Shown here: positions 1 through 51,885 of the stretch, piece after piece
How the letters are laid out: each line of letters opens with the position of its first letter
Numbering within the stretch: the stretch's first letter is position 1
From: Patescibacteria group bacterium
GTDB taxonomy: Bacteria; Patescibacteriota; Minisyncoccia; Phycocordibacterales; JANLHH01
Reading direction: 5' to 3'
Length of the DNA: 51,885 nt
NCBI GenBank assembly: GCA_038063375.1
Contig: JBBTVG010000005.1
Coordinates: forward strand, 21,669-73,553
The notes under the pieces: model-generated
What the model was told of the DNA's origin: nothing
Seen by the model: the letters and a program-made list of their open reading frames with translations, nothing else
Databases searched by the model: none
Made by a program: the position numbers and the translations under genes

Positions 1-52
1 CTATCACCCAAGGTCTTTCGGTGCTCCTTAAGGTCGCATCTTAATCTCCGCT
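1..52 (-). other. Window edge downstream of prfA; no gene resolved
   Basis: On the minus strand these bases read through an AAGGAG motif followed 12 nt later by TTG and 16 nt later by GTG. They could be the ribosome-binding site and start of the next minus-strand gene, which would begin at the window edge. In many bacteria prmC follows prfA, but too little sequence is present to say that here. Confidence 0.2.
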
Positions 53-1054
53 TCATTTCTTTCCCGCCTCTTGCAATACCTCAACAATATCATCAATCTC
101 TCCTCTCAAAATGCCTTCTATATTATGCCATGATTCTTTGATCCGGTGATCAGTGACGCGATTTTGTGGCACGTTGTACGTACGAATTTTTTCCGATCGG
201 TCGCCGGTGCCGATCTGCCCCTTCCGCTGGGAAGATGTTTTTCGCGCCTCTTCTTCCTGTTTTTTCTCATCAAGCTTTGCCAAAAGGATGCTCATCGCCT
301 TTTCGCGGTTTTTAAGCTGACTGCGCTCGCTTGTACAACGGACCGCGATGCCGGTCGGCTTGTGAATGATGCGAACCGCGGTCTCCACTTTGTTCACGTT
401 CTGGCCTCCGGCACCCCCTGAACGAGAAAATTCCATTTCCAGGTCAACGGGGTTGATCTCAACGATATGCTTCTTGCGCAGTGGCATGATCGCGACCGAA
501 GCGGTAGACGTGTGGATCCTCCCCGACTTCTCGGTCGCGGGAATACGTTGGATCCTGTGCACCCCCATCTCAAAACGAAGCTTCTTATAGACACCCTGCC
601 CTTTTATCTCAAATGATGCTTCCTTGTACCCTCCCAATGGAGAAAGCGATTCATCCAGTTTTTTATATATCCACCCCTGTTTTTCCGCGTATCGTTGGTA
701 CATTTCCGCAAGTTGGTACGCAAAGAGCGCCGCTTCTTCTCCGCCGGCGCCGGCGCGCACTTCAAGAATGATCTCGTTGGGGTACGCTTCCTCTTCCTCT
801 ATCGCACCCTGTACCCGAGTGATCTGCGCAATGATTGAATCTTTTTGCGCTCTGATGTCTCGCAATTCATCCTTTGCGAGCTCCGTCATCGCTGCATCTT
901 CTTCGGTAAGTTTCTGTATGTCCCGCTCCTCTCTAATCAGGCGCTCCAATTCGGCCGCTAAGAATTGGGTCTTGGGGTTCTGTTTCAACTCTGCAATATG
1001 TTCAATCAGAAACTGATTCGCATCCTGCGAAGATTGTATATTATTGTCGTTCAT
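53..1054 (-). CDS. prfA: Peptide chain release factor 1
   Basis: Class I release factor that reads UAA and UAG in the ribosomal A site and triggers release of the finished peptide. The 333 residues show the full family pattern: a helical N-terminal domain (about 1-90), the codon-reading PAT tripeptide (172-174, within [10 protein letters not shown]) and the catalytic GGQ loop (216-218, within [10 protein letters not shown]). PAT rather than SPF marks it as RF1, not RF2. It is roughly 25 residues shorter than the usual length, mainly at the N-terminus. The ATG at 1054 is preceded on the minus strand by AAAGGG about nine bases upstream. The stop is TGA, so UGA is not recoded here. A 161-bp palindromic element and the rpmE terminator lie upstream, so prfA probably has its own promoter in that gap. 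Confidence 0.97.
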
Positions 1055-1122
1055 GATGTTTTTCCCTTTGAGTTCTGGGCAACGAATTCCTTACCTTTTA
1101 TTATCGCATGATTTCTGTTCTA

Positions 1123-1283
1123 AGACCCACTGCGCAATAACCTTTTCTACTGCAATGACGAATTTTCGGCTACAAACAACTACACACTTCCCAATGAATA
1201 CGCCGTATTCACCTCCTCGCGCTTCGCTGTTTTCGCCAGAAAATTCGTCATTTCGTTACGAAAAATTATTACGCAGTGGGTCT
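1123..1283. repeat. 161-bp quasi-palindromic element (MITE-like)
   Basis: Everything in this stretch is symmetrical about base 1203. The outer arms 1123-1140 and 1266-1283 are inverted copies with one mismatch (AGACCCACTGCGCAATAA type). The inner arms 1154-1167 and 1239-1252 match perfectly over 14 bp. The centre, 1196-1210, is itself a perfect palindrome about one base. The element fills most of the gap between rpmE and prfA and has no coding potential. A shorter relative with the same ends lies at 40045-40117. Either strand could fold into one long hairpin. A miniature inverted-repeat element or REP-like repeat is the most likely reading, inferred from structure alone. Confidence 0.6.
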
Positions 1284-1284
1284 A

Positions 1285-1312
1285 TACAAAAACCGCCCAA
1301 AAAAGAGGCGGT
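1285..1312 (-). terminator. Intrinsic terminator of rpmE
   Basis: On the minus strand a six-base GC-rich stem (ACCGCC with GGCGGT, 1292-1297 and 1307-1312) closes a T-rich loop and is followed by TTTT. It lies 18 bp beyond the rpmE stop codon and fits a rho-independent terminator. Confidence 0.7.
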
Positions 1313-1329
1313 CTTTGTGTTAAAAGTCG

Positions 1330-1626
1330 CTATTTTTCTACCGATTGCTCCAGAGGCTTCTCTTTCTTTTTTTGTGCTTTTTCAGCTTTTTTTACCACAG
1401 GATTTTTCTTTGGTTTTTTCGGAGCGGCAGCGGCTCTTCGCTGTTTAAATTTCTCCACGCGTCCTGCGGTATCCAGTATTTTTTCATTACCGGTGTAAAA
1501 TGGATGGCACGCGCTGCAGACTTCAACTCTGATCTCTTCCAAGGTGGATCCCACCTCAAATTCTGCGCCACACGCGCATTTTGCTTTTGCCTTTATATGG
1601 TATTGCGGGTGGATATCTTTTTTCAT
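1330..1626 (-). CDS. rpmE: 50S ribosomal protein L31
   Basis: Large-subunit ribosomal protein L31. The N-terminal 50 residues hold the zinc-binding form of the family: Cys17 and Cys19 (CAC) and Cys37 and Cys40 (CSAC), followed by the signature HPFYTGNEK. At 98 residues it is longer than the usual 65-75, because of a Lys/Ala/Pro-rich basic tail from about residue 62 that probably contacts rRNA. The ATG at 1626 begins the conserved MKKDIHP. It sits alone between prfA and the lytic transglycosylase gene, with a clear terminator downstream. The four cysteines indicate the zinc-containing (C+) paralogue type. Confidence 0.95.
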
Positions 1627-1662
1627 GGCATTAATGTAATTGGCTCAAAATATATCATATTC

Positions 1663-3054
1663 CTAGCTGGCTTGCAAGATATTGATCTGCGCCTGAATCT
1701 TGGTGGCAATCTCCATTACATCATCGCCATAAAATGCGTACGCGGATTTATTCGCGTTTTTCCACCCCGCAAAATAACGGAGCGCCGCAAGGCGTTCGGC
1801 GGTATACCCACCCGCCGCCGCACCATTATCTTCCAGAAGGATAGCCGCTGCCATAAAAGCATCCTCCGCCTCCCATGGACTCGGCGGATTGTTCCCCGTG
1901 AGTTTGGCAATCCTCTCTTCAAACAACACCCACGTGGAGGGAATGAATTGCGCGGGTCCCATCGCGCCACCGTAACCATACGATGGCGGACAGGAAACAG
2001 CCGTATTAAGCGGATCAAAACCGACTCGCACGGCAAGTGTCGCAAACGGATCGGTATCCCGCGGAGATTTCATGACCGTTGGAAAAAGTCTTCCCGTGTT
2101 TTTTCCTATTCCGGAACCTGTTCTTAAGTCCTTCACAAAACACTGACCCGTATTTTCTCCGAGATTTGATTCCTGCGTGATGATCCCTAAAATAAGCGCC
2201 GCGCGTACACCGGTTTTTTCAGACGCATGCATCGCATACTCAACCGCTTTACCGAACGGGATTGCGGCGGAATCTCGAAGAGAAAAAAGTTCAGCGCGGA
2301 TTGTCGCGGCGCTTTTTTCCTTTTCTTTTAATATGCCTTGATACGCCTTCTCTTGCCCTTTTGTGGTCGCCAATATCTTATTGCGCTCTTTGCGTTTTTC
2401 TTCAATTCTTCCTTTCTGAAGTTCTTGGAGAGTGCGCAGTTCCACCTCCTCGGTTTTTTTCTCTTCCAGCGCATCTCGTTCCTGTGTCGTTATGTTTTTT
2501 GCGGTCTCAATGACATTAAACGACTCCTGGAGCGATGCCTTGATCGAATCAAACGAGTCCAGGTCAACAAAAAAAGCAGAGAGGTCTTCATTGGAAAGCA
2601 CAACCTCAACCAAGGAAAATGAGTCTATTTCGTTGGTTTTGCGTATAAGCTGCGCGAGTGATTCTTTCTCCCTGCCTATCTTATCCGAAAGAGAGCCAAT
2701 GATCTGTTCTTTGCGATCAATATCGGTACCGAGTTTTTTGATCGTGAGATTGCGAGCCTTGATGCTCAATTGCGCTTCGGCTATCTGCGCGTCCAAAATG
2801 GCAACATCACGTTCGAGCGACACTTTTTCGCGCTGTTTCTCCGAGAGTATGTTCCGTTGTGCTTCTATTTCCTTTTCCAATCCCGCCAAGTCATCTTCAA
2901 GCTGTGCCCTCCGACCATCAACGGTACTCTGGGTCGACTGCGCGAATGTTGCGCGAATCTCAACTCCGGCGGCAAAAACAAGCCACCCCATCAAGAGAGT
3001 CGCCGCGCATATCGCTTTTGTGTATTTCCGTAATATGATACCAGATTCGCTCAT
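1663..3054 (-). CDS. Secreted coiled-coil lytic transglycosylase (PcsB-like N-terminus)
   Basis: Probable cell-wall enzyme of 463 residues, exported and acting on peptidoglycan. After a short basic start comes a hydrophobic segment (about 12-30) ending near TFAQ, which reads as a signal peptide. Residues about 45-255 are long Lys/Glu/Leu-rich coiled coil like the N-terminal domains of PcsB and CwlO. From about 265 there is a lysozyme-like SLT/MltB-type domain with ITQESN (likely catalytic Glu295), GAMGPAQFIPSTW and a terminal helical region. The open frame runs back to 3099, but the ATG at 3054 is preferred because an AAAGG lies 11 bases before it and the signal peptide follows directly. CPR genomes commonly encode such coiled-coil/transglycosylase fusions. 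The exact bond cleaved is not deducible. Confidence 0.8.
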   Translation of the reverse strand: MSESGIILRKYTKAICAATLLMGWLVFAAGVEIRATFAQSTQSTVDGRRAQLEDDLAGLEKEIEAQRNILSEKQREKVSLERDVAILDAQIAEAQLSIKARNLTIKKLGTDIDRKEQIIGSLSDKIGREKESLAQLIRKTNEIDSFSLVEVVLSNEDLSAFFVDLDSFDSIKASLQESFNVIETAKNITTQERDALEEKKTEEVELRTLQELQKGRIEEKRKERNKILATTKGQEKAYQGILKEKEKSAATIRAELFSLRDSAAIPFGKAVEYAMHASEKTGVRAALILGIITQESNLGENTGQCFVKDLRTGSGIGKNTGRLFPTVMKSPRDTDPFATLAVRVGFDPLNTAVSCPPSYGYGGAMGPAQFIPSTWVLFEERIAKLTGNNPPSPWEAEDAFMAAAILLEDNGAAAGGYTAERLAALRYFAGWKNANKSAYAFYGDDVMEIATKIQAQINILQAS

Positions 3055-3098
3055 AGCACAATTACCTTTCATTGTACCCATGATCGCACGTTCGGGCA

Positions 3099-3135
3099 AT
3101 ACAAAACAACACCAGACGTTCGCGCATGGTGTTGT
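3099..3135 (-). terminator. Terminator-like hairpin after rplY
   Basis: Nine-base arms ACAACACCA (3106-3114) and TGGTGTTGT (3127-3135) form a perfect stem. On the minus strand the right-hand side is followed by a T-rich run, so this fits the end of the rplY transcript. Confidence 0.55.
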
Positions 3136-3158
3136 GTATGAGGGTAGAGTGTTCCCAA

Positions 3159-3803
3159 TTAGGCCTTCTCGGATGGGGCTTCCTCTGCTTCTTCTTTCTT
3201 TCCCTTTTTTTCCACTTCAATGGAAGCAAGATCAATCTCCGGCGTAACAATCTCTTCCTCCTTCTGCTCTGCAATAGAAGCCACCGTTTCTGTCGGCTCG
3301 GCGGTTGCAACAACTCCTGCAGGTAATTTCAAGTCTCCCACGCTGATATGGCTATCAAGTAGGGTCAACAGCGAAAGGTCAACCGAAACATCGTGCGGCA
3401 GATCTTTGGGGAGCCCTTCCACTTCAAGTTCATAGAACACTTTCACTAAGGTGCCGCCCAAATTTTTTACTGCCAACGATTCGCCTGAAAACACGAGGGG
3501 GACGCTCACGGTAACTTTCTTATCCTTATCAATAGCATAAAAATCAAAGTGTATCGGTTCATCGGTGATCGGATCAAGCGCAACATCGTGGATGAGCACA
3601 TCAACCTCCTTCCCTTCGGTATTGAGTGTGATGACGGATGATTCCCCGGCCTCTTTCCATATTTTCTTGAAATCAATTTTTGATATGGAAATAGGCGTGG
3701 ACTTCGTTTTGCCGCCATAAAAAACACCGGGTATTTTGCCTCCCGCACGCACTTTTTTGGCATCAATGCCCGTATCTCTCTTTTCTGCAGCTAATGTAAA
3801 CAT
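3159..3803 (-). CDS. rplY: 50S ribosomal protein L25 (Ctc form)
   Basis: 5S-rRNA-binding ribosomal protein L25 of the long CTC type. The 214 residues comprise the N-terminal L25 beta-barrel (about 1-95, beginning FTLAAEKRD and including GKIPGVFYGG and a PIxFDFYA-type segment), a C-terminal TL5 domain (about 95-180) and an acidic, Lys/Glu-rich tail. The frame is open back to 3923, but that extension overlaps the dehydrogenase gene and is not L25-like, so the ATG at 3803 is used. It lies 73 bp downstream of the 2-hydroxyacid dehydrogenase gene and is followed by a hairpin at 3106-3135. Confidence 0.94.
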   Translation of the reverse strand: MFTLAAEKRDTGIDAKKVRAGGKIPGVFYGGKTKSTPISISKIDFKKIWKEAGESSVITLNTEGKEVDVLIHDVALDPITDEPIHFDFYAIDKDKKVTVSVPLVFSGESLAVKNLGGTLVKVFYELEVEGLPKDLPHDVSVDLSLLTLLDSHISVGDLKLPAGVVATAEPTETVASIAEQKEEEIVTPEIDLASIEVEKKGKKEEAEEAPSEKA

Positions 3804-3876
3804 GCGCCCTATTGTACACAACTTGCCAAAAATGTCCACCCTGTAAGAAGGGCTTCTTATAAAAATTCGGGGGAAA

Positions 3877-4857
3877 TTACATGGTGACGAGATTAGGGGG
3901 TGTTTGCCCCTCCAGTACCGCAATGATATTTGCTGCCGCTATTTCAGACATCTTTGATCGCGTCTCTTCGGTCGCTGAAGCGATGTGGGGTGTCACGATA
4001 ACATTCGGAAGATCTGTTAAACCCTTCGCTATGATTGGTTCATTCTCAAAAACGTCAATTGCCGCTCCCTTAATGGTGCCGCTCTGGAGTGCCACAACAA
4101 GCGCCGCCTCATCAACAACAAGTCCACGGGAAGTGTTCACGAGATATGCGGACGGCTTCATGAGAGCCAGTCGCTCGGCGTTGATGAGATGCTTGGTGGA
4201 ATCAAGAAGCGGCACGTGCACCGATACCACATCGGCCGCCTTAAGCACTCCTTCCACCGTGTCATGAAAAATAGCATTCGTTGACGCCTCAAGAGCGCTG
4301 TTTGCTTTTACGTCGTAATAAATAATATCCATACCGAGTCCTCGGTACGCGCGCTCGGCCACCTGCGCCCCGATCCTTCCCGCGCCCAAGATACCGAGCG
4401 TCTTTCCGCGCAGATCAATACCCAAAAAAAGTTCCGGTTCCCATCCTTCAAATTTGCCCGCCCTGAGATAACTATCCGCCTCAACAATACGTTTGGTAAG
4501 CGCCATAATCATCGCCAAAGCGTATTCGGCGACCGTTTCGGTGAGAACGCCTGGAGTATTGGTGATGATCACGTTTCTCTCTTTTGCGGCATGGAGGTCT
4601 ATGTTGTTGTACCCAACGGCATAATTGGCAAATACTTTCGCTTCTGGAGCCGCCGCGAATACTTCGGCGTCTATCGTGTCGGTCAAGAGACAGAGCACCG
4701 CGTCATACGGCTTCGCCGAAAGCGCGCTTTTCAATTCCTCTTTGGTAAGCACGCCGTCTTTCTCGCTCACCACCACGTCGTAGCCCTTTTCTTTGAGCAT
4801 CATGATGCCGATTTCGGGAATGCGGCGTGTCACGAATATTTTTAACGGCTCATTCAT
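3877..4857 (-). CDS. D-isomer-specific 2-hydroxyacid dehydrogenase
   Basis: NAD(P)-dependent dehydrogenase of the glyoxylate/hydroxypyruvate reductase and D-lactate/phosphoglycerate dehydrogenase family, 326 residues and full length. The Rossmann nucleotide-binding motif is GAGRIG at 158-163. The catalytic set is visible as Arg244 (NTSRG), Glu273 (ENEP) and His291 (TPHIASAT). The substrate cannot be read from the sequence. Glyoxylate/hydroxypyruvate or D-lactate are the common ones, and a link to the LUD protein gene at 7.4-8.0 kb is only a guess. It starts 10 bp after the aldolase stop, so the two are probably co-transcribed. No SerA-type ACT domain is present, which argues against biosynthetic phosphoglycerate dehydrogenase. 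Confidence 0.92.
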   Translation of the reverse strand: MNEPLKIFVTRRIPEIGIMMLKEKGYDVVVSEKDGVLTKEELKSALSAKPYDAVLCLLTDTIDAEVFAAAPEAKVFANYAVGYNNIDLHAAKERNVIITNTPGVLTETVAEYALAMIMALTKRIVEADSYLRAGKFEGWEPELFLGIDLRGKTLGILGAGRIGAQVAERAYRGLGMDIIYYDVKANSALEASTNAIFHDTVEGVLKAADVVSVHVPLLDSTKHLINAERLALMKPSAYLVNTSRGLVVDEAALVVALQSGTIKGAAIDVFENEPIIAKGLTDLPNVIVTPHIASATEETRSKMSEIAAANIIAVLEGQTPPNLVTM

Positions 4858-4867
4858 ACGCTCATTT

Positions 4868-5740
4868 TTAAACCTTCTGCTCTATATTGTTAAATAATTT
4901 CAATCGCTCAAAAACAACTTTTCCGACCGCGTCTTGCGCGGGTTTCATGAGTCGGTACGGCGCGATCTCGTCAGGGTTCTCCGCGAGCGAGCGTTCCATC
5001 CCCTCTCGATAAGCACGCCTGATCTCCGTATTGATATGGATAGTGGAAACACCCGCCGCGATCGCCGATTTAAAATTCTCATCGGAAATACCGGACCCGC
5101 CATGGAGTACGAGCGGCACGCCCGCCGCCTCTCGTATCTCCTTGATACGCGCGATGTTCAGCTCCGGGTTCTTTGCGTTTCGGAGCATGCCGTGGATATT
5201 GCCCACCGAAGGTGAAAAAAGGTCAACGCCCGTTTCTTGTACAAAACGTTTAGCGTCTTCCGGAGTCGTCAGATGTTCTAATGATACGCCTTCCGGTATC
5301 TCATCAAGCAGTTTTGAAGAGGTGCCGATGTACCCCAATTCCGCTTCCACTAAAATGTCAGGATTCACTGACCGGGCATACGCCACGCACTCTTTCGTCT
5401 TTGCAATATTTTCTTCTATTGATAATTTCGCTCCGTCAAAGATGACTGCGTCAAATTGAGCGTCCACCGCTTCTTTCACTCGCTCCACCGAATAGGTGTG
5501 GTCGGCATTGATGAAAATGGGATAATCAAACTCCTCGCGAATACTCTTCACAAGCGCAACAGCCTGTCGCACTCCCACAAAATCGCGCTCACCTTCCGAA
5601 AGACCGATAATGACGGGAACCTTGAGGCTTTGCGCCGCCCGAAAAATCCCCCATAGACCCTCAATATTGGAAATATTAAAATGACCAACCGCCACTTTTG
5701 TTTTTTCAGCTTCTTTTATGACTTCTCTCATCGATTTCAT
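4868..5740 (-). CDS. fba: Class II fructose-bisphosphate aldolase family protein
   Basis: Zinc-dependent aldolase that cleaves fructose 1,6-bisphosphate, or a related ketose bisphosphate, to triose phosphates in the cytoplasm. The 290 residues carry the class II pattern: catalytic Asp80 next to zinc ligand His81 (NADHTYS), the VEAELGYIG segment (131-139), zinc ligand His183 (NIHGM), His213 (LHGGSG) and the phosphate-binding HINTEIRRAY stretch. Length and motifs match the FbaA/GatY/KbaY superfamily. Fructose-bisphosphate is the likeliest substrate given the glycolytic and pentose phosphate genes nearby, but tagatose-bisphosphate cannot be excluded. It heads a minus-strand run with the dehydrogenase gene and is divergent from the PfkB kinase gene. 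Confidence 0.9.
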   Translation of the reverse strand: MKSMREVIKEAEKTKVAVGHFNISNIEGLWGIFRAAQSLKVPVIIGLSEGERDFVGVRQAVALVKSIREEFDYPIFINADHTYSVERVKEAVDAQFDAVIFDGAKLSIEENIAKTKECVAYARSVNPDILVEAELGYIGTSSKLLDEIPEGVSLEHLTTPEDAKRFVQETGVDLFSPSVGNIHGMLRNAKNPELNIARIKEIREAAGVPLVLHGGSGISDENFKSAIAAGVSTIHINTEIRRAYREGMERSLAENPDEIAPYRLMKPAQDAVGKVVFERLKLFNNIEQKV

Positions 5741-5887
5741 GTTTCATATTGTACCATGAACGCGCAAGAAAAAAATGGGGATACTACAACGAGAGAGGGT
5801 GGTGGAAATCTTTGCTCTTGTGGCCTTAGGTGTGAGTTGGTACTATGAAAGATACTATTACTAATGATAACGAGGAAGCCCCACGAT

Positions 5888-6877
5888 ATGGATGATTTTG
5901 ATTTTATCGCGATCGGCGATATCACGACCGATGCTTTCATACAATTAAGGGACGCTTCGGTGGAAGATGGTATTGATGGACGTAAAAAACTCTGCGTAAC
6001 CTTTGGAGATAAAATTCAGTACGAAAACGTAGTGGTCATACCGGCGGTTGGCAATAGCGCAAATGCCGCTGTTGCCGCGGCACGCTTGGGGCTCAAGTCG
6101 GGGTTGGTCACTAATGTGGGCAGCGATGACCACGGCAAAGAGGACCTGGAATCACTGAAAAAAAATGATGTCGCAATAAACTTCGTGAAAATACACGAAG
6201 GGAAATTAAGCAACTATCACTACGTGCTTCGCTTTGGAGCCGAACGGACTATTCTCATCAAACATGAGGCGTATGATTACGCCATACCTGACATAGGGTC
6301 GCCGAAATGGATCTATTTGAGCTCGCTTGGCGAGAACTCCCTGCCCTTTCATCATACCCTCGCGAAATATCTCACTGAACGCCCGGAGATCAAGCTTGCG
6401 TTTCAGCCGGGAACATTTCAGATAAAACTCGGCTACGAAAATATTCCCGACATTTATAAACTCTCGGAATTATTCTTCTGCAATGTACAGGAAGCGAAAC
6501 GTATTCTGAAGACAAAAGAAAATGATATACAAAAGCTCCTCTTAGGCATGCGCGATCTCGGCCCGACTATTGTGGTCATCACCGACGGTCCGGCGGGCGC
6601 CTACACCTATGACGGCAAAGAAATGTGGCACATGCCCATGTATCCCGATATAGCGCCGCCGGTAGATCGCACCGGCGCCGGCGATTCGTTCGCGTCCACT
6701 TTCACGAGCGCGCTCGCACTCGGCAAATCCATCCCCGAAGCGCTCATGTGGGGACCCGTCAATTCCATGTCCGTCGTGCAGTATATCGGCGCGCAAGAAG
6801 GACTCCTCTCGCGCTCACAGCTGGAAAAATTCCTCAGGGAAGCCCCCGACACCTACAAGCCGAAACAGATCAAGTAA
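5888..6877 (+). CDS. PfkB-family carbohydrate kinase
   Basis: Ribokinase-fold kinase that phosphorylates a sugar or nucleoside with ATP. The 329 residues include the N-terminal glycine pattern (GNSANAAVAAARLG, 55-68) and the C-terminal PfkB signature DRTGAGDSFAS (260-270) with catalytic base Asp266. The substrate is not readable. Candidates are fructose 6-phosphate, ribose or adenosine, and its place opposite the aldolase gene makes a glycolytic sugar attractive. The frame opens at 5864, but the ATG at 5888 is chosen because GAGGAAG lies nine bases before it and the conserved FDFIAIGD follows at once. It is the only plus-strand gene in the first 29 kb and ends at a strong terminator (6897-6927). 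Confidence 0.9.
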   Translation: MDDFDFIAIGDITTDAFIQLRDASVEDGIDGRKKLCVTFGDKIQYENVVVIPAVGNSANAAVAAARLGLKSGLVTNVGSDDHGKEDLESLKKNDVAINFVKIHEGKLSNYHYVLRFGAERTILIKHEAYDYAIPDIGSPKWIYLSSLGENSLPFHHTLAKYLTERPEIKLAFQPGTFQIKLGYENIPDIYKLSELFFCNVQEAKRILKTKENDIQKLLLGMRDLGPTIVVITDGPAGAYTYDGKEMWHMPMYPDIAPPVDRTGAGDSFASTFTSALALGKSIPEALMWGPVNSMSVVQYIGAQEGLLSRSQLEKFLREAPDTYKPKQIK

Positions 6878-6896
6878 TAAAGGGTATTAAAAAGAA

Positions 6897-6927
6897 AAAG
6901 GGTGACTCTGAAAAAGAGTCACCCTTT
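6897..6927. terminator. Bidirectional intrinsic terminator between pfkB-type gene and small GC-rich gene
   Basis: Perfect 13-bp arms AAAGGGTGACTCT (6897-6909) and their inverse (6915-6927) enclose a five-base loop. On the minus strand the stem is followed by a long T-rich run and on the plus strand by TTTGT. It therefore serves the convergent genes on both sides. Confidence 0.85.
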
Positions 6928-6953
6928 GTACAAATTACTGCTGAAGCTACTGC

Positions 6954-7209
6954 TTAGGACGAGATGCGGCTGTTCTTGTTGGCCTCGACCGTGTATCCCT
7001 TGTCCTTGAGGAACTGAACCGAGAAGATCTCGAGCTCGTCCGTGGGGGCAGAGAAGGCGACGCCGCTGTCGGTGGACCTTGTCACCCTTGGCGGTCGTGC
7101 CGTGGTAGGTCTTCCAGTTCTCGAGTGGGATCGACTCGAGGTTGATCATCACTTTTGAACCATTTTCGAGCTGGGCCGGAACACGCGGTTTCTTGAACAG
7201 CTTCTTCAT
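6954..7209 (-). CDS. Small GC-rich protein gene with an internal frameshift
   Basis: An unrecognised protein of about 84 residues encoded in two frames. The first part (MKKLFKKPRVPAQ to about residue 44, GTTAKGDK) continues sensibly only after a +1 step near 7074-7083, into a frame reading STDSGVAFSAPTDELEIFSV and ending NSRISS with TAA at 6954-6956. The total of 256 bases is 85 codons plus one. Without the shift the tail is Arg-rich nonsense running into the terminator. The start at 7209 has GGAG about eight bases upstream. Nearly every codon ends in C or G, quite unlike the neighbours, suggesting transfer or strong codon selection. It has its own -10 box and terminator. A sequencing error, a recent mutation and programmed frameshifting are all possible. 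Confidence 0.6.
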
Positions 7210-7264
7210 GCTTTTTCTCCAGTAGTTGAAAGAACATTCATTGTTGCCGGATGGCAAAAATGAA

Positions 7265-7321
7265 AACCGACCGAAAAGGTCGATTGGAAATTATACTACA
7301 CCCTAAGCATTTTTTTGTCAA
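7265..7321 (-). promoter_or_regulatory. Promoter and attenuator-like leader of the small GC-rich gene
   Basis: On the minus strand TTGACA (7316-7321) and a perfect TATAAT (7290-7295) are separated by 20 bases, longer than ideal. The leader then forms a CGACC/GGTCG stem (7268-7272 and 7278-7282) followed by a T-rich run, which resembles an early terminator. A second small TTGCC/GGCAA hairpin follows before the ribosome-binding site. Confidence 0.5.
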
Positions 7322-7331
7322 TACGCAGCAC

Positions 7332-7374
7332 AAAACGAAACATCGCAGGGTTTAACCCTGCGATGTTTCGTTTT
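7332..7374. terminator. Perfect palindromic terminator after the LUD gene
   Basis: Arms of 21 bp (7332-7352 and 7354-7374) pair perfectly around a single central base, with A and T runs at the outer ends. It lies 28 bp beyond the LUD-protein stop codon and can terminate in either direction. Confidence 0.8.
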
Positions 7375-7402
7375 TTCAACAAGTGAGAAATTTTAGAGAG
7401 GA

Positions 7403-8020
7403 CTAAAATCCGAGCTTTTCTTTGACGAGAATCATTCGCACAGTGCGTCCCATGAACGCAGGTTCGCGGAGAAATGTGAACGTCTTCGCCAGCACGGTGC
7501 CACCCATGCCAAGGTCCTTCATGCGATTGTTCTCAAGTGGCACCACATGCTCGTTGAGACGGCTATAAGCGTCATTATAGGTTGGCGCTATTTTTTGCAC
7601 TCCTGCGACAAAAATGAGATTGGGAGAGGTAGATACTATCGGAGGCAACTGGCTCCCCGATGCCGAAGCGATTATCATTTCGCCGGTTTGCGCAATCGCG
7701 TGAACACTACCAAGATAGTACTCGGAAAAAATGGACTCGTTGCGCAACTGTGCTTGTTTTGCGGGATCTTTCTCCGCGAGCACGGCGGCATGCAGGTTGT
7801 TGTATCCATGCGTGTCTCCCTTTAAATACTCAATAAGTCCTATCTCCTCAAGCGTGGTTGAGGAGCCGTTATTGATGCTCGCCCCTTTGGGAATAAGCTC
7901 TTTTACTTTCGCGAGAGCTTCGGCGCGGTCGTTCACTACGAACACTTCCACGCCTCGTTCGCGCAAGGCATCTGCGGTTTTATTGATAACCTCGGTACTC
8001 GGGATTGTATTGTATTCCAT
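7403..8020 (-). CDS. LUD-domain protein (LutC/YkgG-like)
   Basis: A 205-residue member of the LUD family, named after lactate utilisation proteins LutB and LutC. The typical stretches are present: VFVVNDRAEALAKVKELIP, the glycine/serine-rich NNGSSTTLEEIG near residue 55 and TGEMIIASASGSQLPPIVS near 120. LUD proteins act in L-lactate oxidation in Bacillus, but single LUD genes without LutA/LutB are common in CPR and their role is unknown. The frame is open to 8128, but the conserved part begins at the ATG at 8020, 25 bp after the ArsR stop. It is probably co-transcribed with and controlled by that regulator. A terminator follows at 7332-7374. Confidence 0.85.
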   Translation of the reverse strand: MEYNTIPSTEVINKTADALRERGVEVFVVNDRAEALAKVKELIPKGASINNGSSTTLEEIGLIEYLKGDTHGYNNLHAAVLAEKDPAKQAQLRNESIFSEYYLGSVHAIAQTGEMIIASASGSQLPPIVSTSPNLIFVAGVQKIAPTYNDAYSRLNEHVVPLENNRMKDLGMGGTVLAKTFTFLREPAFMGRTVRMILVKEKLGF

Positions 8021-8045
8021 ATATTTATATTTATTGTTGTTAAAT

Positions 8046-8351
8046 CTATTTCTTTTTGCTCTTCTTGTCCTTGTCTTTGCCGACACCTTGAACGAGCTTG
8101 TGCAAAAGCTTAGCCATGTATGCAACATTGATAGAGTAATACACCTCTTGGCCGCGCCGCTCGTCCATCACTAAGTCCGCCGCCTTGAGCACTTTGAGAT
8201 GCTGGGAAACGGCCGGTTGCGAGAGTTTGACCCTCTTCACCACAACAGAGACCGTAGAGGGGCCGTTCATAAGAGCTTCGAGCACGCGGTAGCGGTTCGC
8301 GTTACCGATGCCTTTGCCCAACTTCTCCATTTCGTCGCATAACTCCGACAT
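8046..8351 (-). CDS. ArsR-family transcriptional regulator
   Basis: A 101-residue winged-helix repressor. The helix-turn-helix is clear (VKLSQPAVSQHLKVLKAADL, about 42-61), followed by the wing MDERRGQEVYYSI. The metal-binding CxC of classical ArsR/SmtB is absent; only one cysteine occurs, near the N-terminus. It therefore probably senses something other than arsenic or zinc, or uses redox. A Lys-rich tail ends the protein. The upstream TTG at 8357 opens the same frame, but the ATG at 8351 is preferred since it coincides with the predicted transcription start. Its obvious target is its own promoter and the LUD gene 25 bp downstream. Confidence 0.9.
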   Translation of the reverse strand: MSELCDEMEKLGKGIGNANRYRVLEALMNGPSTVSVVVKRVKLSQPAVSQHLKVLKAADLVMDERRGQEVYYSINVAYMAKLLHKLVQGVGKDKDKKSKKK

Positions 8352-8357
8352 ATGCAA

Positions 8358-8386
8358 ATATTATTATATATCTATATAAAAGTCAA
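8358..8386 (-). promoter_or_regulatory. Promoter of the arsR-LUD operon, apparently leaderless
   Basis: TTGACT (8381-8386) and TAATAT (8358-8363) are exactly 17 bases apart on the minus strand. The expected start of transcription falls on or next to the A of the ArsR ATG at 8351, leaving no room for a ribosome-binding site. Confidence 0.65.
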
Positions 8387-8415
8387 CGCATTCATCAACT
8401 GCGCTCAGTATCAAA

Positions 8416-9402
8416 TTACTTCTTTTTTATAGCGGCTTTGACGGCCTTTTTGATTGAGGCGATGCCCATGCCGTAGTGTTCTATGAGCTCATCCGGAGTG
8501 CCGGACTGGCCAAACTGATCTTGCACGCCGATGAATGTGATGGAGGTCGGGTGCGCGGTCGCCAAAAATTCCGCTACCGCCGAACCCATACCGCCGTATA
8601 CCTGATGCTCCTCCACCGTAATGAGCGCTTGATGTTTTTTTGCAAAATCCAACACCCCTTTTTTATCAAGCGGTTTGATGGTTGCCAGATTCAAGACTGA
8701 CACCCCGACACCCTCGTCTTCCAGTTCTTTCGCGGCCATAAGCGCGTTGTACACGAGCGCGCCGCACGCAATAATACCAACTTGGCTTTTTATTCCCTTT
8801 TTTGGCTCAAAATAAACTTCCGCCTTCCCTATCTTGAATGGTGTCGCCTCAGTGGTGATGACCGGTGTTTTTTCCCGCGCTAAACGTATATACACCGGCC
8901 CTTCCATTTTTGCCGCAGCCAAGGTAGCTTTTTTCGCTTCAATAGAATCGCACGGCGCAATGACCGTCATACGCGGAATCACTCGGGTAATGGCGATGTC
9001 TTCAATTGCCTGATGCGTACCGCCGTCAGGACCCACCGACACGCCCGCGTGCGCCCCCGCGATCTTTACGTTCGCATTGTTATAGCAAATGGTCGTTCTG
9101 ATTTGCTCCCAGTTTCTTCCCGGAGAAAACATGGCATACGAAGCGATGAATGGAATCTTCCCCATCGCCGCAAAACCGCTCGCAACGGAGGCCATAGACT
9201 GTTCAGCGATTCCCATTTGAACAAAGCGCTCGGGAAATTCATTTGAAAAAATGCTAGTTTTGGTGGAGTCAGTCAGGTCGGCACACAGCGCGACTACGCG
9301 CTTGTCTTTCTTTCCCGCCTCCAAGAGCCCCTCGCCATATCCTTGCCGAATGGGAACCTGCTCAACGTCTTTGCTGAAAAGTTTTGGATTAAGTTTACTC
9401 AT
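8416..9402 (-). CDS. tkt: Transketolase, C-terminal half (pyrimidine and C domains)
   Basis: C-terminal subunit of a split transketolase, moving two-carbon ketol units between pentose and hexose phosphates. The 328 residues cover the pyrimidine-binding domain (RQGYGEGLLEAG; RFVQMGIAEQSM with the Glu that activates thiamine diphosphate; the AGAHAGVSVGPDGGTHQAIED loop) and the C-terminal domain (GMGSAVAEFL, FGQSGTPDELIEHYG). Its 5' end overlaps the N-half gene by 8 bp, so the two are translated together. The split form is known from archaea and is common in CPR. It is last in the operon that starts at gap. Confidence 0.93.
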   Translation of the reverse strand: MSKLNPKLFSKDVEQVPIRQGYGEGLLEAGKKDKRVVALCADLTDSTKTSIFSNEFPERFVQMGIAEQSMASVASGFAAMGKIPFIASYAMFSPGRNWEQIRTTICYNNANVKIAGAHAGVSVGPDGGTHQAIEDIAITRVIPRMTVIAPCDSIEAKKATLAAAKMEGPVYIRLAREKTPVITTEATPFKIGKAEVYFEPKKGIKSQVGIIACGALVYNALMAAKELEDEGVGVSVLNLATIKPLDKKGVLDFAKKHQALITVEEHQVYGGMGSAVAEFLATAHPTSITFIGVQDQFGQSGTPDELIEHYGMGIASIKKAVKAAIKKK

Positions 9403-10267
9403 GTTCTGATTTTATTTTACCCCCAAGTGTGCGGAGTTCGGCAAGCGCCATCTTCGCCTCCTCTGCGTTCGGCGGTTTGCCGTGCCATCTGAAGTCGCGT
9501 TCAAATTCTTCCACGCCTTTGCCGGGAATGGTATGCGCAATGATCAGGGAAGGTTTGTCGTATGCGGTTTGCGCCTGTCCCAACGCATCATTGAGCACTT
9601 CAAAATTGTGCCCGTCTACTTCCTGTACATGCCAGTTAAAGCTTTCAAATTTTTCGTAGAGTGGCTCCAGCGGCATAATGTCCCACGTGTAGCCGTCTAT
9701 CTGAATGTTGTTGCGGTCAACGATCGCAATCAGGTTGTGGATCTTTTCTTTGCCGGCTTGCATCGCCGCTTCCCACACCTGTCCGCAATCAAGCTCACCA
9801 TCGCCCATCAATACGTAAAAATGTTTTCGTGATGTCATTTCCCTATTATCCATGCGGTCAGCAAGCGCCATGCCAACTGCCTGTGAAAGACCGGAACCCA
9901 AAGGGCCGGAGCTGGTCTCAAGGGCAGGCAGCCACTCTCTGTGGGGATGTCCCTGCAGGCGTGAACCGAATTTTCGCAAAGTGGCGAGCTCTTTGAGAGG
10001 AAGAAAGCCTGCATGTGCCATCGCGGCATAGAGCACCGGACAAATATGGCCGTTGGAAAGGATGACACGATCCCGATCGGGCCATGAAGGATCTTTGGGC
10101 TTTTGTTTTAATATATGAAAATAGAGTAGCGTGAAGATATCGGCCATACCCAAAGGGCCGGCAGTGTGTCCGGAACCTGCCTCCACGAGCATTTCAATCA
10201 CCGACTTTCGGATCTCATTTGCCTGCAGTTCCAATTTTTTTACTTTATGATCGCTTAAATGTGCCAT
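9395..10267 (-). CDS. tkt: Transketolase, N-terminal half (thiamine diphosphate-binding)
   Basis: N-terminal subunit of the split transketolase, 290 residues. It includes SGHTAGPLGMADIFTLLYF, the SSGPLGSGLSQAVGMALADR stretch and the thiamine diphosphate/Mg motif GDGELDCGQVWEAAM with the downstream NN (VDRNNIQIDG). The partner domain is encoded by the next gene, which it overlaps by 8 bp. The rpe gene ends only 7 bp upstream. Together with rpe and rpiB this gives most of the non-oxidative pentose phosphate route; no transaldolase is seen in the window. Confidence 0.94.
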   Translation of the reverse strand: MAHLSDHKVKKLELQANEIRKSVIEMLVEAGSGHTAGPLGMADIFTLLYFHILKQKPKDPSWPDRDRVILSNGHICPVLYAAMAHAGFLPLKELATLRKFGSRLQGHPHREWLPALETSSGPLGSGLSQAVGMALADRMDNREMTSRKHFYVLMGDGELDCGQVWEAAMQAGKEKIHNLIAIVDRNNIQIDGYTWDIMPLEPLYEKFESFNWHVQEVDGHNFEVLNDALGQAQTAYDKPSLIIAHTIPGKGVEEFERDFRWHGKPPNAEEAKMALAELRTLGGKIKSEHE

Positions 10268-10274
10268 AGCGTAA

Positions 10275-10970
10275 TTACTCCTCGTACATTCCTTCGGGAT
10301 GGATGTTTCTGAAGTCGTTAATAGTTTTCTCTATGTCGTCGCTTTCAAAAATCGCGGATCCGGATATGAGACGCTCCGCGCCGGCACCCACCAAGAATGG
10401 AGCGATTTCCAAACTCACTCCTCCGTCAACACTTATTATAATATCCGGATGCTCTCTGCGCAACGTGGAAATCTTTTCAATAACGCGCGGATCAAACGGC
10501 TGTCCTTGGGAACCGATCTTTTCAATGCCCATGAATTGCACAAAGTTAATCCTCTCAATCCATTCTTCCAATTCACTATTGGGCGTGTCTATATTTATCG
10601 CGATGCCGATCTCCGTATCCATATGCTTCGCCATCTCAATGATCTCGCCCATCTTCTCCGTAGACTCAAGGTGCACAACAAGGCGGCTGAATCCCGCAAA
10701 AATAAAATCTTCTATGTGTTCTTCCGGCCGCTCTATCATGAGGTCCGCTTCAAAATAAAAATCCTCCCAAAAGGGCAACCCTTCTTCCTCTCGAAGGATC
10801 TTTTGGAAGTGCTCCTGGTCTCCCTTATAGTACGGCCAGCTTGGATGGGGGGCAAATTTGCCGTCCACTATGTCGATTTGAACTATGGGCGCGATACCGC
10901 GCACCTGGGCCAGTTTCTCCTTGAGGTCTTCAAAATCTTCCGGAATGATTGCGGGAAGTATCTCAATCAT
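10275..10970 (-). CDS. rpe: Ribulose-phosphate 3-epimerase family protein
   Basis: TIM-barrel epimerase interconverting ribulose 5-phosphate and xylulose 5-phosphate. The 231 residues show the family order: LPAII near the start, VQIDIVDGKFAPHPSW (metal-binding Asp), a VVHLES strand, the GIAINIDTP strand and the phosphate-binding ISVDGGVS and AGAERLISGSAIF. The sequence is more divergent than typical Rpe (for example SW replaces the usual N-I after the Asp motif), so a related epimerase is possible. The operon position next to rpiB and transketolase supports Rpe. It overlaps rpiB by 4 bp (ATGA). Confidence 0.85.
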   Translation of the reverse strand: MIEILPAIIPEDFEDLKEKLAQVRGIAPIVQIDIVDGKFAPHPSWPYYKGDQEHFQKILREEEGLPFWEDFYFEADLMIERPEEHIEDFIFAGFSRLVVHLESTEKMGEIIEMAKHMDTEIGIAINIDTPNSELEEWIERINFVQFMGIEKIGSQGQPFDPRVIEKISTLRREHPDIIISVDGGVSLEIAPFLVGAGAERLISGSAIFESDDIEKTINDFRNIHPEGMYEE

Positions 10971-11494
10971 AGATTGGAAGATAAGGAACCGTGAGGCATA
11001 TTGGCACCCTCGCCCAATTCATCAATTTTTTTAATCCTCCTTTGGTGCCGTGCGTCTTCGCTAAACGACGTTTCAAGGAAGAGCATCACCGCCTCTTTCG
11101 CCTCCTCTTCGTTCATGAAACGTGCGGCGAGTGAGAGAATGTTTGCATTATTGTGTTCACGAGACAATTTCACGATATCAAGAGAGCCGCCTGCCTCGCC
11201 GGCGCGAAGGCAAGGCGGGCCGTAATACACTATCGCGCGTACACCGGCTACTCTGTTGGCGGCAATAGCCTCACCTTGGCCTGATCCCCCCAGCACGATT
11301 CCCTTGCTTCCCGGATCCCCGGCAACCAATTTTGCGGCAGAAACGACAAAGTCCGGATAATCATCGGATTCGTCGTATTGGTACGCACCAGCATCAAAAA
11401 CTTCGTACCCGCTCTCGGCAAGAAACATTTTTAATTTTTCTTTGAGTGGAAACCCCGCATGATCACTGGCAAGATATATTTTCATAGGTTGCAT
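10967..11494 (-). CDS. rpiB: Ribose 5-phosphate isomerase B
   Basis: Interconverts ribose 5-phosphate and ribulose 5-phosphate. The 175 residues begin with the RpiB pattern IYLASDHAG (Asp11, His12). The active-site loop is GGSGQGEAIAAN (69-80), lacking the catalytic Cys of E. coli RpiB but with Glu75, as in the actinobacterial type where Glu serves as base. SREHNNANIL and RHQRRI are also present. Compared with the Mycobacterium protein as I recall it, there are about 12 extra residues (GPPCLRAGEAGG, about 92-103), coinciding with a GC-rich palindrome at 11185-11219. The first ATG at 11494 is used because a G-rich stretch lies 12 bases upstream. It overlaps rpe by 4 bp. Confidence 0.92.
   Translation of the reverse strand: MQPMKIYLASDHAGFPLKEKLKMFLAESGYEVFDAGAYQYDESDDYPDFVVSAAKLVAGDPGSKGIVLGGSGQGEAIAANRVAGVRAIVYYGPPCLRAGEAGGSLDIVKLSREHNNANILSLAARFMNEEEAKEAVMLFLETSFSEDARHQRRIKKIDELGEGANMPHGSLSSNL
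11185..11219. repeat. GC-rich imperfect palindrome inserted in frame in rpiB
   Basis: Arms GCCGCCTGCCT (11185-11195) and AAGGCAAGGCGGGC (11206-11219) pair with small bulges around a CGCCGGCGCG centre. The stretch is much more GC-rich than the rest of the gene and encodes the extra residues absent from related RpiB proteins. It behaves like an in-frame palindromic insertion. Confidence 0.5.
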
Positions 11495-11503
11495 AAATAG
11501 TTT

Positions 11504-11929
11504 TTACTCCCCCCTCAACTTCCACGATTTGATGCCGATGATGAGGAGCGAGATGATGAGGAAGAGTGATGGAAGAAGAATTGATGCCAACTGATCGTCA
11601 GTCGGACCACTTATCCAGCTGCCGGTAACCGGTGTATTGTTGAAAGTAAATAAAAGAATGCCGAGCATGAGCGGAAAAGCAACGACTGCAAACTTCGCCC
11701 ATGCAATGAATGCTTCACGGCGAAGGAAGAAAAGTATCAACGTAATAATGAAAGGGGTGGAAAATGCAATAGCTATCGGATCGAAAAAATGTGTCATTTC
11801 CACACAGCCACGATACTCTACTGTATTTTCTGTACACAGAAAATTTCTAACAGGGATCCTTATGAAGATAGTGGATACGAACAACAAGGATACCGCAAAC
11901 AAAATCGCTATTATTTTTTTCTGCTTCAT
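11504..11929 (-). CDS. Small membrane protein of the LCAT-like cassette, copy 1
   Basis: Unrecognised 141-residue membrane protein. It has a hydrophobic N-terminal helix (about 5-24), a short outside loop with two cysteines (CTENTVEYRGC), and three further hydrophobic stretches (about 52-70, 79-97, 117-136), ending in IKSWKLRGE. It has a close paralogue at 23671-24093; the block LMLGILLFTFNNTPVTGSW and the C-terminal GPTDDQLAS to SWKLRG are nearly identical. Both copies follow an LCAT-like hydrolase gene by 4-5 bp, so the pair works as a unit. A role in anchoring, exporting or protecting against the hydrolase is conceivable but unproven. rpiB begins 9 bp downstream. Confidence 0.75.
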   Translation of the reverse strand: MKQKKIIAILFAVSLLFVSTIFIRIPVRNFLCTENTVEYRGCVEMTHFFDPIAIAFSTPFIITLILFFLRREAFIAWAKFAVVAFPLMLGILLFTFNNTPVTGSWISGPTDDQLASILLPSLFLIISLLIIGIKSWKLRGE

Positions 11930-14337
11930 AGTTTTTATTCTACCACATTAGCCTTGATCTTCTCCACAATCTCTATCAGGCTCTGAGCATCTTCTGTTGA
12001 AATCTTTTGCTTGTCTTCGTCATCCTTGTCGTGCCCGCGACCATCTTCGCGATCTTCCTCTTCGTGCTTATCGTTCCCATCTCTTTCTTTCTCTTTCGTA
12101 TTCTTTCTGATTTCCTCCTTGAGTTTGCTGAGTATCTTGTCCAGCTCTTTTGTCGCTTTTTTGGGTTTCCCTTTTTCCAATTCTTTCTTCGCTTTTTCAA
12201 CCGACTCCATAAGGTCTTTCTTTAGACCTCTCTGTATGTCCATCGTGTTGATAATATCTTCAAGAATTTGGAGTGAAAAGACACTGGTATTCTCACCTTC
12301 GCCAATGGAAACATCGGTTGTGCCGTCTCCATTAACGTCAATTGCAAGAAGAGAGGTAGTAATATCTCCTCCGATTTGAACGGTCGCGGTGGTGCTTGCC
12401 GTTACGGGAATATCTTCATAGAGAACAGTGTTTGTCATCTCTTCACCGATCACTTCTTCAATTTTAAGCGTAAATGTGCCAAGTGAAAGTCCGTTCAATT
12501 GAACCATGGTAGTTGAGGCATTGCCTCCGCCGGTATACTGCCCCTCCCCGATCTGCCAATAATAGCTGTTGGGAATCTGCTCTTCAAAAAGTTCAATATC
12601 GGACAACGGATCAGGGTTTGGTATTGAGCCCGTATGGCGACCAGATTCATCATAGAGATGTAGTGAGACGGGTGAATGAGCGCTTATGCGCAACCGCTTG
12701 ATGGTGTCTGAAACGGGCGGAGTAGATGATGAAATGAAAACGGGAAGCATGCTTGTGGCCCCACGCTTAATGAGAGTGGTAATGAGATCTTGAAGGGGAT
12801 CAATTTCAAGAATATTTTTGTGGGAACGACCACTAATTTCAGGCAGTAGAAATTCTTCTTCGTTATATTTAAATATATCAACATAATACCTCTCCCCTCC
12901 CAATGCTTCAGCTGATACAGAAACAACTGTCCCATCTCCTTCCGATGTGATGAGCGGCTGCGGATCAATGACGTCTACATTTTGGCATACCGAGAGATCT
13001 TGGGTGCACACATTCTTTATTGCCGCCGTATATCGAACGCCACGCAACGTATCAAGCCCCCAGCCGACCACTTCAATAACGTCAATTCCTTCCGGTGGTG
13101 TCCATGCATCAAGCTCTTTGTGGCGCTCTTCGGCATTCACCAAGAAATGTTCTTTGAGAACGTTGGGGATATTCACTTCACCCGAAAGGGGTTCAGCTCT
13201 ACCGCCGTACTCACCGCGGAGAAATCTGCGTAACGTATCATAGTCTGAAATGGAGTCACTGTAGATAGCGCGAAGCGCCTCTGTTACGAATGTGACGGCA
13301 TCAAACTCAATGACCGGACGAATGGACGTGCCAAGACGGTTGAAATACTCTTGTGACGGAAGAAGAGTATATGCGCTCTTCATATTCTCCGCCATCTCAC
13401 GGGTAGCTTCCTTGCTGGGAAAACCAATAGGAAATTTTGCTCCGTGAAGCATTTCCAAAATCGCTTTCGGCGTTCCGAGCTCCGGAGCGGCAATCATAAT
13501 AATACGGTCAACGAGGTGCGCTTTCCCTTGCCGTTCCAATTCATTCATTAATTCCTTTGCCACCAAGCCGCCGTTTGAATGCGTAACGAGCGTTACTTTG
13601 CCTGTGGGCGAGGTGCTTGCCATCTCTTCAATGCGCGACACCATAGTGTATCCGCTGTTTTTAAGGGAGATAACGCGGGTTGCTACGTCTTTGATATCCA
13701 TCCGCCAGTCATACGGCAGTGACTGAAATTCTTTGATGTCGCCATTGGCAACCATGGCATTCATGTGCGCAAGAAATCCTTTGTAAATATTGACAGTATA
13801 TGCCTCATCAACAACATCGTTGGTGTAAATATCAGGATCAATACTTTCTCCCGTAATCGGCGAGAGAGCGAGCTTTCCTACATCGTTGTTTGTGTTTGGT
13901 GTCCACAATTGATTCTCAAAGAGTCCCTCCTGTACGTACAACCGGCTCGCTTCAAGCCCCGGCAGAAACGCCACATTGGAATAGCCGGTTTGGAAGAAGA
14001 GAGTGCCGTCAGCAGGTAGATACAGAGTGGTGCTTGCGCTCTGCGCTTCAAAATAATATTGATACTTCCCTTTTGGGAATGTCGAGGTGGCGATATATTG
14101 TTCACCGTTGGTAAAAATACCGTCGCGAAGCGTGGTGCTTGCGGACGCCATGTCGGGTACCATTGAGAAACTTGTTGTCGCGGTGCCATTTCCCACAAAC
14201 ACATTCATTCCGCTGGGCGCAGTAGCGCCGGTATACACCGCCTTAAACACCATGGGTGTAGAGCTCGCTGTCCCCTTGTTCGGATGCACGCCCGAACTTA
14301 TCGCGTCTGCCGCAAAGCCATCTTCTTCGGCGTAGGA
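11504..14337 (-). repeat. Duplicated cassette block, copy 1
   Basis: This stretch covers the small membrane protein gene and the part of the hydrolase gene from the Ig-like domain to the stop. It is a diverged direct copy of 23671-26464, clearly alignable at the DNA level over nearly 2.8 kb. Similarity stops at about residue 429 of the hydrolase, where the N-terminal domains become unrelated. Confidence 0.8.
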
Positions 14338-15621
14338 GAGCATTAATGAAACATCAGGAGCACTTATCCACCCGTCCTGCGTTATCCAAGGGAGAAGGTC
14401 GGAATTAAACCGGTCAAGAACAAGGGGTGTGTCGCAGAAACTATCGGCGTTCGTGTCTGCACAGCCTTCTGCTGGTTTGTCATAAGTGTCCCAGTAGTTG
14501 CCGCCGTCAGGAAGCGCGCGATTAAAAAGACTTACGCTATTGAAGGAATTTATGTGGCGAATCGCGCTTGCAAAAAAGTTATTCTGAAAAATCTCGTTGT
14601 TCTGGGAATACTGAAGATTCATCGCATAGAAACCGTGGTTTCGGATGGTGTTGTTGTGGATGATGTTGTTGTCAGAATATTGGAGAGCCATGCCGATAGG
14701 TCCATTTTCTATGAGATTCAGCGTAATCGTGTTTTTGTTACTCCGGGAGAGAGAAATACCGCCGTTCGAATGAAAGTCTGTGATGATGTTTTGAGAAAGA
14801 GCATTCCCGTTTGAAGAAACGAGGAAAATACCGAACGGGAGCGTGGTGAACGTATTCTTTGTGATGTTGGTGGACGAAGCGGTATCCAGAGAAACACCAA
14901 AGGCGCCTTCAGCGATAGTGTTCCCTTCGATCGTAATCCCCTCCGATGAAATAAGCGCGATGTTGTCGCGGAAATTTTTGATTGCGAGGTTTTTGATGGT
15001 GACTCCTTTCCGCCCCGAGAGAAAGACCCCCATGCCGGAACCTGGGCCGGAAAGCATATATCCTCCGCCATCAAGGGTGATGCCATCGGAGTCAATCTGA
15101 ATAGTTTGAGCGAGGTTTCCGGTGAGCACGCAGGTCTTTGCAATGCTATTCCAAATCCCAATAGAAGCGCAGTCTCCTCCCGTTGCATCGTCGCGGATAA
15201 AGTACGTGCTCTCCCGTGGTTGGATAATGAGGAAATTTTTATCGTTGAGGTTTTGTGTGAATACGCCGCGACCCGTGCCATCAGTCGTGAACGTGCGCTT
15301 ATCGTGATAATCGTTTTCGTAGAGGAAATAGGTATGTGCCAGTATTAGACCGGTAAGTACGATTTCGGTGGAAGAAGCGATAGTAAGGGGTTCAAGACGT
15401 ATTGTTGCTGTATCAAGAGCGGAAACAAGGCGTACACGAAGCGGCTCTGTGCTCGTGAACGTGAGAGTGTCTACGTCGTTTGTTGCTTCAAAGTACGTAT
15501 CTTCCCCTTCAACGATAAGAGGAATAGTCTGCGCAGACACACCAAAAGAAAAAAGAAAGAAAAGCGCCCCTGTACCAAGTGCTTTGAGAACTGTTTTTTT
15601 ATTAGTGGCGCTTTTTACCAT
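11935..15621 (-). CDS. Secreted LCAT-like alpha/beta hydrolase with beta-helix N-domain (copy 1)
   Basis: A 1228-residue exported protein. In order: signal peptide (1-30, ending VSA); an N-terminal beta domain; a right-handed beta-helix of the NosD kind (about 170-400) ending in GNYWDTYD; an Ig-like domain (about 440-545); a lecithin:cholesterol acyltransferase-type hydrolase (about 548-950) with FLPGLEASRLY, LPYDWRMD, nucleophile Ser682 in THSNGG, Asp896 in EGDGTV and His934 in SHKN; a beta domain (HSPVSLHLYDESGRHTG); and a charged helical tail like FIMAH domains. A lipase, esterase or acyltransferase on lipids or surface polymers is inferred. It begins 16 bp after gap. The AGGA is unusually close to the ATG. 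Confidence 0.78.
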   Translation of the reverse strand: MVKSATNKKTVLKALGTGALFFLFSFGVSAQTIPLIVEGEDTYFEATNDVDTLTFTSTEPLRVRLVSALDTATIRLEPLTIASSTEIVLTGLILAHTYFLYENDYHDKRTFTTDGTGRGVFTQNLNDKNFLIIQPRESTYFIRDDATGGDCASIGIWNSIAKTCVLTGNLAQTIQIDSDGITLDGGGYMLSGPGSGMGVFLSGRKGVTIKNLAIKNFRDNIALISSEGITIEGNTIAEGAFGVSLDTASSTNITKNTFTTLPFGIFLVSSNGNALSQNIITDFHSNGGISLSRSNKNTITLNLIENGPIGMALQYSDNNIIHNNTIRNHGFYAMNLQYSQNNEIFQNNFFASAIRHINSFNSVSLFNRALPDGGNYWDTYDKPAEGCADTNADSFCDTPLVLDRFNSDLLPWITQDGWISAPDVSLMLSYAEEDGFAADAISSGVHPNKGTASSTPMVFKAVYTGATAPSGMNVFVGNGTATTSFSMVPDMASASTTLRDGIFTNGEQYIATSTFPKGKYQYYFEAQSASTTLYLPADGTLFFQTGYSNVAFLPGLEASRLYVQEGLFENQLWTPNTNNDVGKLALSPITGESIDPDIYTNDVVDEAYTVNIYKGFLAHMNAMVANGDIKEFQSLPYDWRMDIKDVATRVISLKNSGYTMVSRIEEMASTSPTGKVTLVTHSNGGLVAKELMNELERQGKAHLVDRIIMIAAPELGTPKAILEMLHGAKFPIGFPSKEATREMAENMKSAYTLLPSQEYFNRLGTSIRPVIEFDAVTFVTEALRAIYSDSISDYDTLRRFLRGEYGGRAEPLSGEVNIPNVLKEHFLVNAEERHKELDAWTPPEGIDVIEVVGWGLDTLRGVRYTAAIKNVCTQDLSVCQNVDVIDPQPLITSEGDGTVVSVSAEALGGERYYVDIFKYNEEEFLLPEISGRSHKNILEIDPLQDLITTLIKRGATSMLPVFISSSTPPVSDTIKRLRISAHSPVSLHLYDESGRHTGSIPNPDPLSDIELFEEQIPNSYYWQIGEGQYTGGGNASTTMVQLNGLSLGTFTLKIEEVIGEEMTNTVLYEDIPVTASTTATVQIGGDITTSLLAIDVNGDGTTDVSIGEGENTSVFSLQILEDIINTMDIQRGLKKDLMESVEKAKKELEKGKPKKATKELDKILSKLKEEIRKNTKEKERDGNDKHEEEDREDGRGHDKDDEDKQKISTEDAQSLIEIVEKIKANVVE

Positions 15622-15637
15622 TTCCTGTCTTTTTTGA

Positions 15638-16669
15638 CTATTTCAGATATTTTCCGCTTGCAATCACATGCTCCACCAGCGAATGCGTATACCCCATTTC
15701 ATTGTCGTACCACGCGACCACTTTTACCAAGTTGCCGCCCACGACGCGCGTAAAAGCAAGATCGGCGATAGAAGCGTGCGGATTGCCGATGATATCGGAA
15801 GAAACGAGCGGCTCTTCAGTAACGGTAAATACTTTTCCCCATCGCTTTTCGCCTGCCGCTTTTTTTAATATCGCATTCACCTCTTCTGCGCTCGTATCTC
15901 GTTTGCTCACGAACGTAATGTCAGCAATGGAGCCGACCACGATCGGCACACGCATCGCGATGCCGTCAAACTTTCCCTCAAGGTCTTTGATAACTTTCGT
16001 GGTGGCGATGGCGGCGCCTGTCGTTCCTGGAATGATATTTTGCGCCGCGGCGCGTCCTTTGCGGAAATCTTTCTGGTCGGGAGAATCCACTATTTTTTGC
16101 GTCGCCGTGTATCCGTGCACGGTATTCAAGAGCGCTTTCTCAATACCGAGTGCCTCATGCAATATCTGCATGACCGGACTGCCGGCATTCGTGGTGCATG
16201 ACGCGTTGGAAGAGATCTGGCATACCGCAAGCGCCTCTTCGTTCACACCCATAAGCACCGTACTGCCGGAGACCCCCGCGTCTTCCGGATTGTCTTTGAT
16301 CGGCGCAGATACGACAACGCGCTTGGCGCCCGCCACCAGATGTACTTTTGATTTTTCATAACTGGCAAAGATACCTGTCGATTCCAGTACGATATCAATA
16401 TCAAGGTCGCCCCACGGCAACTTGCTCGGTTCTCGTTCACTTAAAAAAATAACTTCTTTACCGTCAACAACAAGCTTCCCCTCTTTGACGACAATCTCAA
16501 AATCACTCTTGCCATATGCCGTGTCGTACTTCAGAAGATATGCCAGATTTTGGATATCCCCCAAGTCATTGATAGCAACGATCTCAAGCTCTTTACGATT
16601 CTTTGCGATTTTGAAAAACGCACGTCCGATGCGTCCAAAACCATTAATGGCCACTCGCGTTGTTTTCAT
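15638..16669 (-). CDS. gap: Glyceraldehyde-3-phosphate dehydrogenase
   Basis: Glycolytic enzyme oxidising glyceraldehyde 3-phosphate to 1,3-bisphosphoglycerate. The 343 residues contain NGFGRIGR (9-16) of the Rossmann fold, Asp35 after the second strand (VAINDLGD), which favours NAD, the catalytic loop SSNASCTTN with Cys158, partner His185 (NTVHGYT) and the C-terminal WYDNEMGYTHSLV. It appears to be the first gene of the run that continues into the LCAT-like hydrolase, rpiB, rpe and both transketolase halves. A TATACT box in the AT-rich stretch upstream (about 16697) may be the promoter. Confidence 0.97.
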   Translation of the reverse strand: MKTTRVAINGFGRIGRAFFKIAKNRKELEIVAINDLGDIQNLAYLLKYDTAYGKSDFEIVVKEGKLVVDGKEVIFLSEREPSKLPWGDLDIDIVLESTGIFASYEKSKVHLVAGAKRVVVSAPIKDNPEDAGVSGSTVLMGVNEEALAVCQISSNASCTTNAGSPVMQILHEALGIEKALLNTVHGYTATQKIVDSPDQKDFRKGRAAAQNIIPGTTGAAIATTKVIKDLEGKFDGIAMRVPIVVGSIADITFVSKRDTSAEEVNAILKKAAGEKRWGKVFTVTEEPLVSSDIIGNPHASIADLAFTRVVGGNLVKVVAWYDNEMGYTHSLVEHVIASGKYLK

Positions 16670-16797
16670 ACGTACTTTAAAGATTATTCAGTAATTACCA
16701 TTCAGTATACATGACAGCCACGGAAAAGAAAAAGCGCTCTAGAATGGTACTTCCGTGGGGTATTACTTACACAGAATCTCCATAGCAACACTACGAA

Positions 16798-16819
16798 AAA
16801 CAGCCCGGGAGGGCTGTTT
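16798..16819 (-). terminator. Intrinsic terminator of gatB
   Basis: Nine-base arms AAACAGCCC (16798-16806) and GGGCTGTTT (16811-16819) enclose GGGA. On the minus strand the stem is followed by TTTTT. It lies 18 bp after the gatB stop codon and separates this operon from gap. Confidence 0.85.
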
Positions 16820-16837
16820 GAGTCACGCCAAACGCAA

Positions 16838-18271
16838 TTACAGATTTTTTAGTTTTTCTTCAAATATTTTTTTGAGCGCAGCGGGATTTGCCGCGCCGCT
16901 AGTCGCTCGCATTCCCTGTCCAACAAGATATTGCAGTGCCGCTTCTTTGCCCGCCCTATAATCGGCGGCAACCTGTTCGTTCTCGCTGATGATCCGCAGA
17001 ACAGTCGCTGCCAATTCCCCTTCGTCACTTTTTTGGAAGAGTCCTCTTTGCTGTGCGATGGCACGCGAATTGCCGCCTTCCGTGACAAGTATTTTCAAAA
17101 TATCTTTCGCGCCACGGGAAGAGATCTCTCCTGCGCCAGTCATCTTCATTAACTCCACAAAATCCTCTATCTGTGGAAGCCTGACTCCTCCCGCAGAAGG
17201 AGAAAGGCCCACCAAGTCAGAGGTGATGTAGTTTGAAGCAAGCGCGATTGCCTTTTTGTCGCCCGAAAGCGCCGAAGCCACGCGTTCAAAAAATGCTCCG
17301 AGTTCCCGGTCAACAATGAAGCTTTCAATATCTTCATCTTTAATGCCGTACTCTTTTTTATACCGCTCTCGTTTCTCCCACGGCAATTCGGGAAGTTCCA
17401 TGTTTTGGAATTCCTCTATCTCGCTTATTTTGAGCTTCGGCAGATCAGGATCCGGAAAATAGCGATAATCTTCGGAAGTTTCCTTGAGGCGCTGAGAGAA
17501 AGTAGCTTGTTTTTTCTCATCCCATCCGCGGGTTTCCTGTAACACTCGCTCTCCTTTTTCAATCACCGTGATCTGTCTTTCTATTTCATAGTTGATGGCG
17601 CGCTCCACCACGCGAAACGAGTTAAGATTTTTCACCTCCACTTTGGTGCCAAACGTGTCCGTCGTGCTCACCGACACGTTTGCTTCCACGCGCATCTCCC
17701 CTTTCTCCATATTCGCGTCGGACGCGCCGAGGAAACGCAGCAAGAGCTGAAGCTCTTTCGCGAAGGCAACCGCCTGCTCTGCGTCTTTCACTACCGGCTC
17801 CGTCACCAGCTCCATCAAGGGCATCCCTGCGCGATTGAAATCAACAAGGCTGTACCCGCCTTGACTCGTCTCCGGCGAGGCAGGATCCCCTTTTTCGTGA
17901 GTGGAACGCGCGGTATCTTCTTCTAAATGCACGCGTGTGATCGCTACCCCCTTGAGCAATCCTCCCGAGACGAGTGGATATTTATATTGGCTGATTTGAT
18001 AGCCTTTGGGAATATCGGGATAAAAATAGTTCTTCCGATCAAACTCGGTGAAGTCGGCAATGGTGGCACCGATCGCTTTTCCCACCTTGAGAACGTGTTT
18101 GACCGCTTCCTTATTAATGACAGGCAAAGTACCCGGATGCGCCATACATACGGGGCAAATATTCACATTGGGGCGTTTCTCCTCGGGGTCGTTCTTGGAG
18201 TTGCAGAACATCTTGGTCAGTGTTTTCAACTCCGCGTGCACCTCCAATCCTATCGTTGCTTTATACTCCAT
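16838..18271 (-). CDS. gatB: Aspartyl/glutamyl-tRNA amidotransferase subunit B
   Basis: Subunit B of GatCAB, which converts Glu-tRNA(Gln) and Asp-tRNA(Asn) to the amidated forms. The 477 residues start with EYKATIGLEVHAEL, carry the zinc-site cysteines (Cys23 in MFCNSKND; Cys39 and Cys42 in NICPVCMAHPG), the kinase-like core (DFNRAGMPLMELVTEP, GEMRVEANVS, VEVKNLNSFR) and the C-terminal YqeY-like helical tail. Length is normal. GatA and GatC are not in the window. It is last in the secA run, following the 24-residue membrane ORF by 23 bp, and ends at a good terminator. Confidence 0.97.
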   Translation of the reverse strand: MEYKATIGLEVHAELKTLTKMFCNSKNDPEEKRPNVNICPVCMAHPGTLPVINKEAVKHVLKVGKAIGATIADFTEFDRKNYFYPDIPKGYQISQYKYPLVSGGLLKGVAITRVHLEEDTARSTHEKGDPASPETSQGGYSLVDFNRAGMPLMELVTEPVVKDAEQAVAFAKELQLLLRFLGASDANMEKGEMRVEANVSVSTTDTFGTKVEVKNLNSFRVVERAINYEIERQITVIEKGERVLQETRGWDEKKQATFSQRLKETSEDYRYFPDPDLPKLKISEIEEFQNMELPELPWEKRERYKKEYGIKDEDIESFIVDRELGAFFERVASALSGDKKAIALASNYITSDLVGLSPSAGGVRLPQIEDFVELMKMTGAGEISSRGAKDILKILVTEGGNSRAIAQQRGLFQKSDEGELAATVLRIISENEQVAADYRAGKEAALQYLVGQGMRATSGAANPAALKKIFEEKLKNL

Positions 18272-18294
18272 GGTTTCACCTTATACCAAAATAT

Positions 18295-18369
18295 CTAGTA
18301 ATACAATTGTGCGGCAAAGGTTGAAACAACAAACGCCACGCCAATCACTATCAAAAAAAATTCTGCCAT
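18295..18369 (-). CDS. 24-residue single-pass membrane microprotein
   Basis: A short ORF between the YvlD-type gene and gatB. It starts at the ATG at 18367-18369, reads MAEFFLIVIGVAFVVS and ends in AAQLYY with TAG at 18295-18297. It is almost entirely one transmembrane helix. A GGAAAGG stands three bases before the ATG, a better ribosome-binding site than most genes here have. The ORF begins 16 bp after the upstream stop and ends 23 bp before gatB, fitting an operon member. No family is recognised. The small size means it could be chance, but the ribosome-binding site and the perfect hydrophobic span argue for a real peptide. Confidence 0.45.
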   Translation of the reverse strand: MAEFFLIVIGVAFVVSTFAAQLYY

Positions 18370-18385
18370 ACGCCTTTCCGGTATC

Positions 18386-18724
18386 TTAGTCCAAAAGCTC
18401 GCTACTTATATAACTTACCGCGGACACCACAAGCGAGCCGAGGAGCGCGGCAAGGAAACCCTCCACGGAAAATCCTTTCACGATCGTTGAAAGGAACCAA
18501 AAAAGAAACCCGTTGATCACGAACGTAAAGAGTCCTAGCGTCAAAAGATTGATCGGAAGCGTAAGGACGACCAGAATGGGTTTTAAAACAATATTTACCA
18601 CCCCTAAGAGTACAGCAACGATGAGCGCCGTATAAAACGAGGTCACGGCAATGCCCGGCACGAGATATGCCGCAAGTAAAAGCGAAAGTGCGACGATGAA
18701 CCATTTTACGATTATGCGCATCAT
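18386..18724 (-). CDS. YvlD / phage-holin-family-IV membrane protein
   Basis: A 112-residue integral membrane protein with four predicted helices: about 5-25, 30-48, 52-72 and 88-108. The segment LGVVNIVLKPILVVLTLPINLLTLGLF with NGFLFW is typical of the YvlD family (annotated as 4-TMS phage holin superfamily IV), widespread in non-phage contexts and of unknown function. Nothing around it is phage-related. It lies 63 bp downstream of secA. A stem at 18764-18786 stands between the two but lacks a T-run on the minus strand, so read-through is likely. Confidence 0.85.
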   Translation of the reverse strand: MMRIIVKWFIVALSLLLAAYLVPGIAVTSFYTALIVAVLLGVVNIVLKPILVVLTLPINLLTLGLFTFVINGFLFWFLSTIVKGFSVEGFLAALLGSLVVSAVSYISSELLD

Positions 18725-18763
18725 AGTGTGGTAATTATATCACAATTTTCTTCCACGATACCC

Positions 18764-18786
18764 ATATCAAGGGTAGTCCTTGATAT
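18764..18786 (-). other. Stem-loop directly after the secA stop
   Basis: Nine-base arms ATATCAAGG and CCTTGATAT form a perfect stem two bases past the secA stop codon. No T-run follows on the minus strand, so it may stabilise or process the transcript instead of ending it. Confidence 0.45.
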
Positions 18787-18787
18787 T

Positions 18788-21298
18788 TTATTTCCCATGG
18801 CAGTTTTTGTACTTCACCGGTGTTCCGTCTGGCCTTTTCGCTCCGCATGGACACGGGTCGTTGCGCCCCACTTTTTCCCCTTCTCGTTTTATCGTACCAG
18901 CCGAAGCACTGTCGGTCGGGCGCGCCACGTCGCCTATGAGACGCGCGTTCTCGTGCACTTCTTTTAACTTTTGCTCTTCGTGCGCGAATGCGCCGGCGCC
19001 TATGTTCGGCAAGAGTTCCATAAAGTGAGACTTGACGCTGTCCTGCATGTCGCGAAAGAGCCGCAATCCTTCTCTTTTGTATTCAACGAGCGGATCACGC
19101 TGGCCGTATGCGCGAAGGTTGACCGAACTGCGCATATAATCCATCGCTTCCAGGTGTTCCATCCACAACATGTCCATTGTTTGGAGCGCTAGTTTGCGCA
19201 CTCCGTCCCAGAATACTTCTTCCCCGAGTGTTTGTTTTTTCTCCTCAATAAGTTTTTTAAGATCCTCTCGCCCTTCTGTAATTTCATCCAAAAACTCGCG
19301 CGCGTACGCGCCATCCCCGCGTAAAAGTTTCCCTCGGCGTTCGTAGACGGTCTTGCGCTGTTGGTTCATCACGTCATCATAGGCGAGAACATGTTTGCGC
19401 GCGTCAAAATTGAACCCTTCTATCTTCGTTTGCGCGTTTTCAAGCGCGCGGCTGATCATTTTGTTCTCAATGGGCTGGTCTTCGGGAATACCAAACCTAC
19501 CCATCATCGTTTTGATCGCGTCAGATGCAAACACGCGCATGAGCGTATCTTCCAAAGAAACGAAAAATTGCGTTCCGCCCGGATCGCCCTGACGCCCCGC
19601 TCGTCCGCGGAGCTGGTTGTCAATGCGCCGCGCTTCGTGCCGCTCGGTTCCCAGCACGAACAACCCGCCGAGTCGCTTTACCTCTTCGTACTCTTCCTGG
19701 CTCGCCGGGTTTCCGCCAAGCTTAATATCCACGCCGCGTCCCGCCATGTTCGTAGCCACGACCACGGACCCTTTTCTTCCGCCTTGAGCGATGACCTCTC
19801 CTTCACTTTCATGCTGTTTGGCGTTGAGCACCTTATGCGGTATGCCCTCTTTGTTCAGATACGCGGAGAGCAGCTCGTTTTTTTCAATAGAAACCGTACC
19901 GACGAGTACCGGCTGGCCTGTGTCGTGAAGCTCTTTTATTTTTTTCGCGACCGCTTTGAATTTTCCCTGCTCTGTTTGGAAAATCAGGTCGTTCCCATCA
20001 ATACGCGCCACCCTCTGATTGGTCGGGACGGGAATAACCTCAAGTCCGTAGACTTTATAAAATTCCTCGTGAGAAGTAAGCGCCGTACCGGTCATGCCGG
20101 AGAGCTTTTTATAGAAACGAAAATAATTCTGAAACGTGATGGAGGCAACCGTGCGTGATTCCCTCTGCACCTGCACTCCTTCTTTCGCCTCGATCGCCTG
20201 ATGGAGCCCCTCCGACCAACGCCGCCCCGGCTGGAGGCGTCCGGTAAATTCGTCCACGATGATCACCTCGTCGTCGCGCACCACGTAATCTTTGTCGCGC
20301 TCAAAAAGCGCCTGCGCGCGCACTGCCGTTTCCAAATGGTGAACATATTTGATGCCTTTTTCGGTATAGATATTTTCAACCCCGAGTGCGTGCTCGGCTT
20401 TTTCAATCCCGCTATCGGTGAGCTGGATCGCTTTCAGTTTCTCATCAACCGCGTAATCTTCGTCCTTCTTGAGATGCATGGCAATGCGGGAAAATGTCCT
20501 GTAGAGGTCTTCGGACTCCTGCGCGGGAGCGGAAATAATAAGTGGAGTACGCGCTTCATCTATCAAGATGGAGTCTATTTCGTCCACGATCGCGTAGTTG
20601 TGTTCTCGCTGAACCAGCGCGCTTTTCGTGTATACGACATTGTCGCGAAGGTAATCAAAGCCGAATTCGTTATTCGTACCGTAGGTGATGTCCGCCTCAT
20701 ACGCTTCACGCCTGGTGCACGGGCGCAAGAATTGGTGAAATACTTTAAACGAGCCGAGTTGATCACGCTTTTCGTCCAGTTCTTTGTGGGTTGGGTCATA
20801 TATGTATGATGAGTCGTGGTTGATGACCGCGATGGAGAGTCCCAAAGCGGTATAGAGCTGACCCATCCACACCGTATCTCTGCGCGAGAGATAGTCGTTC
20901 ACGGTAACCACATGCACACCCAGGCCCTCGAGCGCGTTCAAATACGTCGGCAGTGTCGCGACCAGTGTCTTTCCTTCACCCGTCTTCATTTCTGAAATAT
21001 TTCCCTGATGAAGAATGATCCCTCCCATGAGCTGAACATCATAGTGCCGCTGTTTCAGCACGCGCTTAGCTGTTTCCCTTACGACCGCGAAAGCTTCCGG
21101 AAGAATATCGTCCAGCGTTTCCGCGGGACCCTCTTCTGAGCGAAGCCGCTTGCGAAACTCTTGCGTTTTCGCCTTCAGGGCATCGTCGGAAAGCGCGCTC
21201 ATTTTGTGCTCGTACGTATTGATCTGTGCGACAAGAGGCTCAAGGGTTTTGAGCTTCTTCGTAGTACCATCTCCAAAGATTTTACTTAAAAACTCCAT
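18788..21298 (-). CDS. secA: Preprotein translocase ATPase SecA
   Basis: Motor ATPase that pushes unfolded secreted proteins through SecYEG. The 836 residues hold all domains: Walker A MKTGEGKT (about 104-111), Walker B-like VDEIDSILIDEARTPLI, the preprotein-binding domain, the second ATPase domain (TNMAGRGVDIKLGG, QLRGRAGRQGDPG), the helical scaffold and the C-terminal zinc finger NDPCPCGAKR to NCHGK, which contacts SecB or ribosomes in other bacteria. The frame opens at 21319, but the ATG at 21298 is used because GAGGA lies five bases before it. A terminator-like palindrome lies only 27 bp upstream of the start. Confidence 0.97.
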   Translation of the reverse strand: MEFLSKIFGDGTTKKLKTLEPLVAQINTYEHKMSALSDDALKAKTQEFRKRLRSEEGPAETLDDILPEAFAVVRETAKRVLKQRHYDVQLMGGIILHQGNISEMKTGEGKTLVATLPTYLNALEGLGVHVVTVNDYLSRRDTVWMGQLYTALGLSIAVINHDSSYIYDPTHKELDEKRDQLGSFKVFHQFLRPCTRREAYEADITYGTNNEFGFDYLRDNVVYTKSALVQREHNYAIVDEIDSILIDEARTPLIISAPAQESEDLYRTFSRIAMHLKKDEDYAVDEKLKAIQLTDSGIEKAEHALGVENIYTEKGIKYVHHLETAVRAQALFERDKDYVVRDDEVIIVDEFTGRLQPGRRWSEGLHQAIEAKEGVQVQRESRTVASITFQNYFRFYKKLSGMTGTALTSHEEFYKVYGLEVIPVPTNQRVARIDGNDLIFQTEQGKFKAVAKKIKELHDTGQPVLVGTVSIEKNELLSAYLNKEGIPHKVLNAKQHESEGEVIAQGGRKGSVVVATNMAGRGVDIKLGGNPASQEEYEEVKRLGGLFVLGTERHEARRIDNQLRGRAGRQGDPGGTQFFVSLEDTLMRVFASDAIKTMMGRFGIPEDQPIENKMISRALENAQTKIEGFNFDARKHVLAYDDVMNQQRKTVYERRGKLLRGDGAYAREFLDEITEGREDLKKLIEEKKQTLGEEVFWDGVRKLALQTMDMLWMEHLEAMDYMRSSVNLRAYGQRDPLVEYKREGLRLFRDMQDSVKSHFMELLPNIGAGAFAHEEQKLKEVHENARLIGDVARPTDSASAGTIKREGEKVGRNDPCPCGAKRPDGTPVKYKNCHGK

Positions 21299-21315
21299 AG
21301 TTTTCCTCAATATTA

Positions 21316-21349
21316 CCATAAAAACAAAATCCCCCCTAGGGGGGATTTT
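21316..21349 (-). terminator. Perfect palindromic terminator in the secA leader
   Basis: A 24-base perfect palindrome (21326-21349; AAAATCCCCCCT and its inverse) is followed on the minus strand by TTTTGTTTTTA. It would end the transcript of the 31-residue basic ORF upstream. Since only 27 bp remain before secA, it may also act as an attenuator for secA. Confidence 0.7.
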
Positions 21350-21367
21350 GAGAAGACTAGAAGAAAA

Positions 21368-21463
21368 TTATTTCCTCTTGCGAGCTTTCGCGCGCTTTTT
21401 TGTGGTCTTCTTTTTTGCTGCTTTTCTTTTCTTTGGAGCAGCTTTCTTTCTTTTTGCGGCCAT
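21368..21463 (-). CDS. 31-residue Lys/Arg-rich basic microprotein
   Basis: A short ORF starting at the ATG at 21461-21463 (MAAKRKKAAPKKRKAAKKK) and ending KARKRK with TAA at 21368-21370. More than half the residues are Lys or Arg and the rest are mostly Ala, like histone H1-type tails, Hc1 of chlamydiae and the Lys/Ala-rich nucleoid peptides seen in many small genomes. Binding to DNA or RNA is inferred from charge alone. No ribosome-binding site is evident. A strong terminator follows 18 bp after the stop, which supports a separate short transcript. It is too short for ordinary gene finders. Confidence 0.55.
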   Translation of the reverse strand: MAAKRKKAAPKKRKAAKKKTTKKRAKARKRK

Positions 21464-21750
21464 ATATAAAAAACTGTTTTTAGGTTTATAAAAAATCGAC
21501 CTCATGTATGCTCTCTAAAAATTAAAAAACTTTTAGAGCAACTAACAACTTGAAATGAAAAAATCGTTTATGAACTTTTTCTAACTTAATTATCGTACAT
21601 TCAGAAATAAAAACAACAATATTTCGTGCTCATGTGTGGATAACTTTTTGAAAAACATTTTTTAACAAAAAAATATTTTTCTTTTCTTTTAACCATAGAG
21701 ATATATTTTTACATACGTGCGGTTCATGCTCACGTCACTTACTGGAGTGC

Positions 21751-21788
21751 GAACAAAAAAATTCCACCGCGGTGGAATTTTTTTGTTC
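21751..21788. terminator. 38-bp perfect palindrome, bidirectional terminator
   Basis: Two 19-base arms (GAACAAAAAAATTCCACCG and its inverse) with no loop. Seven-base A and T runs flank the GC core, so both strands give a stem followed by T residues. It can terminate transcription from either side. Confidence 0.75.
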
Positions 21789-21789
21789 C

Positions 21790-21865
21790 TGTACATCTAT
21801 GGTCGGCGGGGGCGGCTCCTAAACAAATGTCTTAAGTGAGTGCAGCCGCCGACCATAGATGTACA
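21790..21865. repeat. Hairpin with 20-bp perfect arms
   Basis: Arms 21790-21809 (TGTACATCTATGGTCGGCGG) and 21846-21865 are exact inverse copies separated by 36 bases. The loop side has an alternative GGCGGCT/AGCCGCC pairing. It begins one base after the 38-bp palindrome. Confidence 0.75.
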
Positions 21866-21949
21866 CAAACACGTACACTCACTAGTTCATATAGTATACC
21901 TTTTTGTTAAGTTTTTTCTAGTTACTAGTTGATAGACACGCCCCGTGAG

Positions 21950-22072
21950 TTACTTTTGGCATGGCACAAAGTGCGTTTCTTTCAGCGCAATTCCAAAATC
22001 TACTACGGGGCACGCAAAGTCCCGCCGAAGCGGGACCTTACGCAGACATTCGTTTGTTTTGGAGCACCACAT
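21950..22072 (-). CDS. Possible 40-residue Cys-containing ORF or structured RNA
   Basis: The minus-strand ORF starts at the ATG at 22070-22072 (MWCSKTNECLRKVPLRRD) and ends HFVPCQK with TAA at 21950-21952; it has four cysteines. A promoter-like TTGACT-16-TAGTAT lies just upstream, and two strong hairpins lie downstream. The same bases form nested stems: GCCCCGT-GAGT with ACTACGGGGC (21940-21950 and 22002-22011), TTTTGG with CCAAAA (21954-21959 and 21993-21998), and a perfect 7-bp hairpin GTCCCGC/GCGGGAC (22019-22036). A 40-codon open frame arises by chance fairly often, so a non-coding RNA is just as likely. Confidence 0.3.
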   Translation of the reverse strand: MWCSKTNECLRKVPLRRDFACPVVDFGIALKETHFVPCQK

Positions 22073-22087
22073 AGCACTCACACCACT

Positions 22088-22115
22088 ATACTACCCGAAT
22101 TCCCTAAAAAGTCAA
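22088..22115 (-). promoter_or_regulatory. Promoter-like pair upstream of the 40-residue ORF
   Basis: TTGACT (22110-22115) and TAGTAT (22088-22093) are 16 bases apart on the minus strand. The predicted start would be near 22081, about nine bases before the ATG at 22072, matching the short leaders seen elsewhere in the window. Confidence 0.35.
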
Positions 22116-22117
22116 CC

Positions 22118-22217
22118 GAGCACCACTTTTACTAACTTCTCCATTGGGTATCTGCGGAAACAATGATTACATTATGCACCAAAAGTTTCATTTGTTTCAA
22201 AAGTAAAAGTGGTGCTC
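22118..22217. repeat. 100-bp element with 16-bp perfect terminal inverted repeats
   Basis: GAGCACCACTTTTACT (22118-22133) is exactly inverted at 22202-22217. A third partial copy of the end (GGAGCACCAC) lies at 22061-22070. The inner part has no ORF. It sits downstream of the rhodanese gene and could be a small mobile or REP-like repeat, or a long-range terminator. Confidence 0.5.
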
Positions 22218-22249
22218 CGGTCAACCCCCTAGTATCTCCATTCATATTA

Positions 22250-22864
22250 CTAGCAGCTGAATTCTCCCTCGCCGCACGCGGAAGGAAGTTCGCGTAAAAC
22301 GGGAATACCAGGTTCTTTGCCTTTCCAAATATAATCTTCGGGTTTTGTCGTCTTCCATTCGTGTTCATGATTCCACAGCGTCCAGAAATACCGCCATTCA
22401 TTCCATCCGATGCCGAGCGTTTTGACATAGATGTCATTTTCAACAAGCATTTTCCCGATCTTCCTCCCCGTCATGCAGGGAATACTGTAACAATAGGTAA
22501 CGATCTCTTTTCCGGGATTAGCCGCGATAAGCTCCCGGAATTGCCCCACGATTCGATCCACTTCTTCATAGGCGGGCGTGTTCGGGTCCGTGTACGCGGG
22601 AATATTCACGGCGCTTATGATATGTTCGCGCTCGTACTCTTGCGGGCTTCTCAGATCAACAATGACAATACCTGCCCCTCCTTTATCCAATTTTCCCCGC
22701 AAACCGTGTGGACTCACATGCGCCGCGTTCTCAACTTCATAAAATTCCTTGATGAGTTCATTGGTGCTCGGCTTGTATGATTTTTGCATTGCAAAAAACG
22801 CCCCGCCGCCCGCCAAAGCTCCGACAACCGCCGATATGAGTATGATTTTTACGTTTTGATTCAT
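22250..22864 (-). CDS. Membrane-anchored rhodanese-like protein
   Basis: A 204-residue rhodanese-domain protein. Residues about 5-26 form an N-terminal membrane anchor facing out of the cell. The rhodanese fold covers about 65-160 with IVIVDLRSPQEYEREHI and the active-site region VTYCYSIPCMTGRKIGKML (Cys125 and Cys130). The loop is longer than the usual CxxGxR, so which Cys carries sulfur is unclear. The C-terminal part has a Trp-rich stretch and ends in CGEGEFSC. Its gene lies 3 bp after the DsbA-like gene, so a joint role in extracytoplasmic thiol chemistry is inferred. Confidence 0.85.
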   Translation of the reverse strand: MNQNVKIILISAVVGALAGGGAFFAMQKSYKPSTNELIKEFYEVENAAHVSPHGLRGKLDKGGAGIVIVDLRSPQEYEREHIISAVNIPAYTDPNTPAYEEVDRIVGQFRELIAANPGKEIVTYCYSIPCMTGRKIGKMLVENDIYVKTLGIGWNEWRYFWTLWNHEHEWKTTKPEDYIWKGKEPGIPVLRELPSACGEGEFSC

Positions 22865-22867
22865 ATA

Positions 22868-23605
22868 TTATTGTTTTATCGCCTGTTCAATGATTGATTT
22901 AAACTCTCCGTAATTTCTCGGGTTTTGCAGCTTTTTGCCGTTGAGAAAGAAAGTTGGCGTTCCACTGATCTTGAGAGAAATGCCGCCGTTGTAATCTTCA
23001 TTTACTTTTTGCTTCACTTCCTTTGAGTCTATGTCGCTCCTGAATTGTTCGCTGTTAAGACCGAGCGACTCGGCATATTTCACAAAACTATCAACCGCGT
23101 TCTTTTGATTTGACCATTCTTTTTGATTTTCAAAGAGAAGGTCGTGCATCTCCCAGAATTTTCCTTGCGCTCCTGCTGCCTCCGCCGCGCGCGCCGAGAG
23201 GTCGGCGTTCGGGTGGATCTGACGGAGAGGAAAATGCCGGTACACAAAAGCAACATCGTTGCCAAACTCATCCACCAGCTGTTTCACCACCGGATGGTAC
23301 GCGCCACAGGCGGGACATTGAAAGTCGCTGTATTCAACAAGCACGATCTTTGATCCGCTGTTGCCCTTGACCCAGTCCGACGAAGAGATACTTAAGAGAG
23401 CGGATGGTTCGGAAGGCGTGAGTGTAGTATTTTTTACTAATCCCCAAACAACCCCTCCGACAAAAACCGCCACGAGAAGCCACACGGCTATTTGCTTAGC
23501 TTTTTTCATTCGTTCCATTCGCGTTTGCCTGGCAAGCTTCTCCTCCCGCCGCGACTCTATGCTCTCCTTCGGAGATATCTGTTGGTTTTGTTCATCCATA
23601 ATCAT
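22868..23605 (-). CDS. DsbA-like membrane-anchored thiol-disulfide oxidoreductase
   Basis: Thioredoxin-fold protein of the DSBA/Thioredoxin_4 group, 245 residues. A charged cytoplasmic N-terminus is followed by one transmembrane helix (about 39-57), then the catalytic domain with EYSDFQCPACGAYHP (Cys97, Cys100), HFPLRQIHPNADLSARAAEAA and the cis-proline SGTPTFFLNGK. Such proteins introduce or reshuffle disulfides in secreted proteins. The nearby LCAT-like proteins carry cysteines in their extracellular parts and could be clients, which is an inference. It lies 65 bp downstream of the copy 2 membrane-protein gene. The start could be 23605 or the second ATG at 23599. Confidence 0.9.
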   Translation of the reverse strand: MIMDEQNQQISPKESIESRREEKLARQTRMERMKKAKQIAVWLLVAVFVGGVVWGLVKNTTLTPSEPSALLSISSSDWVKGNSGSKIVLVEYSDFQCPACGAYHPVVKQLVDEFGNDVAFVYRHFPLRQIHPNADLSARAAEAAGAQGKFWEMHDLLFENQKEWSNQKNAVDSFVKYAESLGLNSEQFRSDIDSKEVKQKVNEDYNGGISLKISGTPTFFLNGKKLQNPRNYGEFKSIIEQAIKQ

Positions 23606-23670
23606 TGCAGTATATCAAATGATAGGAATAACAAACAAGGGGCAATGAGAACCGCCGCCATTATCTTTCA

Positions 23671-24093
23671 TTACTTCCCTCTCAACTTCCACGATTTGAT
23701 GATAATAATGAGGAGAGAGATTATGAGGAAGAGTGATGGAAGAAGAACTGATGCCAGTTGGTCATCAGTTGGGCCACCTATCCAACTGCCCGTGACCGGC
23801 GTGTTGTTGAAGGTATATAAAAGAATGCCGAGCATGAGCGGAAACACAACGCCCGCGAACTTCGCCCATGCGATGAACACTTCACGACGGACGAAGAAAA
23901 GAATGAGAGAAACGACAAGAAGAGGGAGAAAAGACCAGAGAAGTGGTTCTATAACGTTAATTATGGAGGTTATACATTCACGTTCCTTGATACTTTCCTC
24001 CACGCAAAAAAAATCTTGGACAGGAAAAAATAATGCTCCGGTAAACAAAGCCGAAACAACAAATAATACAGGCACGATTTTCTTTTTATTCAT
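23671..24093 (-). CDS. Small membrane protein of the LCAT-like cassette, copy 2
   Basis: A 140-residue paralogue of the protein at 11504-11929, with the same layout: N-terminal hydrophobic helix, a short loop with two cysteines (CVEESIKEREC), then three hydrophobic segments, and the near-identical C-terminal half (NNTPVTGSWIGGPTDDQLAS to IKSWKLRGK). The N-terminal third is more diverged than the C-terminal two thirds, suggesting that the inner helices and the last loop carry the function. It begins 4 bp after the stop of the second LCAT-like hydrolase. No family is recognised. Confidence 0.75.
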   Translation of the reverse strand: MNKKKIVPVLFVVSALFTGALFFPVQDFFCVEESIKERECITSIINVIEPLLWSFLPLLVVSLILFFVRREVFIAWAKFAGVVFPLMLGILLYTFNNTPVTGSWIGGPTDDQLASVLLPSLFLIISLLIIIIKSWKLRGK

Positions 24094-26464
24094 GTTTTTA
24101 TATTATCACATTATTTTTAATTTTCTCCACAATCTCTATCAACTTCTGTGCATCTTCGGTTGATATTTTTACCTCTTTTTCTTTGTCTTTATCTTCGTTT
24201 TTTTCGTGCTTGTCATTCTCATCTCTTTCTTTTGTATTCTTTTTGATCTCCTCCTCTAGTTTGCTAATCATTTTACCCAGCTCCTTTGTCGCTTTTTTCG
24301 GTTTCCCTTTTTCCAATTCCTTCGTCGCTTTTTCAACTGACTCTGTAAGGTCTTTCTTTAGACCTCTCTGTATATCCATTGCGTTGATAATATCTTCAAG
24401 TATTTTGAGCGAGAAAGCATTGGTGTCCTCGCCTTCGGCAATGGAAACATCGGTTGTGCCGTCTCCATCAACATCAACTGCAAGAATGGGGGTGACGATA
24501 TCTCCTCCGACCTGAACACTCGCCGTGGTGCTTGCCGTTACGGGAATATCTTCATAGAGAATAGTGTTCTTTGTTTCTTCACCAGTCACTTCTTCGATTT
24601 CAAGGGTAAATGTGCCTAACGAAAGTCCGTTCAATTGAACCGTAGTTGTTGTGGCACCGTTTCCGCCGACATATTGCCCTTCCCCGATCTGCCAGTAGTA
24701 GCTGTTAGGAATTTGATCTTCAGAGAGTTCAATATCAGAAGACGGGTCTGGATTTGGTATTGGCCCTGTATGCCGGCCAAATTCGTCGTAGAGATGAAGG
24801 GTAACTGGGGAATGAACACTTATGCGTAGGCGCTTGGCAGGATCAGCAATGGTAGGCATAGACGATGACATGAAATCTGGAAGCGCGCTTGTGGCTTCAC
24901 GCTTAATGAGGGTGGTAATGAAGTTTTGGAGAGGTTCAATTTCAAGAATATTTTTGTGGGAACGATTTATACTAGTAAGTGGTTCATTATACTCAAATAT
25001 ATCCACCCAATACCTCTCCCCTCCCAGTGCTTCCGCTGAAACAGAAACTACCGTTCCATCCCCTTCCGACGTAATAAGCGGCTGAGGATCAATAACATCC
25101 ATCACTTGGCATATGGAAAGATCCTCATTGCACACATTCTTTTCCGCCGCTCCATATCGGATACCGCGCAACGTATCAAGTCCCCAGCCGATCACTTCAA
25201 TAACATCCATTCCTTCCGGCGGTGCCCATGTATCAAGTTCTTCGTGGCGCTCTTCGGCATTAGTCAGAAAATGCTCTTTAAGAACGTTCGGAACATTCAC
25301 TTCGCTCGGTAAGGGTTCAACTCTTTCGCCATACTCACCACGGAGAAATCCGCGCAATGTGTCGTAATCTGAAATTGACTCACCATAGATAGCACGGAGC
25401 GCTTCTGTTACGGGCGTGGTCGTACTAAACTCAATGATCGGACGAATGGACGTGCCGAGACGATTGAAATACTCCTGTGACGGAAGAAGAGTATATGCGC
25501 TTTTCATGTTCTCTGCCAATTCACGGGTAACTTTCTTACTTGGGAAATTCAGAAAGAAAAAATCTATACCGTGCAGTATTTCCAAGATCGCTTTCGGTGT
25601 TCCAAGCTCCGGAGCAGCAACCATGATGATGCGGTCAACGAGGTGCGCTTTCCCTTGCCGTTCCAACTCATTAATCAATTCTTTTGCCACCAAGCCGCCG
25701 TTTGAGTGGGTAATGATCGTTACTTTACCGGTAGGCGATGTACTTGCCATCTCTTCGATACGCGACACCATAGTATATCCGCCGCTTTCAAGAGGAATAA
25801 TACGGGTTGCTACATCTTTGACATCCATCCGCCAGTCATAGGGCAACGGTTTGAACTCTTCAATGTCACCGCCGGCGACCAGTGTATTCATGTGCGCAAG
25901 AAATCCTTTATAGATATTCACGGTATATGCCTCATCAACAACATCGTTGGTATAAATATCGGGATCAATGCTTTCTCCCGTAATTGGCGAGAGAGCGAGC
26001 TTTCCTACATCATTGTTTGTGTTTGGTATCCATAATTGATTCTCAAAAAATCCTTCTTGTACGTACAACCGACTCGCCTCAAGCCCGGGTAGAAAGGCGA
26101 CATTGGAGTAGCCGGTTTGGAAGGTGAGAGTGCCGTCAGCAGGCAGGCGGACGGTGGTACTTGTGCTCTGTGCTTCAAAGTAGTACGTGTAGTTTCCTTT
26201 GGGAAAAGTTCCGGAAAACACATACTGTTCTCCGTTCTCGAATATGCCATCGCGCAATGTGGTGCTTGCGGATGCCGTATCAAGCGCCATCAAGAAACTC
26301 GTTGTCGCGGTGTCGTTTCCCACAAGCACATTCATCGCATCCGGCGCAGTTGCGCCGGCATAGACTATCTTAAACACCATGAGGGTAGAACTTGCCGTGC
26401 CTTTGTTGGGATGCACGCCCGGGCTCTCCATGTCAGACAAGAATCCTTCTTCTTCCGCATAAGC
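23671..26464 (-). repeat. Duplicated cassette block, copy 2
   Basis: Diverged direct copy of 11504-14337, on the same strand. It covers the small membrane protein gene and the hydrolase gene from the Ig-like domain (about residue 215) to the stop. Most differences look like third-position changes, so the duplication is old and both copies appear to be under selection. Confidence 0.8.
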
Positions 26465-27106
26465 AAGAGTGGAGGTTGTTGCAGAAGATGCTCTCAACAC
26501 ACCCATGTAATCGTAAACTTCCTGTATGGTGTCAATGTAACTTAAATCTTCATCTGTGTATGAAATAAAATAGATTTTTTTATTTATCTTCGGGGCAGCG
26601 AAGCGAATAGCCTTTACTTGATCATCATAGATACCAACCCAATGTTTAAGTTGAAAAAGGGTGCCATCAAAATAAAAAGTGCTCGCGACAGTACCATAGC
26701 TCGTATATCGCGCGCGTCCGGTTTTAACATCAACATATCGTAAATAGTTGTCGTTTCCTCCAGTCGGATCTAGTAATGCCCAAAATTTCCACCCGTCAGC
26801 ACCTTTTGTTGCCGACATATCAATGATCGTGTCGCTTGGCGACAATCGAATCCCTTGTATGGGGCTGTATAAAAAAGAGGTGAAGTAATGAACACCATTA
26901 GAGTCAGTTCCCATATCAAAAGGAATGGTGTCAGATAATTGCCACTTCAAGTCTTTGCTGTCGGTGTCATCAACCTGTGTGCTCCAATCGCTTCTATAAG
27001 CCGCGAACGACACCGATGGTACGACAAAAAGCGCGCTCGTAAAAAGTGTGCTGAAAAAGCATATCGCGGTGATTTTGCGTGTTGTGTGGAGAGGTTGAAT
27101 GCTCAT
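24098..27106 (-). CDS. Secreted LCAT-like alpha/beta hydrolase with unrelated N-domain (copy 2)
   Basis: A 1002-residue exported paralogue of the protein at 11935-15621. Signal peptide 1-35 (ending VSFA). Residues about 36-205 are a beta-rich, Trp/Tyr/Asp-rich domain unlike the beta-helix of copy 1 and not recognised. From about 215 the copies align: Ig-like domain (about 225-330), LCAT-type hydrolase with FLPGLEASRLY, LPYDWRMD, nucleophile Ser468 (THSNGG), Asp683 (EGDGTV) and His717 (SHKN), the HSPVTLHLYDEFGRHTG beta domain, and the charged FIMAH-like tail. All three catalytic residues are kept. It starts 17 bp after the Wzy-like gene, so a role on surface glycans or lipids fits. Its substrate is unknown. 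Confidence 0.78.
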   Translation of the reverse strand: MSIQPLHTTRKITAICFFSTLFTSALFVVPSVSFAAYRSDWSTQVDDTDSKDLKWQLSDTIPFDMGTDSNGVHYFTSFLYSPIQGIRLSPSDTIIDMSATKGADGWKFWALLDPTGGNDNYLRYVDVKTGRARYTSYGTVASTFYFDGTLFQLKHWVGIYDDQVKAIRFAAPKINKKIYFISYTDEDLSYIDTIQEVYDYMGVLRASSATTSTLAYAEEEGFLSDMESPGVHPNKGTASSTLMVFKIVYAGATAPDAMNVLVGNDTATTSFLMALDTASASTTLRDGIFENGEQYVFSGTFPKGNYTYYFEAQSTSTTVRLPADGTLTFQTGYSNVAFLPGLEASRLYVQEGFFENQLWIPNTNNDVGKLALSPITGESIDPDIYTNDVVDEAYTVNIYKGFLAHMNTLVAGGDIEEFKPLPYDWRMDVKDVATRIIPLESGGYTMVSRIEEMASTSPTGKVTIITHSNGGLVAKELINELERQGKAHLVDRIIMVAAPELGTPKAILEILHGIDFFFLNFPSKKVTRELAENMKSAYTLLPSQEYFNRLGTSIRPIIEFSTTTPVTEALRAIYGESISDYDTLRGFLRGEYGERVEPLPSEVNVPNVLKEHFLTNAEERHEELDTWAPPEGMDVIEVIGWGLDTLRGIRYGAAEKNVCNEDLSICQVMDVIDPQPLITSEGDGTVVSVSAEALGGERYWVDIFEYNEPLTSINRSHKNILEIEPLQNFITTLIKREATSALPDFMSSSMPTIADPAKRLRISVHSPVTLHLYDEFGRHTGPIPNPDPSSDIELSEDQIPNSYYWQIGEGQYVGGNGATTTTVQLNGLSLGTFTLEIEEVTGEETKNTILYEDIPVTASTTASVQVGGDIVTPILAVDVDGDGTTDVSIAEGEDTNAFSLKILEDIINAMDIQRGLKKDLTESVEKATKELEKGKPKKATKELGKMISKLEEEIKKNTKERDENDKHEKNEDKDKEKEVKISTEDAQKLIEIVEKIKNNVII

Positions 27107-27123
27107 GGGGCGCCTATTCCATT

Positions 27124-29316
27124 TTACGGATTGCGGCCGGCGCGAATCTCTCCTATATAATAGTCTGCTTGAGCTTTAAACTCCGGATTGAGCTCTGTCG
27201 CTTTCTCCAGTTCTGCGATTGCTTTCGTGCGCTCCTCGTTTGCAAGGTATGCCGCGGCGAGCGAGACGTGGAATTGAGCATTGTCGGCTCCCGCAGTCTG
27301 CGCTTTCAGAATACGCTCTTTCCAGATATTAATGACCGTCTCATAATCTTTCACCGCCGCGAATGCTTGAATGAAACGATCGTCGGGGACCGCTATGGTT
27401 CCGTACACCGGCACCAGGAGTTCTTTCGCAAGATCAAAATTCTTGTTATAGATCGCGATTACCGCGTAAATATCCCGCGCGGTTCCGTTCTTTGGTTCAA
27501 TTTCATACGCCGTTTTCATGGTGAGAAGCGCCTTGTCGTATTGCCCTTTGCCGAGGTACGAATTTGCCAACTCAAAATAGGTGGACTGTTTGCTCGGGGA
27601 AAGTTCAATGGCTCGTTCCAAATGAGCAATTGCTTCGTCGGGCGCGCCGACGGAATTTAAAAAGGAGCCGATCAAGAGTTCGTAGCGCATATCGTCCGGT
27701 GTCTCTTTGATCTGCTTGCCCATCTCGTCTCGCGCGAGGAGAATGAATTTCTGCTTCATGTCTTGAGGCGCGCCGGTAGAGACAATGCGTCCCGTGGTTT
27801 GCATGAGATGTTCGCGCACTTCCGGAGTGCCAAATGAATTGTACGCGAGCGCCTTCTTGAAATATTCAATATTTTTTTCCAGCCCCGCTTCTTGGGGGGT
27901 CATGCCTTGGATGAGCGCGCGATTGGCGAGGAAACCTTTTGCGTTTACGGCGTAGATAAGAATGATTGTCGCGACAAGAACTATCGCCATGACAGTGTGT
28001 TCGGGTATCGCGGAGCGAACCGGCTCTTTTTGTTCGCTGTTCTTTGCTGTCGTCATGGTTGCCATTGTGTGTATATATCCGAGCATCGTGACAAACAGCA
28101 CATAGCTTATCAGGTTATCAAACACGAACAGATTCTGAAAAAAGTATGCCGCGAAAAGACCCGTGATGACACTCTTTTCCATTACTGAAAAGGAATTGTC
28201 TCTTCTTCGCCAGATATAGAAAAGCGCGGCGGCGAAGATAGAAAGGTACGCGAGGAGCCCCACAATGCCTCCGGCGATAAGCCAATCTAAAAATACATTG
28301 TGCGCACGGTCAAAGAATGGCTCCTGGTCATACAGCCGCGAATCATAGTATTTGTTAAATACCAGATTGAAATTGTCTTGTCCCCAACCGAGCAAAGGAT
28401 TTTCCTTAAACCCTTCAATCGCCATACCCCAAATCTGAAAGCGAGACTTAGTAGTTTGCTCCTGTAATGAGATACCGGAAAAACGCGAGAGCACGGGACT
28501 TTTCTTCACAAAGTTTGTATCTTTGATCGCAAAGAAAACGCCGGCAAGCACGATTACGCCGATGATAACTCCGCCTGCGATTTTTCTGAAAAGCGGCCTT
28601 TCCCTCTCAAAAAGCGCGATGAGAAGCGCGGTAAGGAGCACTCCCCCGATGAGCCCCAAGATCGTACCGCGTGTCGCGGTGTGATAAAGAATAAAGACAT
28701 TGAGGAGCATGGTGGCGCCATACACAAGACGAAGTAAAGAGAATCGCGTGCGCACGGAAAGTAAAGCGGCAATAAATATATGGAAGAGCATATAAACCGC
28801 CAAGTATGTCGCGTTGCCAAAGGTCGCATCAAGCCGAACACCTCCCTGGTTGATGGTAATCGCGCCCGAGAGCTGAAACAATCCATAAATGCCGACTATC
28901 ACGCTGGCACCAAGGGAGACTTGAAGCAACCTCTCCCATAATTTTTCTGTGGTAAGAACAGATGTCGCGACGACAAAGTACGCGAAAAGATGGAGCAATG
29001 TTACCAAACCCTCCATACGCTCGTAATTGCTCCAGAAACTACGGGAGATGTTTACGCCAAAAAGGTCGGCAACCGTCATGACAACTACAAACGCGCCAAG
29101 AGCGATAAGTATCCACGATCGTTTCGGCCGATACGAGGGAGAGGTGAGCGCCAACACCAGCCACGCGCCGAAGATGATCTCCACCAATGCTCTAAACGCG
29201 AAATTCTTTCCCGTGATAAAAGGGAAAAACATATCGTTCAAAACAACAAGAGCAAGAAACGGGGTCAAGAAAACACCTCCGATCACCAGACTTCGCAAAA
29301 TACGCTCAATATTCAT
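27124..29316 (-). CDS. O-antigen ligase/polymerase-like membrane protein with C-terminal TPRs
   Basis: A 730-residue protein in two parts. Residues about 1-455 contain some 12 transmembrane helices with the Wzy_C/WaaL region: SRFQIWGMAIEGFKENPLLG, WGQDNFNLVF and FFDRAHNVFLDWLIAGGIVG. The His in RAHN is typical of the family. Residues about 470-720 form TPR repeats (for example DEAIAHLERAIELSP and TKAIAELEKATELNP). Such proteins polymerise or transfer lipid-linked glycans, and ligase, polymerase and protein O-oligosaccharyltransferase cannot be told apart. It is divergent from the glycan locus at 29.4 kb and heads the run with the second LCAT-like cassette. Confidence 0.87.
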   Translation of the reverse strand: MNIERILRSLVIGGVFLTPFLALVVLNDMFFPFITGKNFAFRALVEIIFGAWLVLALTSPSYRPKRSWILIALGAFVVVMTVADLFGVNISRSFWSNYERMEGLVTLLHLFAYFVVATSVLTTEKLWERLLQVSLGASVIVGIYGLFQLSGAITINQGGVRLDATFGNATYLAVYMLFHIFIAALLSVRTRFSLLRLVYGATMLLNVFILYHTATRGTILGLIGGVLLTALLIALFERERPLFRKIAGGVIIGVIVLAGVFFAIKDTNFVKKSPVLSRFSGISLQEQTTKSRFQIWGMAIEGFKENPLLGWGQDNFNLVFNKYYDSRLYDQEPFFDRAHNVFLDWLIAGGIVGLLAYLSIFAAALFYIWRRRDNSFSVMEKSVITGLFAAYFFQNLFVFDNLISYVLFVTMLGYIHTMATMTTAKNSEQKEPVRSAIPEHTVMAIVLVATIILIYAVNAKGFLANRALIQGMTPQEAGLEKNIEYFKKALAYNSFGTPEVREHLMQTTGRIVSTGAPQDMKQKFILLARDEMGKQIKETPDDMRYELLIGSFLNSVGAPDEAIAHLERAIELSPSKQSTYFELANSYLGKGQYDKALLTMKTAYEIEPKNGTARDIYAVIAIYNKNFDLAKELLVPVYGTIAVPDDRFIQAFAAVKDYETVINIWKERILKAQTAGADNAQFHVSLAAAYLANEERTKAIAELEKATELNPEFKAQADYYIGEIRAGRNP

Positions 29317-29412
29317 ACCATTGACTATAGCATGGGGTGCAATGCATGCAAATACCGTACTCTCGCAAGGCCATCCCGTGACGACAAGCGCTCCGTACGA
29401 CCTTGAACTCTT

Positions 29413-29440
29413 TTGACACTTTTTGAATTTTAACTATAAT
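29413..29440 (+). promoter_or_regulatory. Consensus promoter of the glycan locus, apparently leaderless
   Basis: Perfect TTGACA (29413-29418) and perfect TATAAT (29435-29440) with a 16-base spacer. Transcription should start at about 29446-29448, which is the ATG of the HTH gene at 29448, so there is no room for a ribosome-binding site. Confidence 0.85.
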
Positions 29441-29447
29441 ACAACGA

Positions 29448-29696
29448 ATGGAGCACGAGATAAAACCAAATGCGGTATACACCACCTCCGAAGCGCAGCA
29501 ATTTTTGAGAGTGAGCGAAAGTACGATTAAGAGACTACTTAAAAAAGAGCTCCTCAGAGCAAACAAAGTAGGCGGCCAGTATCGGATCCTCGGCAAAGAA
29601 ATGTTGCGCCTTGTTTCGCCGGAACTTGAAAAAGGAGCCGCGAGGTCGTATCTGAAACTTAAAAGAAAAGTGGTCACTAAAATCAACAAATGGTAA
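29448..29696 (+). CDS. Small HTH protein (excisionase/MerR-like fold)
   Basis: An 82-residue DNA-binding protein of the helix_turn_helix_17/excisionase type. The pattern [20 protein letters not shown] followed by [19 protein letters not shown] is the typical winged helix in which the wing follows YRIL. A basic C-terminus follows ([14 protein letters not shown]). It begins at the predicted transcription start of a consensus promoter and ends four bases before gmd, so it is the first gene of the glycan operon and probably regulates it. No integrase or mobile element lies nearby, so a true excisionase role is unlikely. Confidence 0.85.
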
Positions 29697-29700
29697 TGAT

Positions 29701-30783
29701 ATGAAAAAAGCGCTTATCACAGGAATCACCGGACAAGACGGGTCTTATTTAGCCGAACTTCTCCTTGAAAAAGGATACGAGGTTCATGGCATCATACGGC
29801 GCGCGAGTAGTTTTAATACTGAAAGAATCGGTCATCTTTACCAAGACCCGCACGAAACAGAGAAAAAACTATTTCTCCACTACGGCGATCTCACCGACTC
29901 AACAAATCTCATTAGGATAATCAAAGACGTTCAACCTGATGAACTTTATAACCTTGCCGCGCAAAGCCATGTGAAGGTGTCTTTTGAGACGCCTGAATAC
30001 ACCGGAAACTCCGATGGGTTAGGCACCTTAAGAATACTTGAAGCCATTCGCCTGCTCGGTCTTGAAAAGAAAACAAAATTCTACCAGGCGTCCACTTCAG
30101 AAATGTTTGGCGCCACTCCCCCGCCGCAAAATGAGGAGACTCCTTTTTATCCTCGCAGTCCCTATGGCGCCGCTAAACTCTATGCTCACTGGATAGTAAA
30201 AAACTACCGCGAAGCATACGGTATTTTTGCTGTTTCGGGAATCCTTTTTAATCATGAGTCTCATCGGCGCGGCGAAACATTTGTCACCAAAAAGATCACT
30301 CGTGCGGCAGCGAGAATAAGCTTAGGGCTACAGGAAAAAGTATACTTGGGCAACCTCAATGCGAAACGGGACTGGGGCCATGCGAAAGATTATGTGTACG
30401 CAATGTACCTCATGCTTCAGCAAGAGATTCCCGAGGATTATGTCATCGCAACGGGCAAACAATTTTCCGTGCGGGAGTTTTGCGAGGCGGTCTTCAAAGA
30501 ACTCGGTGTTGAGATCGTCTGGAAAGGAAGTGGAGTTGACGAAAAAGGCGTTGATAAAAAAACGGGAAAAGTTGTGGTGGAAATTGACCCGCGTTATTTC
30601 CGGCCTACCGAGGTAGAATCACTTCTTGGCGACCCGACCAAGGCAAAGCAAAAACTCGGCTGGGAAGCAAAAATCGGTTTTGAAGAATTGGTCAAAGAAA
30701 TGGTCGCGACCGACCTCGAGGAAGCAAAGAGGGACGTCCACTTGGAGCAAGGCGGGTTTAAAACGAAACAGCGTCATGAATAA
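29701..30783 (+). CDS. gmd: GDP-mannose 4,6-dehydratase
   Basis: Converts GDP-D-mannose to GDP-4-keto-6-deoxy-D-mannose, the branch point for fucose, rhamnose, perosamine and colitose. The 360 residues show the NADP-binding [16 protein letters not shown], the Gmd-specific [18 protein letters not shown] (131-137), the catalytic Tyr155 and Lys159 (SPYGAAK), and [16 protein letters not shown] with [10 protein letters not shown]. Family length is normal. GDP-mannose itself must be made elsewhere, since no manB or manC is in the window. Next come fcl (9 bp) and, further down, a ColD-like gene using the same intermediate. Confidence 0.96.
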
Positions 30784-30792
30784 TACAAATAT

Positions 30793-31722
30793 ATGAACAA
30801 GGATTCTAAAATTTATATTGCGGGACACAGGGGGCTTGTAGGATCTGCGATCGTACGTGCACTCCAAAAAGAGAGCTATCAAAACCTCATCCTTAAAACA
30901 AGGCAGGAGTTGAACCTGCTTGACCAGACGGTGGTAAAAAAATTTTTTGCAGAAGAAAAACCCGAGTATGTTTTCCTTGCCGCGGCAAAGGTTGGGGGAA
31001 TCATGGCAAACAAGACCCATCCTGCCGACTTTATTTATGAAAACCTGACGGTTCAAACAAATGTCATTCATAATGCCTATACACAAGGAACAAAAAAATT
31101 ACTATTCCTGGGAAGTTCTTGTATCTATCCGAAATTATGTCCACAACCAATCAAAGAAGAGTATCTGTTAACGTCAGAACTTGAGCCGACCAATAAAGCA
31201 TACGCGCTAGCCAAGATCGCGGGAATCTATATGTGCCAGTCGTATAACGAACAATACGGCACGAACTTTATTTCTCTCATGCCCACCAATCTCTACGGAC
31301 AAAACGACAACTTTGACCTTGCTGAAGCACATGTCTTGCCTGCAATGATGCGGAAATTTCACGAAGCCAAGATCAAAAAAGAGCCCAGTGTCACCATGTG
31401 GGGAACGGGAAATGCGAAACGAGAATTTTTGCACGTGAATGATCTGGCGCTCGCAAGTGTATTCTTGATGAATCAATATGATAATTCTGATATCATTAAT
31501 GTCGGCACGGGAGAAGACGTCACTATAAAAGAACTCGCGGAAAAAATAAAAGCTGTTGTGGGATACGAAGGTGAGATTAATTGGGACACAACTAAACCCG
31601 ATGGTACGCCGAGAAAACTCCTTGACGTCACCAAACTTCACGCCCTCGGATGGAAACATACTATTCCGCTTGATCAAGGCATCGTATCAACCTACGAATG
31701 GTATAAGAAAAATTATGAGTAA
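30793..31722 (+). CDS. fcl: GDP-L-fucose synthase
   Basis: Epimerase/reductase that turns GDP-4-keto-6-deoxy-mannose into GDP-L-fucose. The 309 residues start with the SDR motif [12 protein letters not shown] and contain the catalytic SSCIYPK (Cys110), Tyr137 and Lys141 (YALAK), and a [16 protein letters not shown] stretch typical of Fcl. A GDP-colitose synthase (ColC) is homologous and cannot be wholly excluded given the ColD-like gene in the same operon, but the downstream alpha-1,2-fucosyltransferase supports GDP-fucose. It overlaps the next gene by 8 bp. Confidence 0.93.
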
Positions 31723-32536
31723 AGTCACTATTATACGACCAAAAAAAGTGTTCAGCCTTGAGGACCTCAAGGAGGTTTGGCGCTATAAGGAACTCCTCTA
31801 TTTCTTCACCTGGCGCGATTTCAAGGTACGCTACAAACAAACTACTATCGGTATCATGTGGGCAGTCTTCCAGCCATTTATGACGATGGTTGTTTTCAGC
31901 CTTTTTTTTGGCACACTCCTCAAGATTCCTTCTGATGGCATTCCCTATCCGATCTTTGTTTATACGGGACTTCTTTTCTGGCAATTCTTTTCCGGAGCGC
32001 TATCCGAAACAAGCAGTGTGCTCATAGCTAATCAATCAATCATCACCAAAGTCTACTTCCCGCGTCTCATCCTCCCTCTCTCGTCTGTCGCGACAAAGTT
32101 TGTTGATTTCGCTATCGCCGCGGTCATCCTTGTGGGTATGATGTTCTATTATGGCTACACACCGCACTTAAGCGGTCTTTTGATCATCCCGTTGCTTCTT
32201 CTCATTACCTTCATGGCGGCAGTGGGCGGCGGACTTTTTCTTGCGTCCGTCAACGTGAAGTATCGTGACGTGCGTTATGTATTGCCCTTCTTCATTCAAA
32301 TACTCCTTTTTCTCACGCCGGTCATATATCCCGCAAGCATCGCGGGAAAATATTCATGGATACTCGCGCTCAACCCCATGATGGGTGTCATCCAAAACGC
32401 GCGCGCTGCGCTCCTCGGAACCGCACCCATCAATTGGCTCCTCCTTGGCATTTCTTTTGCGGCGTGCGCTGTGCTCCTCGTCATCGGCGTAATCTATTTC
32501 AAAAAGGTTGAGCGCTATTTCGCTGATGTTATTTAA
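31715..32536 (+). CDS. wzm: ABC-2 type polysaccharide exporter permease
   Basis: Membrane subunit of an ABC exporter for surface polysaccharide, 273 residues. The start ATG at 31715 ([11 protein letters not shown]) is inside the fcl reading region; the longer open frame from 31556 is only overlap. The sequence has the ABC-2 pattern: [19 protein letters not shown] before the first helix, six hydrophobic segments, and [21 protein letters not shown] with LTPVIYP near the end. It belongs with the ATPase encoded at 33109-34386, from which it is oddly separated by a NYN-domain gene. Confidence 0.93.
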
Positions 32537-32537
32537 T

Positions 32538-33044
32538 ATGAAAACAAAAGGAAACAATTACGCATTTATTGATAGTCAGAATCTCAACCTTGGTATACAA
32601 AAACTTGGGTGGAAATTAGACTATCGAAAATTCCGAATTTATCTTAAAGAGAAGTATGGTGTAGAAAAAGCATATATGTTCATTGGTTTTGTCGCGCTGA
32701 ATCAAGGACTGTACGACAACCTTCAAGAAGCCGGTTTTGTATTGAAATTCAAGCCAACTATTCCCGATGAAAATGGAAAAATGAAAGGCAATGTCGATGC
32801 CGATCTTGTCTTGGGAACAGTTCTTGAGATGAACAAATACGACAAAGCGGTCATTGTCACGAGTGATGGAGACTTTTATTCTTTAGTGCATCACTTATAT
32901 GAAACAAATAAACTGCAAGTCGTACTAAGCCCTGATGTAAAAAATTGCTCAGGATTGCTCAAGCAAACCGCAAAAGAGAGGATGCAGTATATGAATGAAC
33001 TACAGAACAAGCTAGAGTATAGAAAAAAGAAGAGCACCGCTTAA
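32538..33044 (+). CDS. NYN-domain (LabA/DUF88-type) putative nuclease
   Basis: A 168-residue protein with a PIN-like NYN fold. The acidic residues that bind metal in this family are visible: FIDSQN (Asp12), GNVDADLVLG (Asp87, Asp89) and VTSDGDF (Asp110, Asp112). NYN proteins are usually RNases, and LabA types are linked to regulation. It starts one base after the permease stop and stands between the two subunits of the ABC exporter. The gene may have been inserted there, or may control expression of the locus. Its stop codon lies inside a long palindrome (33029-33070). Confidence 0.87.
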   Translation: MKTKGNNYAFIDSQNLNLGIQKLGWKLDYRKFRIYLKEKYGVEKAYMFIGFVALNQGLYDNLQEAGFVLKFKPTIPDENGKMKGNVDADLVLGTVLEMNKYDKAVIVTSDGDFYSLVHHLYETNKLQVVLSPDVKNCSGLLKQTAKERMQYMNELQNKLEYRKKKSTA

Positions 33045-33070
33045 GGACGAAACCTTAAACAGTGCTCTTC
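33029..33070. repeat. Palindrome overlapping the NYN stop codon
   Basis: Arms GAAGAGCACCGCTTAAGG (33029-33046) and its near-inverse (33053-33070) pair at 16 of 18 positions around ACGAAA. On the minus strand the hairpin is followed by a T run, but on the plus strand it is not. It may attenuate read-through or mark the edge of an inserted NYN gene. Confidence 0.6.
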
Positions 33071-33083
33071 CCTAGAAATACAC

Positions 33084-33092
33084 TGATATAAT
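33084..33092 (+). promoter_or_regulatory. Extended -10 promoter upstream of wzt
   Basis: TGATATAAT, a perfect extended -10, lies 17 bases before the wzt ATG. No clear -35 is present. The expected start leaves only about ten bases of leader. The same motif occurs upstream of the GT2 gene at 45878. Confidence 0.5.
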
Positions 33093-33108
33093 ATACCAAA
33101 CAAACAAA

Positions 33109-34386
33109 ATGTCAAGCAAGTCAATCATTGAAATAAAAGATGTAGGGAAGAAATATAACATCACGCACCAGCGGGGTGGGTATGTCGCGTTGCGTGACGT
33201 GCTGGCAAATGTTTTCAAAAATCCTTTCCAGTTTGCAAAGCATAAAGCAAAGCAGGTCGTCGGACTTACAAAAAAAGAGGAGTTTTGGGCATTGCGTAAT
33301 GTAAACCTCGAGATCAACAAAGGCGACATTGTCGGTATCATCGGAAGAAACGGCGCGGGAAAATCCACGCTTTTGAAGATCTTAACAGGGATCACACCTC
33401 CCACCGAAGGAGAGATCATTATGCGCGGCAGAACTGCTTCCCTTCTTGAGGTTGGTACCGGTTTTCATCCCGAGCTCACCGGGCGTGAAAACATTTTTCT
33501 CAACGGCGCCATTCTCGGCATGACCAAAAAAGAGATTGCGCGCAAGTTTGATGAGATCGTCGCCTTTGCCGGCATTGAAAAGTTCCTTGATACCCCAGTA
33601 AAATACTATTCAAGCGGCATGTATGTCCGCCTCGCTTTTTCCGTCGCCGCGCATATGGAACCGGATATTCTCCTTGTTGACGAAGTCCTTGCCGTCGGCG
33701 ACGCGGAGTTTCAGAAAAAATGCCTTGGGAAAATGGAAGAGGTCACGCAAGCAAAAGGGAGAACTATTCTTTTTGTGAGCCACAACATGGCGGCAATTCA
33801 AAGATTGTGCCCAAAAACAGTCTGGCTCGAAAAAGGGAAAGTAAAAATGTTTGGAGAAACAGAAGAAGTTGTTAATCATTACCTTGGCGATACGAGTTCT
33901 AAAACAACAGAGGCGCACTGGGGAGAAGAAGAGGATTCAGGGGATGATATAGCAAAACTTATATCCGCGCGTCTTATAAACAAGGAAGGGGAAGCCATAC
34001 CTTATGTCTACTCTAATAAAGAAGTTGGAATTAATATTGAGTACAAAGTCTTGAAAAATGGATACTCCCCTCTTCCGAATATTCATGTGTTCACAAATAA
34101 GGGTGAGTATGCTTTCATAAGCCACGCTGATTTCAGCACCAATCTTGATAAAGTTGGTCTACACAAGGCAACTGTGTGGATACCAGAAAATCTTTTGAAC
34201 TGTGGCACTTATATAATAGGAGTAGCTATTACCACCATGATACCTCTCCATATCCATGTCTACAAACAAGACGCTCTTGTTTTTCAAGTCTTGGAAGATA
34301 TAGAAGACACGAAAAAAAATGATTTCAATCAACGCATACCGGGAGTAGTACGTCCACGCCTAGTATGGAAAATAGAAACACCTTAA
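33109..34386 (+). CDS. wzt: ABC exporter ATPase with Wzt-type C-terminal domain
   Basis: ATPase of the polysaccharide exporter, 425 residues. The N-terminal domain has the extended loop typical of Wzt/TagH (about 20-60), Walker A GRNGAGKST (79-87), the signature YSSGMYVRLAF and Walker B ILLVDEVLAVGD with VSHN. Residues about 275-425 form a beta-sandwich like Wzt C-terminal domains, which recognise the modified end of the glycan in some systems. This suggests that a terminal modification, perhaps methylation, marks the chain for export. FkbM methyltransferase follows 19 bp downstream. Confidence 0.94.
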   Translation: MSSKSIIEIKDVGKKYNITHQRGGYVALRDVLANVFKNPFQFAKHKAKQVVGLTKKEEFWALRNVNLEINKGDIVGIIGRNGAGKSTLLKILTGITPPTEGEIIMRGRTASLLEVGTGFHPELTGRENIFLNGAILGMTKKEIARKFDEIVAFAGIEKFLDTPVKYYSSGMYVRLAFSVAAHMEPDILLVDEVLAVGDAEFQKKCLGKMEEVTQAKGRTILFVSHNMAAIQRLCPKTVWLEKGKVKMFGETEEVVNHYLGDTSSKTTEAHWGEEEDSGDDIAKLISARLINKEGEAIPYVYSNKEVGINIEYKVLKNGYSPLPNIHVFTNKGEYAFISHADFSTNLDKVGLHKATVWIPENLLNCGTYIIGVAITTMIPLHIHVYKQDALVFQVLEDIEDTKKNDFNQRIPGVVRPRLVWKIETP

Positions 34387-34405
34387 GAATACAAATACAA
34401 AAAAT

Positions 34406-35179
34406 ATGAACATTACAGATATAACAAGAAAAACCCTCAAAAAATCAAGATGGCTAGTACATATAGTCAGAAAGATCCGTAATTATATTTTTGCCATAAA
34501 ACCAGAATTAATTGCGCCTCGCGATCTGTATAAAGACATGCGAGAACTATGTCAGTCGATAGATCTTAGAAATCCAATATTCATCGACGGAGGCGCGCAC
34601 AACGGCTCGACGATACTTAAACTTAGAGACGAAGGATTTATGAATTCGAAGATAAGTGCGTTTGAGCCTATCCCGAAAGTCGCCGCAGCAATATCAGAAA
34701 TAGGCGATAAAAATGTAACTGTATTTGCAAAGGCCCTTGGAAATAAGGATGGGACTATTGATTTTAATGTAAACAAAAAAATCGTTACCTCTTCACCTCT
34801 CGATCCAGACATGACCAATAAATATCATCCGGGACTCGCCGACCTGTCGGAAAAAATTACTGTATCTGTCGTAAAAATAGATACTTTAGTTAGAGAAAAA
34901 ATCATTCCTCAGCCAGATATCATAAAATTTGATTTGCAAGGATACGAACTACTTGCTTTCCAAGGTGCAGTGGAAACACTTCGACAGGTAAAAATAATTT
35001 TCACAGAAGTTGAGTTTGTAGAGCTCTATAAAAATCAACCTCTATTCCATGATATATCCCTATTTCTAAAGCAAAACAATTTTTCATTATTTAATTTATA
35101 CAATCTTGGCGACCATCATGATGGACAAATTATTGCTGGCGATGCATTATTTCTAAATAACGCATACTTCAAGAAATAA
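34406..35179 (+). CDS. FkbM-family methyltransferase (1)
   Basis: SAM-dependent methyltransferase of the FkbM type, 257 residues. The SAM-binding motif is FIDGGAHNGST (about 53-63), followed by ISAFEPIPKV and, further on, VVKIDTLVREK and IIKFDLQGYELLAFQGA, the typical FkbM order. Members of the family O-methylate sugars or other small molecules, and in glycan loci they are thought to methylate sugar hydroxyls. Two others stand at 50249 and 51001. The gene is more AT-rich than the exporter genes before it, hinting at separate origin. Confidence 0.9.
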   Translation: MNITDITRKTLKKSRWLVHIVRKIRNYIFAIKPELIAPRDLYKDMRELCQSIDLRNPIFIDGGAHNGSTILKLRDEGFMNSKISAFEPIPKVAAAISEIGDKNVTVFAKALGNKDGTIDFNVNKKIVTSSPLDPDMTNKYHPGLADLSEKITVSVVKIDTLVREKIIPQPDIIKFDLQGYELLAFQGAVETLRQVKIIFTEVEFVELYKNQPLFHDISLFLKQNNFSLFNLYNLGDHHDGQIIAGDALFLNNAYFKK

Positions 35180-35184
35180 AACAA

Positions 35185-36213
35185 ATGCGTATCTTCACTA
35201 CAGCACGGAAAGTGTCGCCGGAGGTTCCTATGAGTTTTTTTAATTTTGAACGCTTTGAAAAACAATGTGGTGATTTTTTATTTATTGACGCACGTATTAA
35301 TTTTAAACCAATAAAAGAAATTAAAAATGAAAAAATTGTCTATTTCGAAATAGAAGAACCTAATCGTTTTGCGTCCGGAGATCCCGCATTCCGACGAGAA
35401 GAATATGAACAGTACTTTTATAAAATTCTTACAGTTTGCCCTTACACGACTGAATGGCTCAACAAAGTCCAAGGTAAAAAGCGAAGGCAGTTCGTATTTT
35501 TTCCTTTTAACGAAAACTTAATTCCCCCACCAGTAATAAAATTATATGATGTTATATATTTTGGTGGTATTCATTCGAGAGAAATTCTTCATATTTTGAA
35601 GAGTATAGCGAAATTCAATTATCGTTTTGTTGCACCATCGGAAAACAAAACATATAAAATAGTCCAGAACTTATACCTTATAAGAAAAATAAAAAAGATT
35701 TTCTCATTTTGTCGCTCGAAAGAAACACTTATTACCAATAAAGATGTTCCTCACTTAAAAAAACTAGAACTCATTTCTCAAAGTAAAGTAACAATCGTCC
35801 ACAACCTCTTAAGCTTCAATGTACGATACGTATGGCATATTCAGAATACTCCTGATTTTAAAAACAACCAAGCATTTTCACTTATTCCTTCAAAGAATTT
35901 TTTAAAGAGTATTCTATACTTTTTTCTTAGAAAAGAGTTCCTTGTTCCTCAACAAAAAACAAGAATGTTTGAAGCTGCGTTCTGTAGGTCACTTATCCTA
36001 TGTCGTAAGGACTCTTTTAATGTTATTGAGAAATTCTTTACACCAGATAAAGAGTTTGTTTATTACGAGAAAGACAAGCTCGAAGAAAAACTAAAGGAGG
36101 TTTTGGAACACTACGAAGATTATAGTAAGATTATTGAAAATGCGTACCAGCGAGCTTCGCGTGAATACACGACACAGGTATTTTTTAAGAAATATTTAAA
36201 AAACATAAAATAA
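35185..36213 (+). CDS. Putative GT-B glycosyltransferase
   Basis: A 342-residue protein most like CgeB/Glyco_trans_1_2-type glycosyltransferases. The C-terminal part has the usual nucleotide-sugar region: RMFEAAFCRSLILCRKD, then NVIEKFFTPDKEFVYYEKD and a final helix around residues 300-335. The N-terminal half is poorly conserved, with a YFEIEEPNRF stretch. Acceptor and donor are unknown. It is strongly AT-rich (codons ending in A/T) in contrast to neighbours, which suggests import. It begins 5 bp after the FkbM gene. Confidence 0.7.
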   Translation: MRIFTTARKVSPEVPMSFFNFERFEKQCGDFLFIDARINFKPIKEIKNEKIVYFEIEEPNRFASGDPAFRREEYEQYFYKILTVCPYTTEWLNKVQGKKRRQFVFFPFNENLIPPPVIKLYDVIYFGGIHSREILHILKSIAKFNYRFVAPSENKTYKIVQNLYLIRKIKKIFSFCRSKETLITNKDVPHLKKLELISQSKVTIVHNLLSFNVRYVWHIQNTPDFKNNQAFSLIPSKNFLKSILYFFLRKEFLVPQQKTRMFEAAFCRSLILCRKDSFNVIEKFFTPDKEFVYYEKDKLEEKLKEVLEHYEDYSKIIENAYQRASREYTTQVFFKKYLKNIK

Positions 36214-36217
36214 AAAT

Positions 36218-37393
36218 ATGATCCCTTTAATGAAAAACGCATTCTTGCACGAGCATGAGACAAAAAAAGCTCTCGCTGATTTTATCATAAAGAGCGATAA
36301 ATTAAGCATGGGGGAAAAATGCGCGGAATTTGAAAAAGCTTTTGCAAAAAAACAAGGTAGGAAAGAAGCGGTTCTCTTTAATAGCGGCGGAAGCGCGAAT
36401 CTTTCCATGCTCCAAGCGCTAAAAAACCTGGGGAAATTGAAAGACGGCGACCTTGTTGGGTTTTCCGCGCTTACCTGGTCCACAAACGTCATGCCTATTA
36501 TCCAGATGGGCATGAAACCGGTGGCGATTGATTGCAGTAAAGACACCTTAAACGTAATGTCCGATAATGTGTTGGCGCGCATTAAACAGACAGAACTCAA
36601 GGCGCTCTTTATCACGAACGTACTGGGTTTTGTCGGTGATCTCGACAAAATCAGGAAGGTTTGCGATGAGCATGATATTATTTTAATAGAAGACAACTGC
36701 GAGTCGTTGGGTACTGAATTGCTGGAGGGCAAAGCGGGAAATTTTGGTCTTGGGGCAAGTTTCTCGTTTTTTGTGGCGCACCATATGTCAACAATTGAAG
36801 GAGGAATGGTATGCACCAATGATGAAGAATTCGCAGAAATGCTCCGTATTGTGCGGGCAAACGGATGGGATAGAAATCTATCGGCACCCCAGCAGATAAA
36901 ATGGCGGAAAAAATATAACATTACTTCAGAATTTGAAGCCAAATACACATTCTACGATCTGGCGTTTAATGTACGACCTACTGAGATCACTGGGTTTCTC
37001 GGATTGTCTCAACTTCAATTTTTGGATGAGAATATCAGAACAAGAGAAGAAAATTACCTCCGTTTGGAAAAGGTGCTCCAAAAGAACATTGACCTTCTGC
37101 CCTTAAAGCACGACCACATAAGTACACTTTCTCTTTTTGCCATACCTGTGGTATGTAAAACTCCCGAATTGCGAGAAAAATACATGGCACAATTCTCAGG
37201 TGCCGGCATTGAAATACGCCCCATGATTGCCGGCAATATACAGAAACAACCGTTTTATAAAAAATATGTAAAGGATGATTTTAGTCTGCCCAATACGAAT
37301 TTTCTGCACGACAACAGCTTTTATTGCGGCAACTACCCTGAACTCTCCGAGAATGATCTTGAAACGATAAGCAGCTGCCTCTATAAATATTAA
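36218..37393 (+). CDS. colD: ColD-like PLP-dependent 3-dehydratase (DegT family)
   Basis: A 391-residue member of the DegT/DnrJ/EryC1/StrS family that lacks the PLP-binding Lys. At that position (SFSFFVAHHMSTIEGGM) stands His188, as in E. coli ColD and RfbH, where His makes the enzyme a 3-dehydratase rather than an aminotransferase. Other ColD-like features are LIEDNCESLG, VRANGWDRNL, FNVRPTEITG and GAGIEIRPMIAGN. The likely reaction is removal of the 3-OH of GDP-4-keto-6-deoxymannose, the Gmd product made by the same operon, towards a colitose-type 3,6-dideoxy sugar. This is inferred from motif and context. Confidence 0.85.
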   Translation: MIPLMKNAFLHEHETKKALADFIIKSDKLSMGEKCAEFEKAFAKKQGRKEAVLFNSGGSANLSMLQALKNLGKLKDGDLVGFSALTWSTNVMPIIQMGMKPVAIDCSKDTLNVMSDNVLARIKQTELKALFITNVLGFVGDLDKIRKVCDEHDIILIEDNCESLGTELLEGKAGNFGLGASFSFFVAHHMSTIEGGMVCTNDEEFAEMLRIVRANGWDRNLSAPQQIKWRKKYNITSEFEAKYTFYDLAFNVRPTEITGFLGLSQLQFLDENIRTREENYLRLEKVLQKNIDLLPLKHDHISTLSLFAIPVVCKTPELREKYMAQFSGAGIEIRPMIAGNIQKQPFYKKYVKDDFSLPNTNFLHDNSFYCGNYPELSENDLETISSCLYKY

Positions 37394-37396
37394 AAT

Positions 37397-38272
37397 ATGA
37401 TTGTGGTAAAACTAATTGGAGGACTCGGAAACCAAATGTTCCAATACGCATTGGGTAGACATCTCGCCCATATAAATCACACTGAATTAAAATTGGACAT
37501 CTCCGGCTTCCATGACTATAAACTCCATGCGTATAGCTTGGGCCATTTCAATATCGTGGAAAATTTTGCAACCAAAGAAGAAGTGGCGAGATTTCAAAAA
37601 TATCGCAGGAAACGGGGAAAGAAATGGTTTCTCTATAACAGGCTGATCGCAAATGAACGAAAGTATATAGAAGAAAAACAGTTCCATTTTGACCCGCGGA
37701 TCTTAGAAATAAAAGAAGAAGCTTATCTTGATGGTTATTGGCAAACTGAAAAATACTTCAAAGACAGTGCATATATTATACGCAAGGAAGCGATCGTTAA
37801 AACCACTCTGCAGGGAAAAGATGCGGCTGTTGCCAAAGAGATAGAGGCGACCACCTCGGTGATGGTGCATATCAGGCGTGGCGATTATGTTACGAACGAG
37901 CAAACAAACGAATACCATGGAACATGCGGGCTAGATTACTATCATAAGGCGATCGAGCTCATGTCCGAGAAAGTACACAATCCGCATTTTTTTATATTCT
38001 CAGACGATCACGAATGGGTAAAAAACAACATCGTATTGGAATATCCGGTAACGTATGTGGATCACAATAAGGCCGACAAAAATTACGAAGACTTGCGGCT
38101 TATGAGTCTTTGTAAACATCAAATCATCGCCAATAGTTCCTTCAGTTGGTGGGGAGCATGGCTTAATCAAAATCCCGAAAAAATAGTGATAGCGCCAAGC
38201 AGATGGTTTAGTAAAACAAAACCTAATGTTGATACAAAAGACGTAATTCCTGATTCGTGGATTAAGATCTGA
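37397..38272 (+). CDS. Alpha-1,2-fucosyltransferase (GT11)
   Basis: Glycosyltransferase of family GT11, 291 residues, transferring fucose from GDP-L-fucose to a galactose-type acceptor. It starts with the family signature GGLGNQMFQYALGRHLA, has the donor-binding HIRRGDY (158-164) and the conserved NSSFSWWGAWL near the C-terminus. It belongs functionally with gmd and fcl. It lies 3 bp after the ColD-like gene and 5 bp before asnB. The partial gene at the window end also begins with a NELANQLW motif and may be a distant relative. Confidence 0.93.
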   Translation: MIVVKLIGGLGNQMFQYALGRHLAHINHTELKLDISGFHDYKLHAYSLGHFNIVENFATKEEVARFQKYRRKRGKKWFLYNRLIANERKYIEEKQFHFDPRILEIKEEAYLDGYWQTEKYFKDSAYIIRKEAIVKTTLQGKDAAVAKEIEATTSVMVHIRRGDYVTNEQTNEYHGTCGLDYYHKAIELMSEKVHNPHFFIFSDDHEWVKNNIVLEYPVTYVDHNKADKNYEDLRLMSLCKHQIIANSSFSWWGAWLNQNPEKIVIAPSRWFSKTKPNVDTKDVIPDSWIKI

Positions 38273-38277
38273 TCACC

Positions 38278-40059
38278 ATGTGTGGAATAATCGGCATAAC
38301 AGGAAAAGATACCCAAAAAATAGACGCATCAAAACTTTCTTTGATGCTTGCTTCCCTAGGGAAGCGCGGTCCTGACGACAAAGGCACGCTCTCCTTCCCG
38401 CTCTGCACCCTCGGACAAACGCGCCTTTCAATCATTGACCTTTCTCTAGGCCACCAGCCCATGCGCGATAACAAGCGCGATATGGCGATCACCTTCAATG
38501 GAGAAATTTACAATTATCGCGAATTAAAAAAAGATCTTGAAGCAAAGGGGTATGTTTTTTCAACCAATTCGGACACCGAGGTCATTCTCAAGGCCTATCA
38601 AGAATATGGCGACGAATGCCCTAAATATCTTGACGGAATGTTTGCCTTTGCAATTTGGGACAACGAAAAAGAACAGCTTTTCTTGGCGCGCGACCGTTTT
38701 GGCAAGAAACCGCTCTACTACGCGTTTGACAAAAACAACAATCTTCTTGTCGCATCGGAAATCAAAGCGCTTTTTGAATCGGGTCACATAAAGGGAGAAC
38801 TGGATTATGGCGCGATAGATAATTATCTGACCCTTATGTATGTGCCGCCATGGAAAAGTATTTACAAAAATATACACGTTATCTCCCCCGCCTCAAAAGC
38901 AGTATATAAAAATAGCGAACTTCATATAGAAAAATACTGGTCAATACCTGAAAATCCCCAAAAACCTACCTATGAAGAAGCGAAAACAAGAATCAAAGAA
39001 CTCATTCAAATGGCGGTCAAAAAACGGATGGTCGCTGATGTAGAAGTTGGCTCGCTCCTCTCGGGCGGTGTTGACTCCACTCTGGTAACCTATCTCGCGC
39101 AACAATTCATGGATCGCCCGATCAAAACCTTCTCGGTTGGCTATCAAGGTAGTGCGAGCGAACTTCCCTATGCCAGAGAAGCGAGCGAAAAAATTGGCAC
39201 AGACCATTACACTCTTGAAATAAAAGCGAATCTTATCGACGAGCTTGAAAAAATCACTGAATACATGGACGAGCCACATGCCGACTCCTCAAACTTTCCT
39301 CAACACTTAATTTCAGAACTTGCTTCATCAAAAGTTAAAGTGGCACTCTCGGGTGACGGGGCAGACGAGTTGTTTATGGGTTATGGTTGGTATTCTAAAT
39401 ATGGAAATATAAGAAAAATTGTACAATTAAAAAATTTCTTCTTTTCAAATCAATTTAAAGAACATATTAAAAATATATCAGTATTTCAAAAAAATGAGCG
39501 TAAAAAACTATGGAAAAATTTTGGTGAAATAAGCGATGATATTGTAGACCACGCAATCAATACCATTAAGGGTAATGGGGTGCGGAAAATAAATTTCTTT
39601 GATCTGACAACATACCTTCCGGGCCAGCTTCTCTATAAGATAGATAGAACGAGTATGATGCATTCACTTGAGATACGCTCCCCTTTTCTTGACAAAGATC
39701 TGGCGGAATACGTGTACAACATTCCAACTGAATATAAAATGAACGGTAATCAGGGAAAAATCATCCTCAAAGATATTCTGGCGGAAATCATGCCAAAAGA
39801 ATTTGTTTACAGAAGAAAGCAGGGATTCGGCGCGCCGGTTAAAGAGTGGCTGAAGACAGAGACAATGAAAAAGTTTGTTCTCCATACGCTGGGAAACAAC
39901 GCATCAATATATAAATTTCTAAAAAAAGAGGCAGTCCTATCAATGATTAACGCTTTTTACCAAAAAGGTGACGACAAGATGTACTACAAAATATGGTCTC
40001 TCTTGTGTCTTGAACTATGGCTAAAATCTCATGAAAAATATCATAGACTTACTGTTTAA
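38278..40059 (+). CDS. asnB: Asparagine synthetase, glutamine-hydrolysing
   Basis: Two-domain enzyme of 593 residues. The Ntn glutaminase begins at Cys2 (MCGIIGITG), with FNGEIYNY and GPDDKG. The synthetase domain has the PP-loop LSGGVDS (262-267) and the ALSGDGADELFMGY stretch. AsnB-like proteins are frequent in glycan loci, where some amidate uronic acids rather than aspartate, so the substrate is open. The last codons (about 40045-40059) lie inside the left arm of a 73-bp hairpin element, which supplies the stop codon. It is last in the operon. Confidence 0.93.
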   Translation: MCGIIGITGKDTQKIDASKLSLMLASLGKRGPDDKGTLSFPLCTLGQTRLSIIDLSLGHQPMRDNKRDMAITFNGEIYNYRELKKDLEAKGYVFSTNSDTEVILKAYQEYGDECPKYLDGMFAFAIWDNEKEQLFLARDRFGKKPLYYAFDKNNNLLVASEIKALFESGHIKGELDYGAIDNYLTLMYVPPWKSIYKNIHVISPASKAVYKNSELHIEKYWSIPENPQKPTYEEAKTRIKELIQMAVKKRMVADVEVGSLLSGGVDSTLVTYLAQQFMDRPIKTFSVGYQGSASELPYAREASEKIGTDHYTLEIKANLIDELEKITEYMDEPHADSSNFPQHLISELASSKVKVALSGDGADELFMGYGWYSKYGNIRKIVQLKNFFFSNQFKEHIKNISVFQKNERKKLWKNFGEISDDIVDHAINTIKGNGVRKINFFDLTTYLPGQLLYKIDRTSMMHSLEIRSPFLDKDLAEYVYNIPTEYKMNGNQGKIILKDILAEIMPKEFVYRRKQGFGAPVKEWLKTETMKKFVLHTLGNNASIYKFLKKEAVLSMINAFYQKGDDKMYYKIWSLLCLELWLKSHEKYHRLTV

Positions 40060-40117
40060 TAATTTTCGTAGCCAAAATATAAAGATTGGAGCCGAAAAAT
40101 TATTGAGCAGTAGGTCT
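40045..40117. repeat. 73-bp hairpin element overlapping the end of asnB
   Basis: Left arm 40045-40068 and right arm 40093-40117 pair over 24 of 25 positions when G-U pairs are allowed (three C/T differences and one missing T). The ends (AGACCTACTGCTCAATAA type) match those of the 161-bp element at 1123-1283. The left arm forms the last asnB codons. It may also act as the asnB terminator. It ends at the convergent dehydrogenase stop. Confidence 0.6.
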
Positions 40118-41058
40118 TATAAGTAAAGCTTTTTCACTTTTCTTATGACTAAATTTTTTAAGGCGCGGAGCGCGGAGCGCCCGGAAATTTCCGGGCGAAC
40201 CCATTCAGAAAACCACTCCGGCAAGATGGGGTATTTTTTTTCTATGATGAGCTGGGCGTCATTTGCTTTCCATACACCGTGAAGAAGTGACATGTCTTTC
40301 CCTTCTTTTTCGTGTGAGGTACAAAAGGCGCGTACGTCCTTCGGTAAACAGTGTCCTCCGAACGACTTGCCATATCGGAGATAGCTTTTTTTCTCAAAGA
40401 AAAAATTGATGACCTTTTCAATGCTCGCCAAATGCTCCTGATCCGTAGGTAACGCCATCGCATTTCCAAATTCATTGACGAAAGCGATGCGAAGCGCATT
40501 CCATGTATTTGAAAGGTATTTCAGATATGACGCCTCTTCAGGAGTGCCGTAGAATATCTTGGTTGCGCGCTCTTGCCATATGTTAAAAAAATGAGGTTGC
40601 TCTCTCACAGTATTACGGCTACCAACAATAAAATATTGTGGCGCCATACATTCCTCTACCGCCTTCTTTTCGTGCAAAAATTCTGGCACATAATAATCAA
40701 ATCGCAGAGAGACGAGAGATGCCGGAAGAACTGTTGAGCGGAGTACGACGGTACCCTTTGCATCGTGAAGAGACTCCAGCGCTTTTTTAATAGCCTCAAT
40801 ATTCTGCTCCCCTTCCGGAGAAACACGATCCCCGACACACACAAGATAGCACGTGTCAGGGCCATCTTTCTCAAGGGGAGATGAGAGTGGCGTGATGGTA
40901 TCATAAGAATTTTGATACTTGTCCGCGTAGTGCATTTTTGGCTCCCCGACATCGTAATAACACACATGGTAACCGATGTGTGAGAGAGCCAAGGCATTCG
41001 CTTGCCCCACCCAGCCGTAACCGACAACGACAATGATTTCTTTTGGTGAAAAACTCAT
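40117..41058 (-). CDS. Short UDP-glucose/GDP-mannose dehydrogenase-family protein
   Basis: NAD-dependent nucleotide-sugar dehydrogenase family, 313 residues. The Rossmann motif is VVGYGWVGQANA (11-22), the central domain has EEASYLKYLSNTWNALRIAF (Lys180, Asn184) and the catalytic loop is FGGHCLPKD (Cys237). After that only about 70 residues follow, so the C-terminal UDP-binding domain of the usual 420-450 residues is missing. The enzyme may be a distinct subfamily with another substrate, or inactive. It is opposite in direction to its neighbours and shares a 78-bp upstream region with the Nudix gene. Confidence 0.8.
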   Translation of the reverse strand: MSFSPKEIIVVVGYGWVGQANALALSHIGYHVCYYDVGEPKMHYADKYQNSYDTITPLSSPLEKDGPDTCYLVCVGDRVSPEGEQNIEAIKKALESLHDAKGTVVLRSTVLPASLVSLRFDYYVPEFLHEKKAVEECMAPQYFIVGSRNTVREQPHFFNIWQERATKIFYGTPEEASYLKYLSNTWNALRIAFVNEFGNAMALPTDQEHLASIEKVINFFFEKKSYLRYGKSFGGHCLPKDVRAFCTSHEKEGKDMSLLHGVWKANDAQLIIEKKYPILPEWFSEWVRPEISGRSALRALKNLVIRKVKKLYL

Positions 41059-41136
41059 AGAATACCAGTGAATAATGAACTCTATGGTACCATTTTACCA
41101 ATGATAATCAAGGTGTTATACTGGGGTGAAATTATT

Positions 41137-41673
41137 ATGGTGAAGAAAACCCACAAAATACCTGATACAGTTGTTCCTGCCTCAAAATGGATACCAGAAC
41201 CTTTATTCCAAACGATCCAAAAGTTGATTCCTGTCGCCTGCGTTGATTTGATCATCTTGAGAAAAACCAAAGGGGTCGTTGAAACGCTTCTCATTAAGAG
41301 AAAAATTTACCCGGAAGAAAACAAGTGGTGCCTTATTGGCGGCCGCATATTGAAGGGTGAGCGAACTAAAGATACTATCCGGCGCCAAGCCGGAAATGAG
41401 CTTGGAGTGTCAGTAAAAATAATTCCGCCGTGGAGCGAGACCATGCCTTTCGCCGTCTATAACGATCCTGTTGCCGATAAGCAGAAGCATTTCGTTGCTC
41501 TTAACTTCCCGGTTATCATTACTAAAGGTACTATCAGGGAAAATGGTCCGGAGTTCAGTGAGGCGCAATGGTTCCCCTTGCATAAATTGCCCAAAACAAT
41601 CGGTTTCCATCACCACCAGGTACTCAAAGATTTCATTAAAACGCGCTTACCTTATTCCATTAAAATAATATGA
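41137..41673 (+). CDS. Nudix protein, GDP-mannose mannosyl hydrolase-like
   Basis: A 178-residue Nudix-fold protein. The box reads GGRILKGERTKDTIRRQ then AGNELGV, so the usual RExxEExG is altered to RQxxNExG. The same kind of change marks GDP-mannose mannosyl hydrolase (Gmm/WcaH), which attacks at carbon rather than phosphorus. The presence of GDP-sugar genes nearby supports that reading. The ATG at 41137 is used because GGTGA lies seven bases upstream; the frame is open from 41068. The stop overlaps the next gene by 4 bp. Confidence 0.78.
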   Translation: MVKKTHKIPDTVVPASKWIPEPLFQTIQKLIPVACVDLIILRKTKGVVETLLIKRKIYPEENKWCLIGGRILKGERTKDTIRRQAGNELGVSVKIIPPWSETMPFAVYNDPVADKQKHFVALNFPVIITKGTIRENGPEFSEAQWFPLHKLPKTIGFHHHQVLKDFIKTRLPYSIKII

Positions 41674-42671
41674 CAAAAATACTTATCACGGGCGGCGCCG
41701 GGTCTGTAGGTTTCCATCTTTCTCTGCATTTATTAAAAACGTACGGTCCGGACACGGAATTGGTGCTGGTAGACAACCTCCAGCGCGGCGCAATGGATAA
41801 TGACTTAAAAAAACTCTTGGAAGACCCGAGGGTGCGTTTTTTGAATCTTGATCTTACTGACCAGTCTTCATACAAAGAATTTGGGAGTGGGTATGATCAC
41901 GTATATCACCTCGCTGCGGTAAACGGAACAAAGTACTTCTATCAAATGCCGCACGAAACTTCACGTATCAATCTTCTGACACTCATCTATATTCTGGAGT
42001 GGTTTAGAACCGAAAATCCACAGGGGAAACTCTGCTTCACCTCTTCAAATGAAGCATACGCGGGCGGATTAAATGCGTTCGGAATACTTGCCATCCCAAC
42101 ACCGGAAAATGTACCGCTTGTTATTGAGGACCCCTTTAACCCTCGGTGGTCATACGCCGCGACAAAACTCATGGGTGAAGTGCTCATGATCCATTATGCG
42201 GCCATGTACAACCTTCGTGCGCTCATCGTGCGCCCGCACAACTTTTACGGTCCGCGGGCAGGTTACGACCACGTAATCCCTGAATTTTCCATGCGTATTT
42301 TGGATCGTATTGATCCGTTCCCTATTTACGGCGCGGATGACACAAGAACATTTTGTTACATTGAAGACGCAGTTCGCGCCATGCAAATGCTCATGGACTC
42401 AGCGAAGACCGACAAGCAACCGATTGAAGTTGTGCATATCGGGGATACAGAGGAAATCATGATACGTGATCTTGCGGAAAAAATGTTCACTGTTGCGGAA
42501 TGGAAACCAAAAACGACAGAAATCAAAGATTCACCGCACGGAAGCGTGAAGCGACGACTCGCGGACGTAACAAAATTAAAAAATCTTGTCGGATGGAAAC
42601 CTGAAGTTACTTTGGATGAAGGGTTAAAGAAAACTTTTGAATGGTATCGGGAGCATCCGAAAAAATTCTAG
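41670..42671 (+). CDS. NAD-dependent nucleotide-sugar epimerase/dehydratase (SDR)
   Basis: Extended short-chain dehydrogenase of 333 residues acting on a nucleotide sugar. The NAD motif is ITGGAGSVGFHL (6-17), the active site has SSNEAY (near 125) and Tyr162/Lys166 (SYAATK), and RPHNFYGPRAG with DTRTFCYIEDAVRA follows. The pattern is close to UDP-glucuronate decarboxylase and dTDP-glucose 4,6-dehydratase. The specific reaction cannot be read. Its start overlaps the Nudix gene by 4 bp and its end overlaps the convergent aminotransferase stop by 4 bp. Confidence 0.88.
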   Translation: MTKILITGGAGSVGFHLSLHLLKTYGPDTELVLVDNLQRGAMDNDLKKLLEDPRVRFLNLDLTDQSSYKEFGSGYDHVYHLAAVNGTKYFYQMPHETSRINLLTLIYILEWFRTENPQGKLCFTSSNEAYAGGLNAFGILAIPTPENVPLVIEDPFNPRWSYAATKLMGEVLMIHYAAMYNLRALIVRPHNFYGPRAGYDHVIPEFSMRILDRIDPFPIYGADDTRTFCYIEDAVRAMQMLMDSAKTDKQPIEVVHIGDTEEIMIRDLAEKMFTVAEWKPKTTEIKDSPHGSVKRRLADVTKLKNLVGWKPEVTLDEGLKKTFEWYREHPKKF

Positions 42672-43780
42672 TGTTTTGAAAAAAATTCCTTAATGCGATC
42701 CGTTACGAAGACCACATCTTCATCAGAGAGGGTGAACGCAGATGGCAACCACAGCGCTTGTGTCAAAAGCTTTGTACTGTTGGGAAAATGGTCGTCCGGC
42801 AACAGATATGCACGTTGACGATGGATTGGTAGCCAGTAGCGGCGGCAATCAATGTTATCTTCTTTGAGATATGCGTCCAGCTCATTGCGGCGCTCAACAA
42901 TTATATCTGTCCATTGGGGGACACCGCCGCCTGAAATATCAATATCAAAGACAGAAAAACCGGAGATGCCTCTGAGTGATTCCCGATAGAGTATATAGAT
43001 GTGTTTCATCCGTTCGGTGCGCTCCGCGAGAAGTCTGAGCTGTCCTAATCCAAGTGCTGCTTGGATGTCAGTGAATTTAAAATTAAACCCGATAGTGTCG
43101 TGGAGATCATCCCCACCTGTGCCGCGCACTGGTCGTCCCTGATCCTTCAATGGCTTCAGTTTCATGTAGAGCTCATCGCTATTGGTCACTATCATACCGC
43201 CCTGACCCGTAGTGATGGTCTTGGCCGCGGAAAACGAGAAGCAACCTGCATCGCCTAATGTACCCAGATACTTACCCTGATGCTTGGAAAAAAATGCTTC
43301 GGCGGCATCTTCCACGACAACCAGTCCATGCTCGTTTGCGATGGCGAGAATGCTTTCCATGTCCGCACCACGGCCAGTCACATGCACAGGGACGATTGCT
43401 TTTGTTTTTGGTGTAATTGCTTTCTTGAGCGCTTCAATGCTTATAGTAAGCGTTCTGGGGTCAATGTCCACGAGAATGGGAGTGGCTCCGCACAAAGAAA
43501 CTGCGTTTGCGGTGGCAATAAATGTTGCGTCAGGGACAATAACCTCGTCTCCTAAACCTACTCCTGAAGCTTTTAATGCTAGGAAAATAGCGCTAGTGCC
43601 ACTCGTCGTGGCCACGGCATACTTCACACCAAGAAGAGCGGCAATTTCAGTCTCAAATCTGGCAGTGAGTTTTCCTTCGTTCGCGTAATTGTCAACGAGA
43701 ACCTGTTCTATCAATTCCCGCTCGAGTGGACTGCCGATCTGCGGCTCCCACCACGGAATTTTTTTGTTTTTATTTTCCAT
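42668..43780 (-). CDS. DegT/DnrJ-family sugar aminotransferase
   Basis: PLP-dependent aminotransferase of 370 residues that makes an amino sugar from a keto-sugar nucleotide. Unlike the ColD-like protein at 36218, it keeps the catalytic Lys187 in FSFSAAKTITTGQGGM. Other family stretches are ATTSGTSAIFLALKA, DEVIVPDATFIATANAV, PVHVTGRGADM and VEDAAEAF. It resembles perosamine synthetase (RfbE) and similar 4-aminotransferases, and a GDP-4-keto-6-deoxymannose substrate is possible. It lies 2 bp downstream of the C-methyltransferase gene, and the two form a minus-strand pair. Confidence 0.92.
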   Translation of the reverse strand: MENKNKKIPWWEPQIGSPLERELIEQVLVDNYANEGKLTARFETEIAALLGVKYAVATTSGTSAIFLALKASGVGLGDEVIVPDATFIATANAVSLCGATPILVDIDPRTLTISIEALKKAITPKTKAIVPVHVTGRGADMESILAIANEHGLVVVEDAAEAFFSKHQGKYLGTLGDAGCFSFSAAKTITTGQGGMIVTNSDELYMKLKPLKDQGRPVRGTGGDDLHDTIGFNFKFTDIQAALGLGQLRLLAERTERMKHIYILYRESLRGISGFSVFDIDISGGGVPQWTDIIVERRNELDAYLKEDNIDCRRYWLPIHRQRAYLLPDDHFPNSTKLLTQALWLPSAFTLSDEDVVFVTDRIKEFFSKH

Positions 43781-43782
43781 GC

Positions 43783-45030
43783 CTACTTAATGATTCGCGG
43801 GATCGGAAGAGGCATAATGAATTTACCTTTGAAACCTGCTTCTTTCGTCTTTTTAATAAGTTCCATTCCAATGTGCCATGAAAGAACGAGGGCATACTCC
43901 GGCTGTTCTTTAAGAAGCTTTTCTTCCTCAAACACGGGAATATGTGTTCCGGGTGTAAATAACCCTATTTTCGGCGACCCTTTCTTCTCACATGCATAAT
44001 CTAAAATGTCGGTGGTAATCTTGGTAAAACCCAAAAGCGTGTTGGCGCGCGCCGGAGATCCCAGACCGGCAATGCGCGCGCCTTGTTTCTTCACCTTCAA
44101 AAGAAGTGCTACGAGATCGTGTTTTGCCAATATGATGCGTTCAGCAAATTTTTTGTGCGCTTTTACGTCGTAGAGACCAGCCTTTTTCTCGGTAGCCAAG
44201 AGTTCTTTCGCTCGCGCGCTCATCTGGTGTTTACCTTTCATGGCGTACACACGAATTGATCCGCCGGCGGCAGAAATACGTTCAGCGTCGACGACGGATA
44301 GTCCCACTTGTGCAAAGAGATGCTGGAGAGGCTGAAGCGCGTAGAAACGAAGGTGTTCATGATACACAGTATCAAACTCTAGCTTCTCAAAAATGTCTAA
44401 AAGGTATTGCGATTCGGAAACGAACACACCGTCGGTAGCGAGCAGGTCCTTAACATTCTTAGCCAAAGAAACGGTATCGTTGATGTGCGCAAACACGTTC
44501 GTGGCGGTAATAATTTTAGCCGGACCATATTTCTTTAGAATAGTTGCGACAGTTTCTTTATTGAAAAAACTTTTGATCGTCGTAATGCCGTTCTTTTTTG
44601 CCACATCCGCGGCACCTGTCGGTTCAACACCGACAACTTTCATCCCCTTCTCTTTAAAACCCTGCAGGAGCGTGCCGTCATTTGAACCGATATCCACGAT
44701 TAGACTCTTGGGAATCGCATAACCCTGTTTTTCCAACGTATCGGCAAGAGCTCTGAAGTTCCGGATAAGCATATTGGTGAGACCGGTACGGTAGGGGTAA
44801 TCCGGCGGAAAAACTATTTCCGGCGGTACGATATAGTCGATCTGAGTTAATCCGCACTTGTCGCAATACACCAAATTAAGCGGGTAGGTTACTTCGGGTT
44901 GATCCAAGCTTTCTTTAGTTAAATACTCCTGCACCACGGGCTGGTGACCAAGAGAAAGGATTGGTTTTAAGTTTTTATTTTGACAGATCTGACACTCCGA
45001 AACGTGCCCTGTGTATTTTGTTTTTTTCAT
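43783..45030 (-). CDS. Sugar C-methyltransferase (zinc, Methyltransf_13/14 type)
   Basis: SAM-dependent methyltransferase of 415 residues like those that C-methylate keto-deoxysugar nucleotides (TylC3/NovU type). The N-terminal zinc site has Cys13, Cys16, Cys56 and Cys59. The SAM motif is VDIGSNDGTLLQGF, the active-site region is FDTVYHEHLRFYALQPL, and a C-terminal domain follows (GLGSPARANTLLGF). Together with the aminotransferase it would make a branched amino sugar. A ribosome-binding AAAGGGAA lies eight bases before the ATG at 45030. Confidence 0.92.
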   Translation of the reverse strand: MKKTKYTGHVSECQICQNKNLKPILSLGHQPVVQEYLTKESLDQPEVTYPLNLVYCDKCGLTQIDYIVPPEIVFPPDYPYRTGLTNMLIRNFRALADTLEKQGYAIPKSLIVDIGSNDGTLLQGFKEKGMKVVGVEPTGAADVAKKNGITTIKSFFNKETVATILKKYGPAKIITATNVFAHINDTVSLAKNVKDLLATDGVFVSESQYLLDIFEKLEFDTVYHEHLRFYALQPLQHLFAQVGLSVVDAERISAAGGSIRVYAMKGKHQMSARAKELLATEKKAGLYDVKAHKKFAERIILAKHDLVALLLKVKKQGARIAGLGSPARANTLLGFTKITTDILDYACEKKGSPKIGLFTPGTHIPVFEEEKLLKEQPEYALVLSWHIGMELIKKTKEAGFKGKFIMPLPIPRIIK

Positions 45031-45121
45031 ATATTGAATTCCCTTTTGGTAAAACTAATGAAGTATAGTATAGACCAAAAACTGACTTTTTAAAAACGTT
45101 TTACAGGTCTAATAAAATGTA

Positions 45122-45149
45122 TTGACTATACATAAATAAATGGTATAAA
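45122..45149 (+). promoter_or_regulatory. Promoter of the acyltransferase gene
   Basis: TTGACT (45122-45127) and TATAAA (45144-45149) with a 16-base spacer. The region 45031-45166 is AT-rich and divergent, serving the methyltransferase gene on the other strand as well, where two TATACT-like boxes can be seen. Confidence 0.6.
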
Positions 45150-45208
45150 GTACATAGTATACTCATATGGTCTTTAATCAACCGCTTAAATCTCAGGATG
45201 GAGAAATC

Positions 45209-45772
45209 ATGAACTCACCGCAATATGACAAGGCGCTGCTCAAGTCAGTCGGCGACGACGTATTCATAAGCAGTGCTGTGGAGATTCGCAGACCTCATTT
45301 GGTCTCAATAGGAAACCATGTTGCCATTGACAGTGGGTTCTACCTCACTACGGCACTGGAAACGAACGACCACATCCACATTGGTCCTTATGTAAGTATT
45401 ATCGGTGGCAGAGAAGGTAAGCTCACGTTAGGCCGCTTCACTAATATCGCTGCCAAAAGCACGATTATCTGTGCTTCTGATGCATACCTTGGTGAAGGGC
45501 TGATCACGGCTCCCGGCGTACCGGAAGAAATGCGTGACCGTCTGGTTGTTGAGCCGATTGTCTTTGAAAATTTTGCTAATGTTGGCGCGAATGTCACTAT
45601 ACTTCCCGGAGTAACCCTCGCGGAAGGGTGCGTTATCGGCGCTTGTTCATTCGTACCCCGAGGCACCAAAACCGAGCCGTGGACTATTTATGCCGGTAAT
45701 CCCATCAAGCCAATCAAAAAACGGTCGAAGGAAAAAATGCTCCAGTACGCAAAAGAATTGGGGTATCTCTAG
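45209..45772 (+). CDS. Hexapeptide-repeat acyltransferase
   Basis: Left-handed beta-helix acyltransferase of 187 residues (201 if the upstream ATG at 45167 is used). Repeats with the hexapeptide pattern run through VFISSAVEIRRPHLVSIGNH, IHIGPYVSIIGG, VGANVTILPGVTLAEGCVIG and the end YAGNPIKPIK. Such enzymes acetylate or formylate sugars or serine; in this locus an N-acyltransferase for the amino sugar made by the DegT enzyme is likely. The ATG at 45209 has GGAG six bases upstream, while 45167 has none. A strong terminator follows. Confidence 0.88.
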   Translation: MNSPQYDKALLKSVGDDVFISSAVEIRRPHLVSIGNHVAIDSGFYLTTALETNDHIHIGPYVSIIGGREGKLTLGRFTNIAAKSTIICASDAYLGEGLITAPGVPEEMRDRLVVEPIVFENFANVGANVTILPGVTLAEGCVIGACSFVPRGTKTEPWTIYAGNPIKPIKKRSKEKMLQYAKELGYL

Positions 45773-45785
45773 TGCTCTCTTTGGA

Positions 45786-45824
45786 AAAAATACCGCTCTC
45801 TCTTGTGAGAAAAGCGGTATTTTT
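45786..45824 (+). terminator. Intrinsic terminator of the acyltransferase gene
   Basis: Twelve-base perfect arms AAAAATACCGCT (45786-45797) and its inverse (45813-45824), with the loop able to form a further CTCTC/GAGAA stem. The downstream arm ends in TTTTT, as expected for a plus-strand terminator. Confidence 0.85.
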
Positions 45825-45849
45825 ATTGCCTCGTACGCCAGCAAATGTG

Positions 45850-45858
45850 TGATATAAT
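45850..45858 (+). promoter_or_regulatory. Extended -10 promoter upstream of the GT2 gene
   Basis: TGATATAAT, identical to the motif before wzt. It lies 19 bases before the ATG at 45878 with no clear -35 box. No ribosome-binding site is seen in the short leader. Confidence 0.5.
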
Positions 45859-45877
45859 ACGCTGAAGCTACGAAACA

Positions 45878-46768
45878 ATGCCTGCAGAGAATGCTACAAC
45901 CCTTTCATATATAATTACTACTAAGAACAAGCTCCCCTATCTCAAAGAGTCCATGGAGAGGTTATTGCAACACGTCAAAAACGATGAGGAAATCATTGTT
46001 GCCGATGGTGCAAGTACTGATGGCACGAAAGAATTCCTTAGCGACCTTAAAAGGACTGGTAAAATAAAATATTTTGTATCTGAACCGGATTTTGGCGAAT
46101 CACACGGCTTGAATAAACTTCTATTCGTAGCGCGCGGTGTGCTTATTACAGTAATCACCGATGATGACGTTTTCCACTATCCTGCCATAGAGGCATGCAA
46201 GAAATTCATGCTTTCGGAGACCCAAGTAGATATGGTAAGTACCGAGGGTGGTTTTAAGAACCAAAACATAACCACCGGCGTCAGGCCGCTTGGTTATGAG
46301 CAGAACTATCGGCAATGGCAAAAAGATCGTACACCATTTTCTTTTTGCGGGCTAGGCACCATGATTCGCAGATCATCACTTCCCCTCTTGGGATTATGGG
46401 ATCCGTCATTTCGGCGTGCTGATGCAGAATTTTCGTTACGAGTTACCGCCGGCAAGGCAAACATTGCTTGGTATACCGGCTATTCGTTCGTAAACATAAG
46501 CAACCCGCAAAGTGTCAGCTTGGTGTATATGAAAAAGATAAAGGATGAGACTGATCGTTTGAATAAATTTTACTTAAATAAAAACCCTGATTCGTTTATT
46601 GTTGAAAAATTAAAAGTTCTTCGCAATAAAATTCGGAGTGGTTTTTTCGGGAAAAAGCCCTCATCAGCCGCCTTTCAAGCACAGTGGCCGAAACTCTCTG
46701 CCGACGCTCTCAAGTGGCTTGAAGAGATGAATGCGACAGGAAATCCAGAATTTCTTTGGAACAAATAA
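45878..46768 (+). CDS. Glycosyltransferase family 2 (1)
   Basis: A GT-A glycosyltransferase of 296 residues. The N-terminal half has the GT2 pattern: SYIITTKNKLPYLKESMERL, IIVADGASTDGTKEF, and a DDDVFHYPA motif (ITDDDV) as the metal-binding DxD. The C-terminal half has ADAEFSLRVTAGKANIAWY. Donor and acceptor are unknown. It begins a plus-strand run of glycosyltransferases with the GT4 gene (1 bp gap). Confidence 0.88.
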   Translation: MPAENATTLSYIITTKNKLPYLKESMERLLQHVKNDEEIIVADGASTDGTKEFLSDLKRTGKIKYFVSEPDFGESHGLNKLLFVARGVLITVITDDDVFHYPAIEACKKFMLSETQVDMVSTEGGFKNQNITTGVRPLGYEQNYRQWQKDRTPFSFCGLGTMIRRSSLPLLGLWDPSFRRADAEFSLRVTAGKANIAWYTGYSFVNISNPQSVSLVYMKKIKDETDRLNKFYLNKNPDSFIVEKLKVLRNKIRSGFFGKKPSSAAFQAQWPKLSADALKWLEEMNATGNPEFLWNK

Positions 46769-46769
46769 C

Positions 46770-47939
46770 ATGCCTTTTACCGACTCATTTTTTTCCCCAT
46801 ACCGCGTCTACGCGCGTAAACTAAAACGACGTTTTCGCGGCAAGGTGACGCTCCAACCACTATCTCGTCCCAAAGGCGCGGTACTACTCTCCTACGTTAC
46901 TCACCCTTTCACTATACAAAAGGAAGAACTTGACCGGAGTCCGCACACCAATCCATGGGAATGTCTTATCATCGCCGAGATTCTTCTTGAGCGAGGATTT
47001 GCGGTTGATGTTATTGATTGGACCAACACAACATTCATTCCTAAAAAAGATTATACGGCAGTGATTGATGTCAATCAGAATCTGGAACGACTGGCGCCGT
47101 TTCTCGATGAGAAGTGTGTAAAAATTTTCTACATCACGGGCGCGCACTGGCTCTATCAGAATGAAGCGGAGCAGAAACGTCTGAAAGAACTGAAAGAAAG
47201 GCGCGGGTGCATGCTGGAACCGCGGAGGCAAATGAACCCGTCAAATAATATTGAATATGCCGATTATGCCACGGCGCTTGGCAACGGATTCGCTCAAGAC
47301 ACCTTCTCGTACGCAAAGAAAGACATCGTGAATATCCCCCTCCTTTCGGTTGCGCAATTTCCATCGCCGGAACGAAAAGATTTTAAAAACATCAAAAAGA
47401 ATTTTGTCTGGATAGGCGGCGGTGGCGCGGTACACAAGGGGCTCGACCGCGCGCTTGAAGCATTCGCACGCATGCCCGAATACAAGCTTACGATATGCGG
47501 ACCCGTTGCCGCCGAGAAAGATTTTACGGAGTGTTATAAGAAGGAGTTGTACGAAACGCCTAACATTAAACTAATGGGACGTATTGATGTACGAGGCGAA
47601 CAATTCAAAAAAATCGTTAATGATTCGGTTGGATTAATCTACCCGTCGTGTTCAGAGGGCCAAACTGGCAGCGTAATAACCGGTCTTCACGCCGGTCTTA
47701 TTCCCATTATCACCCGGCAATCCGGAGTAGATGCGGAACCTTTCGGTATAGAGCTAAAAACAGCCTCTGTCGAAGAAATTACTGACGCGGTAAAACGGAT
47801 TGCCGCGCTTACCGATGATGAATTGAGATCACGATCTTTGGCTGTATGGCACTACGCGCAAAAACACCACACAAAGGAACAATTTAAGGAATCGTATGCC
47901 TCGTTCATGGATAAGGTAATGAAAGAAAGAAAAATATGA
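46770..47939 (+). CDS. Glycosyltransferase family 4-like
   Basis: A GT-B glycosyltransferase of 389 residues. The C-terminal domain is typical: FVWIGGGGAVHKGLDRALEA, YKLTICGPV, IKLMGRIDVRGEQF and the donor-binding IYPSCSEGQTGSVITGLHAG. The start at 46770 is one base after the preceding stop; the longer frame from 46731 overlaps it. The stop overlaps the next gene by 4 bp (ATGA). Confidence 0.85.
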   Translation: MPFTDSFFSPYRVYARKLKRRFRGKVTLQPLSRPKGAVLLSYVTHPFTIQKEELDRSPHTNPWECLIIAEILLERGFAVDVIDWTNTTFIPKKDYTAVIDVNQNLERLAPFLDEKCVKIFYITGAHWLYQNEAEQKRLKELKERRGCMLEPRRQMNPSNNIEYADYATALGNGFAQDTFSYAKKDIVNIPLLSVAQFPSPERKDFKNIKKNFVWIGGGGAVHKGLDRALEAFARMPEYKLTICGPVAAEKDFTECYKKELYETPNIKLMGRIDVRGEQFKKIVNDSVGLIYPSCSEGQTGSVITGLHAGLIPIITRQSGVDAEPFGIELKTASVEEITDAVKRIAALTDDELRSRSLAVWHYAQKHHTKEQFKESYASFMDKVMKERKI

Positions 47940-48793
47940 ACAAACCCCTCATTTCAGTCATCATACCGGCGCATAACTCCGAAAGCACTATCGGAGTAGC
48001 AATTGACTCCATGTTAACGCAAACATACCCCAACTTGGAAATAATCGTTGTAGACGATAACAGCACAGACAATACTGAAAAAGTAGTGCGCGAATACGAA
48101 ACACAAAACAAAAAAATACAATACTATAAACTCCCTTATGACGATCCGAATCGCGTGAATAAGCGCGGACGAAATGTGAATGCCGGCTATTTGGCGCGAA
48201 ACTACGGATTTGAAAAAGCGCGTGGGGAATGGATCACCTTTCAAGATGCCGACGACGCCTCTCTTGTAAATCGTATAGAAGCGCAGTACAACCTTGCTAT
48301 AGAGTATGGCGCTTCGCACGTATGCATTCAATGGCAACAATTCAAAGAAGAATTACTGGGGAAAAGATTGGACATTGGAAAAATCTTTCAAGAAGAGAGG
48401 AATATGGTAATAACAAACAAAGAAATAATAGCACTTGCTAAAAAAACCAAAGGGGTCATTATTCCCTTTCTGGGCAAACTAAATTCTTTTATTCCTTTTG
48501 AATGGAAAAGAATGCGAGTTATCAATAAGTTCTTTTTCCAGTCTCTTGATTCTTACCCGGGATCAGGGAACAGTCCCTTATTCAAAAAGGAGATCGTGGA
48601 AAAAGTAAGATTTCGCCCAGTGAACGAACGGGTTTGGCCATCATTTACGGGGCGTGGCGCCGACCGCGATTTCAATTTTCAGGTTGCTGAAACATTCGGC
48701 AATAACATTTCGTTCAAATTGCCGCTTTATTTGTGGAGGGTGGGTCAAGAAAACAATCTTGGTTATAATTTTAAAAAATATTTGATAAAGTAA
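47936..48793 (+). CDS. Glycosyltransferase family 2 (2)
   Basis: A GT-A glycosyltransferase of 285 residues. The start (LISVIIPAHNSESTIGVAI) and IIVVDDNSTDNTEKVV are classical, followed by the DxD region WITFQDADDASLVNRI. The C-terminal half has a GADRDFNFQVAETFG stretch. Specificity cannot be read. It is the last in the three-gene run; a 125-bp gap then separates it from the surface protein gene. Confidence 0.9.
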   Translation: MNKPLISVIIPAHNSESTIGVAIDSMLTQTYPNLEIIVVDDNSTDNTEKVVREYETQNKKIQYYKLPYDDPNRVNKRGRNVNAGYLARNYGFEKARGEWITFQDADDASLVNRIEAQYNLAIEYGASHVCIQWQQFKEELLGKRLDIGKIFQEERNMVITNKEIIALAKKTKGVIIPFLGKLNSFIPFEWKRMRVINKFFFQSLDSYPGSGNSPLFKKEIVEKVRFRPVNERVWPSFTGRGADRDFNFQVAETFGNNISFKLPLYLWRVGQENNLGYNFKKYLIK

Positions 48794-48918
48794 CACAATG
48801 AAAGACTACCCGGGTCACCCTTAAAAAGTAACTAAACATTGCTTATAATAGAGCTTTGTATTTTGTTTTTTTAATGACATAATTCACCTATAAGTTTATA
48901 AACTTTTAACACCTTATC
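48794..48918 (+). promoter_or_regulatory. Upstream region of the surface protein gene
   Basis: The gap holds a TATAAT (48844-48849) with no good -35. A leader of about 60 bases follows, including a 14-base perfect palindrome AAGTTTATAAACTT (48892-48905) that could be an operator or a small hairpin. Confidence 0.35.
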
Positions 48919-50175
48919 ATGAAAAAAATAATGCCTATTTTTATAACAATCATCGCTTTCCTTTCCCCTTCTTTATCATATGCGAGTGGCGTATTCACAT
49001 TTACACAAAATTATTGTGTATTCGGAGCATCTTGTTCTACGCCAAACAATATCTCCCAAAGTGGATTGGGATCAAATTCAAACAATACATTTACATGGGT
49101 GGGAGATAGTGTAACTATATACAATAGCTCAACGCCTTTAAATTTTTATGATATTTGGAATGTTACTGATGAAAATAATGTTGCTACAGCGGGATATGCA
49201 CAAACAAGTCAACCGCAAGACTTCAGTTCGTTGCCCAATGGAAAATATTGGGTAGTAGAAGAATATGCCGGTGCCGGTAATAATGATTGTGTAAATAATT
49301 ATGGCACCACAAACTTTACGATTTGTTGGCAAACTGCGCAAACCAATGCCGTTGTAAAATTTGAAAAGATGGGTACAGGGAGTTATCGGGAGGCAGACGT
49401 TACCTCACCATCAGTACCAATCTCGATTAGCGGTTCCGGCACTATAAACAGAATTGCTAAATTTATTGCCAATACTACCATAAGTGATTCGCTTCTCTCC
49501 GATGACGGCTCAAATGTCACACTCACCAGCGGGAATCTTTTTCTACAGATAGGATCTTTGATTGATTCTGTAACCAACGGAGTGCTTAACTTTGGTACAA
49601 CACAAGCAACCACTATGACTTTTGGACGCACCGGACAAAACATGATTATCAATAGTAAGGTAGGGGTCGGTACGAATACTCCGTCCGCAACACTTCACGT
49701 AAATGGTGATTTCTTCGCTAACCTAATTAGTGTAGTCGCAGACGGTCTTGGTCTCGACACCTACACACCAGGGACACTTACTATCGGCTCAACTACCGCA
49801 AGCGCTATTAGAATCGGACGTACGGGAATTACTACAACTGTTCCTGGAACAATTTCTTTTGGCACAGCTTCTACTATATCTAATTGCAATTCCACCACAA
49901 CTCCCGCAAGCTGTGGTTCTGCGTCAGCCGGAAGCATAGCGCTTCCTAATGGCAGTTCGACACTTGTTGTAGAAACCACGGCAGTAACTGATAGTAGTCA
50001 AATATTGATTACGGAAGACTCATCTCTTGGTTCGCGTTTGGGCATCACCTGCAATAAGGGGACTAGCCGTTCATATAGTGTAAGCGCAAGAACCGTTGGG
50101 ACAAACTTCACCATCAAATCGAGTTCCAACCCCGCCATAAACAAAGCATGCTTAAGTTATTTAATTATTAATTAA
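48919..50175 (+). CDS. Secreted tail-fibre-like surface protein
   Basis: A 418-residue Ser/Thr/Gly/Asn-rich secreted protein. Residues 1-23 are a signal peptide (ending SYAS). An N-terminal domain with three cysteines follows, about 24-155. From about 180 come beta-rich repeats like those of tail fibres and trimeric adhesins: NFGTTQATTMTFGRTGQNMI and the related TIGSTTASAIRIGRTGITTT, with VGVGTNTPSATLHVNGDFF between. Such modules are common in CPR surface proteins and may be trimeric. The intramolecular chaperone domain of S74 fibres is absent. It is surrounded by glycosylation genes and may be their target, which is an inference. Confidence 0.7.
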   Translation: MKKIMPIFITIIAFLSPSLSYASGVFTFTQNYCVFGASCSTPNNISQSGLGSNSNNTFTWVGDSVTIYNSSTPLNFYDIWNVTDENNVATAGYAQTSQPQDFSSLPNGKYWVVEEYAGAGNNDCVNNYGTTNFTICWQTAQTNAVVKFEKMGTGSYREADVTSPSVPISISGSGTINRIAKFIANTTISDSLLSDDGSNVTLTSGNLFLQIGSLIDSVTNGVLNFGTTQATTMTFGRTGQNMIINSKVGVGTNTPSATLHVNGDFFANLISVVADGLGLDTYTPGTLTIGSTTASAIRIGRTGITTTVPGTISFGTASTISNCNSTTTPASCGSASAGSIALPNGSSTLVVETTAVTDSSQILITEDSSLGSRLGITCNKGTSRSYSVSARTVGTNFTIKSSSNPAINKACLSYLIIN

Positions 50176-50207
50176 GACCAAAACATACGACTTCACAACT
50201 TACTCTG

Positions 50208-50236
50208 TTGACATACGCGCCCAGAACGTGTCTTAT
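50208..50236 (+). promoter_or_regulatory. Promoter-like site before FkbM (2)
   Basis: A perfect TTGACA (50208-50213) is followed after 17 bases by TCTTAT, a weak -10. The start would fall about five bases before the ATG at 50249, again with essentially no leader. Confidence 0.4.
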
Positions 50237-50248
50237 TATGTAAATTGT

Positions 50249-51004
50249 ATGAAAAAAATATTAAAAAAACTATTCTTTGGGAAGAAGGCGTTTCAGATAA
50301 TTTTCAGAAGACTGTTTGATGTCTCAATAGAAGGAATGAATATTGGGACTGGAGGACGACATCCAAATGAAAACGGAGAATTGTTCGCCGCCAGATATGC
50401 TTTATCTAAAGAGCAAACCCATGTTATTTTTGATGTTGGTGCACAAGGGGGAGACTATATTAAGGAGATATTTAATCTCACAAAAGGCAAGGCAAAGATA
50501 TATGCTTTTGAACCATGTTTAAGAGACTATGAAATTCTTAAAAAAGAACTTGGTGACAACGCAATTATAGTAAAAAGTGCTTTGGGGGATACTGACGGTG
50601 AGGCAATTCTTTACCGTCCAGACAATATTAGCGGACTAAGCACTCTTCATAAACCCCACGGAGGGTTTGTTGGAAGCGAAAAGGTAAAAATTCAAACTAT
50701 AGACAATTTTTGCAAATTGAACGATATTAAAAATATTACTTTGCTAAAACTTGATGTAGAAGGTAATGAGTTAGCTTGCCTTAAGGGGGCAAAACAAATG
50801 TTGCCGAATATTAAATATATTCAATTTGAATTTAGTGCTTCAAGTAGAGATTCGCGAACATATTTCAGGGATATATTTAATTTTCTTTCTGATTATAAAA
50901 TCTATCGGGTACTAAGAGACGGACTCTATGAGATAAAAAGTCCTGAAAAAATTACTGAACTTCTATTTACTACCAATTATCTAGCAGAAAGAATGAACAC
51001 ATGA
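50249..51004 (+). CDS. FkbM-family methyltransferase (2)
   Basis: SAM-dependent methyltransferase of 251 residues. SAM-binding VIFDVGAQGGDYIKEIF (about 64-80), then IYAFEPCLRDYEIL, VKSALGDTDGEA and LLKLDVEGNELACLKGA complete the FkbM pattern. The frame opens at a GTG at 50228, but the ATG at 50249 is preferred (MKKILKKLFFG). It lies 73 bp after the surface-protein gene and overlaps the third FkbM gene by 4 bp. Confidence 0.9.
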   Translation: MKKILKKLFFGKKAFQIIFRRLFDVSIEGMNIGTGGRHPNENGELFAARYALSKEQTHVIFDVGAQGGDYIKEIFNLTKGKAKIYAFEPCLRDYEILKKELGDNAIIVKSALGDTDGEAILYRPDNISGLSTLHKPHGGFVGSEKVKIQTIDNFCKLNDIKNITLLKLDVEGNELACLKGAKQMLPNIKYIQFEFSASSRDSRTYFRDIFNFLSDYKIYRVLRDGLYEIKSPEKITELLFTTNYLAERMNT

Positions 51005-51828
51005 AACAATTGATTAAAAACATCACTCCGCCGATCATATATGCGCTTTTAAGAAAACTTTTGGTCAAACCAAAAACCTTCTCTCCTAAATGGAACACTC
51101 TTATCTATAAACCACTAGAGGGTCTGCAAATATTTTTTGACCCTACCGGTCCCTGGCAAAAAACGATTCTTAATAATACCTATGATACTTTTCTTTTCAA
51201 ACGTCTAAATAGTGAGGCATTGCAAGGAAAGATCATTTACGATATTGGCGCGCACATAGGATTTCATTCTCTTTATTTTGCTCGGCTTGTCGGGCCTAAA
51301 GGAAAAATCTATGCCTTTGAGCCGAATCAAAAAAATGTTGAGCGACTTAAACTCATACGAGACAAGAATAATGACATACGAAACACGGTTTCTATCTTTG
51401 ATGTTGCGGTATCAGACATCTTAGGTAGCGAAGAATTCAGTATGAGCGAGGACATAGAGAGTGGGAGAAGCTCTGGGGGTTTCATTGATACGGCTGATAC
51501 TATCTGGGAAAGAGGTGCTTTCAAACAAAGAGGGTTTACTGAAACAAAAGTTAGAACAGTCCCACTTGATCTCTTCAAGAAAGAACTTGGGATACAAGAA
51601 GCTCCCGATCTTATCAAGATAGATGTTGAGGGCGCCGAGTCCCTTGTGCTCCTTGGCGCAAAGAACACTCTTTTAAACAAGAAACCGATCATTCTTTTAG
51701 AAGTACATTCAATGCTCAACATGTTCAATGTGGTATTAATTCTCTCTTCCCTCTCCTACGAATTAGAGATAATAAAAGAAGAAACAGACGGTCGGTGCTT
51801 TATAGAAGCTCGTCCAAAAAGTATATGA
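51001..51828 (+). CDS. FkbM-family methyltransferase (3)
   Basis: SAM-dependent methyltransferase of 275 residues. Motifs are IIYDIGAHIGFHSLYFARLV (about 79-98), KIYAFEPNQKNVERL, and LIKIDVEGAESLVLLGA. It is translationally coupled on both sides by ATGA overlaps of 4 bp, with FkbM (2) upstream and the partial gene downstream. Two adjacent FkbM enzymes suggest sequential methylation at different positions. Confidence 0.9.
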   Translation: MKQLIKNITPPIIYALLRKLLVKPKTFSPKWNTLIYKPLEGLQIFFDPTGPWQKTILNNTYDTFLFKRLNSEALQGKIIYDIGAHIGFHSLYFARLVGPKGKIYAFEPNQKNVERLKLIRDKNNDIRNTVSIFDVAVSDILGSEEFSMSEDIESGRSSGGFIDTADTIWERGAFKQRGFTETKVRTVPLDLFKKELGIQEAPDLIKIDVEGAESLVLLGAKNTLLNKKPIILLEVHSMLNMFNVVLILSSLSYELEIIKEETDGRCFIEARPKSI

Positions 51829-51885
51829 TAAAAAAAATCGTCATTCTCCAAACCTCCGGCAATGAATTGGCAAACCAGCTCTGGA
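51825..51885 (+). CDS. Partial gene at window end, GT11-like start
   Basis: The ATG at 51825 overlaps the FkbM stop by 4 bp and opens a frame running to the window edge; 20 residues are visible. The NELANQLW motif resembles the GNQMFQ region at the start of GT11-type fucosyltransferases, so a glycosyltransferase is likely. The rest lies outside the window. Confidence 0.5.
   Translation, partial: MIKKIVILQTSGNELANQLW

Follow-up and report, generated by a model that had tools for sequence, protein, structure and literature searches.

Introduction

In modular CAZymes and lysins, a constant catalytic domain is combined with exchangeable binding modules. Polymorphic toxins (CDI, Rhs, MafB) are modular exported proteins with a constant N-terminal delivery domain and a variable C-terminal toxin, and their loci carry a small downstream gene and orphan C-terminal fragments with partner genes. 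In the LipA-Lif systems of Pseudomonas and Burkholderia, the gene of an exported lipase is followed by that of a membrane protein, and Lif itself crosses the membrane once and has a large part in the periplasm.

It is an open question where Patescibacteria without fatty-acid synthesis find their membrane lipids, and what determines host range in this group is another. An enrichment of lysolipids was reported for CPR cells, with phospholipase A suggested as the source (PMC7242380). Secreted phospholipases were proposed to serve CPR predators (PMC8080830), and the mechanisms of lipid uptake and breakdown were stated to be unidentified (PMC11665869).

Here, a window of 51,885 nt (the whole stretch of DNA analysed, from contig JBBTVG010000005.1 of a Patescibacteria genome) was examined. 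It is best read as holding two paralogous cassettes, in each of which the gene of a Sec-exported lipase of the LCAT/PDAT type precedes that of a dedicated 4-TM membrane protein (Table 1). The lipase is a modular exported enzyme with intact catalytic residues, its N-terminal module (N-module) has been replaced repeatedly, and it is linked to a partly variable partner.

Table 1. Features of the two lipase cassettes, with positions in the window.
Feature	Position	Strand	Basis
Copy 1, 1228 aa, exported; NosD-type beta-helix, LCAT lipase, putative FIMAH domain	11935..15621	(-)	ORF, Pfam
Copy 1 pre-helix segment (res 33-150), common only to L038, L094, L102	15172..15525	(-)	homologue comparison
Copy 1 right-handed beta-helix (res 151-415)	14377..15171	(-)	Pfam NosD 1.7e-26; HMM
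Copy 1 linker module (res 428-547), start of the identity with copy 2	13981..14340	(-)	BLASTP, DNA comparison
Copy 1 LCAT/PDAT-type lipase core; Ser682, Asp896, His934	12802..13980	(-)	Pfam LCAT 1.2e-20
Copy 1 putative helical FIMAH domain (res 1119-1174)	12100..12267	(-)	Pfam E 2.5e-4
tm1, 4-TM membrane protein, partner of copy 1; variable half 11717-11929	11504..11929	(-)	gene comparison
Copy 2, 1002 aa, exported; LCAT lipase behind an N-domain unrelated to that of copy 1	24098..27106	(-)	ORF, Pfam
Copy 2 orphan N-domain (res 36-213), 178 residues	26468..27001	(-)	no homologue, no profile link
Copy 2 linker module (res 214-333)	26108..26467	(-)	BLASTP
Copy 2 LCAT lipase core	24947..26107	(-)	Pfam LCAT 3.5e-16
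Copy 2 putative FIMAH domain (res 902-957)	24236..24403	(-)	Pfam 24.8 bits
tm2, 4-TM partner of copy 2; variable half 23884-24093	23671..24093	(-)	gene comparison, AlphaFold

Comparison of the two copies

The lipase is present in exactly two copies in the genome to which the window belongs (701,876 bases, 98.7% complete). BLASTP returned a single long alignment between them, residues 428-1227 of copy 1 against 214-1001 of copy 2 (801 residues, 80% identity), and no alignment between their N-parts, which confirmed the view of the first-pass annotation that two unrelated N-parts stand on one enzyme. The same annotation had described an abrupt onset of similarity at GVHPNKGTASST. The onset is indeed abrupt, but it lies approximately 16 residues earlier, at L-[ST]-YAEE-x-GF (residue 428 of copy 1, 214 of copy 2), with the segment GVHPNKG approximately 16 residues past this start.

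In DNA, similarity began at the same border (nt 1347 and nt 703 of the compared stretches of copy 1 and copy 2, respectively) and extended on through the downstream 4-TM gene; in this comparison it took in neither the gene on the upstream side nor the DNA past the small gene. From this border and extent, the common unit consists of linker, lipase, C-terminal region and small gene, without the N-domain. The exchange junction lies between the leader or N-module and the linker or core. For the parts common to the copies and the sister species, dS was approximately 0.8-1.0 (0.8 between copy 1 and copy 2) and dN approximately 0.12, and given this substantial divergence the copies are not recent. 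Max-chi2 breaks inside the lipase core were significant; faster change in the sister lineage could also produce them, and they are only suggestive of a mosaic structure within the core.

Two neighbours of copy 2 were also recorded. A DsbA-like thioredoxin gene (22868-23605) lies directly 3' of the cassette, and its best match in the sister species is only 34% identical and on a different contig. Just upstream, an O-antigen-ligase/TPR protein is encoded (27124-29316), for which no relative was found in the sister species.

Linker, lipase core and C-terminal region

LCAT (PF02450) scores were 74.6 and 59.8 bits against a gathering score of 21. The Ser682, Asp896, His934 triad and the P-G and YDWR motifs were invariant in all 82 homologues, and profile and triad place the enzyme in the LCAT/PDAT family, with its activity predicted. 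A PDB sequence search with the core gave no relative at E 0.01. At the C-terminus, FIMAH (PF22888, cutoff 24.8 bits) was matched exactly at the cutoff by copy 2 and below it by copy 1 (22 bits). Residues 428-547 had first been labelled Ig-like, a label without support from Pfam (best match E 0.027, below cutoff); this segment is a conserved linker module, present in 11 of the 82 homologues.

N-terminal domains of copy 1 and copy 2

The N-domain of copy 1 matched Pfam NosD (E 1.7e-26, residues 177-381), Beta_helix (8e-17) and TIGR03804 repeats above cutoff, in agreement with its original description as a NosD-type beta-helix. Assignment to the NosD copper maturation protein itself (TIGR04247) was rejected at 70 bits against a cutoff of 300. 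Three further cores carry the same beta-helix subtype with its pre-helix segment, and of these L094 and L102 are distant. Neither for this N-module nor for that of copy 2 was a donor found in the window's genome.

The copy 2 domain, reported initially as Trp/Tyr-rich, is rich in Tyr (7.9%) and also in Asp (11.8%), and only mildly so in Trp (2.8%). The N-parts of copy 1 and copy 2 contrast in Asn (12 vs. 2%). Across 397 genomes of the order, 384 of the class, phages and viral contigs, searches with the copy 2 domain returned only the domain itself and noise-level matches, and nothing significant was found by sequence in the PDB. That it is a degenerate beta-helix homologous to that of copy 1, which the first-pass annotation had named as its own refutation, is highly improbable. 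The AlphaFold model from the single sequence (strands and a C-terminal helix only) is compatible with such an origin, although at pLDDT 38.6 it is uninformative; against it, hhalign gave a probability of 0.2% with a 21-member beta-helix profile and ≤1% with every other N-cluster, and no Pfam or NCBIfam family and no beta-helix repeat was matched. By profile, the two N-domains are thus unrelated, as first proposed.

A third N-domain at the copy 1 locus of the sister species

In the sister species (G001, locus L036, contig JANLHH010000030.1), the genes are arranged as GAPDH, lipase, 4-TM gene, orphan lipase C-terminal fragment, 4-TM gene and RpiB, an order syntenic with the locus of copy 1, and core and linker are approximately 80% identical to those of copy 1. 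Judged by profile, the N-domain (approximately 370 residues) matches neither the beta-helices nor the domain of copy 2, and a relative of it is carried by the distant lipase L052. A third unrelated domain at the syntenic locus indicates that, inside a single genus, one N-domain took the place of another at an orthologous site. Resemblance of the leaders of copy 1 and the sister-species gene, considered as an upstream recombination point, was marginal (p about 0.01).

Survey of N-modules across the order

The lipase core was present in 126 of the 397 genomes of the order, and N-domains were surveyed in 82 long open frames. Their N-parts formed approximately 22 groups (one large beta-helix-related group of 40, several of 2-5 and eleven singletons), a count in which the largest group is partly chained and which may be inflated by modules too diverged to link. 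The N-part of L099 is a LamG/ConA-like lectin domain, many others are beta-helices, and most of the remainder have no family. The linker stands behind at least three N-types in its 11 proteins (beta-helix, copy 2 N-domain, L036-type N-domain and others), and beta-helices occur both with and without it.

Between 31 and 35 changes of N-type were needed on the core tree. Sister pairs with differing N-types were L094/L103, L105/L111, L052/L057, L053/L059 and copy 1/copy 2/L036; conversely, one N-type was found on distant cores in L036/L052, L037/L106 and copy 1/L094/L102. Together, these two patterns point to recurrent exchange of modules rather than drift, and replacement of the N-module on one enzyme is well supported as recurrent across the order. 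The swap proposed in the first-pass annotation from two copies was therefore borne out by the third N-domain of the sister species, the approximately 22 N-types on 82 cores and the at least 31 changes. The exchange may have proceeded by fusion or through homologous recombination within the linker.

These data also bear on a housekeeping surface lipase with weakly constrained N-parts, which would be homologous but far diverged, or would have gone missing and been restored through chance fusions, without adaptive targeting. N-parts of the same type do diverge faster than their cores (L043/L044: core 85%, N-part 58%, TM about 43% identity), as such a lipase would predict. We nevertheless consider it quite unlikely: copy 1 and copy 2 are 80% identical in the core while their N-parts have no profile similarity and differ strongly in Asn, and the same N-types on distant cores need exchange, not drift.

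The downstream 4-TM gene

A 4-TM gene was located directly 3' of the lipase stop in 54 of 83 loci, and 24 loci had none, so that presence of the partner is patchy; of 20 genomes with the 4-TM family, 18 also have the lipase. A link between N-type and presence of the 4-TM gene was rejected, as the raw excess (33/37 vs. 19/38) was not significant once the tree was considered. With 49 relatives, AlphaFold gave a confident four-helix model (pLDDT 87.9), for which Foldseek found no PDB match below E 0.001. The family appears to be undescribed.

Identity between tm1 and tm2 was 39% in the first half and 88% in the second; against the sister species, the 4-TM proteins of the window gave approximately 26% and 81%, respectively. 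This variable-then-constant pattern forms a second swap-like block inside the same cassette. Under the positive-inside rule, the variable half would comprise TM1 and TM2 with an outer loop between them, in which two cysteines are often present. About ten loci hold arrays of 2-3 such genes. At L113 (6714-8010) three stand in tandem, two of them with C-halves 97% and N-halves only 26% identical, and in L101 the corresponding values are 86 and 46%. At L153 (2455-5554), a gene pair that by eye resembles an AbiE-type nucleotidyltransferase and its antitoxin stands between two 4-TM genes that have the same C-half.

Orphan lipase C-terminal fragments were found at L036 (5407-5712), L105 (8254-10273), L042 (7236-7568) and other loci, with a 4-TM gene behind each of them. 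They lie 3' of the full lipase and recall the orphan tip modules of polymorphic toxin loci.

Such arrangements could be those of an effector-immunity system, in which the lipase is an antibacterial toxin for use on competitors, the 4-TM protein confers immunity and the arrays are a CDI/Rhs-like repertoire of immunity genes and tips. The frequent position of the 4-TM gene directly 3' of the lipase, its arrays, the orphan fragments with a 4-TM gene each and the held C-half beside a varying N-half all favour it. It is the poorer fit, given that it is the enzyme that stays constant, and an immunity protein against a conserved enzyme would need no variable half. Further, the orphan tips are without the lipase domain, 24 loci are without a 4-TM gene, only Sec-type leaders and no dedicated delivery domain were present, and PADLOC, Pfam and NCBIfam assigned the 4-TM protein to no toxin or immunity family. 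We regard an effector-immunity role as unlikely.

Proposed function

We lean towards a Sec-exported lipase that is re-aimed by swappable N-modules and, with its membrane partner, obtains or attacks the lipids of other cells; targeting, substrate and the role of the partner are what we infer here. An interchangeable module stands in front of the constant part (linker, alpha/beta-hydrolase and putative FIMAH region), and the modules most likely bind different glycans or surface structures on the cells fed upon by these ultrasmall bacteria. The many beta-helices and the LamG/ConA-like domain of L099 are modules of a binding type and favour this view. The lipase would free fatty acids or lysolipids from neighbouring membranes for a bacterium without fatty-acid synthesis. 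The 4-TM protein may be a cognate partner at the cell's own membrane, serving as anchor, as export or folding helper, or in self-protection. Against the lipase reading, exported LCAT-family enzymes can be acyltransferases instead of lipases.

Ketoacyl synthase and PlsY were searched for in the 98.7% complete genome without a match, and controls were positive. A lipid-cleaving role is consistent with the lysolipid excess of CPR cells (PMC7242380), with the proposal on secreted phospholipases of CPR predators (PMC8080830), and with the statement on lipid uptake and breakdown in PMC11665869. The family (126/397 genomes) is a concrete, order-wide candidate enzyme for lipid acquisition, and its exchangeable front modules would be candidate determinants of host recognition. 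It is possible, if somewhat doubtful, that the cassettes form a polymorphic cell-interaction system, in which N-module and outer-loop half of the partner recombine, orphan tips with partners serve as a repertoire, and the range of hosts or prey is altered without change to the enzyme.

Comparison with known systems

With LCAT/PDAT enzymes (PF02450, serine acyltransferases/phospholipases A), the family shares the LCAT profile, PG-x-x-x-S, YDWR, the HSxGG nucleophile, the GDGTV aspartate and the late histidine; it differs in being bacterial and Sec-exported, with interchangeable N-modules and a putative C-terminal FIMAH region. In the open-access literature, no paper was found on LCAT proteins in Patescibacteria or on the lipase/4-TM system. 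Secreted Patescibacteria phospholipases offer a possible likeness: Vamp_34_196 of Vampirococcus is predicted to be secreted, breakage of host membranes and provision of lipids were proposed as its role, and the passages on it mention neither interchangeable N-domains nor a membrane partner (PMC8080830).

The order of an exported lipase gene and a membrane protein gene is that of LipA-Lif, but unlike Lif the partner here has four TM helices in 140 aa, and no PDB fold match. A likeness to polymorphic exported proteins, also drawn in the first-pass annotation, holds loosely. Modular export, a small downstream gene and orphan C-terminal fragments with partner genes are shared with CDI, Rhs and MafB toxins, whereas the layout is the inverse, with a variable N-terminus, a constant enzyme and no toxin delivery domain found. 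As in modular CAZymes and lysins, the catalytic domain is constant and the modules are exchangeable; here the enzyme would act on lipid, exchange is N-terminal and the lineage is ultrasmall and probably epibiotic. The cassette has traits of polymorphic-toxin loci and fails their defining layout, and it would work like modular enzymes with binding domains.
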